In this document: one piece after another, positions 1 through 64,000 of the stretch
Position numbering within the stretch: the stretch's first letter is position 1
Layout of the letters: every line of letters begins with the position of its first letter
Position numbers and translations under genes: made by a program
From: Lineolata rhizophorae
Lineage: Eukaryota; Ascomycota; Dothideomycetes; Lineolatales; Lineolataceae
Direction: 5' to 3'
Assembly: GCA_010093515.1 (NCBI GenBank)
Contig: MU001687.1
Span: forward strand, 444,070 to 508,069
DNA length: 64,000 nt
The notes under the pieces: model-generated
Database searches by the model: none
Told to the model about the DNA's origin: nothing
What the model saw: the letters and a program-made list of their open reading frames with translations, nothing else

Positions 1-590
1 AATTTCCGGGTCAGGCAACGCGCCCCGGGGCTGCGCACGGCATGGCTTGGGGTGTGAAATGGTGCAATGCCGTGAGATATGTGTGGCCGCCTGAGCTTCT
101 TGACCTTAGCGGCGGTAGGGCTGCATCTGGCGGCGTGTGGGGAGAGGGCTGGCAGGTGCCACTGGGCTGCTGCGGCACGGGTGCAAGGCGCGGCGGATGG
201 ATGCGGTAGGGCTGAGCTGTCAGCATCTTGATCAAGATGTTCAACGGCGCTCCCCCCCGGGCCCCCCCTTGGCTGGTTGGTCCCCAGCCCTGGGCGGCCG
301 TTACCGCCAGACAGACGGAGCATCGCCCACTTTTGGCCCAGTGCTTTGCGCGTAATTCGCGCTTGTGCGCAAGCCACCGATATGCTGTGGCGGTCTGCAA
401 GCCTCTTCTTCTGGCGCTTTTTAATTCAATGCGCCGCCGAGTTCGTTGAAGCAACCCGCCGAGCGATGCGTGCTGCGCGACATGCCTCCTTTCCGTCTGC
501 CCCTCCCCTGTTGATGGTCGCTAGCTCGCGCTCTCGATCATTAACCCATTGAGCGCGGGCAGCGCTCCAATTGCCCTCCTCACCGTTGCC
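1..590. other. Left-edge spacer upstream of the Zn2Cys6 gene
   Basis: No convincing gene. Open frames here are short, arginine/proline-rich and overlap on both strands, as expected for GC-rich non-coding DNA. The right part should hold the promoter and leader of the regulator that starts at 591. Confidence 0.6.
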
Positions 591-2661
591 ATGGCCGACG
601 AACAGGCACCTCGACCGTCGGAGGAGTTCATAACACCAACCGGGACACCCTCCGGACACTCAAGTGACAATCCGTCTACGGCGTTTGCTCCTCGAACCTG
701 TGTGCGATGCAAGCGGCGGAAGCGCAAGTGCGATAAGAAACTGCCAAAATGCAGTCGGTGTGAGAGGTCCGTCGTCAATCACCGATCCGTCGTCTCAATG
801 ACCTCGATTGTTAATTCTAACTCATTGCGCGAAAAATAGGCTTCTCATAGACTGCGTGTACGAGCCCGGCCATGAAGGCGGCAGCTCGATGGGCGGGATC
901 ACGCAACCAATGACCATATGGCCTCCGCTCGGGGAGTTCGATTCCGATAACATGCCCACGCCGCCGTTCAATGTACTATCCATGATATCCTTGGTCTCAT
1001 CGACCTCGCAATTAAAGAATTCAATCGTGTCCCAAGTCTTTACACTTCTCCGCGAGCGAAACGTGAACATCCGCCAGTCTATCGAAACCTACTTTGAAAC
1101 CATCGAATGTTGGATGTCTATTGTCCAGCGCGAACGTTTCTACGCCCAGCTCAGCCGCTTTCAAGAACACCCAGAAAGCCCTACGTTTGCGGTTCTACTA
1201 CTATCCATGAACCTATTCATACAAGACCTGGACGCTGTTCGTACGGAAACGGGAGATTTCTGCACCATTTACAATCAGACCAAGGCGCTAGTTATGCTCC
1301 TACAGTCCTCTTCCAGTGAGCCGTGTATTGAGCTCGTCCAATCTTGTCTTATAATATCCATGTTTGAATTCTCCCACGGGGAATCGAAAAGGGCATATCT
1401 CACGGTGGAAATTGCCATTTCGATGGCGAGGTGTATTGACCTACACAATCATCCCACAGCTCGGAAATACGACGACATACAAGACTACTACGAAGCGGAG
1501 GAGAGAAGTCATGTCTGGTGGAGCTTATTCATCACAGAAAGGTAGGTTAATGGGTATAAAACCATTGTCCTCTTTATCATAGCTCACCTCTTTCAGGATG
1601 ATATGCTCCGCAATGCTCGATCCGACGCTCCCACGCGCTATGCCGACGCCATCTCCTGACCATTTGATGCCACTTGGGACAACCATGTGGGATCCGCAGG
1701 CGAATGCATGGCGAACGACCTTCGAACAATATCCGCTCTCTACATCTCCTAACGTTAGATTTCGCCCCTTTCGTCGAACAGCGCAAGGGGCGGTCATTCT
1801 TGGACGTGTGCTGGATCTTGCCAATGAAACAGCCAGGACTGGCTGTCCACCGCCGGCCTCTGCAGTGATTGAGCTAGATGAAGAAATTCAATCACATCTC
1901 ATGATACACATGGAGCAAAACGAAGACTGGGAAAGATACTGCGAGTCCATTGCCGCCCTAGTTAGGTAAGTTTTTTGTCTCATGGCATACGATTTTGTGA
2001 AAAGGGGTTTAAATACTAGGCCTTTCAGGAATCACGCATCTCTTAGCACTAAGGATCGCTAACTAACTTCATTGCCCTCAGTGGCCTTATGATACTTTAT
2101 GTCCCTTATCTTTGCGACAATCCTAACCCTATATTTAACCCTCACCCGCTATCTCCCCAATCCCCATTCCCGATTGCACCGCGACCTCGCTCTACACTAT
2201 CATCACCGCCCCAGACGCCACCCTCTCATCGTGCAGCGGCCGGCGTGCGTAGTTCCGCCACTTATTCCTCATCTGCGTCTTCGGCGCGCTCAGCTTCATC
2301 AAATAGTGACATCGCTCGAGCAATTGACGATGACACGAAAACCCTCCGAGCTCGCGCCTACGTCGCTTGCCGCGTCACGGCCAACATGTCCACCGACATC
2401 GCTGCCGCGTTCGACCCGCGCACAGGTCATGATTCTTGGATTCGCCGGATCGCCCCGTTTGCCGGCGTCGCGGCTATGCAAGCCGTCGTTACACGCATCT
2501 GGCTTGTCGTAAACGAAGGGGCAGAAGTGCCGGATGTGGGCATTTGCGGGGGTGGAGGGAGTAGAGATCCGCATACTGATGAGCGGACCGCTATTATGTT
2601 GAACGTGCTTAGGGCGTTTGCACGGAGGTGGGGGTTGCCAAGTGAGTTGGAGTACCAGTAA
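591..2661 (+). CDS. Zn2Cys6 fungal-specific transcription factor
   Basis: Likely a nuclear DNA-binding regulator. Four exons fit: 591-766, 840-1541, 1597-1965 and 2082-2661, giving about 608 aa. The ATG at 591 has a good context (gccATGG). The zinc cluster lies near residues 42-68 (CVRCKRRKRKC...CSRC). Its sixth cysteine (LLIDCVYEP) is supplied only after intron 1, which supports that splice. The middle of the protein (EERSHVWWSLFITERM and the following region) has the character of the fungal_trans middle-homology domain. The last exon begins with a proline/serine-rich stretch that is poorly conserved in type, so the acceptor at 2081 is the least certain point; the C-terminal helical part after about 2300 looks normal. 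Its neighbours are two oxidoreductases, so it may be a local regulator (inference). Target genes are not visible. Confidence 0.85.
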
Positions 2662-3290
2662 TTGCGTCTTACGATCGAAGTGGCTGACTTTGGGGTGTAA
2701 TTGTAGGAAAACATGTTGAAGAAATCGATCGGGTGCTTAATGAGTTAGCTCCGCGATGACGTAGATTGAAAGTGTCGAGACATTGCCGGTCGGAATATTA
2801 TTCAAATGGGGGCATCCTTTAGATTTAACTACATAAGGGAGTAGCACGCATGAGTCAGCATTGAAACTATTCGTTCGGTATTTTGCATGGATAGATTTGG
2901 GATCTGGATTGGCATTCGAAATGGATACGTACAAACTATTTTCGACATGGCTGGGACTATCGGTTGCATTCAGTTGGATACCCATTCAATTCTTAGTCGG
3001 TCATTTGCACAAGCTCTAAGTGTTTCAGTACAAACACATGCGTCTTCGCGTCTAGTCTGAATCAATTAAACCGTTTTAAAGTTTTAGTTTCTATTTTCCC
3101 TTTCAGCATATTCCATAGTGATCACGATGTACGTTTCTAGTCGCAAACACTGACAAACTTAACATCTACAACCTCAGCTAACACTCAGGGTTTTCACGCT
3201 AAACATAGTCCAGGGCTACCTCCAGACGCGTTTATCGAAGCACTGAGAGAGGTTTGCGCTCATTAGCCAATCGCAAGTTTCGCAGCCACC
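2662..3290. other. Convergent spacer
   Basis: A 629-bp AT-richer spacer between the 3' ends of the regulator and the short-chain dehydrogenase. It should contain both 3' untranslated regions. No gene or repeat seen. Confidence 0.6.
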
Positions 3291-4187
3291 TTAAATCATG
3301 TACATTCCGCCGCTAAGCATTAGCATCTGTCCATTCATCCAACCGCTCCGCTCCTCGCACAAAAACCCGACCGCGTAGGCGACCTCCTCGGGCGTACCAA
3401 CCCGTGCTGCCACCGGGGTCATCTCGCGAGCGGTTTTCTCGATAACTGCCATGGCCTCTGGTGGCATTGAAGCTCGCATTCCAGGGGTTTCGGTTATACC
3501 AGGTGAGATGCTGTTGACGGTGATGTTGTACTAGTAGAAGGATATTAGTCTCTGGGTGATGGTTGTACCACAAGAGCCAAAAGAATAATGACGAACTTTA
3601 CGTGGCAGCTCTACCGCCCACGCCTTGGTCAGGCTATCGATGGCGCCCTTGGTCGCCACGTACGCCGCCATCCCAGGACTCGGAGTCCGTGCTACCGCGC
3701 TGCAGATGTTGACGATGCGGCCCCAGCCACCGCCCTCTCTTTTCTCCTCTCCACCTCTCTCCGGCATCAACCCCAACACTTCCCTCGTCAGCCGCCACGG
3801 CGCTCTGACGTTCAGCCCCCAGCAAAAGTCGAGTTCCTCCCCGGCGAGCCCACACTCCTCGAATCCTTTGACCGAAATGCGTGCCGCGTTATTTATTAGC
3901 ACGTCCACGCGGCCGAAACGCTCCATTGATTTGTTGGCCAGCGTCTTGGGGCCGTCCTCGCTCGCTAGGTCCGCCTCGACGGCAATGGCGCGGTCGGGGT
4001 GGCGTAGCTTCGAGATGACGGTAGCTGTGGTGGAAGAGAGGGAGGCAGTGGGGTAATTGAGGACGACGGAGGCGCCGCGGGAAGAAAGCTCGGCGGCAAT
4101 GGCGGCACCGAGGCCGTGGCTTGAGCCCGTGACAATGCAAACGAGGGGGGTGAGGGGTTCGGTGGAAGAGGTGATAGTGGCGCTCAT
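3291..4187 (-). CDS. Short-chain dehydrogenase/reductase (SDR)
   Basis: NAD(P)-dependent oxidoreductase of the classical SDR / FabG-like type; substrate unknown. Two exons, 4187-3597 and 3530-3291, give 276 aa. The intron (3531-3596) has a GTTCGT donor and a CTACTAG acceptor, and joins WAVELPRK to YNITVNSISPG, the expected SDR order. Visible motifs: the TGSSHGLG cofactor loop near residue 20, NNAAR, a serine in NICSAV, the YVATK catalytic Tyr/Lys pair and the NSISPG motif, ending in a GG-rich C-terminus. The ATG at 4187 precedes the Rossmann fold by about 18 residues; an upstream in-frame ATG at 4286 would add 33 residues of no SDR character. It is divergent from the dehydrogenase at 5076 (888 bp apart), so the two may share a promoter. 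Confidence 0.9.
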
Positions 4188-5075
4188 AGTGGGCAAGTCT
4201 GGCCGGGGAACGGGATTCGTTGGGCAACGAGTGAGAGGACGTTCAAGTGAATTAAGTACTTCAAGTTTGAACACTACACACTGCACGCTGTCGTGAGAAA
4301 GTTTTGACTAACTTGACCTCACTCGGCGCATCCTATGTTTTTGTAGTGTGTATAGACAGAAGCCGCACTAACTAATAGAGGGAAGATCTCCCCTGACATG
4401 CACGTGTGCGGGGGTGTTTCCTTTGAAGGACTGATATTCCCGTCCTCCGCGCGCGGGGGTAGTTGTGGTCGATAACGCCCTCCCTCCCGGCACATGAAGC
4501 TGTTATTTTTAGTCCAGCGCACGACGACACAGGCCGTGCGGGGATAGACACAAGGTAGAGATTCCATTCAACGGTTCATATTTCAATAATCATTTTACGA
4601 TTAAGCTTGTATAATCCTTCTAGATTGTTGTGTTCTTTCGTTGCTTCGTTACTGTGCTGTGTTGTCTACGTCGGTTTTGTGGGGCAAGCTTACGTCTGTT
4701 ATACAAAATATTGCGGTCGTAACTAATCGCTTTGAGCTTTTAACTTATATTATAATTATGTATTGATTATATTCGACATTGGATATAAGATATCGGGCAC
4801 TTCTCTGCATTGCTAGGAACACTTGGTCAAGTGCGGGGCTTAAAGGAGCCTCGGGCCCTCCGAGGTCCGATGTCATTGGAGCTCGAGATACGCAGCTTCG
4901 CGTCTACGGGAACAAGCAACAGGAAAATTTAGGGATTTGAACAGGAACAACTCATTTCACATCAAATTGATTATTCACAGGTCCTTTGATATCCTTTCGA
5001 GTCAATTGCTCCAACTTTGTCCTCTTCTCGAAATAGAATGTTTCTCTTCGATCCTAACTTAAGTTCGTTTATACT
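4188..5075. promoter_or_regulatory. Divergent promoter region, SDR / hydroxyacyl-CoA dehydrogenase
   Basis: An 888-bp spacer between two divergently transcribed oxidoreductase genes. The central part (about 4560-4800) is AT-rich. No coding signal and no operator could be named. Confidence 0.5.
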
Positions 5076-6227
5076 ATGACGACCCACGCTCAACCTCCTC
5101 CGGCCACCTCCACTTCCTCGCCATCCCAAATAAACAACATAACCATCATTGGCATCGGTACCATCGGCCTCTCCCTCTGCGCTCTTTACATCTCTGCTGG
5201 TCTACCTACCTACACCCTCGCACTCACCATCCTCGACCCCCGTCCCGACCTACACGCTTACGTCTCGCGCATCCTGCCCACCTTCCTCGACCCCAAATTA
5301 CATTGCCTGATCCCATCTATTAAGCTCCACACCGACTACGCGGCGGACCTCCCCGCCGCGGTGCGCTCCGCGGATGCGATTCACGAGGCTGGGCCAGAGA
5401 ACGCGAACTGGAAGGGCCGGCTTTGGGCGGACGTTGCGCCGCACGTGGCCCCGCACACGCTGCTCTGGAGCGCGACGAGCGGAATTCCAGCATCAGCGCA
5501 GATCGCGGCCGCGCGGGCGCACCTGTGTTCGATGTCTTCTCCTTCGTCTTCCGCAACCGCATTGGACAGCCTTGCCCCACGCCTCCTCGTCGTGCACCCT
5601 TACAATCCCCCGCACATCCTGCCACTCCTCGAACTGGTCCCCTCGCCGCTCACGTCCCTGGCCGCACTATCCACTTCACAAGCGTTCTTCTCCGCCCAGC
5701 TTAAGCGCAGCCCGGTCGTCCTGCGGAAGGAAACCCGCGGTTTTGCTACGAATAGGCTCGCCTTCGCGCTTTTGCGCGAAGCTTGCGCTCTGGTGAACGA
5801 GGGCGTGTGTTCGGTAGAGGACGTCGACACCGTAGTGCAGGGCAGCATGGGCCCGCGTTGGGCGGTGGGCGGAATGTTTAGAAGCTACGCAGCTGGGGGT
5901 GGAGAGGGTGGGTTGCGGGCGTTTTGGGAGAAGGTGGGAGGCACGGTTGGGGAAGTGTGGGAGGAGAGCGCGAAGGGTTATGGGTTGGCTGAAGATGGAA
6001 AGGGCGAGGGGAGGGGAATGGTGAGCGGGCCGGGGAGGGGTGAGGAGTGGGAGGAGACGGTGACGAAGCAGGTTCAGAGGGCATATGGGGTACCGGTTTC
6101 TGTTGAAGGAAGGGATGAAGCGACAAGGAGGGTATTGGAAGTGGGGATGGAGGGGAGAAAGAAAATGGATGGGGGAACTATGAGAAGGGAGAAGACGGTT
6201 GAAGAGGAGGAGCAGGAGGATAGGTAG
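5076..6227 (+). CDS. 3-hydroxyacyl-CoA dehydrogenase-like protein
   Basis: NAD-dependent dehydrogenase of the 3-HCDH family (hydroxyacyl-CoA, carnitine dehydrogenase and lambda-crystallin relatives); exact substrate unknown. Single exon, 383 aa. A dinucleotide-binding motif G-x-G-x-x-G (IIGIGTIGLS) lies near residue 26. HEAGPEN is at about 104. HPYNPPH, followed by the E of LLELVP, matches the family's catalytic region, and GFATNRLAFALLREA starts the C-terminal helical domain. After about residue 280 the chain becomes glycine/glutamate-rich and ends in a long charged tail (about 100 aa) that is unusual for the family and probably disordered. There is no obvious peroxisomal C-terminal SKL. It is divergent from the SDR gene. 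Confidence 0.85.
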   Translation: MTTHAQPPPATSTSSPSQINNITIIGIGTIGLSLCALYISAGLPTYTLALTILDPRPDLHAYVSRILPTFLDPKLHCLIPSIKLHTDYAADLPAAVRSADAIHEAGPENANWKGRLWADVAPHVAPHTLLWSATSGIPASAQIAAARAHLCSMSSPSSSATALDSLAPRLLVVHPYNPPHILPLLELVPSPLTSLAALSTSQAFFSAQLKRSPVVLRKETRGFATNRLAFALLREACALVNEGVCSVEDVDTVVQGSMGPRWAVGGMFRSYAAGGGEGGLRAFWEKVGGTVGEVWEESAKGYGLAEDGKGEGRGMVSGPGRGEEWEETVTKQVQRAYGVPVSVEGRDEATRRVLEVGMEGRKKMDGGTMRREKTVEEEEQEDR

Positions 6228-6586
6228 AGGAGCCAGTTTTGCTTGCATAATGTAGATAGAGACGTGTTTAAAAGTTTATGTGATATTAATATGGACATTG
6301 AGCAATTGTAGCTTTGATTTTTTGGAATCATCTCGTAGCCCATAGAGCAAGCAGACACAAATGCCCACCACTCCCAAGCTCCAGTATTTCGCAAGGTTGA
6401 AGCATAGGAAAGCTTTAAATGAACTGATTAGCAAGTGAAAGCAAAACTGTAGCCGACTGGGCCCGTGACGCCGTGCTCCGTCCAATGTAGTCTAGGGAGC
6501 TTCCGTTTATATAGAAACTTTTGCCAGCTACCTTCTTCCCGCACTCTGGCGTTTGTCCTTTCAACGCCGTAAAGATGCCAGCCCCG
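6228..6586. other. Convergent spacer
   Basis: 359 bp between the 3' ends of the dehydrogenase and RPB5; AT-rich, presumably 3' untranslated regions. No feature seen. Confidence 0.5.
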
Positions 6587-7438
6587 TTACGCCGAGACAA
6601 CCCAGCGATAGCTCGCATACCGCCCAGCCGTCTCGCTCTTCCTTATGATCTTGACTACCTGCCCCCTGCGCAAGCCGAGATACCTCGCTACGGGGTCCTT
6701 CTCCTGGATGCGCGGGAGCTGGCTTTCCTTCAACCTATACCGGTCTAAAAGCTGCGCCTTCTCCTCCTTGCTCAACAGCACGTGCTTCGGCACCAGTTCG
6801 TGATGCGTAATGTTAATCAGCAAGTCCTGCTCGAGGAAGGTTTCGACCTGAAGTGGAGCGATGGTTGGTATCACTTTAAGTGCCGAGGATGTGATGGCTG
6901 CTTTGGTCACGAAGATGCCCGTGTGGAAGTTGTTGGTGCTGATGTAGTGGATGAACTGGCGCAACTGCTTGATACCGACGTTGGGCTCGCCGTTGAACTC
7001 GACCCAGACGGTGCCGATGGCGGGAGGAGGCTGGTTCGGCCGGGAGGCCGTCGGGGGGTCGGAGTACTTGGCTATCATCTCGTCTGTAGGGCGCGCGGAG
7101 AAGTTCATGCGTCGGCGGCTGTGTTGGGCGCGGCTTGGTTAGCAGCACGACTTTCGAGCTAGGATGCGCCTGTAGTCGGCTCTACGGAGGGAAGCGCGCA
7201 CTCAGGATACCCGTTCGCGTCGGCGAAATCCCGGCGGAAGTCGTCCAACGAGATGTCCAGCTCCGATTCAGCCAACTGGTAGCCCTGTTGCACACATGTT
7301 AGCGTAAGGTGTTGCCGTAGAGGATCGGTTCAGGGTGAAATCGCATACGCGGTCGGCGCACATCTGGCGCGCCGTCTTGTAGCAGCGCCACATGCGGATC
7401 AGCTCCCTGCCGGGGTCGCCGCCGAACTCGTCGCCCAT
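6587..7438 (-). CDS. RPB5: RNA polymerase I/II/III shared subunit RPABC1 (Rpb5)
   Basis: Common subunit of the three nuclear RNA polymerases. Three exons (7438-7349, 7284-7211, 7118-6587) give 231 aa, close to the roughly 210-215 aa of other eukaryotes. Exon 1 encodes the first helix ([16 protein letters not shown]). Exon 2 continues [16 protein letters not shown], the jaw-domain start. Exon 3 carries the conserved C-terminal assembly domain ([14 protein letters not shown], then [17 protein letters not shown] and [13 protein letters not shown]), which is nearly invariant across eukaryotes. The introns are 64 and 92 nt. The ATG at 7438 is the first that gives the N-terminal helix. It shares a 379-bp divergent promoter with PPM1. 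Confidence 0.96.
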
Positions 7439-7817
7439 GGTGTTGGTAGTGGCCGATGTGCGTCGCAAGTCTAGTAGCGTGGAGAGGTCGGGCTGGACTA
7501 TATTGCGGGCTGCGGCGGTGGCGGAAAGGAGGCGTCCAGGCGCGGACGTGAATGCGAACGGAGAGTCTTTGAAGTCGAAGGGGCGCTGTCAACTTGAAAT
7601 CGGCCAGCGTCTCGTTCAAGGAGACGGCAGACTGGCGCGAAAGTTTCCGATGAGTCAGCCAGGCACCCCGGGCCGAGCCGACCTCTGGAACAAGGGTTCG
7701 GTATGCCGGACACAACCCTACGCTTCTTTATCGATAAAACACCCGCTTCATGCGGCACATCAGGTGTGACGCAACTTCTCCCCCTAGAACAGAATAATAA
7801 GAAAACACAAAGTAATT
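7439..7817. promoter_or_regulatory. Divergent promoter RPB5 / PPM1 with a perfect palindrome
   Basis: A 379-bp spacer driving RPB5 (minus) and PPM1 (plus). It contains the perfect 12-bp palindrome TTTATCGATAAA at 7727-7738, about 80 bp upstream of the PPM1 start. The palindrome is directly visible; any function is inferred. Confidence 0.55.
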
Positions 7818-9231
7818 ATGGCTGCGCCTCAGATACCCCATCTCCTCTCACTACGAGGTGGCCATGGACGTGGAAGAGGCCGCGGTCGAGGTGGCCATCG
7901 TTTCGGTCACCACGAGAGCGAGGAAGATGCCGCAGCAGCTAAGGACCACGTTGTGCAAGCGACAGATGGGGATGCTTCCGGCTCACGCTTGAGCGCTGTT
8001 GAATTGGGATATATGGATGATCCGTTTGCCAGGGCATTCCATTACGAGCAGGACTCGCCAAGGCGGTACCCTATCATTAATAGAGGTAAGCGTTTAACTT
8101 GTACGTCAAAATTTTGTCTACGCATATGCATCTGCGAAGATATTCTATACCTTGGACGTGTACTTCTTTGAAAGCAATGGGCTTGTGGAATCAAGAGCGT
8201 TTGTTTGAGTGTGGCTATTTTCACTGTACATTCTTCGATCCTTATTCTCCAAGTCATTTGAAGTCACCTGACCGTCCCATCTAGGAACATACGTTCGGAC
8301 TGCTGCCCTTGACCACCTCGTAACCCGCTTCCTCTCCGCCTTTCCTTCGCAACCCAAACAAATCATCTCGCTAGGTGCTGGCTCTGATACGCGCTGGTTC
8401 CGGTTGGTGTTGGCGGACCCGTCACTAGCGCACCGGCTCGTCTACCACGAGCTCGACTTCAGCACCAACACGAGCAAGAAGATCGCGGCGATGCAGAACC
8501 GGCCATTCGTGTGGAAAGTGTTCAAAGATTCTCTACCAGAGGGGGTGCTAGAGAAAATCAGCGAGAATGGGACGAGGTTGGAGAGCCCGAGTCTGAACGT
8601 GCATCCAGTGGACCTCAGGGATTTGGCGCGAGAGGGCATCCCTGCCAGCGGTGACCAAGTTTCCAACACCGCTAGAAGAATGCCCGGAGAAATTCCAACA
8701 TCATTACCGCGTTTGCCCAACCTAGACCCGGACGTCCCCACACTCCTCCTTTCCGAGTGCTGCCTTTGCTACGTCTCTCCCGAAATCACCGTATCCATCC
8801 TCCGCACCTTCACCACTTCTCTCATCCCTAGGCGCACTCCCCTCGCCCTTGCCCTCTACGAGCCCATCCATCCCCATGACCCCTTTGGCCGCGTTATGTT
8901 GCGCAACCTCGCCACGCGCGGCATCGACCTCCCAACTATCAGCACTTTCTCCAGCCGCAGATTGCAAAAGTCGCGGCTAGAAGATGCCGGATTTGAGGGA
9001 GGACAGGGGGCTGCGGACGTGGGTTGGATCTGGAGCAAGTGGGTGGAGGAGACGGAGAGGGAAAGGGTGGGGCAATGTGAGGGCGGTTTGGACGAGGTGG
9101 AGGAGTGGGATTTGCTTGCGGGGCACTATTGTGTAGCATGGGGGTGGAGGGATGGGGACGGAGGCGAGGAAGAAAGTGTGTTTTGGAGGGCTTGGGGAGA
9201 GCTGGACGGGCAGGAGGATGAAGTGGAATAG
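7818..9231 (+). CDS. PPM1: Leucine carboxyl methyltransferase 1 (PP2A methyltransferase)
   Basis: S-adenosylmethionine-dependent enzyme that methylates the C-terminal leucine of the PP2A catalytic subunit and so governs holoenzyme assembly. Two exons (7818-8085, 8285-9231) give 404 aa; the 199-nt intron joins INR to GTYVRT, the family's cofactor-pocket signature. Other signatures are [10 protein letters not shown] near residue 65, [15 protein letters not shown] (SAM-binding loop), YHELDF and [13 protein letters not shown]. The N-terminus has a glycine/arginine-rich stretch ([10 protein letters not shown]) of low complexity. The last 40 residues are acidic. Fungal PPM1 proteins are about 330-420 aa, so the length is normal. 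Confidence 0.94.
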
Positions 9232-9483
9232 AGATATGATACAGTTCAGCAGGTCGTTGAAGGCTCCGATTTTGCCAGAGTCTCAAGTCCTCGCGTAAAT
9301 TGTACTTTATTTTACAACTTGCTTTGCTAGCATTATAGTACAGAAGTTCTGGCAAGACAGACCAGGCAAATTTAGAAGAACGGCATTATTGCGCACCTAG
9401 CAGGGAAATCTCTCCGCTCAGAGCTCCATACTGAAGCATCAGCACCTCGTTATATGGCCCATAGCAAACATACCCACCTCGAC

Positions 9484-10428
9484 CTATATCCTTACCCCTT
9501 TGCTCCTCAGCCCGTTCACCACCGACCACCCAGTGTACCCCAACCATTCTCCTACCCCATCTACCCTCTTTCTCAGCGTCTCTACCTCATCCAACCTATC
9601 CCCCACGAACCTCTCCGTGTCCAACTGCTCGACCGACCCATCCTGCATCTGAAACATCTCAGCTGCCGCGTACACCGTCGCCAGTGCGCCCCTCTTCGCA
9701 TACCACGACCCGTCCACAGCCGTATCTCCGGCGAGAAAGCAAAATTCATCCGCCAGCCATGCGAGTTCGCGTAGTGCGGCCGGGACATGTGAAGGCTGCG
9801 CCATGATGGCGAGGGCTTCGGACATGCGGGCCACGAGGCCGGCGCGCGTGTTCATTCTTAACCGCTCGACGACCAGCTGTCGCGCCCGGGCCTTGAGTAC
9901 TTTGTGCCGCTGTTCCTCCGCCATATCTTCTTTCTCCTCTAGGGCTTCCCAGCTCTCCCGCCATGCGGCACCGAGCCCTTCCCGGCTTGAGACGAGGTGC
10001 CACCGCACGAGCTCCCATGCGCCCTCGCCCGGAAGGAACATGCTGCTAGCCGTCGCGTCGGTGTAGCCAGCGTCACGTGCGCCAGCGCGCAGAGCGGCAT
10101 CGGAAAAGCCGAGCGCGGGAACATGCGTGAGAGCGGCGGAGAGAACGGTGCCCTCCAGGTGACTGTGGGAAGTGGGCGGAGGGTGTTCGTAAGAGTGGTA
10201 GGGGCAGCCTGCGCGGCGGAGGAAGATTGGAGCACAGGGATTTCGCGCCGCACTTGCTGTAGTAGTTGCTGCAATTGCTGCGGAGAGATTGGCCTGGAGG
10301 ATTGGATGGCGCGATTGGGATGTTGTAAGGAGGGTGCGGATAGCGCTGCGGCGGAGATGGCGTTGCGGGCGAAGGGCACGCGTGAAAGACGAAGTAGACG
10401 CGGTTGGCAGAGGAGTGTAGGAAGGCAT
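9484..10428 (-). CDS. COQ9: Ubiquinone biosynthesis protein COQ9, mitochondrial
   Basis: Lipid-binding accessory protein of the mitochondrial coenzyme Q synthesis complex, where it supports the COQ7 hydroxylase. Single exon, 314 aa. The N-terminal about 50 residues are rich in Arg, Ser and Thr with few acids, as expected of a mitochondrial presequence. The conserved core begins at LEGTVLSAALTHVP (about residue 91) and includes GFSDAALRAGARDAGY, the TetR-like fold characteristic of the family. The C-terminal signature SWYAKRGALATVYAAAEMF is clear. Transcribed toward PPM1 (convergent, 252 bp apart). Confidence 0.92.
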   Translation of the reverse strand: MPSYTPLPTASTSSFTRALRPQRHLRRSAIRTLLTTSQSRHPILQANLSAAIAATTTASAARNPCAPIFLRRAGCPYHSYEHPPPTSHSHLEGTVLSAALTHVPALGFSDAALRAGARDAGYTDATASSMFLPGEGAWELVRWHLVSSREGLGAAWRESWEALEEKEDMAEEQRHKVLKARARQLVVERLRMNTRAGLVARMSEALAIMAQPSHVPAALRELAWLADEFCFLAGDTAVDGSWYAKRGALATVYAAAEMFQMQDGSVEQLDTERFVGDRLDEVETLRKRVDGVGEWLGYTGWSVVNGLRSKGVRI

Positions 10429-12009
10429 TGGGGAAGATTTGGTCTGGAGTTGAATTGATAGGTTAACGCCAAAACAAGTGTGCCGGGGAGAAGTAAGTAG
10501 TTGAGGAGAGGAAGAATAAGAACGTTGATGACTAGCGGAATTGTGGGACTAAAGCGCCGGAGCTAAGAGCAGGAAATATTCCGATTGGTTGAGGTTCTCA
10601 GTCTGCATCCTGCGCCCACTCACTTGCCACCTTTAGCTTCACTAACTAGCAGAAATTCTGTAATACGACGTGATAAAGCTTTCGGGTATATCATAGCCTA
10701 GAAAGAAGCCTTTATTTTTTTTTTGCCATTGATTTACTGGTACGGTTCGAGTAGTTAGTTAAAAGACCTAGCTATGGTGGATGACTATGGCCATGATGTT
10801 GCTTCACCATGCAGTCGAATGCTGGAACAAAATACTGTAAGGGGCCAAAGCTTTACGCGTAGCGAAGACCCCCGCTTCGTTTCAAGCAAATATAGACTGA
10901 ATACGTGTAATATACGGGGAGCCTACGATTTTAATTATATTTACGTTAACGGCATTTCATGTGTTAAGTACCTACCTACGACACGCTGCCGATATGTGCT
11001 TCAAGTCCTTTGTCACCTCCGTGGTGCGTGGGATGGGCGTGCTTGCGGTGATAGTGGACGAACCAACCCGCAGAGCTCACTCTTTCTCATCTTGAGGGTC
11101 GGATTTTATTTGACAACGCAATAACCTGCACGACAAACAATGTCAGCATTACACAAGCTTTAGATGTCGTCTAGAAATAGGGTATCCTTGGCGCTAGTAG
11201 TAGCTGGTGTGCACCACAATTATTTGGAATACATAGGCTTATTTATTCACCCAGCCTCACCAGAGAGAGAAACTAATATAAATATTCGATCAACTTCGTC
11301 AACAGAGGGGACATCACCAACATCTGCTCCAAGCACAGTGCACGCATGATTTTTAGCAGCATCCATACGGTTTGAGTGGGCTAATGCTTCCACCGCTGTG
11401 GTTAGTCCACACGTATTATTCGCGGTATGGGCTTCTCTTTTCAGAGCCTTCATCTATCTAGGCTCTTGAAAGCACAAAATTGGAAGGCAATCTTTACTTG
11501 TTATCTTGGCCTGCAATTTGAATCCGACCAACGAGTCCGCTCCAATTCAAGTCCATAGGTGCCTAGGTTCCAACTAGACCAAAAGGGTATTGTGAATTGG
11601 GCTGCTTGTGATCTCCTCATTTTAATAACCCCAATTGTTTTGTCTAAATACATAATTTCTTAGACCGTTACATCAAAGATTGCAATATCACTGGAAGTTG
11701 ACTAGTAGAGTGGCGAGGGTGGCTGCGCCACGTGCGTGGCGGTGTACTCGAACCGCGCTCGGATCACTTTGGGAAGCTGCTCATCGCGTCACTTCCTTCT
11801 CCGATACTCACCTTGACGCGCACTTTCGGCTAGCACAGCCGGTCGTTTTCCTAAATATCTTGATCGTGCGCGCTCTTCTCTTCTTCTTCTTCACCCTTCT
11901 CTTAAGGAACAGAATATGAGACATCACAGCGCACAACGCGCCCCATCATTCCTGCTGTCTCTTAATCAGTTCCTTTTACACCAGCATATTTTCTCAAGCA
12001 CGCTCGCTG
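10429..12009. other. Divergent spacer, COQ9 / NYN-domain gene
   Basis: 1.58 kb without a recognisable gene. The middle (10650-11650) is clearly more AT-rich than the flanking genes and has only short unrelated frames. No tRNA-like box B or known repeat was found by eye. Promoters for both flanking genes must lie here. Confidence 0.55.
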
Positions 12010-14338
12010 ATGGCGCGCTCGCGCTCGCGCTCGCCTGGCGACCCCATGCGGTGGGAATTTTCCCCGGCGAATGAACTACTATGCGCGTTTCCCGAACCCC
12101 AGAGCGACGTGTCGATGCGCGATGTGGAAGATAAAGTTGCCACCGACACCACACGCGAAAGCGGAAAGGTATCACCAGCCAACCTGGGAGGCTTCGAAGA
12201 TGTGTGGTCATACCTTGGCGTCGACGCTAAGGAGAACTCACGTAAGGTGCCCTCAGCACCTCCACCTAGCTACCACTCGCACCGGCTACTTTTTCAACCC
12301 TCGCTTACGTCCAAGGATTGTGAAGCGGGTATACCCAATTACGTTCCATATACACAGGAAGTATTAGGTTCATCCAGTGGTTCGCATTACCGGCAGCGTG
12401 ATGCCTACTTTTGTGGGTCGGGTTCTGAAGAAGACGACGAGGCCGGTGAGCCGAGGAAGCTCACTAAGAAAGAGAGAAAGAAGCTGCGACGGCAGCGTAA
12501 GGCTGCCGAGAAGTACCGGCTCAAGCAAAAGGTATTATCCCCAAGTGCTATAATCTTCTAACCTTGGAATATATGCTGACTCTCATCGGATGTATGAGGA
12601 TGTGAAGCAGGGGAAGAAGACCGAACTAGTGAACGATGGTGGACTCACCCGCAAGGAGACATGGCTGGAGGCGCCTCGCGAGAAGGCATCGCAGCCGGTG
12701 AGAGATCTCGAAACCTTACCCGATGTTGCGCCTGCGCTGCAGGCCAGTTTACACAATGGACCTCCGATATCACCAGGCCCGCCGGGCACATCTCTCTTCT
12801 TTCCGAAAACCCACGGCATTTCTACCGACGCAGCTCAAGACCAACTCTACATGACAAGTAGCTATCAGGATACGGACGCCAGCTCCTCCCAGGCTAGGCA
12901 GACTCCAATCGAAATGCCTACTGCAGCCGCCGTACAACTCCGTACTGTAATGAAGCCTCCCGGGGCAGGGAACCCATTCGATGCTGACGCACGGAAGCCC
13001 CCGGCTGTAGATATACTAAGCTCTAGCAATCCGTCTTCATTTGCTTATCTGAAGCCGATTCCTGGGAACGTTTTCGATCCAGCTTCTTGGAAGCAGCCTA
13101 GTCACGGTAAGGCGTCCCTTTCTACGGCACAGGAGCCTCTCAGTTTGGGTATTAGGACTGGCCTTACTACTGCGAAGTTGCCTGTCCTGGAAACGCCACC
13201 CGCCGTACCTTTTAAGCCGCCTGGCCTAGACATGCAATCCGTTCTTCCTCCGAAGCCCCTCGGGCCGGGTAATTTACCTTCCCTTGCCGCCTTCAACTAC
13301 CAGGCGCCGAATGTGGCGCCCTACATGGCCCACCAGCCTCCACCGCCGTATAAGCCGTCCCCACTGGCGGGGTATCAACCTCAGGAGCAAGGATTAGACG
13401 CTACCGTAGATACGAGCGTGCCGCAAACCGACGAAGACGTGGACCCGGAGGCGTTTGAGCTTGGGATGCCGCTGGATGGCGGTACCCGCCATCTAGATCT
13501 ACGGCACCGCCTAATTAATGATTTCGCCCGAGACCGCGACTTCCTCATCCTCCCGCCATGGATATCGAACCTGGCGGAGGAGCCGGAAGGAATCCACGTC
13601 TTCGTCGACGCGTCAAATATCTTGATCGGATTCTTCAATACCTACAAGATGAGCTTAGGCCTTGACAAGTCGGCATGGGTGGCAGCGCGTAGCTTTCCAC
13701 CCATGTCGTTCGAAGCCCTCACGCTCATTATGGAGCGTCGCAGGCCGGTTGCGAAGCGCGAGCTCGTAGGAAGCGAGCTCGAGACCGAGTCTTTCAGGTC
13801 GTTCAACACGGCCGAAAAGCTCGGCTATAATGTTAGCAACCTAGCGAGGGTCCGGAAGGCCACCCAGAACCTTCAACGGCGCTGGGGCTCCAGTAAAAGC
13901 AAAGCCCAAGATACCGACCGTACTAGCGGTAGCGCCGCGGAGGATGTAGCCGCAGCTACCATGTCGAAGGCAGCTGCGGCCGTCGGGGCCGTAATGAGAC
14001 AGTCGGCTCCTGCTCCCCGGCAGAAGAAGGGCGAGCCGAAGAACGTCGAACAAGGCGTTGACGAGCTTATCCATCTGAAGATGATGGAAAGCATCGTGGA
14101 TACGGAGAAACCGACGACAATGGTGCTAGCGAGCGGCGACGCGGCCGAAGCAGAATACAGCGCAGGCTTCCTGCGCATGGTGGAACGCGCCCTCCAGAAG
14201 GGCTGGCGCGTCGAGGTCTTCAGCTTCGCGTGCAATATCAGCTCGCTCTACAACAGTCGCCAGTTTGCGCAGAAGTGGTCGGACCAGTTTACGACGGTAC
14301 CATTGGACCGCTACGTGGATTACTTGTATGATAAATGA
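12010..14338 (+). CDS. NYN/PIN-like ribonuclease-domain protein
   Basis: Uncharacterised protein with a C-terminal NYN (PIN-like) domain, a fold of metal-dependent RNA endonucleases. Two exons, 12010-12531 and 12599-14338, give 753 aa; the 67-nt intron has a GTATTA donor and CTAAC branch. Residues 1-175 are mixed, with a lysine/arginine-rich helix (KLTKKERKKLRRQRKAA) that may bind RNA or serve as a nuclear signal. Residues 175-480 are proline-rich and probably disordered. The NYN domain begins at HVFVDASNI (about residue 508), with an acidic Asp typical of the active site. It is interrupted by a long insert and resumes at MVLASGDAAEAEYSAGF, ending with VEVFSFACNISS. The insert splitting the domain is about 140 aa. 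Function not known; RNA cleavage is inference from the fold. Confidence 0.8.
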
Positions 14339-15117
14339 GGGGGGCCGGAGAGCAAGTGCGGGGGGTTAAGAGAAGGTGTACGAGAGAGAAGGGTATGGTC
14401 GAGGAGGTCTTCCATGTTTTCTTTGCTGTTCAAGATTATTATTATCAACCAACCCTGGTTCACGAACCAGCGGCGACATCCTTGGGCGAATGATGCCCGG
14501 GAAATGGAGAGTATTTCGGAGATGTCAGGAAGGTTGATGGTAGGATGGGTTGGGAATGTTTTAGAGCGCGAGTGTTTAACGGTCTGTCTGTTTCCTAATT
14601 TCATGAGCCTGCTCGGTATCTCAATGTCCGAGTTACGGCCACCGTTTCATGAGCATGGTTTACTTGCTCAAGTTTCCTTTCACACGGACTAGTTTGCTTT
14701 ACCGAACTGGCCGTCGGGGACCTGCACGTAGTGTACCGTATCCTTGTAACTGTAACGTTGTCATGTTGTCCTCATGATGGACAATCTCATGAGCTAGCTT
14801 GACTAGCTCTGTATGTGATAATACTTGGTTAGGCTGCTCTTGGCTCCCCGGAGCTATTCATTGCGATTGTTGGAAGACTTTGCGGCGATTGTAGGGTTTG
14901 GCTGTCAATACTGACTTGCTATCGACAAATGTCCTCGGCCGCATCACGCCAAATGCACATTGAAGATACGTCTAAGCTTGGTCAAGCGGGTTTTCTACTG
15001 ATTAGGATCTAGTGATGTACTTGACGCTGACACTAAACCCTTGCATCTTCAGCTATCCCTACAGAGATCCTCCCAACTTGCACCTCCAGTGAACTCCGAC
15101 TCGGACCGCCTTCCCGT
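14339..15117. other. Convergent spacer
   Basis: 779 bp between the NYN-domain gene and the 3' end of the ubiquitin-S27a gene. No coding signal or repeat was recognised. Confidence 0.55.
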
Positions 15118-16598
<1,481 letters not shown>

Positions 16599-19150
16599 AT
16601 GCTGTCCAGTTCAAAGCAGACCACCGCCTCGAGCGCCCAACAACAGCGGCAACGGCTCCACCGCCGTCAAAACTCAACGCCCGCACTCGAGGCGGGGCAT
16701 CTGCCCCCTCTTCCGGCCATCGTGCAGAGGCAGAGGTCCCACCGGCGAGGAAGGAGCATGGATCAGAAGCCAACCTACCTCAACGCCGGGCCTCCCTCTC
16801 CCACAGGCACCATTAATACAGCAAACGGAAAGACGGTAAGTATTACTAACACAGGACACAACGATTTACAGCATCCGATGCAGATAGCGCAGCAGCACGG
16901 TTTGCACCAGCCGGGCCCCCAATTAAGCCCTGGTTTCCCCTTTAGGGACCAGGGGTTTTCTTTTCCACCGAGGTCTCCTCCGATACTCGAAGAGACCAGC
17001 GACAATCGGCTGCCTAGCCCGCAGCGTCAGCCTTCGGAGCTAGACATCAAGAATCTAGAGCAGCACGTCAAGGCGCTGTACGGCGAGAATCACACGGTGG
17101 TGGTGAACATCCTGCCGAGTCCTACTCCAAGTCCCCGCAAGCCGAATCAGACACGGCCACTGGCAAGCGTGGATCATGCGCCAATGCCACCTCCTCAGTT
17201 TAGTTCGGATCTTGGATCCGACCTCCAACTAGATCCCCTCATTATGTCTCCACAGTCCCGAAATTTCCGATTCCAGACCCCAGAACACGAGTTCAAGTAC
17301 GACTCATATGAGTCGCCCGACCAACTCTCCCCGCAGCAGTCACCAACCTATTCACCCATGCAAACGCCTTGCAAGTCGGCTTTTAGCGACAAGGGGTTTA
17401 ACGGACCAAAGTTGACCTTCCCAGAGGGGTCCGCAGTCCTACCAACCACCCAAGCAATGAACAGTCTGACTCTCTCGTCGCCCATCTCGCCGACATTTGA
17501 CAGTCCGGATATTACGATGCAGTCCAACCCAGGTATGGATCCCATGACGCCGGAGGTCGAGATCCCACCCGACGTTCAGGCCCAAATCGAAGCCCTCGTC
17601 AGCGAACCAGATCCGACCACTAGTCAGCGCCGCTGCCTATTCCCCGGCTGCACCAAAGACCCGTTCAACCGTAAGGAAAATGCCCTCTCCCACGTCCAGG
17701 GCCACCTCAAGTGGCGCCCGTACGTCTGCAATGTCTGCAACAAGGACTTCGTGCGCCCGCACGACCTCAAGCGCCATGTTAAGATCCACTCCGACCACAA
17801 GCCGCACGTGTGCCCGTGTGGTCTGGCGTTCACGCGTGCGGACGCGCTAAGCAGGCATCGCTCGCGCGCCGTCTGCGTCGGCAGCTACCCCGGCGCGGTA
17901 CGCAGTCAGAACAAGCGCGGCCGCCCCAAGAAGCGGCCAGGCATAGAGTCCCGTGTCGAAAAAGCCAACAAAACCCGTCGTGCTATTGCGTCGAAGGGAG
18001 ACCAATCGTCTACCTCAGGCTATTCTCCCGTGTCGTCGGGCCCAGCGTCGCCCGGAGCGGAGGACTGTTCGCAACAGTCATCGTCGCCAGCGTCCAAGAA
18101 TGCCCAGCTCCATTCCCAGGCCGGCAGATTCGCGCCCGTGGCAGACACGGCACAATTCGCGTCAGCGGAGCAGCCAACGTTCATGACGTCCGCCGACCTG
18201 ACCCGCTCCGAATCGCAGTTCTCACAGTTATCCCACTACTCGCAATATTCGAATTACTCGTCGCAGCCACAGCAACAGCAGCAGCAGCAGGCTTCGCAGG
18301 AGGCCGACAGGGCCGAGGAAGCGAAGTGGAAGGTTCAGCTCCAGATGTGGGATTCGCAGGGGTCGGCGGGATTCTCGCCAGAGACGTTCATGACGACCAG
18401 CAGCAATTTCCACGCCGCATTGCAGCCAGATATAGCCGGCAGCCCGTCGGACGAGATATTCTCGTAAGTGCTATTTCGCCATTTTGACACCGTCCCATCA
18501 AGCATACAGAGTCTTCGCACCTAACGCCTCTACGTAGCCTCGACGAGCTCCCCTCCTTCACAACAGCCCACGCCGTCAACCTCTCCTCCGACACCTCCAC
18601 GCCCGGCCTCACCCGCACGTCCAGCTCCGCCGGCCACGACATCGACGCCGGCGCCCTCGCCACACTCGCCAACAAGCACACCCCGGCCGGCACAGGCGGC
18701 GCGGCGCCCGCAAAGGACTACACGCAGACGCCGCCGTCGTCGCCGCCGGTCCACTTCGCCACCGTCGACCCGACCTCCATGACCAAGTCCCCCAGCACAG
18801 CCGCCACCGCGGCGTGCTCGTCCGCCAAGCCGTCGCCGCCCGCGCCGTCATCCTCCTCTGAGACCGCGACACAGCCCCAGCCCCAACCCCAGCAGTCTCA
18901 GGCCCAAGCCCAGACGAAGCCCCCCGCCGCGCCGACGACGCCGCCCGTGTCGTCGCCTGAGACGGACGACGAGTTCTTGGACAACCTGCTGGATTGCTCC
19001 GGGGGCGCGGGCGCGCAGCACTGGCCGGATACGGTGGTCGACGTGGCGGATTTTGGGGACGAGTTTGCCGGGTTCGAGGAAGGGGAGTCGGAAGCGGCAT
19101 TTTGGTTGGGGGAGTCGACGGGGGAGGGCATGGTGGCGGGTGGGTTCTGA
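16599..19150 (+). CDS. Swi5/Ace2-like C2H2 zinc-finger transcription factor
   Basis: Probable cell-cycle or morphogenesis regulator related to yeast Swi5/Ace2. Two exons (16599-18463, 18538-19150) give 825 aa; the intron has a GTAAGT donor and CTACGTAG acceptor. Three fingers lie at about residues 346-425: CLFPGCTKDPFNRKEN (first), YVCNVCNKDFVRPHDLKRH (second) and HVCPCGLAFTRADALSRHRS (third). The compact CPCG of the third finger is the Swi5/Ace2 hallmark. A basic segment (NKRGRPKKRPG) follows, a likely nuclear signal. The N-terminal 340 residues and the C-terminus are Ser/Pro/Gln-rich with many SP/TP sites, fitting CDK/phosphatase control (inference). The start at 16599 is the first ATG; 16758 is an alternative. 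A 36-nt in-frame intron-like segment lies at 16836-16871. Confidence 0.87.
16836..16871 (+). other. Intron-like 36-nt in-frame segment
   Basis: Begins with a consensus donor GTAAGTAT, contains TACTAAC and ends TTTACAG, yet is only 36 nt, divisible by three and free of stops. It is probably too short to splice, though later AGs (16883, 16892) would give in-frame introns of 48 and 57 nt. Confidence 0.5.
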
Positions 19151-20400
19151 GCGGGTCCCACCAAGCCAGTTTAGTCGGGGGTCGCGGAGCTCTGCCTGGG
19201 AGGACTTGATAGAGGGTATCCAGTCCTTTTGACTCTTCGAGGAAGGGGCATGAGGCGTTTGAGAGGGCGTTTGAGCCCTTTTTTTTCTGTGTGCTTTCGG
19301 GCGCGCTTTCGTGCCCCGGGTTGTAACGACAAGAATGACTCGTAACGACGGCAACGACGGAACCCACAAAAACAACACTTGGGAGGGGATAGGGCAGGGA
19401 GTTTTCGTTTTCTAGGATTGGGTTCTTTCTCGGGACACATGCATGGGCGAGGGGAAACGTTGGAAACGAGCTCGCCACGCCGCGCATGATCACTTCATCC
19501 TTTTTGCCGTTCGCCGCCTTGTCTTATCACCACCAGGTTCAGTACTTTGAGGTGGAGCGCCATCTGCTCCCCTGCCGCTCCTTTTGGGAAGGCCCTAGCA
19601 AGGCTTTTCATGCAATTTTTTCCTTTTGTGTCACTCGTTCTGTTGCGTGTTGTTGGATACATGCGAGGACTGGATAGTCACGGCGGGAAGCGAGGAGGAT
19701 TTGTACGATCCGCGACCGTTGACTTTTAGTTTTGAGAAGAGAGGCATAGGCGTGGGTGAGAAGGAAATTTAGCGTGCTACTTTTTGATCGCTTCGACTGT
19801 CTCTACCGCCTGCGTAGCCGGCGCTGATGCTGAGCTAGAATTGGGGCGAACGTTGTGTAGATAATGCACCGGCAGAAATATAAGTCTGTTGGGTAATTTT
19901 GGACTGCTTTACTGAATGCACGACAGAGCAAGAAATGGAAGACATTGAGCGAGGCTAAAGTTCATAACATAGCTTTAAAATCGCTAGGATCACATATCGA
20001 CTTGTGAGTGTTCTTTTGAGAATCAGATAAAAGATAGGAAGGAACAAAATGTTTGCATTTAATAACATCGGATCCAATTACACAAGTGTGAAGTTCATTC
20101 ATATGTTTCAGTCTACGAAATGCAAAGCCCTTTTGCTGACCGTGCCCATTTCTCTCAAGATGTGATTATAACCTTGCATCGTCGATGGCATTGTGTGCAA
20201 AGTAAATGGGAATCTCCTAAGAAAACTGGCAAGAATCTTCCAACCAGTTATCATGCCATGTCCTTGACTTCCTCACAGTGGTAGGGACATGTGGAGCGTA
20301 GGCATATTTTGGGAGAACGAGGTCGAGCTTTCGGCCCTCCCGTGCTGCTCGCTTGACTCGCAGGGGCCCGCTTCGGTCTACTCGACTACTGAAATTCGAA
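19151..20400. other. Spacer downstream of the Swi5-like gene
   Basis: About 1.25 kb holding the likely long 3' untranslated region. Frames on the minus strand to 19493 are shadows of the GC-rich coding exon. No gene recognised. Confidence 0.55.
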
Positions 20401-20489
20401 CTGTGCGGTATTTAAGTATTATATAACGTTGTACATAGTAATAGCAGCGTAGTAGAAGTAGCGCAGTAGCGAAGAGGCAGCACAGCAAT

Positions 20490-20604
20490 CTAGAGGCTGT
20501 ATGACGCATAGCGACAGCAGCGTAGTTCGTTCTGGGTCGCTACGCTCCGCTTGCAATCGTAGAAGTTACTACGCTGCTATCGCCGTATACAATACAGCCT
20601 CTAG
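20490..20604. repeat. Imperfect inverted repeat, 36-bp arms
   Basis: The left arm (20490-20525) begins CTAGAGGCTGTAT and the right arm (20569-20604) ends ATACAGCCTCTAG. The arms pair over about 36 bp with several mismatches around a 43-bp loop. It could form a hairpin or be the remnant of a small non-autonomous (MITE-like) element. It lies in DNA rich in GTAGCG/GCAGCG short motifs, unlike the neighbouring spacers. Confidence 0.7.
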
Positions 20605-20639
20605 ATAGCTAGGCTGCCTTTTCGGCCTAGGATAGCATA

Positions 20640-20790
20640 GGCAGCATAACATTGAGATAAGCATGCAAAGCATGGGAGCATACAAAGCACTAGAGGAGCA
20701 TACAACCCACGGGAGCAAATAGCACAGGAACAAGGAGCAGAAGTATGAGGGGTAGAGCTATAAGGAGCATGCAGCAGAAGAGCACAATAT
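20640..20790. repeat. GGAGCA-rich degenerate short repeats
   Basis: The hexamer GGAGCA recurs at least six times, twice as GGAGCATACAA, in irregularly spaced copies. It looks like a decayed simple or tandem repeat. No coding signal. Confidence 0.55.
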
Positions 20791-20887
20791 CACCGGAGGG
20801 CCTCCTTACATAGATGTTGCTCCCATAGCTGAAAAGTCTATACTTTTCCCAGTTCGTACACACAAAATAAAAGATCTACCTATGCGT

Positions 20888-20980
20888 AGAGACAGCGCAA
20901 AGCTTGGTCTCTTAACATAGAGACGGCGTGAAGCATGGTGTCTTAGCATAGAAGCGGCGTGAAGCACTGTATCTACATGT
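20888..20980. repeat. Tandem repeat, 3 x 31 bp
   Basis: Three head-to-tail 31-bp units (20888-20918, 20919-20949, 20950-20980), each starting AGA(G)A, with a shared GGCGTGAAGCA-type core. Units 1 and 2 are most alike; the third has diverged at its end. It lies about 870 bp upstream of the NLR start. Confidence 0.7.
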
Positions 20981-21846
20981 AGCTGTGCGTAAAGAAGCGG
21001 CCAATCAGCTGATTTCACCCTAGTTTCGTCCCATTGTCCATGGGTACGTGTGGCTGGATCTTATTAGGTATTGAGATGAGAGAAGTATGATTGTCTTGTC
21101 GCTCGATTTGCGCACTGAGCTCTACGATGTCGCGACTAAAACTCAAAACGATGTCTCTGTGAGAATATTAGGTGGCCTATTTGGGCCTAGTTTGCCAGCC
21201 CCTGACGGGGACTCTACAAGTGTATTTATGCAGCTCCAATGTCAATGGACTTGGCCTACCTATTCTAGATTTCCACCGGAATCTGACAGTCTCTACCCCC
21301 ATTTTATCGCTGCTCTAAACCGAAATTGAGCAATTTAGAGCATGCGAAACTCCATATAATGTTTCTAACCCCTCGTCGCCAATGCACGTGGTGTAGGAGG
21401 CAAATCCGCCACACAGCTTGGTACCTCTCGTCGGACAATTTCGGTAATACGCAACCACGTACGTGGTATTATCGTAACATCTTGACTGTAAGTTGAGTTT
21501 AGTCAGGCTGTTTTCATACATGTAGCCCAATTTCTAACCTCTCCTGGGTGATGGAACAGGCTGTGCATGCAGAAAAGAGACCAGGCTAGTTAAAAGTTTA
21601 GGCAGCCAACCCCGCGCGCCCGAGCGAAGCCCATCGCAACCGGCCTGCTCTTAGCCTGCCTCGCTTTTCAGATTTAATATTTCGGTATGATCGGAGTTCT
21701 TCTCGCTTTCGTGTATACTGGTTAACATCGGTCGTTACGCAAGGTGTTGGCCAGCACACCAGCTGCGGCCCCGCCTAACCTGCCGCCTTGAGCTCGGCCA
21801 ACGCAATTTCTACCGCCTATTGTCTCGTGAAGCTCCGCAAGAAAGA
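20981..21846. promoter_or_regulatory. Upstream region of the NLR gene
   Basis: About 870 bp between the tandem repeat and the NLR start. No coding signal. The promoter presumably lies here. The stretch 21070-21330 has a different texture from the rest, but I could not assign it to any element. Confidence 0.45.
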
Positions 21847-24800
21847 ATGCGCCTTTTGCAACGCAGCGACGCAGGCGAGTTCGAATTCGCTGAAAACTTA
21901 ACCAGCGACGACACAATCCCTCCCTATGCGATACTTTCGCACACATGGAAACGGGATACCGAGGTCATCTTCGAAGACATGAAAAATCACACCGGCAAGA
22001 ATAAGCCTGGCTATGAGAAGATTCGATTCTGTGGAGAACAAGCTAGACGAGATGGCTTAGAATACTTTTGGATTGACACCTGCTGTATCAACAAGGAAAG
22101 CTACGCCGAACTCTCGCAGGCTATCAACTCCATGTTTCGCTGGTACCGCAACGCGACCCGATGCTATGTCTATTTATCGGATGTGTCTAGCCCTCTCTCC
22201 GACACCAACGATGAGTTCAACCCACGGCCATGGGAAGCGGATTTCTGGAAGAGCAAATGGTTCACCCGGGGTTGGACACTCCAAGAGCTTCTTGCCCCCC
22301 GTTCTGTCGAATTCTTCTCCCGGGAACACAAGCGACTTGGTGACAAAAGTTCTTTAGAGCAACAAATTCATGAGATAACGGGTGTTCCTAAATCAGCGCT
22401 TCAAGGAGCCCCTTTATCTCAGTTCAGCGTCAATGAGCGATTATCGTGGATAGAACGTCGCCAGACTACAGTAGAAGAAGATAAAGCGTACTCATTACTA
22501 GGCATTTTTGACGTCTACATGCCCCTTATTTATAGAGAAGGGACTGCGAGTGCATTCAAACGGCTCCGGGAGGAGATCGAGAAGCTGGAAAAATGTCTTC
22601 AAGACTTGCGCCTTACCGATCCTCGTGATGACAAGAAGCGTATAGAGGACACTAAGGGAGGCTTACTGGAGGACTCGTACCGCTGGGTCCTTGAAAACTC
22701 CGACTTCCAACGATGGAGCAGCGCCCAGCAGAGCCAGAGCCAACTGCTATGGATCAAAGGCGATCCCGGCAAGGGTAAGACGATGCTGCTCTGCGGCATT
22801 ATTAATGAGCTGAACAAGTCAATGGCTAAGACGGCTCTTCTATCCTACTTTTTCTGCCAGGCTGCCGACTCGCGAATTAACAACGCCATAGCCGTGCTGC
22901 GAGGTTTGATATATTTGCTTGTCGACCAACAGCCATCACTGATCTCGCATATACGCAAGAAGTACGATCGCGCCGGCAAAGCCCTCTTCGAGGACACGAA
23001 TACCTGGGTTGTCTTATGCGAGATCTTCACCAACATCCTGCATGATCCCAGCTTGAGCAACACCTACTTGATCATTGACGCGCTCGATGAATGCGTAGCA
23101 GACTTGCCGAACCTGCTAGATTTTATCGGTCAGAAGTCGTCCGTATCATCTCATGTCAAATGGATTGTCTCAAGCCGCAATGACTTTAATATTGAGTGGA
23201 GACTACGGCTCGACGGTTCCGGGACAAGGCTTAGTCTCGAGCTTGAAGAAAATGCAAAGCAAGTGGCCTGTGCCGTTAATACATACATCAACCATTGCCT
23301 ATCAGAACTGTCGGAAATTCAGCATAACACGGAACTCCGAGATTTAGTCCGGGAGAAAATGCTGTCCAAAGCCAATGGCACGTTTCTCTGGGTATCCCTC
23401 GTCATCAAGGAGCTCAAGGAGGTGATGAGCTGGGACGTACTACAAGTCCTTGAGGAAGTCCCTACAGAGTTGAAAGGCATGTATCATCGAATGATGAAAC
23501 AAATCAAACTGTTGCGGCGCAACTATCCAGAGCTTTGCCGACAAGTTCTCTCGACCGTCATCGTTGCGTACCGTCCGCTGCACTTACAGGAACTCCGTGT
23601 ACTTTCCGGTTTGCCTACACAAGTCCAGAACGCAAACCAGTCGATCGCAGCCATTGTGAAGATGTGTGGGTCATTCCTCACAGTGCAAGATGACAATGTC
23701 TACATTATCCACCAGTCAGCCAAAGACTATCTATCTGAGGAAGCAAGCCATGACATCTTTCCTTGCGGTGTTGGTGAAGCTCATCATTCCATCTTCTCGA
23801 GATCGCTCCAGGTCATGTCCAGAACATTACGAAGAGACATTTACGGCTTACATGCGTTAGGGTACCCTATAGAACGAGTTGAACACCCGGAGCCGGACCC
23901 GTTAGCGGCGTCACGCTATTCGTGTCTCTCCTGGGTCGATCACCTCTGTAACTGGAATTCTAACTGTTGTGCAAAACACGGGGTCGACCTACAGGATGGG
24001 GGCGCTGTTGAGGACTTCATGAGAAGGAAATATCTTTACTGGCTAGAGGCTCTTAGCCTTTGCGGAAGCACGTCGGACGGGGTAGGATCAATGGCGAAAC
24101 TCGAGACTTTACTCCAGGTACTCCTTAGATCAGTGATTCTCTTTCCAAGTACATACTAAGATAACCTAGGGGCGAACAGACGCATCTGCATTATTCGGGC
24201 TAGTTCGAGATGCGTACCGATTTATCATGTATCACAAGCAAGCGGTAGAGAACTGTCCTCTACAGGCATATGCGTCTGCGCTCATATTTAGTCCGGCCCA
24301 CAGCCTGATAAGAGGACTTTTCAAGAACGAAGAGTTGAAAACGATCGCGATACAGCCGCCTATAGGAGATGAATGGAGCGCCTGCCTGCAGACGCTCGAG
24401 GGCCATTACGGTTCGGTTAGGTCGATAGCCTTCTCACACGACTCAACCCAGCTCGCGTCAGCATCAGACGACAAGACGGTCAAGATCTGGGACACAAGGA
24501 CCGGTACCTACCTGCAAACACTCAAGGGCCATAGCAATTGGGTTACGTCGGTAGCTTTCTCACCCGACTCTACCCAGCTCGCGTCGGCATCAGACGATAA
24601 AACAATTAAGATCTGGGATACGAGGAGCGGCGCCTGCCTACAGACACTTGAGGGCCATCGCGATTGGGTTAAATCTATAGCTTACTCACACGACTCGACC
24701 CGACTTGCGTCAGCATCAACCGATAGAACAGTCAAGATCTGGGATACGAGGAGTAGTACCTGCTTACAGACACTCGAGGGCTATAGCGGTTTCGTTTGGT

Positions 24801-26356
24801 CGGTAGCCTTCTCAGGCGACTCGACCAGGCTCGCATCGGCATTAGCTAACACCATGGTCAAGATCTGGGATACGAGGAGTGGTACTTGCTTGCAGACGCT
24901 CGAGGGCCATAGTAGTTGGGTTATATCGGTAGCCTACTCACACGACTCGACTAGGCTTGCATCGGCATCAGGTGATAGGACGATTAAGATCTGGGATACA
25001 AAGAGCGGTGCCTGCCTGCAAACGCTCGAGGGCCATCGCGACTTGGTTAAGTCGGTAGCCTTCTCACATAACTCGACACGGCTCGCGTCAGCATCAGAAG
25101 ATACGACGGCAAAGATCTGGGATACGAGGAGCGGCGCCTGCCTACAGACGCTCGAGGGCCATCGCAACTGGGTTTGGTCGGTAGCCTTCTCACACGACTC
25201 GACCCGGCTCGCGTCAGCATCAGAAGATAAGACGGTAAAGATCTGGGATATAACGGGCGACGGTGCCTGCCTGCAGACGCCCGAGGGCCATTACGATTCG
25301 GTTAGATCGGTAGCCTTCTCATACGACTCGACCCGGCTCGCCTCAGCATCAGCCGATAGAACGATTAAGATCTGGGATACGGGGGGTACCTGCCTGCAGA
25401 CGCTCGAGGGCCATCGCGACTGGGTTAAATCTATAGCCTTCTCATACGACTCGACCCAGCTTGCATCAGCATCAGACGATAAGACGGTAAAGATCTGGGA
25501 TATAACAGGCGACGGCACCTGCCTGCAGACGCTAAAGGGCCATCGCCGTTCGATTAGGTCAATAGCCTTCTCAGGTAACTCCACCCAGCTCGCATCAGCA
25601 TCAGATAAGACGGTCAGGATCTGGCATACGAGAGGTGGTATCTGCCTGCAAACTCTCGAGGGCCATCGCGACTTGGTTAGCTCGGTAGCCTTCTCACATA
25701 ACTCGACACGGCTCGCGTCAGCATCAGAAGATAAGACGGTAAAGATCTGGGATATAACGGGCGATGGTGCCTGCCTACAGACGCTCGAGGGCCATAGCCG
25801 TAGGGTTATATCGGTGGCCTTCTCAGGCGACTCGACCTGGCTCGCGTCAGCATCCGGTGATAGGACGGTGAAGATCTGGGATGTAACGAGTGACGGCGCC
25901 TGCCTACAGACACTCGAGGGCCATCGCGATTTGGTTAAGTCGGTAGCCTTCTCACATGACTCGGCCCGGCTCGCGTCGGCATCAGACGACAAGACGGTGA
26001 AGATCTGGGATACGAGGAGTGGTGCCTGCCTGCAGACACTCGATATTGGCAAGAGACTCTCTGAAATATCGTTCGATGCCACCGGCTCATGTCTTCATAC
26101 TGAAATCGGTACCATTGCTATAAATGCGTCATCAGCTTCATATACGACGCCGAATGTAACGAAGCCCCAAGACCTACGATTTCAAGGCGCGGGTGTAAGT
26201 TCGGATGGAGTGTGGATAACATATAATTCGGAGAACCTTGTGTGGCTACCCTCAGAATATCGGCCATTCCGTTCGGCCGTGTCCGGCAAGACGATAGGTA
26301 TTGGAGTTAACTCTGGAAAGATATGGATGTGCCGCTTCAACATCGAGAATAGCTAA
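21847..26356 (+). CDS. HET-NACHT-WD40 NLR (HNWD family, het-e/het-d/het-r type)
   Basis: Fungal NLR-type receptor of the family that controls heterokaryon incompatibility in Podospora. Two exons (21847-24117, 24170-26356) give about 1485 aa. The 52-nt intron (GTACTC donor, TACTAAG branch, CCTAG acceptor) restores GRTDASALFGLVRDAYRF, the usual linker, so the gene is complete. HET domain at about residues 1-230: MRLLQRS, YAILSHTW, YFWIDTCCINK, FTRGWTLQELLAP. NACHT at about 290-470: Walker A GDPGKGKT, Walker B LIIDALDE. Helical region to about 760, then 13 WD40 repeats and a short conserved tail (WITYNSENLVWLPSEYRPF). The ATG at 21847 gives the MRLLQ start typical of the family; an ATG at 21820 would add nine residues. 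The gene is unlike its housekeeping neighbours and is flanked by repeats and element relics. Confidence 0.93.
24391..26046 (+). repeat. Array of 13 near-identical WD40 repeats
   Basis: Thirteen coding units of about 120-129 bp (40-43 codons) form the C-terminal sensor of the NLR. The frame is constant (VxSVAFSxDSTxLASASxDxTxKIWD...CLQTLEGH) and long DNA stretches are the same between units. Changes concentrate at the three residues after GH (YGS, SNW, RDW, SGF, SSW, RDL, RNW, YDS, RRS, SRR), the residue after V/I, the residue after AFS, and the residues around SASxD. That pattern is known for HNWD genes, where repeats are shuffled by recombination and ligand-facing positions diversify. Confidence 0.93.
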
Positions 26357-27208
26357 CTCCAGAAATTGGACGATTCCCTGTGTACGTAAAGAATACACCT
26401 TACCTCGAGCGACTCGTGCGTGCCGGAGCCGTCATAAATAAGAATCCGTAGTTTCTGACTCGTCCGTGGGCTAGTTTGTAGATCAAACACATATTTGACC
26501 CAGTCAAAGCTGATCTTGGAGTCGGTGAATCCAGATTGGGAGCGTGCAAAACGCCATCTCGGGGTGGGGTGTGTGGTCCATGCGCTTCGATTGGTTGCGC
26601 CTGGCCGGATAATCAGTGGATAGGGAGACATGCTGTCTGCAGGAATGCACTCCGTCGCAGTCACCATTGTCCGCTTAATACCCGCGCCTCTATAAGTTCG
26701 CAGGTCGTGCTTACCTACTAGCACCTTGAGGGAGCTGAGTATGCTTAACATAACTCCCGTTTGGTTTATATTATAGACATTCTCCGGCAGAATGACTAGG
26801 TCGTGTAGTTCCTTTGCCATTATCTCAAACGACGGTGTGGATGTTATTATTGCGCCGATTGCAATATGGTAACCTTGACCTTTTTTACTTTGAGCTTAGG
26901 ATGGCGTTTGTAGAAGCCCTGAGGCCAGTTCTCACCCGGAGGGCGATCCTTTCGTCGGTTGTGGAGGCCTAAAAGACGGAGGAGCGCTAACGCGCAATGA
27001 TGAGCGCTAGCGAACGAGGATATTTAATCGGAATAGGGAAGCCATTATTAGATATTCGTAATAAGTAGTCAACAAAGGCTTTCTCTGCGGAAGGGTTGAG
27101 GAGCAGATAAAGGGGGCGCCGACTCTTAATCCCTTTAGCCGTGGACGCTTTGCTTCGTGTCCCGCAGCTCATACCATGAGCAACCATCCGACATCGTTGA
27201 CGTCTCAA
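26353..27208 (-). mobile_element. Degenerate pogo/Tc1-mariner DNA transposon (transposase relic)
   Basis: Remains of a DDE transposase of the fungal pogo type, on the minus strand. The N-terminal part (27208-26987) reads NPSAEKAFVDYLLRISNNGF, then RSLALIIAR, the CENP-B/HTH-type DNA-binding region. The catalytic part (26820-26353) reads PENVYNINQTGVMLS, where the family has Y-N-M-D-E-T-G, so the first catalytic Asp is replaced. It then reads KRTMVTATECI, RSAWTTHPTPRW, SKISFDWVKYVFD and LIYDGSGTHESLEV, the last carrying the second catalytic Asp. Stops and frame changes lie between the two blocks, and the C-terminal end is missing. No terminal inverted repeats could be recognised, so the true ends are unknown. 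An old, immobile copy. Confidence 0.85.
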
Positions 27209-27968
27209 CGAACTGTAGATTGGGCTCGTTCGACCGAATCACAATAAACGCACGGCACTGTCGCGAAGTGAAAGGTATTGGAAGAGGAGGGTCGAGAAAC
27301 GGAAAGATGCGGCGCAGTGAGATTAATCGAAGAGTAGATGCGTACTGGAACAGTTGTGAATGGTCAGCCATCCCAAAGTTTCCAATAATCATTACCATGA
27401 TATATTAACCCATGCACCATTCTGTCTGCGAAGTCTTATTACCTCAAAGTATTTCGCTAGATCACCTATTAGGCGATGATATCGTCTCCTCTTTTAGCTA
27501 CGTCTCATCGTAGGCGTCTTGCCGAACCAACAGTTGGTTGGAATCTTGCAGATCGGAGGAAATCACAGTGGCAGGACTCACAGAAACATAGAAACTTAGA
27601 GATCGTAGGAAGTCAGACCCGGAACGACCCAGCCCTCGTATAAGCATGCGATGATTACGCACTATGATTCCCGTAACGCGGACAAGCGCGTATCTTTCCG
27701 TTTACCGTATCTTTCGGTACAGTATATGCAGAGGTCTAGAAGTGAGCACGACTTTTGAGTATATTCCAAGGGTCCGGACATCGGCACAAGGTCTTAGTCA
27801 AACCTAGAGACAGAAGCTTGTCGAAGGAACAGCGTTTCCAGAATTCATTCGAACACCCTAGCATTCCCACATCGGTTAGCCCCAAAACTGAATGTGACAT
27901 ACTACCTTGTGGCGATTACAGGGCGTAGAGCAATGGTCACCGATGAGGTTGACAAATTTGATCACAGG
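27209..27968. other. Spacer between two element relics
   Basis: About 760 bp with no recognisable gene. It may contain eroded terminal parts of either relic. Confidence 0.45.
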
Positions 27969-30518
27969 CTAGTAGAACACATCGTGCTTGCGAACCGTAT
28001 GATCTAGGAAGTGCTGGTCGCGCTCGATCCAATCTGAGCAGCCGGGATGCTTGCATTTGGTCCACCGATTGAAGACTCTTTTCTCCAGGTGCAACCTGAC
28101 ATGTTTCTGGACCGTATAATTTCTCACGAATAGACGGATCCGTTCCTCATGTGACAAGTTCTCGCGGCCAATGCAAACGAGGCAGACTGGGCAGAAGAAT
28201 TTCGTCGGATACGCGTGCTGTACGGTTTTGGCACCTGCAATCGTTGGCGGCGGCAAATGATCGTCTTTTGCCTAGTCCTCTCCCTCTAGTGGCTAGAACT
28301 AGTGGAAGATTTCAGCTTCGGAGTGGATACACTAGATTTTTTCCGCGGTTCGACGTTACCCGATTTACTGCGCTTTGGCTTTGTCCGATGGAGTTAGCTC
28401 TTGGTATATTGAACGGCTTTCCTGTCGCTAGTAGAGTCGACTAAGCGTTCGGACAAACTCGCTCGACGACACGCCTAAAAGCCTTACAATGGCCGCTTGT
28501 TCCTGAAGTTCGTATTGCGTGTCTGGCCGTGTTAGAGTCTCGTGTAACGCTGTTCCATCTAGCTGTCTGCCAATCTCCTCTCATCGATCGTGTCATGGAA
28601 ATCTCAGGCTGCTTTATCCAGCCGCTTTTTACGCAAGGTAATAGCTGTACCTTAGATCTTTCGATCGTACTTTACATACCGATCGTGCCGACGAGTCCCC
28701 TTAGCTGCATTGAGGGGACGGTATCCACGAGAGCAGATCTTCTCCTTACACCGCCCCTGTTTCCGGCAAAGCTTCACGAGGCCGGGGTTATCGTTGACCT
28801 TCTGTTTTTGCTCGTCGGTCAGTTCTACCGTTGCTCGCCTGTCTCGCGACAGACATATGCGTGCGACCGATTAAATCAGGGCGTCCTGCGGTAACGATAC
28901 GAAAAATACTAATTGGAAGTCGCGTTCGATCAGGTCGGGCACGTAGAAATGTTTATACGTGCCACCGCGGTGGCCCACGGTCTGGTTGCGATCTTCTGGA
29001 GTAAAGGCAGATTCGGGCAGTTAGAAGAATACTATTTAATGAAGAAGAGCGAAGGAGGCATAGATAGATGACTTACTGTTGATATTTCTGCCAGAAGCCT
29101 GCCGGGTCTGGTATAATTCGAGAGAGATACTTCTAGTAGAAACACACCTTGCTGTCAGAGACCCGTAAGCCCTCGGGAATCCTCTCGAGGTCTCGGAAGA
29201 CTGGCAGGCCCTCTGACTCCCCTCAAGCGAAGTATATCCTGGTCGGCGGGTATTTCGAGGTAAAATATCTCTTCTACAGAAGCGAGATCGCGTCGGAACG
29301 CGCTATAGGCAAGAGCTATAGCCAGGAGGTGCGAGAACGATGCAGAAGGGCGGAGTTCTCTCGAGATGGAAGATGAACTTCCTAAATTTAGGGTTAACGG
29401 ACTCGATCTTAGTAGTTCAGGATAATAGGTACCTACCGTCTACCTGTTCCTCCAGCATTCTTGATACGCGCGAGGTTTACTTTCACGGCGGTTGTCGTAC
29501 GCTTAGGATCCGTCGCGTCGCGAACCCTTATAATCGAGATATGCTCCTAGGCGAGAGCTTTGTTAGTACTCTTTATCCTGCCGCTTTCAACGAGAACCCC
29601 TAGCCGAGCGGCAGTAGTACTACTGAGTAGAAAGAGCAGGGAATCTGGACTCGGCTTAGGCCATATTGTGCCTTTGTATCATCTGCCCGGTATCATCTGC
29701 CCGGTATGCGTGCAGGATTGTGTAGAGATCTTGGATGTGCATAGCAAAATTTTCCTCCGAAGTGATGAGCCCATGGATAGGCGTCAGGTAGGGATCCACT
29801 GGTACGCGTTTGCAATTCCGGAAGGCGCAGGAATGCTTAGGAATCACTTACGTAGTACATCTCTAGTGTCGAGCTCGGTACCATTGCCCATCCCGTGGCC
29901 ACTCCAGTCTATGTACCCGCAGCTCAGACGCTTCCAATAGCTCTTTATCGTGCTCTCCCTCTTAATGTGAAACTTCTTAACCCGCTATTCCGGGTGCGCC
30001 TTGATGGTGTGCTGTTCATATGTGGTTAGCGTTTCAGTGACATCGGTCTCGATTTTCCGGCAGTATCTGCGCGTCTACTCATGAGCGATAGCTTGGACGC
30101 CATCAACTTACGATTGGCAAATCTGCATTTCTAATTTACAAGCCCCTATGACCAAGGGCTTCGCCTCGATTCTGCACGCCCTTGGCCCCCATGGTCCTCG
30201 ATTCTCTCTGGCAGGAGCTCGCCCTCCGACTCCTGACTCTCCGTTTAGCTCGGTTTCTGCATCGTCATCGGAATCCAAGTACGACTCGGAGGCTGGCCCA
30301 GCGCTAGGACTAATATCGGCGTCCCGGCCTGAGTCGGAGGCTGAAGCCGAGTCTATTCGCCGGGACATGGTCACGGGGGAACTATAGACGAGTTCACGAT
30401 CGTGACTGCGACACGACTTCCATGTACCTCTGTCGGAATAGTGCCGCGCTCGGTGCCGCGCCCTTGTGCTAGGACGACGATATCGGGGCGCAGTCGTCCC
30501 CCTCAACCTCCGAGTCAA
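27969..30518 (-). pseudogene. Decayed DUF3435-type (FluG-like / tyrosine-recombinase superfamily) gene
   Basis: A broken gene on the minus strand with several disruptions. Family blocks appear in the expected order. An acidic serine-rich N-terminus lies at 30518-30108. Near 29960-29890 is a segment ending in SYWKRL. NFAMHIQDLYTILHAY lies within 29847-29656. Near 29625-29545 reads LGVLVESGRIKSTNKALA. Near 29000-28900 reads TPEDRNQTVGHRGGTY, where the family's GH-x-G and nearby Tyr belong to the recombinase active-site region. A cysteine/histidine finger tail lies at 28256-27969 (CPVCLVC, HVRLHLEKRV, CKHPGCSDWI). This order matches multi-copy fungal DUF3435 proteins, a family that includes Starship captain recombinases. 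Whether this copy was a captain or a FluG-like relative cannot be told here. Confidence 0.72.
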
Positions 30519-32807
30519 CAGTATTTTGATATGATGGCAAAGCGCGAGGCGGTCGGACGGCTGAACTAGAGTGGAAGCGGAGACGCAACGTCAAGCTGGA
30601 AGGCGGAAATAGATCATTAGAGGGGCTCGTTCTGGCGCTGCAGTAGGGCACTTGAATGCCCCAAGGCTCGCATCTTGCTTGCTGGGTGACACGCCCGGCG
30701 AGGGTGCTAGGTTCGAGTGGTAGGTCAGTGGCGTAACGGGAGAGAACCGGAGAGGTGGAGAAAGGAAGGACGGACGGAGGTGGACAGACACAGGAGCATA
30801 GAGGCGGGTGGCCGCCTGCAATAGCTGTGAATCTGCTTGAGCGCCGACATGGCTAGCTAATGCTCCGCCGGTGAAAATGCACCCAAGTTCTGCTGCTCAA
30901 ACTAACACATTTTGGCGGCTTCTCCACCCACTCCTACATTATACTAGCTATTTCATTCTGTGTTAAAAGTAGTTAGGTAAGCTCCACCTATTCCGGCGGG
31001 GAGCTTGGTGAGTGTCAAAAGACTTCTGACTTGGCACTGTACACACTTCAGCAATCCTCCACGCACCTTACCTCCTATGCACACATCACTTACGACCTAC
31101 CCGGGCGCTCTCACTCTCAATATTACTATCTATTACGTATTACCACTATCTAAAGTCATCCGACCATTGGCCCCAGCACCCCTCGAGGCCATCCCTATTC
31201 AGCACAGCCTTCCAGCGCGTCAATCCATCCAGCCAGCCAGCGCCTCCACCACCTCACGCTCACCAACTAGACGGGCGACGCACATCGGGCTATGGTTCGA
31301 AGAGCAAGAATGAAAAAAAGACAGGGGACGCAAGCAAGCGGTCCCGCAGCCGTTTCACCACCTCATCGCGTCCAGACACCTGACCGACTGGTCCATCTAC
31401 CCACTTAACGGCCGTCAAACGAGCGCAGCCCATCCCATCATCCAGAACCCCACCCTCCAGCACGCCTTGCGGCCTCGATCTCTTCCTCCTGCGCCACACG
31501 TCCGCCCCAGTCTAACAGAAAACTCCGCGGCCCACGTTCGTCGTCGTAAGCACAACCGCGCCACACCCAGCACAGCCGCGTCCCGCCCTACGGGACACAA
31601 CGCACAGACGCCCTCAGTCTTCCATGCAACTCCCTCAAAAGCGAACGTAGTGGTACAGTAAATCGGGCGACACCCCGCCGCTGGACGCAGCGTAATGGTA
31701 CAAGAATGGCTCTCTTCGTCCAAAACGAAAGAAAAAAAAGGCCAAAACAACAAAACAAAAGTCAATAGCCACAAAAATCTTCTTCAGCACAGCGAACGTC
31801 TTTTTGAAAAAAGCAGACAAATAATCTGGCCAAGAAAAGCGAGCGAACAACTGGCCGGGGTATCAAGAAGGGTATGAAAAAGAAACAGAAACAAGTTGTC
31901 TTCTGGCTCTTTTACAGCAAAAAAAAAGGCGCCAAAAACCGATCAATAAAGCGATTGTAAGAAGATGAAACTTTTCCCTCACCAAAAACCCTAAGGGAGG
32001 AAAAATTGAAAAGGGCAAACCCCAGGAAGAAGTAAAAGCAATAAGGTTGGGGAAAGCCCGCTCGGACGCGAGTGCAATGTAAAAATAATAATGATAAACC
32101 GTTCAGGGATGGCCTGGATGCGGGGTGGGAGCTAAAGTTCGGAGAAAGTTGAACAAAAGGTAAAAAGGTACGCATCTAACCCCCATGATAGACGCCTCCG
32201 TAACCCGGATTACTATCTTCAGGCTGATATGTGTCTTGGTGTCAAAGCGGCGGTACTGTACCGTCTAGGGAGATAGAAAAACGAGTAAAACGTCGACCAC
32301 GTGCCCGAGAACCCATCTAGGCACTCTATAGGTGAGCGGCGCGGAGAAAGATGAATGTCGAAAAAGATGTGCGGACTCGAAGGTTGTGTTCTCTGCTAGT
32401 TCAGAGGCCGAGGATAGAATAGAGGGTCACTAGCCTAGCTCCGGTAGCAGGCTAACCGCAGGAGAAGCCCAAAAAAGTGTCCCCTAAATCCCATGATATA
32501 AAAACGGGGCGGGACGAACGAAAATAACAAGGTGAACAAGCGCTCTGATCGCTCCGGCTCAAAAAAAGGTTTAAAACCAAATCAAAAAAAAAAACTCCGT
32601 CCTATGCATGCAGAATATTAAGCTGTGGTCATGAGCGGGAACATCCGTGACGCTTGCGAGCGGGCAACAAAAAAGGGCGATTCGAAACGGGCGGGCCAGA
32701 GGAAGCAAAGACGCGCGCGCAGGGAGGTTAAGCACCGACGCCAACCACGGGGTGCTCAGCGCAGGCGGCACAAGCCCCCAGAAAAAGCCAACGTCGCTAA
32801 TGCCGGC
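30519..32807. other. Gene-poor spacer right of the accessory island
   Basis: 2.3 kb with no supported gene. 31.65-32.6 kb is rich in A-runs on the plus strand (T-runs on the minus strand), consistent with the long 3' region of AUR1. A right boundary of the island may lie near 30.5-31.0 kb, but no terminal repeat was found. Confidence 0.5.
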
Positions 32808-34697
32808 CTACCGCCCGAACTCATGATCGCTCGCGCTCGCCAGCGTATCTCCTTCCCACAGACTCGACCCCGTCTCGTCCGTCGGGCTCTTGGCACCGAA
32901 GCTCGGGCTCCTGCCGGCCTCGGTGCGGCCGCCACCGGTGACGCTGCTGGCGGCCGATGACGAGGTCGAGAACGACGACGAGGAGCCGATGGTCCATTCG
33001 TCGGCCGAGTCAGCGCCGCCGCCGCCGTTGCGGAACATCTCGTACAGGTCTGTGGCGACGGCGAGCGAAGCGTCGGTGTCGGCCTCCTCGCCCACCTCGA
33101 CGTAGTCGTAGTCCCACCGGTACATCTTGTCAAGCTGGACGCGGGGGAGGAATTTGGCTTTAGAGACGAAGAAGAAGCATGCGGCGACTGCGTGGGTGGG
33201 ATTGAAACATCAGTCTAATGGGGGCTAATTGGGGGGTTTCGGGAAGGGAGCCTGGGGACCGAAATATTCTGAGAAGGGGGGAAAGGGAACGTACGCAACC
33301 CGCCGGCCATCAGGTCGACCGCGTAATGGTGCGACAGGTACATGGTGGCCCACCACATCCACAGCGTGTAGGCGATGAAGACGGGCCTCAGCTTCGGGAA
33401 GACGTGGCTCATGAAGAGGCACTCGAGCGTCGAGTTAGCCGCGTGCAGCGACGGAAAAGCGCCGAATACCATGGGCGACGCCGTGAAGCCCGACGTGTAC
33501 ATGTCGATGCCGAGAAGCTTGTCGATAGCCGCCAGCCCGGCTGGCGACCCGGGCATCGAGTAGTTGGCCGGCGCCAACCCGTAGGTGTTCTCGTACCACG
33601 GCGGCGAGCACGGGAACATGAGCTGGATCGTCACGCCCACGGCGTTCATGTAGCCGAAGGCGCGCGCGAAGGCGGGCGTCGTACCCGGCGGACCGAAGAA
33701 GAAGAGGACGAGGGAGACGACGAAGGGGGCGCCGAAGTGGCAGAGGCCGTACGGCAGCCAGGCCAGCACGTCCAGCACGACGTGCTTGTGCGCCGACAGG
33801 ATGTTGCTAAGATTGGCGCCGTACAGAATGTTCTCGAGGGCGGGGAGCACGCGCACCCAGATCGGTGGCCGGTATTCTCCGGATATGAACCTATGGAATT
33901 TTGCCATGCGACGTTAGAGAATGTGTTGCGCATTTTGCGGGAAGCAAAAAAAAAAAATTTGTGACGCAATCGGAACACTCGGCAAAGGAATGCAATTTGC
34001 AACAATTGAGGCGCGCGGACATGCAAGACAGGCTGATTTTTTTTTTTGGGATGCGGAGTGTCGCCCCGGTTGTTGTCTCAGAAGTCCGAAGGGGTAGCGG
34101 GGTGCATATACTGTGCAGTTGTGGTGGGGAGAAACGGCGTTTCATGATATGCGGCGCCGAACAGGTCAGGGTCAGACCAGGCGACCAGCGCCAGTCGATT
34201 CTATTCGGGGGGGCTAAAGGGGGAGGAAAGTAGAGGAGGAGGCGAGCAACGCGCGACACTTACTGGCACGAGTAAAAGAGGACGAGCCAGGAGGCGATTG
34301 GCAGGAAAGGGAGGAAGAATTGGCGAGTGACGGGCATGACGAGGGCGGCTATAAGCATTGTCGCGACGAACGTCTTGAACAAGGGCCCGGGCGTCTCGAT
34401 GATGCTCAGGCAGAATATGCCCAAGATGGCGATGAAGAGGTACTGGCCGTCGTAGAAGGACCACTCGTGGGCGCGCAGGCTGGCGATGGTGTCGGCGGGC
34501 GACCACGACGTCGCCAGGGCCGAGATGTGCGAGGCGGGCGCCTGGCGGCTGCGTATCTTGGAGCGCGTGGCCCGCACCTTGCGCCGGATGCGGTGCGGCA
34601 CCAGCGGCTGCCACGAGAGCGGCAGCTTGGCCGCTCGCGCGAGGAGCCGCCGCGGGCCGCCGCCGCCTTGGAACGGCAGGTACGACGAGTGCTTCAT
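32808..34697 (-). CDS. AUR1: Inositol phosphorylceramide synthase catalytic subunit (AUR1)
   Basis: Golgi membrane enzyme transferring phosphoinositol from phosphatidylinositol to ceramide, essential for fungal sphingolipids and the target of aureobasidin A. Three exons (34697-34264, 33890-33295, 33187-32808) give 469 aa. Introns are 373 and 107 nt; the first is long for this window. The splices restore FYSCQFISGEYRP and AGGLLAACFFF. Several hydrophobic membrane segments are visible, e.g. YLFIAILGIFCLSII. PAP2-type catalytic motifs are present: ANYSMPGSPAGLAAID, VFGAFPSLHAANSTLE (His) and LSHHYAVDL (His and Asp). The C-terminal about 100 residues are acidic and serine-rich, with no membrane segment. 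A protein partner (Kei1 in yeast) would be encoded elsewhere. Confidence 0.96.
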
Positions 34698-37600
34698 TGT
34701 AGCGGCGGCCGGCGGACACGGGTCGCGCGGCGCGGGCGGAGCGAGAAAAAAGCGTGCGCCGTGGTCGCCGTGGTTGTGGTGGTAGTTGCGGTGGTGAAGG
34801 AGGAGGTGTGGTGATCAGCGAACAACGCGGGCGAGAGCTCTCGGCGGGTGGTGTGCGGCGGTGCAGGCAGCCACCCGGGGGGGGGGGGGGGGATCAAAGC
34901 GGTCGGTCGGTGCGCGCGCTGCTTGCGGAGGGGAGGGCGGGCGGCGACTCTCGTACGGCACAGGGCCGGGGGCGAGTCTCGATCGCGGCGCGAGGAGGCG
35001 GATTGCGGACGGCGTGGAGAGAGAGGAGAAAATGCGGGAAGACGAGGAAGAAGGAAGAAGGGAAAGCGGAGGCACGAGGACGGTTGCTCGTGCGGTGACA
35101 GCTCTGGCCGCGAGCGGATGCCCCGGGAGCGCTTGCGAGCCTTGGCCAACGACAGCGCGCGGCGCGGGCTCGCAGCGCCGGCGCGCGCCCGTGCAATCTC
35201 GCCCTCGCCGCCAATGGACGCACCCCCGGCCGGGCGGGTTGCTTACTCGACAATCCGACCAGTCGCCGCGCTCCGCCGCCTGCCGGCCGACTCTTCGCTG
35301 CTCGCGAGCTCTGCCGCTTTCGTGCCGCCGGTGGGCGATCCGTGGCTTGTCGTCTGAGCCACTGCCGTACTCGGCTACTGACGAGCCCACCGGGCGACCC
35401 TTCGCCGTCTCTCCGGTGAGAGGCTCCCTCTCCGCCTGGGCGGCTGCACGTCTAGATAGCACGGCACGACGGAGAGCTTTCTGCTTCGCTCCGAGCCGGT
35501 CCCGTTCCGCGGTGATGTCAAGGGCCCGCCCGGCGGGCGCCGGCAGAGCCTGGCTCCTCGACGTCAGGCCGAGCCAACGCCGCCGCCCGCCCGTGCTAGG
35601 GCGATAATATCCGCCGCACCACGGCCGGCGTCGCGCACATGGCCCCATCCAATATGCACCTCCCGCCCACACGTGCTCTGCAAAATACGGCAGTACGCTT
35701 TTCGAACACATCCCGGCTGACAAACTCTCACGCGACCACCCAGGCGCCCCGGCAAGCTCTCTTGGTCTTCGGTCCCTTTTCTTGGCGCGCCGGATCGCCG
35801 CGGTTCCGAAATGCACACCGTCGCGACGCAACTTCGTCTCCTGGTGCAGAAGGCCGACTGACCGGGACGCAGATGCGGAAATTGGACGGTGAGATTCTTG
35901 GATGGCAGCGCGACCTACGCGACTCGAGAGCCGGTCAAGTTCAGATTGCGCCCGCTCGGTTGGTCCCTGAAGATCCCTCGCCAGCCTATTGCCGGTGCGG
36001 ATCGGGCTCCCGCGAGCCCGACTTGCCGGCCGCCAGCCCGCGACCGGCCGGTCGTGGAGCCCTGGGCCTGGTGTGCTACCCTTGTACTGTAAAAAGTAAA
36101 ATTCATTCACTTTTTTTCCGAACTGACGGGAGGACGAAGTCGCTCTCGGTTCCTTTGCTGGTCCGTTGGGTCTATGCGTCGCACCAAGCAACTACTAAGC
36201 AAACCCCGATAATCTCCGTTCTTTTAGGAGCGACCAGGATAATAATCTCCGAGAAGCGAAAAGAGCCTCCCGGCCAACGGCCTGAGGAATAAGTAAATCT
36301 CATCTACATATAGTCCGTCCGAAGAAAAAGGAGGAGGAAAAAAAGTCGAAAAGGACTCGGATCCGGGTAGAGGACCTAGAGGTCCCCTTCTCTCATCTCA
36401 CTAGCACCTCTCCGGCGTCGTGCGGCCACCTCTCGCTCCCGTAATCCAGGATTGCGGAAATGAACCTCGAGCTCTCGTGGCCCTAAACTCCGCCAAGCGC
36501 GCGCTCTCTCTCGCCTCCCTGAGTGTCTGCCCCCATTTTCTTGAAAGATTTGCGCTCTCCCACCCCCCATATGTTAAACGCGTGAAACGGGCGTAGAAAC
36601 GGGCGCTAGGTACGTACATACAAGCTGCGGCATTGTGCGCGCCCCCGTATGTACCAGCAACCTAAGAGCGCACCGCGTACTACGTACCTACTACGTACAA
36701 AACGTGGTGGACGCCGACCGCCGCGATCGTTCGTTCGTTCGTTCGGTTTGCAATTGAACCCTGAGACTCCAATGCGCGGTGGCACGTGGCAACTGCCGGA
36801 GGTCGCTGCATACCTGCGTAGTACATAGGTACGAGGCGCGGAAGCCCGGGGGTGCGACAGGGCGCAAATTGAAATTTAGAGTCACGTAGTGGAAGAATGC
36901 TTAGAGCGGTTTTTAGGTGAAGTTACTAGGTGTGACGCTATTTGGATTGTCTATCTGTATGTACCCATTTTGAAGTGTTGTGGGGTGTTGCACCTTTCGC
37001 GGTGACATTGGGGGATCCAGCACTGAAGACCGTGCAGCGCATCACAAGCATTGGATTCTGCCCTGGGCTACAACCAGCACAGTAATAAACAATTCCGTCC
37101 GCGGACTTGCAAAACGTGAGGTCTGAGCGCAAAATATACTGCATTTTCTCCATCCCGACGCGAGCGTCGCGGCTGCTAGCAGTCGACATCCAACGCTGTT
37201 CCTCAGGTCATGCGTAACAGCACTTGACTACCGCATGGGGCAACTTTATTGTAAAATCGCACGTCTCACTGAGTGGGTGCCTATTGAAACCTGCTCTCTC
37301 CTTAAAACCCCCTTCGAACTGGCCAATCAAAATATAGAGCAAGTTTCGCGTATTTCGGCGTCGCATTCCGCTCTTCTCTCAGAGGCGTCTTTTTTGGGCC
37401 GCCGGGCGCGCGATTCAGCGGTAAACCACGCAATTTTTCAGTCTGGGGCCACCAGCCGTTATTCCGTACCAAACCGCTTCAAGTTGGCGAGCCGTCTACA
37501 ATCTCCAAGTTGCCCCGACAGAAAAACTCTGTCACGCCGTTGGTGCCGCTAGCTAGGTAGTGACTAAAGGCCCAGCATTGACCCACGACCCGATCTCAAC

Positions 37601-38863
37601 GGCCCACCCGCCGAGTCGTGATGTCAGCGCAGCTATAGCTACAGCCCCACCACCACCGCCGCCGCCACCGCCACAGCCAGGCCGCCTTTTCTGGGTCATG
37701 GGGATGGGCGGACCAGCTAATCCGGTGGCAATGGCGTGGAAGGCTGCCCGCATAGCGTGCCTGCCATCGAGTACCTACGTACCGTAGATATGTACTATGT
37801 ACATAGCAACGCGACTGCATACCTAGGTACATAGCCCACCAGCAGGCTCCAATAGCCCAAGGCACACTCCGTCTCCGGCCATAGCAACCAGCAAAAAAGG
37901 CCCCCAACTTATCCGCACCGCCACCGTACGCAGTACATACATAGGTAGAGACGCCACCGCAAGCCTTCCACCCAGACCGTCCCATTCGCACCCACCCACC
38001 CACCAAAGCCAGCTCCCGCCCACAGCGCCACGGAACGCGAAAAGGTCAATTAACCCCCCCCCCCTACCCGCACGCGGTGCGCGCGCCGCCGCGCCGCCAT
38101 CTCGTGGCTCGCCGCGATCTCAGACGCAATTGAGCCGCGGCGGCGCCCCTGGGGAAGGTTGGGGGGTGTTGCATTGCAACAGAGCCGCATCACTGGCGCC
38201 GAGCGCAGTCCTCCTACGTAAGGATTTTGCGGGTCGGCCCAGTCAGCCAAGGCCCCGCGACCTAGCGTACCAGCCGTAGGTGCAGTGCTGGATTGCGTCT
38301 GGGGCTTGAGCTTGGTGCCATGGCGTCATGGGACTGGCCGGGCTCGGCGGGCGCGCTTGCTGGTCGTGGGTTGGCTTGGCTCCTTGGTCGGGCGCGCGTG
38401 CGAGGCGTACGTGGGACGTATGTACATACGTAGCGTAGGACGTGGGCGGCGGGAGTGTGAGCCGCTGGCCGTGGGTGCACGCTGGAGCGTAGGTATTCGG
38501 CCAGCGCATCGTGGTGGGGTTGGGCGGGCTTACTCTGGAGCCGGAGAAACTCGTTGGCCTCCTGTGTGCGTATATGAGTGGGTCTGGTTTCATTTGCGAG
38601 TATTTCTGGGCGAATTGTTGAGCAGCGGAGGAAAAAGAAATGCAAGTGAGACGTTTGGGGGCCAACGAGTTTAACAAACTTTGATGTCCTAGGTGTATCA
38701 TGTGGGATAGACGTCCAACACGGAGTTAGTTAGCCCGTAAAGTAATAAAATAGACAAACATGAATATAGGCATGACTAAAAGGGTGTAATTGACATAACC
38801 ATCCGCTCGTCCAATGCGCACAAAACGGTCAAAACCGCACTCCCCTCTTCAAGTAGCCGACTT
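34698..38863. other. Long gene-free spacer, AUR1 upstream / LTN1 downstream
   Basis: 4.2 kb without a gene I can support. 34.7-36.3 kb is very GC-rich, with overlapping frames on both strands whose translations are Arg/Ala/Pro-rich and family-less. It contains a 16-G run (34877-34892) and a 14-C run near 38044. At 36.6-36.85 and 37.77-37.95 kb there are many GTAC, TACGTA and CTAGGTAC words, common in Sordariomycete spacers. The AUR1 promoter lies at its left end. Confidence 0.55.
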
Positions 38864-41800
38864 CTACGCATAGTTAAATGGATTCCTGCACAGCGGACAA
38901 CTACTCCCATTGCTCGTCTTGAACCACCTGAACAGGCACCCCGCATGAAACGCATTCTTGCACGTGCTGCACTTCTTGCTCGGCAGCTGCCTATCGGGCC
39001 CAACGACGCTGTAGCAGATGGCGCACTCGGTCTGGCCCTTGAGCGCCCCCAGGACGTTCTTCCTGAAGGCGACGAGCCCGTCGATCAGGCCGGCGCCGGA
39101 CCCGGCCCCGCCCGCCGCGAACGCCATCACCCCCGCCGTGCTCCACAGCCACGCCTGCCACCGCCGCTCGTCCACCGCGACCCGGTGCACCGACTCGACC
39201 TGGGCGGCCGCCAGCGGCCACGCGGCCGGCAGCCGCACCGCGATGCGCAGCGTCTGCTCGTCGACCGGGTAGCTGGCCGTGAGCTCGGCGGCGCGGGGGT
39301 TCGTGCGGACCGTCAGCGCGGGCTCGTCGGGCGCGGCGCCGGGCGTCTGCGCCTCGGCCCACGCCGCCACGGCGCCCAGCGCGGTCTCGATGAGCGGCGG
39401 CGACACGAACTTCTCCGTCCACGCCTCGACGGCGCTGCGCAGGCCCCGCATCTTGCTGTCGAGCCACCAGGCCTTGGCGAGGCCCGGCACGTGCACGAGG
39501 CTGAGGTAGAAGATGTGCGCGAGGAGCCATTGCGCGTCGCTCTCGGGCGACTCGAGCACGTTGGGCTCGTACTTGGTCACGTCCGACTTGGACATGTCGG
39601 CGGACTTGCCCCGGCTAAGGCCGAGGAAGTCGGCCGCGAAGTCGAGGAGGCCTGTAATATAGCCGCCTTCTTTGATATTAGCGGTGTAATCGGAGCGCAC
39701 TTTGTAGGACTGGTGAGAGGTTAGCTCGATGGTCCAAGAAACCGGGGGGGTATGAGGAGTTGTAAGATGTCAATGCAAACATGAAAAGGGGGCAAACATA
39801 CAGCTCCCTCAAAATGGTCAAAGACCAAGAGCCAGCTTAATAGATACCCGCGCAAAGGCAGCGGTATTGATGACTCCCACGTGGCGCCCTCAAGTCCTTT
39901 CATTGTCGGTGCTTCCATAATGAGCGATAGCAGTTCCTCCGGCAGCTGTGCATCTTTCTTCTCGAGTGCCGCATCCAGCGACACTTGCTCCTGGGCGGCA
40001 GGTATAATTTTATGCAGAATATCGAACGCGGTCTGCTGCACTGGCAAAGAAGCAACGTACATCAACGGGAACAATTCCGTCGGGTCAACCGCATCCAATA
40101 TAGCACCATTGAACGACATCTTGGCCACGTGCCTCGCAAGCAACTCGTTTACAATATTGAGAGGCTGATGGAATTCGTCTGGAATGTTCTGAGATTGTTT
40201 TAGGACGTGGATCAGTCCGTTGGCTGCGGCAGACGAAGCATCCTTCCAGGCGTCAACTAGATCATCATTCGCATCGTCCTCGTGAGCAAGCATTCGCAGA
40301 GTAGCGAAGAGCTTGAGCGAGGCATGAACGGCGGGGATGAAAGATTCGCCGATAGATGAGTCGAACGGTGGAACACTGGACCAAAGCATTGTTATGGATT
40401 CTATAACCTCAGTCCAATGGTCGCCATAGATATCCTTCATGAGGGGAAGCAGCACAGCAAGGCACTTGTAGACTTCAGACCGTACCGAGAGAGTCATGGA
40501 CTCTTCTTGAAGCCACGGCAAGACGTGCTTGACAAAGAAGATGAGCCGCTGCTTGGCGATGCTCTCGGCGACTTCTTCCTGATTCTGAATGATAGCATTC
40601 AGAAGAACTAGTTTCCGGAGTGCATCCTCCTCCTTCGCTGAAATGTCAACGCCGGTCAAATCTGCGACATACTCGTTGCACAGCCTCGTTATTGAGCTTG
40701 AAGTGGAGAGAGGGACTTTGAAAGCGGTAATGAAGGCAGCTGCGGAGAATACATCTTTGCTCCGGGCAAGCCGTTTCGCCTCATTTTCCATTTCCGCACT
40801 CTTCTTCTGCTGCCACCCATGCAGCTCTATTAGTTCCGAAGTGGCTGTCGAATACGCGCGGGCATTGTGGAAAGCAGTAGGGGAAAGTCCGGTGGAAGCG
40901 TTAAAAAGAGCATCGTTTCCAATTTTGACGAAGGAATAAAAGCTGGATTCGTGCTCGGAACCGAACCACCACGGCTGGGATTCCTGGAACCATGAAGTGA
41001 TGAGGGCCATGGTATTCGTAGCCAATTCCATCATTTCAAGCTCCATATCTGGATTGTATGTGGACCAGATATTGTTTGAGCCAGCCAGTCCGAGGTTGTC
41101 GTTGACCAGCTGGACAGTGAGTAAGAGGAGCCGATAAATCCCCGCTTGTTTCATCACGTCGATTGAATCAAATATTTCGGTCTGCTTCATCATACTCACG
41201 GTGAACTCCGCGATTCGAAGTGCCGGGGATAGGCCATCAACATCTCTCGGAGTAGCCCTTGTAGACTGGGGGACGCCGGAATGTTCCAAAGCTAGATAGA
41301 TCGCACCGCCCAAGGAATTTGTTACGGCCAAAGATGGCTTCGGAGGAATGGCGAGAAACAGCTCAAGAGCTTCCATCCAGACAGAATATTCCGGCAGAAG
41401 GCGCTCGGCTACGTCCTTTTTGTCCGCGAGCGGTTCATTCCACAATCCACTGGCCAGATCGACTAGCGTGGCAATTGACAGAGATGTTGATGACGCGGTG
41501 ACAAGACCTCGCCGCACAACATCAAACAATGATTCCTTGGAGGTGGCTCCGTCCGTTGGCTTAGAAAGGATGGACTTCAAAGAAGCACTGACACTTGTTG
41601 CAAGATGCGAAACATCGTCACTTCCGGATTCGGCCAAGAACAGAACTTTAGGAAGTACTTTGGCGCCTGTTTCAGAGGGCAGGAAGTGCCCCAGTACGGC
41701 TGGATTCTGCTTCGCAACCGTATCGAGACCGTGGAGGGCAGTGTAAGTCTTTTCGTCCAGCGAGAGTGAGTCGGTCAGCTCGGCTAGGATCTCATCAGAC

Positions 41801-43993
41801 GTTGACTCTACTAGAGAACTTTGTGATCGACCAAGAATCCGCGAGACGAAGTCCCAGCTATCACCACCATCTAGAGCCGCTCGAGATTTCCGGAGCAAGT
41901 ATTGCTGCAGCTCCGTGTTGGACGCGGCCAACTTGAATTCCTTCGGCAGAGAGCTGGAGGTTAACAGAGCGTCTAGCGCGGCATCCTTCCGAGGAGAGTC
42001 CGGTGCTGATAGAGTGGCATTTAGGCATGATTCCCAAGCCTTTTCAAAGACTGGATGATCTACGAAACAGTACAAGATTTCTGCGAGATAAGTGACTGAG
42101 GGAGAAAGAAAAATTTCCTGGAGCTCGTTCTGAAGGAACGAAACGAGATTTTCAAAAACCTTGAATTCTCGAAGAAGCGAGAAGCTCTGAATGTTGCGAG
42201 TGATCGCTGACAATGCAGCAGCAGCGAGAGCTGAATCTCCGCGTTTCGTTTTGACAAGAGCCAATGTATCTCCCAAAACTCTAGCCGACTCTTGAGCGAA
42301 AATTTTTTGGAGACTTGCTTGAGGAAAGTTTTGAATCACAGTTGCTTGCAGAGATGCCCACCGGGCAACCTGGTCCACTACGGAGTGACCACCTGTCACG
42401 CTCGCATTTGGATCTTCCGATTTAGCCTTAATTTCTTCGACCAGGGCTGCCGTCAAGGCAGGCCACTCTTCGGCAATTACTACGGGCATGGAGTTCGCTA
42501 CCACCGCTTTGGCGACTGTCGTGGTTGCTGCAGATCCTGGTATGGACCAATGTGCATTTTCCGGAGATGGCTTTATGAACTGGGAGACAAGCGGCAATAA
42601 GGACTCTTTCTGAACCTTGGCTCGCTCGTTCTCAGGAATGCAATCGACAACGATATTCGCGATATCGATATAAGCACCGTAAGCAGCCGGAATATTGACA
42701 CGTAGCTCTTCTCTCCTAATAATTCCGGCCCGGGCGGAATTGAGCAAGTCCACTGCATCGGAGGGTGTCGATGGTAGGACATTCCTTGGCACCGAATTAA
42801 ATAGAGTAGTGAGATTTTTCCAGTAAGCTTGAGGAGCACCTTGAGAGCCACGCTTTACGAATGACTTCAACCGCTGACTGGCAGATTTCTTGCTCTTGTA
42901 GTGATCCGTCCAGACCTGAGGATAAGTTTTCGTGGCTGCAATAAGAGTGTCGATGTATTCAAGTGAGGATCCAGTTTGATCGGAACCAAGTGCCTTAGAC
43001 AAAACAGAAGAACTCAAAGTCGACAAGCTAGATTCAACTGAGGCTTGGATTTCGTAAGATACTGAATATGCATGAGAGGGAGAGCGCTCACCCTTTTGCT
43101 TGTGTACACAAACTCTTAGGAGACCAAGGGTACTGCGCCGTACTGCTGCATCCTCACAAGCAACAAAATTCCAAAGCTTCTCGTCTTGAAGGAGTGCCTC
43201 ATATGCCGGCTGATGTTTCTCGACATATTGACGATCCAAATCAGTCAAAAGGCTTGCGACCACCGAGACAGTTGACGCAATGACGCGCCAATATTTGCCA
43301 GAAGCTTCGTCCGGGCTTACAGTCCGCTCGTCGCTGAGTGTCTGAGGAGTCTCGTTGTCGACGATACTGCGGCAATATTCCAGTATCTGTTCCTGGAACG
43401 CCTTTCGTACATTACGTCGCTTTTCGGGAGTGGGGAAGAGCTGCTCAAAAGCCTCCTGGGCAGCCCTGGACACTGACCGGTCACTATCGTACAGCCCGCA
43501 AAGCCACGCGCCAACAATCTTGGGCATGAACTTTGCTATCCGCTTGCCGCAAGAAGAAGAGATTTGACCGTGAACGGAATGCGCCAACTGCCGCACTCGC
43601 CTCGACGTGTCTATAGAAATTCGAGGATAGATCTTCATCTAAAAGGAGAATATGTATCAATAGCCGTCGCCTATATACACCGGCAGCTGGACTACACACC
43701 CATGCTTCCAGAACCGCTTCTTCTACGTTTGCGCCTGAGGTTGAAAAAATTGCTTGCAGATCCTCTAGAGCCTTGGCTTTGGTTGTGCTGTCTTTTTTTG
43801 AGAGATTTTTGAAAGCAACGACAGTGTTCGGGTCCGAAATTCCGCTCAAGTCTGGGGGTTCTGCAACGTAGGAGATTTGAGATGAGAACTTCCCGAAGGC
43901 GCTCCCGGGTGGAGCCCCGAAGCCTCCTGCACCGAATGCGCCAAAGGCCGCACGACTGCTGCTCGCCTGAGCCTTGAACTGTCGTTTGCTCAT
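38864..43993 (-). CDS. LTN1: Listerin E3 ubiquitin ligase (ribosome quality control)
   Basis: RING E3 ligase (yeast Rkr1/Ltn1) that ubiquitinates nascent chains stuck on 60S subunits in ribosome-associated quality control. Three exons (43993-43700, 43638-39802, 39709-38864) give 1658 aa; family members are about 1550-1770 aa. The N-terminal signature is SKRQFKAQASSSRAAFG. The first splice makes EAWMKIYPRISIDTSRRVRQ. The middle is a long HEAT/ARM-type helical array. The C-terminus has the RWD-like region, then the RING-CH domain at about 1607-1655: CAICYSVV, KCSTCKNAFHAGCLFRWF and CPLCRNPF. Introns are 61 and 92 nt. Its start lies 426 bp from the divergent RAD3. Confidence 0.95.
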
Positions 43994-44419
43994 GACAAAG
44001 GCTTGAACTCAAGTTGAAAGGAGACAAGGATCACACACAAAAAAGGGTGGAAGAAAAGATTGTGGAGAAGAGGAGAGAAGGAAAAAGAAGGTTAAGAAGT
44101 GAAGGTTTCCACTCGGAGGGCGCACTCTGATGGCGCGATAGAAATCGTGAAGGACTTGCTCAGCAACTCCGGTGAGCTGGATGACGCAGTTCCGTGGTGG
44201 ACGTGCGGGCCAAGCTTTTCGGCTTCAGTGACAGTGCGCTCGCGCTAGCCCACTTCGGGACTAAGCACGGCTCGCATTTAGGCACGACATCCCGTGCTCA
44301 CGCGTCTCGCCACTGCGCGACTCTTTGACCTCTGCCGAAGATTTTGGAAATTCGACTTCTCTGAGGCAGGAGAACGAGAGAGACCTGCTCGGCGGCGAGC
44401 GGGCTCATTGTCGCCCACT
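43994..44419. promoter_or_regulatory. Divergent promoter LTN1 / RAD3
   Basis: A 426-bp spacer serving two head-to-head conserved genes. No specific element is recognised. Confidence 0.5.
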
Positions 44420-46988
44420 ATGAAGTTCTTCATAGAGTGCGTTTGTACTAGAATGAAGGTGTCGTGCTCTCTGCAGTTGCTGACCAGGCCCCAGCGACCT
44501 CCCCGTGCTCTTCCCGTACCCGCGAATATACCCCGAGCAGTATGAGTACATGTGCGACATTAAGAAGACGCTCGATGCGGGCGGCCACTGCGTGTTGGAG
44601 ATGCCTTCGGGGACAGGGAAGACGGTCTCGCTGCTCTCGCTGATCATCGCGTATCAGCAGCACCAGCCAGAGAAGCGGAAGCTCATTTACTGCTCGCGTT
44701 AGTACTCGCCGATCTCAGAGCCCTTGAACAACCGAGAATCGTAATTCTGATTCGCGGCCGCAGGTACCATGTCGGAGATCGAAAAAGCTTTGGCCGAGTT
44801 GAAGGCCCTAATGAAGTACCGGACTGACCAGCTGGGCTACGAGGAGGAATTCCGAGGGTTGGGCCTCACGAGCCGAAAGAATCTCTGCCTACACCCTTCG
44901 GTCAAACGTGAAAAGAGTGGCGCGGTCGTTGATGCGCGCTGCCGGAGTTTAACGGCCGGTTTCGTCAAGGAGAAGAAAGAACGCGGAGACGACGTCGAAG
45001 TTTGTGTTTATCACGACAACTTGGATCTTTTGGAACCCCATAACCTCATTCCTCCTGGCGTTTGGACCCTCGAGGGTCTAATCCGATACGGGGAGCGGCA
45101 TACGCAATGCCCATACTTCACGGCGAGGCGAATGATGCCCTTCTGCAATGTCATAATATACTCCTACCACTACCTTCTGGACCCTAAGATCGCCGAACGG
45201 GTGTCCAGGGAGCTGTCGAAAGATTGCATTGTCGTGTTTGACGAGGCTCACAACATCGACAATGTGTGCATTGAATCGTTGAGCATCGACTTAACGGAAG
45301 ACTCGTTGCGGAAAGCAACCCGCGGCGTGAACAACCTAGACCGTAGAATTAATGAGATGAAATCTACAGACGCAGAAAAGCTCCAGGATGAGTACTCGAA
45401 GCTAGTTGAGGGTTTGCGGGCGGCGGACGAAGCGCGACAGGAGGATGCATTCATGTCGAATCCAGCGTTGCCGGACGACTTGCTCAAAGAGGCCGTGCCT
45501 GGAAACATACGACGAGCCGAGCATTTCGTCTCCTTTCTAAAGCGTTTTATTGAGTACTTGAAGGTAACATACAGTCTTCAATTGTGCGTTGCCATCTCGA
45601 AGAGTTCTAACGCATGCCAGACCCGAATGAAAGTGCTCCATGTCATATCTGAGACGCCACCCTCCTTCCTTCAACACCTCAAGGAGCTCACGTTCATAGA
45701 GAAAAAACCGCTCCGCTTTTGCGCAGAGCGCCTCACCTCGCTCGTTCGCACATTGGAACTTACAAATATCGAAGACTTTCAACCCCTTCAAGAAGTCGCA
45801 ACGTTCGCCACGCTGGCGGCTACGTACGACACTGGATTCGTCCTGATCCTAGAACCTTTTGAATCCGACACTGCCACCGTGCCTAACCCCATCCTCCATT
45901 TCGCATGCTTGGATGCTGCTATCGCAATCAAGCCTGTCTTCGAGCGCTTCTCCTCTGTCATCATCACCTCCGGGACTATCTCTCCCCTCGAGATGTATCC
46001 CAAGATGCTCGGTTTCACGACTGTAATCCAAGAGTCGTACACTATGACACTCGCGCGGCAGTCTTTCCTGCCTCTCATCGTGACGCGCGGCGCAGACCAG
46101 AGCTCAATCACGTCGGGCTTCGCGGAGCGCAGCGACCCGTCCGTGGTGCGCAACTACGGCAGCCTACTGACCGAGTTTTGCAAGCTGACGCCCGACGGCA
46201 TTGTCGTGTTCTTCCCGTCGTACCTGTACATGGAGTCCATCATCTCCATGTGGCAAGGCATGGGCATCCTGGACACGGTGTGGAAGTACAAGCTGATCTT
46301 GGTGGAGACGCCGGACTCGCAGGAGACGTCGCTGGCGCTCGAGACGTACCGGACGGCGTGCAACAACGGGCGGGGCGCGGTGCTGCTGTGCGTGGCGCGC
46401 GGCAAGGTGTCGGAGGGCATCGACTTCGACCACCACTACGGCCGCACCGTGGTCTGCATCGGCGTGCCCTTCCAGTACACCGAGTCGCGCATCCTCAAGG
46501 CGCGCCTCGAGTTCCTGCGCGAGAACTACCGCATCCGTGAGAACGACTTCCTGTCCTTCGACGCGATGCGCCACGCGGCGCAGTGCCTGGGCCGCGTCCT
46601 GCGCGGTAAGGACGACTACGGCCTCATGGTCCTGGCCGACCGCCGCTTCCAGCGCAAGCGCTCCCAGCTCCCCAAGTGGATCCAGCAGGCCATCACCGAC
46701 GCCGAGTGCAACCTCAGCACCGATCAGGCTGTCTCCAAGGCGAAGCGCTTCCTGCGCAACATGAGCTCGCGCTTCGACCCGAAGGCGCAGGAAGGCATCT
46801 CGACGTGGAGCCTGGCCGACTTGAAGGCGTACCAGGCCAAGGTGGAGACCGAGCAGATTCGCATGCTGCAGGCGGAGCAGGCGCGGTTGGGCATGCAAAA
46901 TGGCGGTGGGCCAGTTGGGAGGGTCGTCGAGGAGGACTACGCCATGGATGAGGCAGAGGAGGAAGCTATGAGGGGGTTGAATTTCTGA
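44420..46988 (+). CDS. RAD3: TFIIH 5'-3' DNA helicase Rad3/XPD
   Basis: ATP-dependent 5'-3' helicase of TFIIH, needed for nucleotide excision repair and transcription initiation. Exons: 44420-44436 (only 17 nt), 44495-44697, 44764-45563 and 45621-46988, giving 795 aa, the usual fungal length. The first splice makes [20 protein letters not shown], the conserved start; the second makes [13 protein letters not shown]. Intron 3 (45564-45620) is 57 nt and has no stop, so an unspliced reading would insert 19 residues between YLK and TRMKVLHV. Motifs: Walker A PSGTGKT, DEAH in VVFDEAHN, motif [16 protein letters not shown], and four cysteines of the iron-sulfur domain (in NLCLHP, ARCRSL, VCVYH, and QCPYF or MPFCN). 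Confidence 0.95.
45564..45620 (+). other. In-frame 57-nt intron of RAD3
   Basis: Donor GTAACA, branch TTCTAAC, acceptor GCCAG. The length is a multiple of three with no stop, so it looks like coding sequence. Removing it restores the conserved [11 protein letters not shown] junction known in XPD proteins. Confidence 0.88.
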
Positions 46989-47516
46989 TGACGTCTCCTG
47001 CCGTGATTGGTAGTGTGGGTTTGGTGCGAAATGTTTCGGTAGTTATGTACTAGGCCAGCTGCTAATTATCCTAGACTGGGGAATCTTCCTTAGCGATTAG
47101 GTTTGGGGCTTTGCTTAGATGGTGAACCGGCTCATTCTTCAAGCATTTTGAAAACAAATTCAATATGCCCCGTTTCTCTGGTTGTCGCAAAATAGACTTG
47201 GGATCCAATGACGATTTGAGCATGTCTCAACTTCCACTGCGGCATGCCGGATGACTAGTGAATGCCTGTAGCATTCATGTATTCCAAAACCATCACAGCT
47301 CATACATCCAACATCGAAAATAAAACAGCGTCGCAGTCCCATGACGCATCATCGCAGCGGAAATTCCCGCACCAAAAAGCCTTACACCAAACAAATGATC
47401 AGCACCCTATTCAAAACAATCGTGTGCCCCAACGAAAACCCAAAGAAACCAAAGACACCCCGTCAAGCACACCACATCTCCTCCGTACCTAAAGCACCCC
47501 CCGGGACCCTCACCCC
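46989..47516. other. Convergent spacer
   Basis: 528 bp between the 3' ends of RAD3 and the ankyrin gene. No feature seen. Confidence 0.5.
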
Positions 47517-49163
47517 TCACTCCAACCCCCCTCCCCTCTCCCTCATCATCCTCGCCAACCCCTCCTCTCCCGCACTCCCCACGAACCCGCCCCTAAACCC
47601 CCCACTCCACCCCTCATTCGCGCCAGCAGCCCCTCTCCCCGCCCCCCCCTGCGCCGCCCCTCTCCGCCTCTCCTGCTGCGGACTCCACCCGCCCTGTTGT
47701 CCCAGTCCCAGTCCCTGCGCCTGCGCCTGCGCCTGCGGCGACGCGGGCTCCTGGGCCAGCAGCCCCAGTCGCGGCGGGCTGGTCCAGTCGTCCTCGGCGG
47801 CCCTGGGCCCGGGGGCCAGCCTGCCTGCGGCAGGCCCGGGCGTCGCGCTCGTCGGGGTCGCGAAGCTGGGCGGCGCCCCCGCGGCCGTCGCCGTGGTCGG
47901 CGTGCCGCTGCGCGGGTGGCCCTCGGCGTTGGGCGTGGCGGCGGTGCGGCCGAGGACGGCGTCGTCGGTGACGATGCGGACGGTGCCGGCGGGGGGCACG
48001 GCGGGGGGCCGGCGCGGCGCGAGGTAGGCGTCCTTGGCGGGGGGGGCGGGGGGCATGGGGGAGGAGGAGGAGGAGGAGGAGGGGTCGGCGGCGGTGGTGT
48101 GAGGACCTGCGGACGCGGATGCGGGCGCGGATGCGGATGCGCTGGCGCCGGCCAGGCGCTCAGATATGCCGGCCCATTCGCCCATGGTCTTGTCGTTGCT
48201 GCCTTCTCGGGGCCTTCCGCCGGCCTTGCCCTCCTCGACCCGCCGCTTCTCGAGCTCGGCCACCAGGTTCTTGAAGTAGACCTCGTCGGCGACGCGGCGG
48301 GCGTAGGCGAGCGGGGTCCAGGCGAAGTGGTTGGTGGCGAGCGGCGGCGCGCCGGCGTGCAGCAGCGCGCGCATCGCGGCCGTCTGGCCCCAGGCCGCGG
48401 CGTGGTGCAGCGCCGTGTTGCCCGAGGCGTCGTGGGCGGCGGGAGAGGCCGGCGCGGGGAGGTGCGGGGAGAGGAGCGCGGGGATCAGGGCGAGGGTCGA
48501 GTGCCGGGCGGCGAGCATGAGCTGTTGGAGCGGAGTGAGGCGCGTTAGTGAGTGCATGGCTAGATGATGGGCTGGATGGGTGAGGCTGCGGGAAAGAAGA
48601 GGAAGTGAACGGGGGACGGAAGGGTGAAGCTTACTGCGTCGAGTCCTTGCTTGTTGGGCCAGGGCACGCAGCGTGGAAAGCGGTTTATGAGCAGGATGCC
48701 GACTTTGTCGTTGCGCGTCGCGGCTGCTATGTGTAGCGGTGTGTCCCAATCGGTGTTGCGTGAGATGCCATCGTCTTCATGGCCGGCGTCGATGAGGAAT
48801 TCCTAGTTCGGAGCGAATTCGGGTTAGTGAGGGCGCCTGAGTTGGTGATGCACGGCTCTGGCGTTTGGTGCTCCTTCTGAGGGAACTCATGGACGATACA
48901 GGGGGCCCGGGTACGCACAGCAATCTCGACGTGGCCATACTTGGCGGCCAGGTGCAGCGACGTGTTGCTCTTGTCGTCAAAATCCGGGTTCTGCAGCTCT
49001 TCCGGATTGGCGTGCACGATGCGCTTGACGAGGGTGAGGTCGTTCAGGACAATGGCGCGCCGAAGGCGCGTAGAGACGGGAATCCTGAGAGTCCATTTAG
49101 TCGACGTTTAGTTTGATGATAAATGTAAATACGCGGCGGCGGGGACGTACATCGTGGCTTCAT
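47517..49163 (-). CDS. Ankyrin-repeat protein, Avo2-like
   Basis: Protein with about four to five ankyrin repeats, resembling in plan the yeast TORC2 subunit Avo2 (N-terminal ankyrins, low-complexity tail); the assignment is tentative. Exons: 49163-49147 (tentative, 17 nt), 49084-48919, 48802-48635 and 48521-47517, about 451 aa. Repeat cues: RRAIVLNDLTLVKRIV, NTSLHLAAKYGHVEIAEFL, DTPLHIAAATRNDKVGILL, QGLDALMLAARHSTL, GNTALHHAAAWGQTAAMRALL. After about residue 240 the chain is Ala/Pro/Ser/Gly-rich and probably disordered. The last intron (48522-48634) ends at CAACAG, restoring GLDALMLAA. The 5' end is weak: the first exon needs a GTCCCC donor, because the better GTACGT donor four nucleotides away would run into a stop. 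Confidence 0.75.
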
Positions 49164-50094
49164 GACTTGGTCTGGGGCTAACGGCGGAAGAATGACGATG
49201 CCAATGCAGGAGTGGATTAAGGACCGAGGGGCTGGCCCGGAGGCTGGGGGCCCCCTGGCCGGAGCGCCCGGGGGCCTCGGGACCTGGCGCGCGCTCCCGT
49301 CGCTGTCCGCGTCCGGGGCTGCGACAACGCGCAAAATCTGGATGCAATTGCGGCGCGCGCTCGACGGAGCCCCCGTCGCGTGGCGAGCCTGTGTTTCATG
49401 CCGGAATTCCTCCCACAACCTCCTTGTCGGGCGCCGTGTCTGGATCGGGAATGCCGCGAGGACGCAAGGCCGCCGCCCGGACAAACGATGGCCCGCGGCC
49501 CGCGGCTGCAAGCCACTCGGCCCGGGCGCCGGGCGCCGTCAACGCCTCTGGAGCTTCTTGGTCGGCGCCTGTTGCCCTCGGTCCTCCGTAGTCTCTCTCT
49601 CTCAGTCTCGCTGCCTCATCTCCACCCCTTCACCCGGCGAGAGTGGGAACGCGCCCCTTCGCCCTCCGCCCTCGCCCGATTGAGCCGCCTGGATGCGCGC
49701 TGGCCTCGCCTGCGTTGCGCGCCGCATTCTTATTGGAGAGCCCCGACATACCTGCTGCGCCTCAACCGTCGCCGCCTCGCCCTCGCGGCCTTTTGCCGCT
49801 CCTACAGCCCCTGCACCACCAGTCCTCGCTCGCCCGCGCTTCACGTCGCTGCCTGCGCACCCGGTCCGTAGGAGCGTGTTTGCTCACCGCTCAGTTCGGA
49901 CCCAGCCTCGTTGCGCTCCGTCGCATTCGCCCGGTTCGAGCCGCACGCGAGCAAAGCGCCACCTCGCGCCTGCCAACGTCGCTCGAACCCTTCACCGGCG
50001 CCGAAGCCCGGCCGACATCTCCCGCTTCCGACGAGGCTTGCACACGTCGTGCCGCAGCCCTTCTGCGAACTCGCTTCCGTCCACTGCTCCCTCG
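49164..50094. promoter_or_regulatory. Divergent promoter, ankyrin gene / NMA111
   Basis: 931 bp, GC-rich with long overlapping frames on both strands that carry no family signal. The part just left of 50095 is rich in CGCC/CCTC words and is probably the NMA111 leader. Confidence 0.5.
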
Positions 50095-53000
50095 ATGGAC
50101 CACCGCTCCCCTCACGCTGCCTCTCCTCCGCACACCGCCGCTTCCGCTGCCGCCGCAGCGTCGACCCACGACTCCCGCAGCAAGCGAAAGCAACCGCCGA
50201 CACCTTCCAACGACCGGCCCATGAAGCAGCGGCGGCCCCGGGACTACGCGGGCAACGGATACGCGGCGTCGCCGACTGAGGCCGACGGCCCGGAGCTCAA
50301 CGGCATGGACGTTGACTACGACAGCGCCGGTGGTGGCGTCGAGGACGGCGATTCCGTCGCCTCGGGCGAGTCCATGGCGCATGTCATTAGCGCCGGCGAC
50401 AGCGCCGAGTGGCAGGCTACCATTGAGAAGGTCGTCCGGAACGTGGTCTCGATACACTTTTGCCAGACGCACTCGTTCGATACCGATCCGGCCGTGTCGA
50501 GCGAGGCGACGGGTTTCGTGGTCGACTCCGAGAAGGGCTACATTCTTACGAATAGGGTGAGACCCACGCGCTATCTACTGAGGACTGGAGGATTAGAAGC
50601 GATATTTGGGCGCTTTGAAGTGGATTGGGCTGACTGGACTGTTCTTTCATAGCACGTTGTTGGAGCTGGGCCTTTCTGGGGCTATTGCATCTTTGACAAT
50701 CATGAGGAGGTACGTCTTTCCCGGCAGTAGGAGATTAGGGGAAGTGACAGCAAGGCTGACATTGATGATTAGTGCGACGTGTACCCCGTCTACCGCGACC
50801 CCGTGCACGACTTTGGTATTCTACGGTTCAATCCGAAAGAAATTCGATGGATGCCGTTAGGCGAGCTTAAACTCCGCCCTGACCTTGCTCGTGCGTCCAC
50901 CTTCCGCCACTTGTTATTTGGGTGAATCTAATGCTTTGGCAGGGGTGGGTTCCGAAATCCGCGTCGTTGGCAATGATGCCGGAGAAAAGCTAAGCATTCT
51001 TTCCGGTGTCATCAGCCGTCTTGATCGTAACGCCCCGGAGTACGGCGAGGGTTACAGCGATTTCAGTAAGCGTCATGGCCCCTTTCGAGACCGAGGCAGA
51101 GAAGAAACTAACGCCTTCAAGATACGAATTACATCCAGGCCGCGGCCGCAGCTAGTGGCGGTAGCTCTGGTAGCCCCGTCGTCAACATCGATGGCCATGC
51201 CGTGGCTCTTCAGGCCGGCGGACGTTCGGACGGAGCCGCGACGGACTACTTCTTACCCCTAGATAGGCCTTTGCGTGCTCTTGAGCGGATCCAGAAAGGC
51301 GAGCCCGTGCCGCGTGGTACGATACAAACGCAGTGGTTGCTCAAGCCCTTCGACGAATGTCGCCGACTTGGCCTTACTTCCAATTGGGAGGATCTTGTTC
51401 GCAAATCTTTCCCCAAGGAGACCGGCATGCTCGTTGCCGAGGTCGTGCTTCCCAAGGGACCCGCGGACAAGAAGATAGAAGAGGGTGATATTCTTATCAA
51501 AGTAAACGACGAACTCCTCACGCAATTCGTCAAGCTCGACGATATTTTGGACTCGAGCGTCGGGAACAAAATCAAGCTTCTAGTGCAGCGCGGTGGCCAG
51601 GATCTCGAAGTCGAGCTCCAGGTCGGCGATCTGCACGCGATCACCCCCGATCGCTTCGTCTCCGTTTGTGGAGCTTCCTTCCACGACCTGTCGTATCAGC
51701 AAGCTCGGCTTTACTCGATTCCTCTCAGCGGAAATGGTGTATTCGTCTGCGAGTCTGCGGGTTCGTTCCGCTTCGAGGGCAGCGAGTCCGGCTGGCTCGT
51801 CCAAACGGTGGATAACAAGCCTACTGGTAGCCTGGAGGAGTTTATCGAGGTCATGAAGGGCATTCCTGGTGAGTTCCCAAATGATCTGACGCACGTGGTA
51901 AACTTAAAATTGTTAATACGCTTCCGTAGACCGCGCCCAGGTTGTCGTCACGTGCAAGCACCTCCGCGATTTGCACTCGCTCAACACGACCATATCCCAC
52001 ATCGACCGGCACTGGTCTCGCAAGATGCGCCTCGCCGTGCGCAACGACGAGACGGGACTCTGGGACTTTTCCGACATTGCGGACCCGATCCCGCCGGTGC
52101 CACCGGTGCCCCGCAAGGCAAACTTTGTCCGAATGGATAGTGCCAAGTACCCCAAGGCGGTCGACATCGTCCGCAGCTTCGTGCGCGTGTCGGTGGACCT
52201 GCCCATCAAGCTCGACGGCTTCCCGCGGGCCAAGAAGATCGGGTTCGGGCTCGTCATCGACGCCGATAAAGGCCTGGTGATTATCAGCCGCGCGCATGTT
52301 CCGTACGATCTGTGCGACATCCGGCTCACGTTCGCAGACTCGATCATCGTCGAAGGGAAGGTGGTCTTCATGCACCCGACGCAGAACTACGTCGTGGTCA
52401 AGTACGACCCGTCGCTGGTGAAGGCGCCAGTCAAGTCGGCCAAACTGTCGACGCGCCGCATCGAGCAGGGCCAGGATACCATCTTCTTCGCGTACAACCA
52501 GAACCTGCGGCCCATCGTAGCCAAGACGACGGTGACGGACGTGACGACGGTGGCGATCCCGGCGTCGGCCTCGACGCCGCGCTACCGCGCCATCAACATT
52601 GAGTGCGTCACGGTCGACACGGGCCTGGCGTCGCATTGTGGCTCGGGCGTCCTGGTCAATCCGGACACGGGCGAGGTCGAGTCCATCTGGATGACGTTCC
52701 TGGGCGAGCGCAGCCACTCGGGCAAGGACATCGACTACCACCTGGGCCTGCCGGCGCCGGGCTTCATCCCCATCATCGACGAGATCCGGCGCGGCGAGAC
52801 GCCGGCGCTACGCATCCTGGCGGTGGAGATCCAGCCCGTGGGCATGGCGCAGGTGCGCATCATGGGCGTGGCCGAGGACGTGATCGAGCGCATCGAGCGC
52901 GAAGACCCGGAGCGACACCAGGTCTTCATGGTGCGCAAGGTGGACTCGGGCCAGGCGGTGGGCGGGCTGGCCGAGGGCGACATCATCCTGACGCTGGACG

Positions 53001-53662
53001 GGAAGCTCATCACGCGGGCGCACCACATGGACGCGGTGCTGCACGCGGCGTCGCTGGGCAAGCCGCCGGGCGAGCCGGTGACGGTGGCGGCCGTCATCGT
53101 GCGCCACCGGCAGCAGATGCGCATCGAGATACCGACGGTGCCGACGGCGGACCTGGAGACGGGCCGGGCGCTCGTCTTCGCCGGCGCCGTCCTGCACGCG
53201 CCGCACCACGCGGTCCGCCAGCAGATCGCGCGGCTGCACTCGGGCGTCTACATCAGCGCGCGCACGCGCGGCTCGCCGGCGTACGCCTACGGGCTCGCGC
53301 CGACCAACTTCATCACGCACGTCAACGGCGCGCCGACGCCGGACCTGCCCGCCTTCGTCGCCCAGGTCAAGCGCGTGCCCGACAATCGCTACTTCCGGCT
53401 CAGGGTCGTCACCTTCGACAACGTGCCCTGGGTGGCGACGGTCAAGAAGTGCGAGCACTACTTCCCAACGGCGGAGTTTGTGAAGGTGGGGAGGGAGGGG
53501 GCCGGGGAGGGCACGGATGGGGAGGAGGAGGTGGTGGATGAGGTGGATAGGAGGGTGGGGTGGAAGAGGATCGTGCATGAGAGTGAGGAGGGAGGGGCGG
53601 GGGGGGATGATGTGCTGGATAATAAGGCGGCGGATGTGGGGGATGGGGTCATGGAGGAGTAG
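50095..53662 (+). CDS. NMA111: Pro-apoptotic HtrA-type serine protease Nma111
   Basis: Nuclear HtrA-family serine protease with duplicated protease and PDZ regions. Six exons (50095-50556, 50653-50709, 50773-50890, 50943-51065, 51122-51868, 51930-53662) give 1079 aa, close to fungal Nma111 (about 1000 aa). The catalytic triad is visible: His in TNRHVVGAG (made by intron 1 splicing), Asp in DPVHDFGIL, Ser in [12 protein letters not shown] regions lie at about 290-390 and again after the second, inactive protease-like half, e.g. [22 protein letters not shown]. The N-terminal 75 residues are low complexity with a basic KRKQPPTP...KQRRPRD stretch, a likely nuclear signal. The last about 60 residues are acidic/glycine-rich. 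Introns are 52-96 nt. The ATG at 50095 is preferred over in-frame upstream ATGs, which would add Arg/Pro-rich sequence. Confidence 0.95.
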
Positions 53663-56600
53663 GGTTGTTTGGGGGGAGGTTGGGCGAGAATGTGCGGCGC
53701 GGTTGGGAGGGGCTAGGGGGCGGGGAGTGCGTAGAATGGGAGATTGTTTCTAGGCGCGTGTGGGGGATGAAGGAGGCTTTCAGAGTGAAGGTGTCGGGCA
53801 GTGGTGGGCGGTGGCTGGGTTCCCTGGAGCTGGAGACAGGTGAGTACGGTTGGGCTGTATCGTTACACTAGACTTTAGAGCGGAGGATTCCAAGAGCGCG
53901 TGGCGGACTCGATAGATGGACGGGACAAGCTTCAGTAGCTTCTGTTTACAGTGTGTTGAGCTGGGCATTTGCACAAGTACCCTGAACATAAGCAGATACA
54001 TCGGGCGGGATACTGCTCGGCTAGAGCGCGAATTCTTTTTGCCCGGTTCTTAGAAAGCGTAATACGACTTCGGCTACGAGGCAAGGTTCGTCGGGAAGTA
54101 GACGGCACTGGGACGGCACAAATAGAAGAAAGAATGCAAATAGAATGGTGCACAAAGGACGGACAGTGGCTTGGAGGAACCCGCGAGCTGACGACGTGCG
54201 GAGGAACCGAACGTGTCGCGAAGTCGCTGGGGATACGTCATAAAGTAATCTAATGTCTAGAATAGTGCATAGCCGGCCTCTTGACCGGGTCTTCTCCACA
54301 GGCGCTCTTTCGACCGCACGCAGACTACCGTGACTGCTCCTGGCTGTGTGCCTGCCTATAAGCTGAAAAATTGCCTATAAGAGTCATATAATCCGTCTAC
54401 GTGGCAAGCATGACGATGAGGAGTAGCAGGGGAGGTTGCTACATCCCCAGTGAGCCTGAGCTTCTGCGGCAAGGTCTAGGTTCTCCGTGTGTTTTGTGCG
54501 GCATCTCGACACGCTGCGACCGGTCTCGCACACACATACGGGCCGGCGTGCACTAACTCACTCACTTACTCGAACTTGTCTACCTGCCTTGAAGCAGACC
54601 TGCTTGGACGATGCAACATCCCACAATCTGGCACGTGCGATTGTAGCGCCAGAGAGGCTCCTTTTGGTCTCGATGAGCGAACTGACGCACCGGAGAGTGG
54701 GTAGGCGGTACGGTCTATTATAAGGATAGCAGTGCGGGTACGAATCTGGAGGGTTGAGAGCGAGAACGTGCTGGGGATGAATGCGAGGCCGAATTTCGCG
54801 CGGGGAATGTTGGGGAAGCAGCGGAGGTGGGGAGGAGAGCGAGAGCGAGAGCGAGAACGAGAAGGGGAAGTGAGGCTCGGCTGAGGACGATGGGACGGAG
54901 AAGACGGTAGAGAGTGGATGATGGGCGCGCGGGTCGATGTCCGAGCGGGCTCATGACGGGAGCGAGGGCGAGGCCATTCGCATAATCGACGCGCGGATGC
55001 GCGTTCGACGGACATGCGAAGCCGGGCCCAGAGGGAACGTTACCCCGCGGGTCCGTGGGGTGCGGAGCTGCGGCCGAGTCCAGGCGTGCGGTTTTTCTTC
55101 TTTCGCTTCGGCACGGCGCCTTGACGACGGAGATAGTCGTGCTTTTGGACGCCTCCCTGCGGCGGTGCCCCGATCAGGACGTTCGCTCGGCCGAGGCGCG
55201 TTCGCCGTCGGCTGTCGGTTTACTCGAGGACCTAGGGTCTGGACGGTATTTTGGCTTTTGGCGTGTTTTGGCGTCTAGAGAATAACGCTCGCGCATCGCT
55301 TTAAACATCAGCCGGAGGGGGGCTGCCGAATTACTCGATTGCAACTAAGGCCGTGGTCTTAGCCGGGCTAGTTGAGTCAAAGTGGAGTGAAAGAAATGTC
55401 AGTTCCGGGTGCCTGCCATTACAATAATCGGAAATACGACACGTCAATTTCCGTCGCCGGGCGGAGATCGGTGCATAATTCTCGTTTTCTGTTACTCGAC
55501 GAGTACTGACCGCGTGACGCTGAAGTGACGGCGGCGTCGTTGCGGACAATAAAGTGTACGTACTGGCCCTGCGTGCGTACGTGGACTTCACGTCTCCATT
55601 ACTCGATCATCACGCAAGCCGTTCTCTGGGGCTCTCGTCCCTCGTGATGGAACCGCTGTCGATGCCGACGGCAGCCGTAGAAGACGGGCGCCGGCTGAAG
55701 ATGCATATTGGAACGAGGCGCGGCCCCAGACGGCAAAAGCAAGACGTGGAACGACGATTAAAGGCAGGCCGGAGGGCAGACATTGAAAACGAAGCACAGA
55801 GGGCGGCTGCCCGGCGAAAAAGGAGAAGCTCGCAGCAGACAGGACCGGTCCCAACAAAAAGCATCGTCGGTCCGTCCGATCCTGGCTGGGCCCTCAGATC
55901 GAGCCGGTGGTTTCCGGCGCGACTTGGACGTCCGTTCCTTGGTCGCGGAGTTCTCGTTACTCGATGAGATGGCGCTGGATCGAGTAATCACCACCAAGCT
56001 AGCGGGACGCACCGGCATTTTTGGCCATCACCAGAACCCTCAGGGGCGGCGCAAATTCCGAGCAGCTGCGTCTGGCCCAGCCGAGAGCCTGATGTCACGG
56101 CCTATCTTGACCGCTTTCAGAACGTATGGGACTTGCGTGGAACTCACCCCCGCCGACTCTCACCTTGGGGAATCCGGGCCCGTCCCAGCCACGACGAGAG
56201 GACTGGCATAGGCTGGTTGCCCTTGCGTGCCTTGGCAGCCCCATGGCCGAGCGCCCGGGAAAACCCCGGGCCTGGACCCCTGGCCCCGATCATCCCCCGC
56301 CATCCCTATCGCGGCCTAGCGCGCCGCCGCTCCGAAAGCGGAAAGCCTTATCAGCACCTGCCCCCAGCCCGGCAGCCAAAACGTCCACGCCGTTGGTCGG
56401 GCCACCACCACCAAGTGTCCCGTTCGATCTCGACAGGAAAAAGGTCAGGCAAGGCATTTCTGGGACGCGGGCCTTGGCTCTGAATGTTCGAATCGGGGAG
56501 CAAGGGGGGAAAGAGGAAAAGGGGAAACTCGACTGAGGGGGAGCGGTGCGACTCACCGAGGGACCCGCGTTCGAGCAACAGCGCAGGCAAACGGCCGCCG

Positions 56601-57943
56601 GGGAGCGCCCGGAGCCAGGGCCGAGGGCTCGGCTCGCCGAGAGGGGAAGATGGGCGCCGCGCCGGGCCGAGACTGGAGACTTGCCGTCTACGCACGTGTG
56701 GTGGGAATGGAGCGGCGGTGATGGTGGGCAACCCACGGGCCACGCACACGCACACGCCCGTCCTTTCGATAAACTCACATAATCTGACCCCGACAGCAAT
56801 TTCTATCGAGTAACACACGCCTTCTGCTACGCTCCTCGGCAGGAGCGGGCTGATACAATGGCCGGCCCGGGTAGCCCCGGCCGGGCCATGGCGGCACGCG
56901 CGGTAAACACCGTGCTCGCCGGCGCTCGGCGCCCTTTCTCCCTTTTTCTCGTGCCCGCCCCAACTCCTGGATGAATCCCCTGGCTGGGCGAAAGGCAGAG
57001 AAAGGAAGAAGGCCGGTACAGCGCATCGAGGTGGTGCCGGCCGATCCGTGGCTCTCTCAACCGCATATGCCGGATACATGCTTAACATGGCCCCGGCCTT
57101 GGACCCTGAGGCGCACGCGAGTCGCAACCCCCGAGGCCGGGCCATGCCAGGGCTGAGCGCCACTTTGCTAGCAGTGCCAGCCGCTGCGCATCATTTCCCT
57201 CCGCCGTGCCAAGCCCTGATAGCCCTCCCTCCCTCCCTTTCCTTCCCGGGATGACAATTCGCCAGTGGCGGTGCGATGCATCTCTGGATCTGCGCCGGTA
57301 CCTTGCCGGCCTAGGGCAGTGGGCAGGGCAGGGGACGGAGATACGATGCGTGGGCGGGAGGAATCTGGGGATCGGTCGTCGACGATAAGAAGGGGGGCTC
57401 CTGCACCCCGGATTCCGCTATTTCGGATCTCAGTTTCGCAGGCCCTGCTGGTGACTTCGTTTTTAACTCCGTTTTATCTTCTCTCTCAAGGCCTCTTTTC
57501 GTCCTTCCGCCTTGAGAAGAATTCTGTGAATTCGCCGGGTTGCTCGGTGGCAATTGCGGCCCTTATCTATCGTCGTCGTACTTCTCGTAACTCCTTCGTT
57601 GGCGAAGTGGGACGCATATTCCTTATCTCTCACGGCCGGCACACAAGCTGACCGCTTTTACTTCTGGAGTCCGCCGCGACTTCACCTTCTTTTCCACGCT
57701 TTGTCCCGCTCGCTCTCTAGTAACTTTCTTTCTTTTCTCGGTCCAATTCACGCCCGGTTTTACTTTTCTGTCCATCTGTTAGCTAGGCTTCTGTCCGGCA
57801 CCTAGTCGTCAAAAAGAAGGACCCTCTACTAGAAAACAAAGCCCGACCAACGTACCTTGCCTTCGTGGGGCATTCTTGACCCAATCAAATCAATCAATTC
57901 ATTGCAAACCCACCGCACCACCACCGCAATCCCGCCAATCATC
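53663..57943. other. Long gene-free spacer
   Basis: 4.3 kb with no supported gene. Frames here are short or Arg/Pro/Ser-rich without family resemblance. It holds a GAGAGC-type simple repeat near 54835-54865, the TTACTCGA cluster listed separately, and at the right end the promoter and leader of the allantoinase gene, with pyrimidine-rich tracts at 57.45-57.8 kb. Confidence 0.55.
54566..56813. repeat. Cluster of the octamer TTACTCGA
   Basis: Eight copies on either strand: 54566, 55220, 55331, 55492, 55599 and 55957 as TTACTCGA, and 55980 and 56806 as TCGAGTAA. Five extend to the 9-mer TTACTCGAT. Two form a perfect 9-bp inverted repeat, 55957-55965 with 55979-55987, across a 13-bp loop. Another is half of the near-palindrome TACTCGACGAGTA (55493-55505). 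Chance would give well under one copy in this length. Confidence 0.75.
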
Positions 57944-59733
57944 ATGGCGCCGCACGCGACCAGCGCCTCCTCCACCTCATCATCCTCCCGCTCCAGCCCC
58001 ACCCCACCCGACACCACCACCAACCCGCCCATCACCGTCCTCGCCTCGTCCCGCGCCGTGGTCTCCGGCCGCCTCACCGCCGCCACGCTCGTCATCTCCC
58101 TCACGACGGGCAAAATAACCTCTCTCTTCCACTCGGTGCTCCCGGCCTCGTCCTTCCCTCCGGGGACGCCCTACGCCGACCACACGCCGCGCCTGCTCCT
58201 GCCCGGCCTGGTCGACGCGCACGTCCACCTCAACGAGCCGGGCCGCACCGAGTGGGAGGGCTTCTGGACGGGGACCCGCGCCGCCGCCGTCGGCGGCGTC
58301 ACCACCGTCGTCGACATGCCGCTCAATGCGATCCCGCCGACGACGACGGTGGCGGCCCTGCGCGAGAAGGTGGACGCCGCGAGGGGGAAGTGCTGGGTTG
58401 ACGTCGGGTTTTACGGCGGCTTGGTGCCGGGGAATACGGGGGAGTTGAAGGCGTTGGTTAGGGAGGGCGTGAGGGGGTTCAAGGGGTTTTTGATCGATAG
58501 TGGGGTGAGTTTTACTTTTGGCTACTCTTTGTACCTCCGTACTTTTTTGTCTTTTTTTTTGTCTTTTTTTTTTCTTTTTAGCCCATTGTAGCCGCCGAGG
58601 GACGCAAAACGCTAACGCGGGAAGAGCAGGTCGAAGAGTTCCCGGCCGTGCACGCCGGCGACATCGCGGCCGCCATGGCGGAGCTCGCCGACGCGCCCAC
58701 GGTCCTCATGTTCCACGCCGAGATGATACCGCCCATCAGCGCGTCCGTCGGCGACGTGGTGCAGCGCTCGCTGCCGCCGCTCGAGCCCACCGGCCCGCTC
58801 TCCGCCTACCGCACCTTCCTGGACTCGCGCCCGCCCTCGTTCGAGACGTACGCCATCGGCGAGATCCTGTCGCTGGCGCCGCGCGCGCCGGCCCTGCCGC
58901 TGCACATCGTGCACCTGTCGGCGGCCGAGGCGGCGCCGCTGCTGCGCGCCGCCCGCGCCCGCGGCGTCAGGATCACGGCCGAGACGTGCTTCCACTACCT
59001 CAGCCTGGCGGCCGAGGACGTCCGCGACGGCGACACCCGCCACAAGTGCTGCCCGCCCATCCGCGGCCGCGCCAACCGCGACCGGCTCTGGGCCGAGCTG
59101 CTGAGCGACGACGGCGTCATCCAGACCGTCGTGTCGGACCACTCGCCGTGCACGCCGGGCCTGAAGCTGCTGCCACCGGGCATCGACGCCGACCCCGGCG
59201 CCGCCCCCCTGGCGGGGTGCTGCGGCCGCGGCGCGACGCCGGACGAAGCGGCGCCGGCGCCGGCGCCGGCGGCGCTGGAGCGCGAGCAGCACGGCGAGCG
59301 GGACGACGAGGCGGGCCAGCGGGGCGACTTCTTCGCGGCGTGGGGGGGCATCTCGTCGGTGGGGCTGGGGCTGCCGATCCTGTGGACGGAGGCGGTGGGG
59401 CGGCGGGGGGCGGACCCGGGTGGCTTCGTCGAGGACGCGGTGCGGTGGTGCGCGCGCAACACGGCGGCGCAGGTGGGGCTGGGGCACGCCAAGGGCGACC
59501 TGGCCGTGGGCTTGGACGGCGACGTGGCGGTGTTTGACGACGAGGTCGAGTGGACGCTGGGGAGGGAGAGGTTGCTGTTTCGGAATAAGTGCAGCCCGTA
59601 CGAGGGGAGGAGGTTGAGGGGGAGGGTCGTCGAGACGTGGGTTAGGGGTAGGAGGGTGTGGGGTTTGGAGGAGGGGTTCGCGGAGAAGGAGGGGCCGGGG
59701 GGGAGGCTGATTTTGGAGGAGAGGAGGAAGTAG
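57944..59733 (+). CDS. Allantoinase
   Basis: Zn-dependent amidohydrolase converting allantoin to allantoate in purine catabolism, cytosolic (equivalent of yeast DAL1). Two exons, 57944-58504 and 58630-59733, give 554 aa. Metal-site motifs: DAHVHLNEPGR (His-x-His), FKGFLIDSG (the Lys that is carboxylated), MFHAEM (His), LHIVHLS (His) and SDHSPCTP (Asp). The chosen acceptor (58629) gives SGVEEFPAV, the usual sequence. An earlier acceptor at 58581 after a strong pyrimidine tract would add 16 residues in frame. An Ala/Pro/Glu-rich insert (APAPAPAALEREQ) sits at about 385-410, longer than usual. The ATG at 57944 has a good context (atcATGG). Confidence 0.94.
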
Positions 59734-60361
59734 TGCGGTTGGGTGGATGGGTGACGCGTTGTGAGCATATACGCACACAGGGGTTTACTCTTTTCTTTTT
59801 TCCGGTTTTTATTTCTATTGGCATAGAGGATGGAGTTTTGTGTTAGCCTTTGGTCTCTTTTCACGGAGATGACGGAGTGATCGGAGCGAGAATGTCGCTG
59901 CGGAACTGAACGTGGCACGGACTGATTGACTGGACGCATGGCACGGACGGGCAGCGAGGAAGACAAGCGCAATGAGTGAGAAAGCAAAGCATTGATTGTT
60001 GGAGGCCGGAATGTAATCGGTATATTCAACATATAGCATCCACTGCAGGCGAAGCATTGCAACGGAAAGGTAAAACCAGAGGAAAATGAAACTCGAGTTG
60101 ACAAGAAGAGGATCGAGAACTGAAAAGAGAGGGAGTGCCCGTCAGAATCTGCAGTCCCCGTGTGCCCTTTTCCCCTCACTGGCCCTGCCCGCGTCGGCCC
60201 ATCGGGGCCAGTCTTGGCGAGCTAGTCGAGCTTGCACGCACCCGTCAGCGCCATCGTGACCTCCGCCCGCATCTCCACGCGCACATCCCCAGCTTTCCCG
60301 ACTCCTCCACGCCCCGTTCGACACCCAATCGAACCGGCTGCCTCCGTGGGCCGGCGCGACC
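59734..60361. other. Spacer between allantoinase and GatB
   Basis: 628 bp. The left part is the allantoinase 3' region; the right part contains the GatB promoter and a GC-rich leader. No gene seen. Confidence 0.5.
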
Positions 60362-61316
60362 ATGCTCTCCGCCTCCTCCGCCGTGCGCGCCCTCCGCGCC
60401 TCCTCCGCGCCCGCGTCTCTCCGCCCGCTCGTCTGCGCCCAGTGCCTCGGCCTCGTGCGCGCCGCGCTCGAGCCCCGCCCGCCCGTCGCGTCGCGCAGCC
60501 GCCGACAACTCGCGTTTTGCGCGCGCGCGGGCTCGCAGGCGGCGCCCGGGGGCAGCGCTGCCGGCGCGGCGGCCGGCGCGGGCGTGCCGTTCCGGAAGCG
60601 GCGCAAGGACGAGGCGAGGGCGCGGAAGGCGGCCGCGAAGGCGGGTGGCGAGGGCCGAGGACGGGCGGAGCGTGCTGAGGCGGGAGGGAGCGGCGGGTGG
60701 GAGCTCACGGTCGGGATCGAGATCCATGCCGAGTTGAACGCGGCGCGGAAGCTGTTCAGCGAGGCGGCGGGGAGCAACTACAACGTGCGCTGCGGGAGCG
60801 GCGCTGGCGGTGCGGCCGGCGGCGGGGACGCAGGAGGGCTGGAAGGCGCGGCGGAAGGGCTGGACGCGCCCAACACGCGCGTCGCCGAGTTCGACCTGGC
60901 GCTGCCGGGCGCGCAGCCGACGTTCCAGAAGGGCGCGCTGGTGCCGGCGATCCGGGCGGCGCTGGCGCTGGGCTGCGAGGTGCAGCGGCGCAGCGGCTGG
61001 GACCGCAAGCACTACTTCTACCAGGACCAGCCCAATGGCTATCAGATCACGCAGTACTACGGTGGGTGCCATGGACTGCGGCTACAAGACGCTTCATCCG
61101 ATGACATGAGACGATGCTGACTCGTGATTGCCCAACAACGAACAGAGCCCTTCGCCAAAAACGGCCACATCACGCTGTACCCGCACGACGGGCTGCCCGC
61201 CTCCGACGGCGCCTCCCTCACCGTCGGCATCAAGCAGGTCCAACTCGAGCAGGACACGGCCAAGACGCTGCTCCGGCCGGGCGTCGCCGGCGGCGATGGC
61301 GGCCAGCCCGGGACGA

Positions 61317-61361
<45 letters not shown>

Positions 61362-62635
61362 CCCACCTCCTCGACTTCAACCGCGTCTCCCACCCGCTCG
61401 TCGAGATCATCACGCTCCCGCAGCTGCACTCGCCGCGCGCGGCCGCCGCCTGCGTGCGCAAGATCCAGGGCCTGCTAGCCGGCGTGGACGCGCTGGCGGC
61501 CGGCATGGAGCTAGGCGGGCTGCGGGCCGACGTCAACGTGTCGGTGCGGCGACGACGGAACGGGCGCGACGCCGAGGCCGACGAGGGCGCGGCGGGCGCG
61601 GCGCAGTCGTACGGCGGCGTCGCCGGCCTCGGCACCCGCACCGAGATCAAGAACCTGTCGTCGTTCAAGGCGGTCGAGGACGCGGTCGCGCTCGAGCGCG
61701 ACAGGCAGGTCGCGGTCCTCGAGGCCGGCGGCCGGGTCGAGTCCGAGACGCGCGGGTACGCGCTCGGCGCCCGCGAGACGCGCAAGCTGCGGGGCAAGGA
61801 GGGCGAGGTGGATTATAGGTACATGCCGGATCCGGACTTGGGGCCGCTGCTGATCGGGAGGGAGCTCGTGGAGCGCTTGGGGGAGGGGCTGCCGTTGCTG
61901 CCGGATCAGGTGGTGGCGAGGTTGGTGGAAGGGGGGGTGAGCGTTAAGGATGCGGTTACGTTGGCGGGGCTGGAGGGAGGGGATAGGGTCGAGTTTTATT
62001 GGGAGGTTGTGGAGGGGTTGGAGGAGACGTTGAGTGGGGAGGAAAGGGAAAGGGTTAAGCCGAGGAGATTGGCGGCGAACTGGTAGGGCTGTTCCTCCTC
62101 TTTTCCTTCCGGTTTCTGGGCTCGATGACTGCCGTTCGGAAATTGGGAGGCTAGCATATGTCTCTATCGCAATTCGCTAACTCAGTCTTCTCCCAGGGTC
62201 CTTCACGAACTCGGTGGTCACCTCGCCGCTGCTCCGTTCCCCTCTCCCTTATCCCCTTACCCCATCTCCCCGTCGGCCCTCTCCTCCCTTCTCGTCCTGC
62301 TCGCTCGCCGCGTCATCACCGGCCCCACCGCCAAGCACATCCTCGCATCCCTCGTCGCGGGGGACGCGCGGGATCCGACCTGCATCGTCGAGGAAGAGGG
62401 CCTCGCGCTGAAACCCATGAGTGACGAGGACTACGCGGCGCTAGCGAGTGAGATGGTGCGAGAGAACGAGGGCATGGTGGAGCAGGTGAGGAAGGAAAAG
62501 GAGAAGGGGAGAGGAGGGGAGAGGGGGAAGGTGGGCTGGTTTGTGGGGCAGATGGTCAGGAGGGGGGAGGAGGGGATGGTGGAGCCGGGAAGGGCGGAGG
62601 CGGCGGTGAGGAAGGTCTTGGGGTTGGATGGGTGA
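60362..62635 (+). CDS. PET112: Mitochondrial glutamyl-tRNA(Gln) amidotransferase subunit B (GatB/PET112)
   Basis: Kinase-like subunit of the mitochondrial GatCAB/GatFAB enzyme that turns Glu-tRNA(Gln) into Gln-tRNA(Gln). Three exons (60362-61061, 61146-62082, 62197-62635) give 691 aa; introns are 84 and 114 nt. The N-terminal 100 residues are Ala/Arg/Ser-rich, a likely mitochondrial presequence of unusual length. Core motifs: [83 protein letters not shown] and [14 protein letters not shown]. The C-terminal YqeY-like part begins after intron 2 (VLHELGGHL). A run of 14 threonines from a GAC/ACG microsatellite interrupts the core before the [11 protein letters not shown] motif. Confidence 0.94.
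61318..61360 (+). repeat. (GAC)n trinucleotide microsatellite in GatB
   Basis: About 14 uninterrupted GAC units, read as ACG codons, coding 14 Thr. The run sits in a variable loop between [12 protein letters not shown] and [11 protein letters not shown]. Confidence 0.92.
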
Positions 62636-63455
62636 GGAGATGTGGTACGTATGATTAGGTTTGTACTTTTTTTGACGTGTCTGCGCTCCGTTATTCTAGC
62701 GGTTTAAGTAAGCGGGCATTTAAGGAGTCACATGATACAAGATTAATGCTGGACGAGTAAGTCTGTCTAAAGGACTGGCATTTAGGGGAACGTACCCTCC
62801 AGCGCATTTGTACTGTTCTTAGGCCTTCTCATGTGCAATTTTACCTTTCTTTCACTTTCTTTCACTTTCTGTCACTGTACCACGGTAGCATGTTTCCATC
62901 CGGGATTCATCGATGTTGAAGCTGCATTGACATCAATCTCCAAGCACAAAGCATAGAAAGTGTTAGATTCACCTCGCAATGTCCATCCTCAATTAGATTT
63001 CCCTTTTGGGTTCAGACCTTTTTGCGGCCAGGCTTTGCTTCAGTCCCTCATAAAGCAGCTTAGAGAAGTATGGAGATGGTGCTTCGTGTCTTCTCTAGGC
63101 TCGCGTTTGAAGTATGTGTTCCGTGGGCATGTGCCTTCTTTACCAAGGTAACCATTCAGTCCGGTACCGTGATATGTGGCCACTTGCCCAGCCGTCAAAT
63201 TTTGTCGTCCACGCAATCGCCTTGCTTCTGCCTCTCTGATCTGTTCCCACTCCTTTCCAACGTGCTCCCGTTTCGTTTCGAATTTGCAAGAACGAGTTCT
63301 ACGTTCAAGAGCTACCTCACACCTCTTTCTGCTGTCATGGCTCCCGATTTTTACCTTTCCGGCTTCTTGTCCCGGTCTCGCTTGGAACGCCATTCCAGCG
63401 TCGAATCGATTTCACTTTCCACAGTGCGAAGCGTAGACGAGACAAACACCAACAC
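62636..63455. other. Spacer before the right-edge gene
   Basis: 820 bp, more AT-rich than the genes, including a TTTCTTTCACTTTC pyrimidine tract near 62845-62870. It holds the 3' region of GatB and the promoter of the next gene. Confidence 0.5.
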
Positions 63456-64000
63456 TATGCCACCTAGGACGCCGCAACAACTGACCCCAACGACTCGAAT
63501 CGAACGACAACTTATCTACGAGCCCGAGATGACGTCCGAAGAGGTCGAATACCTGCTGACAGCAATCGGCTCCGGGTGCGCCTTTCGCGAACTGGTGTTA
63601 TCTGTAGCTTACGACGTGGCCCGGCAAATCGCCACGCTTGAGGACGTCGAACGTCTATTAGGGGCTATGGGTTCCAAAGGAATCGTTCATCAACTGGCCT
63701 CCTATCTTCGCAGGGCTGTCCGGCATCTTTCTGGCGTTATGAAAGCAAAAGCTGAGCTCTTGAAGCGGCGCAAGAAGGGGCAGAAAGAGGTGATCGAGTT
63801 GGCCCGCCTTCTAATATCAGATCCGTGCGGAGATGCTGCAGGCCCGCCCCGGGAGCCATCTAAGATGATAGAGCCCCGCGACATATACGACGAACAGCTT
63901 GAGCCGAAGCAAGTGGCGACCCCAGAAAAAGACGACGAGCGGCAGATACCTCCAGAGGGCGCCGATGCGGAGCCCTCGACCTCGCAAGAGGGCCCCGCGC
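63456..64000 (+). CDS. Unrecognised protein, open at the right edge
   Basis: An ATG at 63456 opens a frame without a stop to the window end (at least 181 codons). It begins MPPRTPQQLTPTTRIER. Residues 20-125 look helical and charged (MTSEEVEYLLTAIGSG, DVERLLGAMGSKG), with a basic stretch LLKRRKKGQKEV. From about residue 128 it becomes Pro/Glu/Asp-rich and probably disordered. No family recognised. The lack of stops over 545 nt and the non-GC-skewed composition support real coding. The gene continues beyond the window, and an intron near the edge cannot be excluded. Confidence 0.6.

Follow-up and report, generated by a model that had tools for sequence, protein, structure and literature searches.

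The window is a stretch of 64,000 nucleotides from contig MU001687.1 of Lineolata rhizophorae, and all positions below refer to it. At this locus an intact NLR gene lies among several old dead transposon pieces, with ordinary genes on both sides. The left flank is formed by a C2H2 zinc-finger transcription factor gene (16518–19150, plus strand), the Swi5-like gene of the original prediction, with a zf-C2H2 match of 35.6 bits on 16518–18464; we infer that the ORFs at 16518–18467 and 18488–19150 belong to this one gene. On the right lies a PAP2-family gene (33218–33913, minus strand; PAP2_3, 84.2 bits), of which the ORF at 32808–33209 may be the last exon. Its predicted identity as AUR1 holds here to the level of the family, the specific name being that of the prediction. 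The surrounding genes had been described as housekeeping genes, and Pfam profiles indeed assign them to ordinary cellular families (COQ9, LCM methyltransferase, PAP2 and listerin).

At most about 14 kb separates the two flanking ORFs (19150–33215). Ten further ORFs of 59–149 aa between 26990 and 30896 gave no Pfam match at E 0.01; small ORFs of 60–124 aa also occur to the left of the NLR and to the right of 30896. No tRNA genes (ARAGORN) or RNA families were found in the window.

The HNWD-type NLR gene and its WD40 array

The NLR gene (21847–26356, plus strand) encodes a product of 1485 aa, open from the ATG at 21847 to the stop at 26356, through two coding segments (21847–24117 and 24170–26356) separated by a single GT-AG intron of 52 nt (24118–24169). 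Profile searches placed a HET domain, a NACHT/NPHP3_N domain and 13 WD40 repeats within this one open gene, which has the HNWD architecture (HET-NACHT-WD40) and is complete, as had been predicted. Paralogous sequence was seen at two other places in the genome: C3 carries NACHT-WD sequence and C11 carries WD repeats. A comparison of the NACHT region with the closest paralogue (C3) over 506 codons gave 57.7% amino acid identity, with dN 0.34 and dS 1.86, values that indicate purifying selection with dS near saturation. The N-terminus of the C3 paralogue is apparently different from that of the NLR described here. When this paralogue was taken together with about 1.5 kb on each side, it matched only 22591–26332 of the window, inside the NLR gene, and genome searches with both flanks of the NLR gave no match at the C3 locus. 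An origin of the whole island as a duplicated block was rejected, as C3 shares NLR sequence only, C36 part of the HET domain only and C39 the pogo piece only.

The 13 WD40 repeats form an array at 24381–26043 (plus strand) with a spacing of 123, 126 or 129 nt, and the most variable residues are found at repeat positions 9, 10, 11, 13, 19, 29 and 31. In Podospora, WD codons 7, 9, 25 and 27 are under strong positive selection and codons 8 and 26 are conserved, according to an extract of PMC1805685. With an offset of four, set by eye, the four selected codons align with positions 11, 13, 29 and 31 here, and the summed amino-acid-changing differences at these positions were reached by 25 of 66045 four-position sets. 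The codons equivalent to 7, 9, 25 and 27 are thus diversified in this array, in the sense of variability between repeats and not of selection. The ratio of nonsynonymous to synonymous differences was 0.70 at the seven most variable positions. Mean amino acid identity between the repeats is 75.3% over the 37-residue core and rises to 86.6% once the seven variable positions, a post hoc choice, are left out. The array, known here from one sequence, lies below the 85% or more by which high internal conservation is defined in an extract of PMC4986451, the Podospora anserina repeats being given there as about 85% identical. The repeats within the C3 paralogue are 68% identical, against 67% between the two genes, which lends weak support to concerted evolution of WD repeats in this genome.

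The resemblance to the HNWD/NWD genes of P. anserina (het-d, het-e, het-r) extends to the domain order, to the 13 similar repeats and to the presence of a NACHT-WD paralogue, with an apparently different N-terminus, elsewhere in the L. rhizophorae genome; the four codons strongly diversified in Podospora also fall on variable positions here. By analogy with that system, the NLR is very likely an intracellular self/non-self receptor. The WD40 propeller would be the part that binds a foreign protein or a partner, the NACHT domain would provide for oligomerisation, and the HET domain would set off cell death; recognition would shift as the similar WD repeats change or undergo unequal exchange with one another. 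The match between its variable WD positions and those under selection in Podospora makes this additional HNWD-type receptor a reasonable candidate for surveys of its alleles.

Spacer repeats and transposon relics

The region to the left of the NLR had been called a repeat-rich spacer, and a search of the genome with 19500–22100, in which 40 of 78 candidates were scored, did yield at least 55 matches, the self-match among them, mainly belonging to two dispersed families. Repeat B (20298–21076, strand not assigned), delimited by a genome self-search, contains an internal hairpin with arms at 20470–20533 and 20561–20624 and occurs in at least 14 other places in the genome. Repeat A (21158–21288, plus strand) is a solo-LTR-like insertion with TG...CA ends and a 7-bp terminal inverted repeat (one mismatch in the window copy), flanked at 21153–21157 and 21289–21293 by an exact 5-bp target duplication, GTCTC. 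In an alignment of 13 loci and the window copy, the 5-bp duplication is perfect in 8 of the 14 and carries one mismatch in three more, including L026, where the ends are shifted. Repeat A thus has the TG...CA ends and the 5-bp duplication of a solo LTR; a MITE that duplicates 5 bp would also fit, no internal region having been seen. The perfect target duplication of its own indicates that repeat A inserted by itself, and the window copy stands at 4.8% (K2P) from the consensus.

An association of the two spacer repeats with NLR or HET genes was considered and rejected, the enrichment being slight and post hoc. Counting this site, and with expected numbers that assume uniform placement over the genome, repeat A lies within 5 kb of an NLR in 1 of 25 rows (0.2 expected) and of a HET gene in 3 of 25 (0.52 expected); the corresponding figures for repeat B are 1 of 17 (0.14 expected) and 2 of 17 (0.36 expected). 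These rows, 24 and 16 respectively plus the window copy (C3 and C33 twice each for repeat B), are lower bounds from which weak, reverse-strand or overlapping ones, C45:17612 among them, had been dropped.

Immediately to the right of the NLR, a truncated transposase relic (26401–27100, minus strand), which we take to be of pogo type, confirms the predicted dead transposase through a DDE_1 match (26401–26676, 33.6 bits) and through similarity to another genomic copy over about 26401–27100. The DDE_1 domain is shared with pogo-type DNA transposons, from which this relic differs in its truncation and in that terminal repeats were not found. It is 68% identical to the nearest copy, and the copy on C39 adjoins an unrelated NLR. 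The similarity breaks off some 45 bp beyond the NLR stop codon, and the C-terminal half present in the other copy had no significant match in 19000–33000; placement of this half at the opposite side of the NLR was discarded (best tblastn E 0.34). The cut points to a breakpoint near the 3' edge of the NLR and would agree with a late arrival of this gene, as a segmental duplicate or recombinant of an NLR locus elsewhere, into older transposon debris; paralogous sequence does exist on C3 and C11. However, the cut can be explained equally well by a simple deletion within the pogo element, and the C3 paralogue, with 58% protein identity in the NACHT region and its apparently different N-terminus, gives no sign of recent copying of the NLR. 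We consider a late arrival improbable.

Further to the right lies the decayed DUF3435 gene of the tyrosine recombinase family (27972–29787 at least, minus strand). A PF11917 match at 28583–29005 (E 3.1e-18 genome-wide) contains three in-frame stops, and the core, read with X at the stops, scores 72.7 bits over 141 model positions. On the N-terminal side of this core, the DUF3435 copy on C17 matches the relic in gene order at 29689–29787 (score reached by 2 of 500 shuffles) and 29221–29328 (0 of 500), the two matches that stood out when two read-through frames of the relic were paired with DUF3435 pieces from three other loci in 12 comparisons. The C-terminal Cys/His part (27972–28271) matches the C27 copy (0 of 2000 shuffles) and, more weakly, pieces of C18 (11 and 31 of 2000). 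The pieces occupy three frames, in gene order and with stops, and some of the breaks could be introns. The many stops and frame changes, the lack of any Pfam match for the N-terminal half in its read-through frames and the lack of any hit at E 0.01 when single pieces were compared by tblastn with the other DUF3435 loci might suggest a chance resemblance with no gene behind it; the strength of the core match and the ordered matches on both sides of it make this extremely unlikely, and the predicted dead gene on the minus strand is borne out. No DNA-level match to the relic was seen elsewhere in the genome, and a solved-structure search with the best-kept DUF3435 piece (C27) returned a chance-level match only.

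Repeat-induced point mutation (RIP) as the cause of decay was set aside as weak at most, with a composite index of –0.25 to 0.24 in five 1-kb windows over 26–31 kb. Among these, the index is clearly positive only in 29001–30000 (product 1.16, substrate 0.92), the one kilobase in which RIP may have contributed. An index of 0.55 was obtained at 36001–37000, outside the interval.

Origin of the interval and the Starship question

The original prediction saw in these parts a candidate remnant of a Starship-like element, with the DUF3435 relic at the right end, as captain, pointing left toward the NLR. The parts, their order and the inward orientation of the relic are all present, and the relic does lie on the minus strand facing the NLR. 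Its start near 30.5 kb, in contrast, was placed in 29788–30590, a stretch backed by frame and position only, and no end of an element could be defined. The name 'FluG domain' goes back to an older annotation of DUF3435 proteins, and the FluG-like relatives from which a captain was to be distinguished are not known to form a separate group.

A small, deletion-worn Starship, in which the left part and the boundary have been eroded and the NLR survives as cargo, would account for the order and orientation, with a relic that covers most of a gene. NLRs are known aboard such elements: extracts of the published accounts describe three in Sanctuary, where some 350 bp separate the captain from the edge (PMC12506042), and one putative NLR with NACHT and WD40 in a Gaeumannomyces Starship (PMC12134995). 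The interval differs from these elements in its decayed recombinase and in having no recognisable edges. Starships carry direct repeats, and sometimes TIRs, at their edges. The short direct repeats predicted here did not emerge above chance, nor did inverted ones: between 19200–21800 and 30300–32800, the longest exact match was 11 bp in direct orientation, against a mean of 10.96 for 200 simulated pairs, and 12 bp in inverted orientation, within a run of T, against a null mean of 11.2. This comparison says little, since the direct repeats of Starships can be very short. A PAP2 probe of viral contigs, meant to reveal an empty site, gave no match. The room of about 14 kb falls narrowly short of the 15 kb minimum reported for Starships in an extract of PMC12134995, which a worn remnant need not reach. 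From the Starship accessory set (NLR, PLP, FRE and DUF3723), the NLR alone was recognised in the interval. Patatin had 13 matches in the genome and FAD_binding_8, chosen as the ferric-reductase (FRE) proxy, had 11, none of them in the interval; DUF3723 matched nowhere in the genome, so that this search had no positive control and does not establish its absence from the interval.

The neighbourhood of DUF3435 and NLR genes is not recurrent in this genome either. After merging gene pieces (29 NPHP3_N into 25 loci, one below the cut-off being kept; 67 HET into 65; 11 DUF3435 into 8), only one of the eight DUF3435 loci lies within 20 kb of an NLR (0.26 expected for NLRs, 0.67 for HET genes, under uniform placement over the genome). 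That one is the present site, which was chosen for this very feature, and with eight loci a real association could be missed. The flanking genes, being of ordinary cellular families, likewise speak against the worn element, which we regard as unlikely. The step from parts to element is not supported, and nothing was found to show that the pieces ever travelled together. Also unlikely would be a miniature Starship made of a captain and one allorecognition NLR, in which the recombinase decayed once the receptor had been delivered and the host retained the latter; if true, the island would preserve, as a fossil, the event in which a giant element captured an NLR. An NLR beside a DUF3435 relic without edges is, as a caution, not a Starship.

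The reading that we favour, and consider probable, is that of an intergenic site that collected transposons and holds one living HNWD-type NLR, the relics being separate arrivals. Mobile DNA would have gathered piece by piece: both repeats and the pogo relic would have inserted separately, and the DUF3435 gene would be an old solo copy of a tyrosine-recombinase gene, decayed where it lay. Separate arrivals are suggested by the target duplication of repeat A, by the differing divergences, by the sharing of the NLR alone with C3, by the C39 pogo copy next to an unrelated NLR, by flank repeats at the chance level and by the single DUF3435 locus in eight near an NLR. Repeat A looks much younger than the pogo piece (4.8% from its consensus, against 68% identity to the nearest copy), a contrast that covers these two pieces. 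An extract of PMC12134995 describes the solo condition as the usual one for DUF3435 genes, with captains scattered among the solo genes and indistinguishable from them in trees; the relic, as a single decayed copy outside any delimited element, resembles by description the solo genes of Pezizomycotina given there. In-frame stops occur in seven of the eight DUF3435 loci of this genome, and several of these relics stand apart from NLRs.

The accessory interval and its NLR gene

Accessory DNA of about 14 kb is bounded by an ORF end at 19150 and an ORF start at 33215. A family could be assigned (Pfam) to eight of the ten ORFs scanned around this interval, including, among others, 3-hydroxyacyl-CoA dehydrogenase, leucine carboxyl methyltransferase, COQ9 and a C2H2 factor on the left side, and one PAP2 (AUR1-like) and one listerin gene on the right; an extra ORF inside the right boundary (32808–33209) may be part of the PAP2 gene. 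The spacer repeats, intact NLR, pogo relic and DUF3435 relic described in the original prediction were all found here; the interval is most simply read as an intergenic site that accumulates transposons and holds one living NLR of the HNWD (HET-NACHT-WD40) type.

The NLR (21847–26356, plus strand) is intact. Its first exon matches HET (45.7 bits), NPHP3_N (122.8) and NACHT (57.0) and its second contains 13 WD40 repeats (all Pfam), joined by a 52-nt intron with GT-AG ends (24118–24169) into 1485 codons with no stop; this intron was picked by its length and a TACTAAG branch-like site, the frame being also open with seven other splice pairs. Judged against a paralogue on contig C3 (dN 0.34, dS 1.86), the NACHT part is under purifying selection. 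Short pieces resembling the HET start lie at extreme contig ends (C21:42-185, 54% identical; C12:1099170-1099322, 47%) and may represent subtelomeric copies or broken assembly.

Variation in the WD40 repeat array

The WD repeats are spaced by 123, 126 or 129 nt, and their mean identity (75%) falls short of the 85% given as the usual criterion in an excerpt of PMC4986451. The most variable residues occupy positions 9, 10, 11, 13, 19, 29 and 31 of the 37-residue core. In Podospora anserina, an excerpt of PMC1805685 reports strong positive selection on codons 7, 9, 25 and 27, flanking conserved codons 8 and 26; aligned by eye with an offset of four, these correspond to positions 11, 13, 29 and 31 here, around 12 and 30. 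The amino-acid-changing difference at these four positions is equalled or exceeded by only 25 of 66045 four-position sets. At the seven most variable positions, the nonsynonymous/synonymous difference ratio reaches 0.70, compared with 0.20 elsewhere; as the former is below 1 and these positions were picked post hoc, positive selection is not demonstrated.

Paralogous arrays are found at C3:281749-284662 (loci L064/L070) and C11:739818-740532 (L071). The C3 repeats show a within-gene identity of 68%, barely above the between-gene value of 67%, the window array being more uniform. They end in 'NSGE', an ending seen in none of the window's repeats.

Transposon remnants around the NLR

The spacer to the left of the NLR derives from transposons. 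Repeat A (21158–21288) begins with TG, ends with CA and is flanked by a perfect GTCTC duplication. It looks like a solo LTR, and no internal retrotransposon region was seen in its family; the 5-bp duplication is perfect in eight of 14 aligned copies and has one mismatch in three more. Insertions of this family, of about 149 bp with 5-bp target duplications, occur in the window and in at least 24 other places. Repeat B (about 20298–21076) contains a hairpin (20470–20624) with 64-nt arms, 77% complementary.

To the right, on the minus strand, the similarity searches confirm the pogo and DUF3435 relics. The pogo relic (DDE_1, 33.6 bits) is truncated, and its similarity breaks off some 45 bp away from the NLR's stop codon. 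At C39:167881-172547 (L010/L038/L061), its closest copy sits some 1.3 kb ahead of the NACHT domain belonging to a different NLR. That NLR has ankyrin-like repeats, as judged by eye, and resembles the HNWD gene nowhere at the DNA level; the proximity is probably coincidental.

The window corresponds to C18:444070-508069 of a genome whose gene content marks it as fungal. The profile search of this genome (30.97 Mb, 48 contigs) placed PF11917 (DUF3435) at 28583–29005 with three stops, scoring 72.7 bits with stops read as X. In 12 comparisons with pieces of other DUF3435 copies, two stretches of the relic matched the C17 copy, and 27972–28271 aligned with the C27 copy in its C-terminal Cys/His part; the relic thus spans at least 27972–29787, in order, and an N-terminal stretch may extend it to 30590. 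Its single pieces gave no tblastn match to other DUF3435 copies. In-frame stops interrupt the matched stretch in seven of the genome's eight DUF3435 loci, the match at the eighth (C9) covering only 126 model positions. Some of these stops could be intronic. The C27 locus has no open frame longer than 312 aa on either strand, against 619 aa printed by the profile search.

Bearing on a possible Starship origin

The original prediction took the NLR and the DUF3435 relic for a candidate remnant of a Starship-like element. The geometry of the two genes fits and stays suggestive, and NLRs are known in Starships (excerpts of PMC12506042; PMC12134995). However, flank-to-flank comparison gave no repeat above chance, and the available room is slightly below the reported size range (15 kb upward; PMC12134995). 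Other accessory genes were not found either: none of the 13 patatin or 11 FAD_binding_8 matches in the genome falls in the interval, DUF3723 has no match genome-wide in a search run without a positive control, and none of 10 further ORFs of the interval has a family. Moreover, the present locus is the only one of the eight DUF3435 loci near an NLR, the C3 paralogue lacks the flanks of the window NLR, and the insertions in the interval differ in divergence. Phylogenetic trees reportedly fail to set captains apart from solo DUF3435 genes (PMC12134995), and a lone captain lacking both cargo and repeats was set aside in another study (PMC11905480). A Starship remnant has a low probability here, and successive capture of transposons beside a living NLR is preferred. 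On contig C9, a DUF3435 match (109585–109947) and a FAD_binding_8 (ferric-reductase-type) match (122672–122968) lie 13 kb apart, one pair among few.
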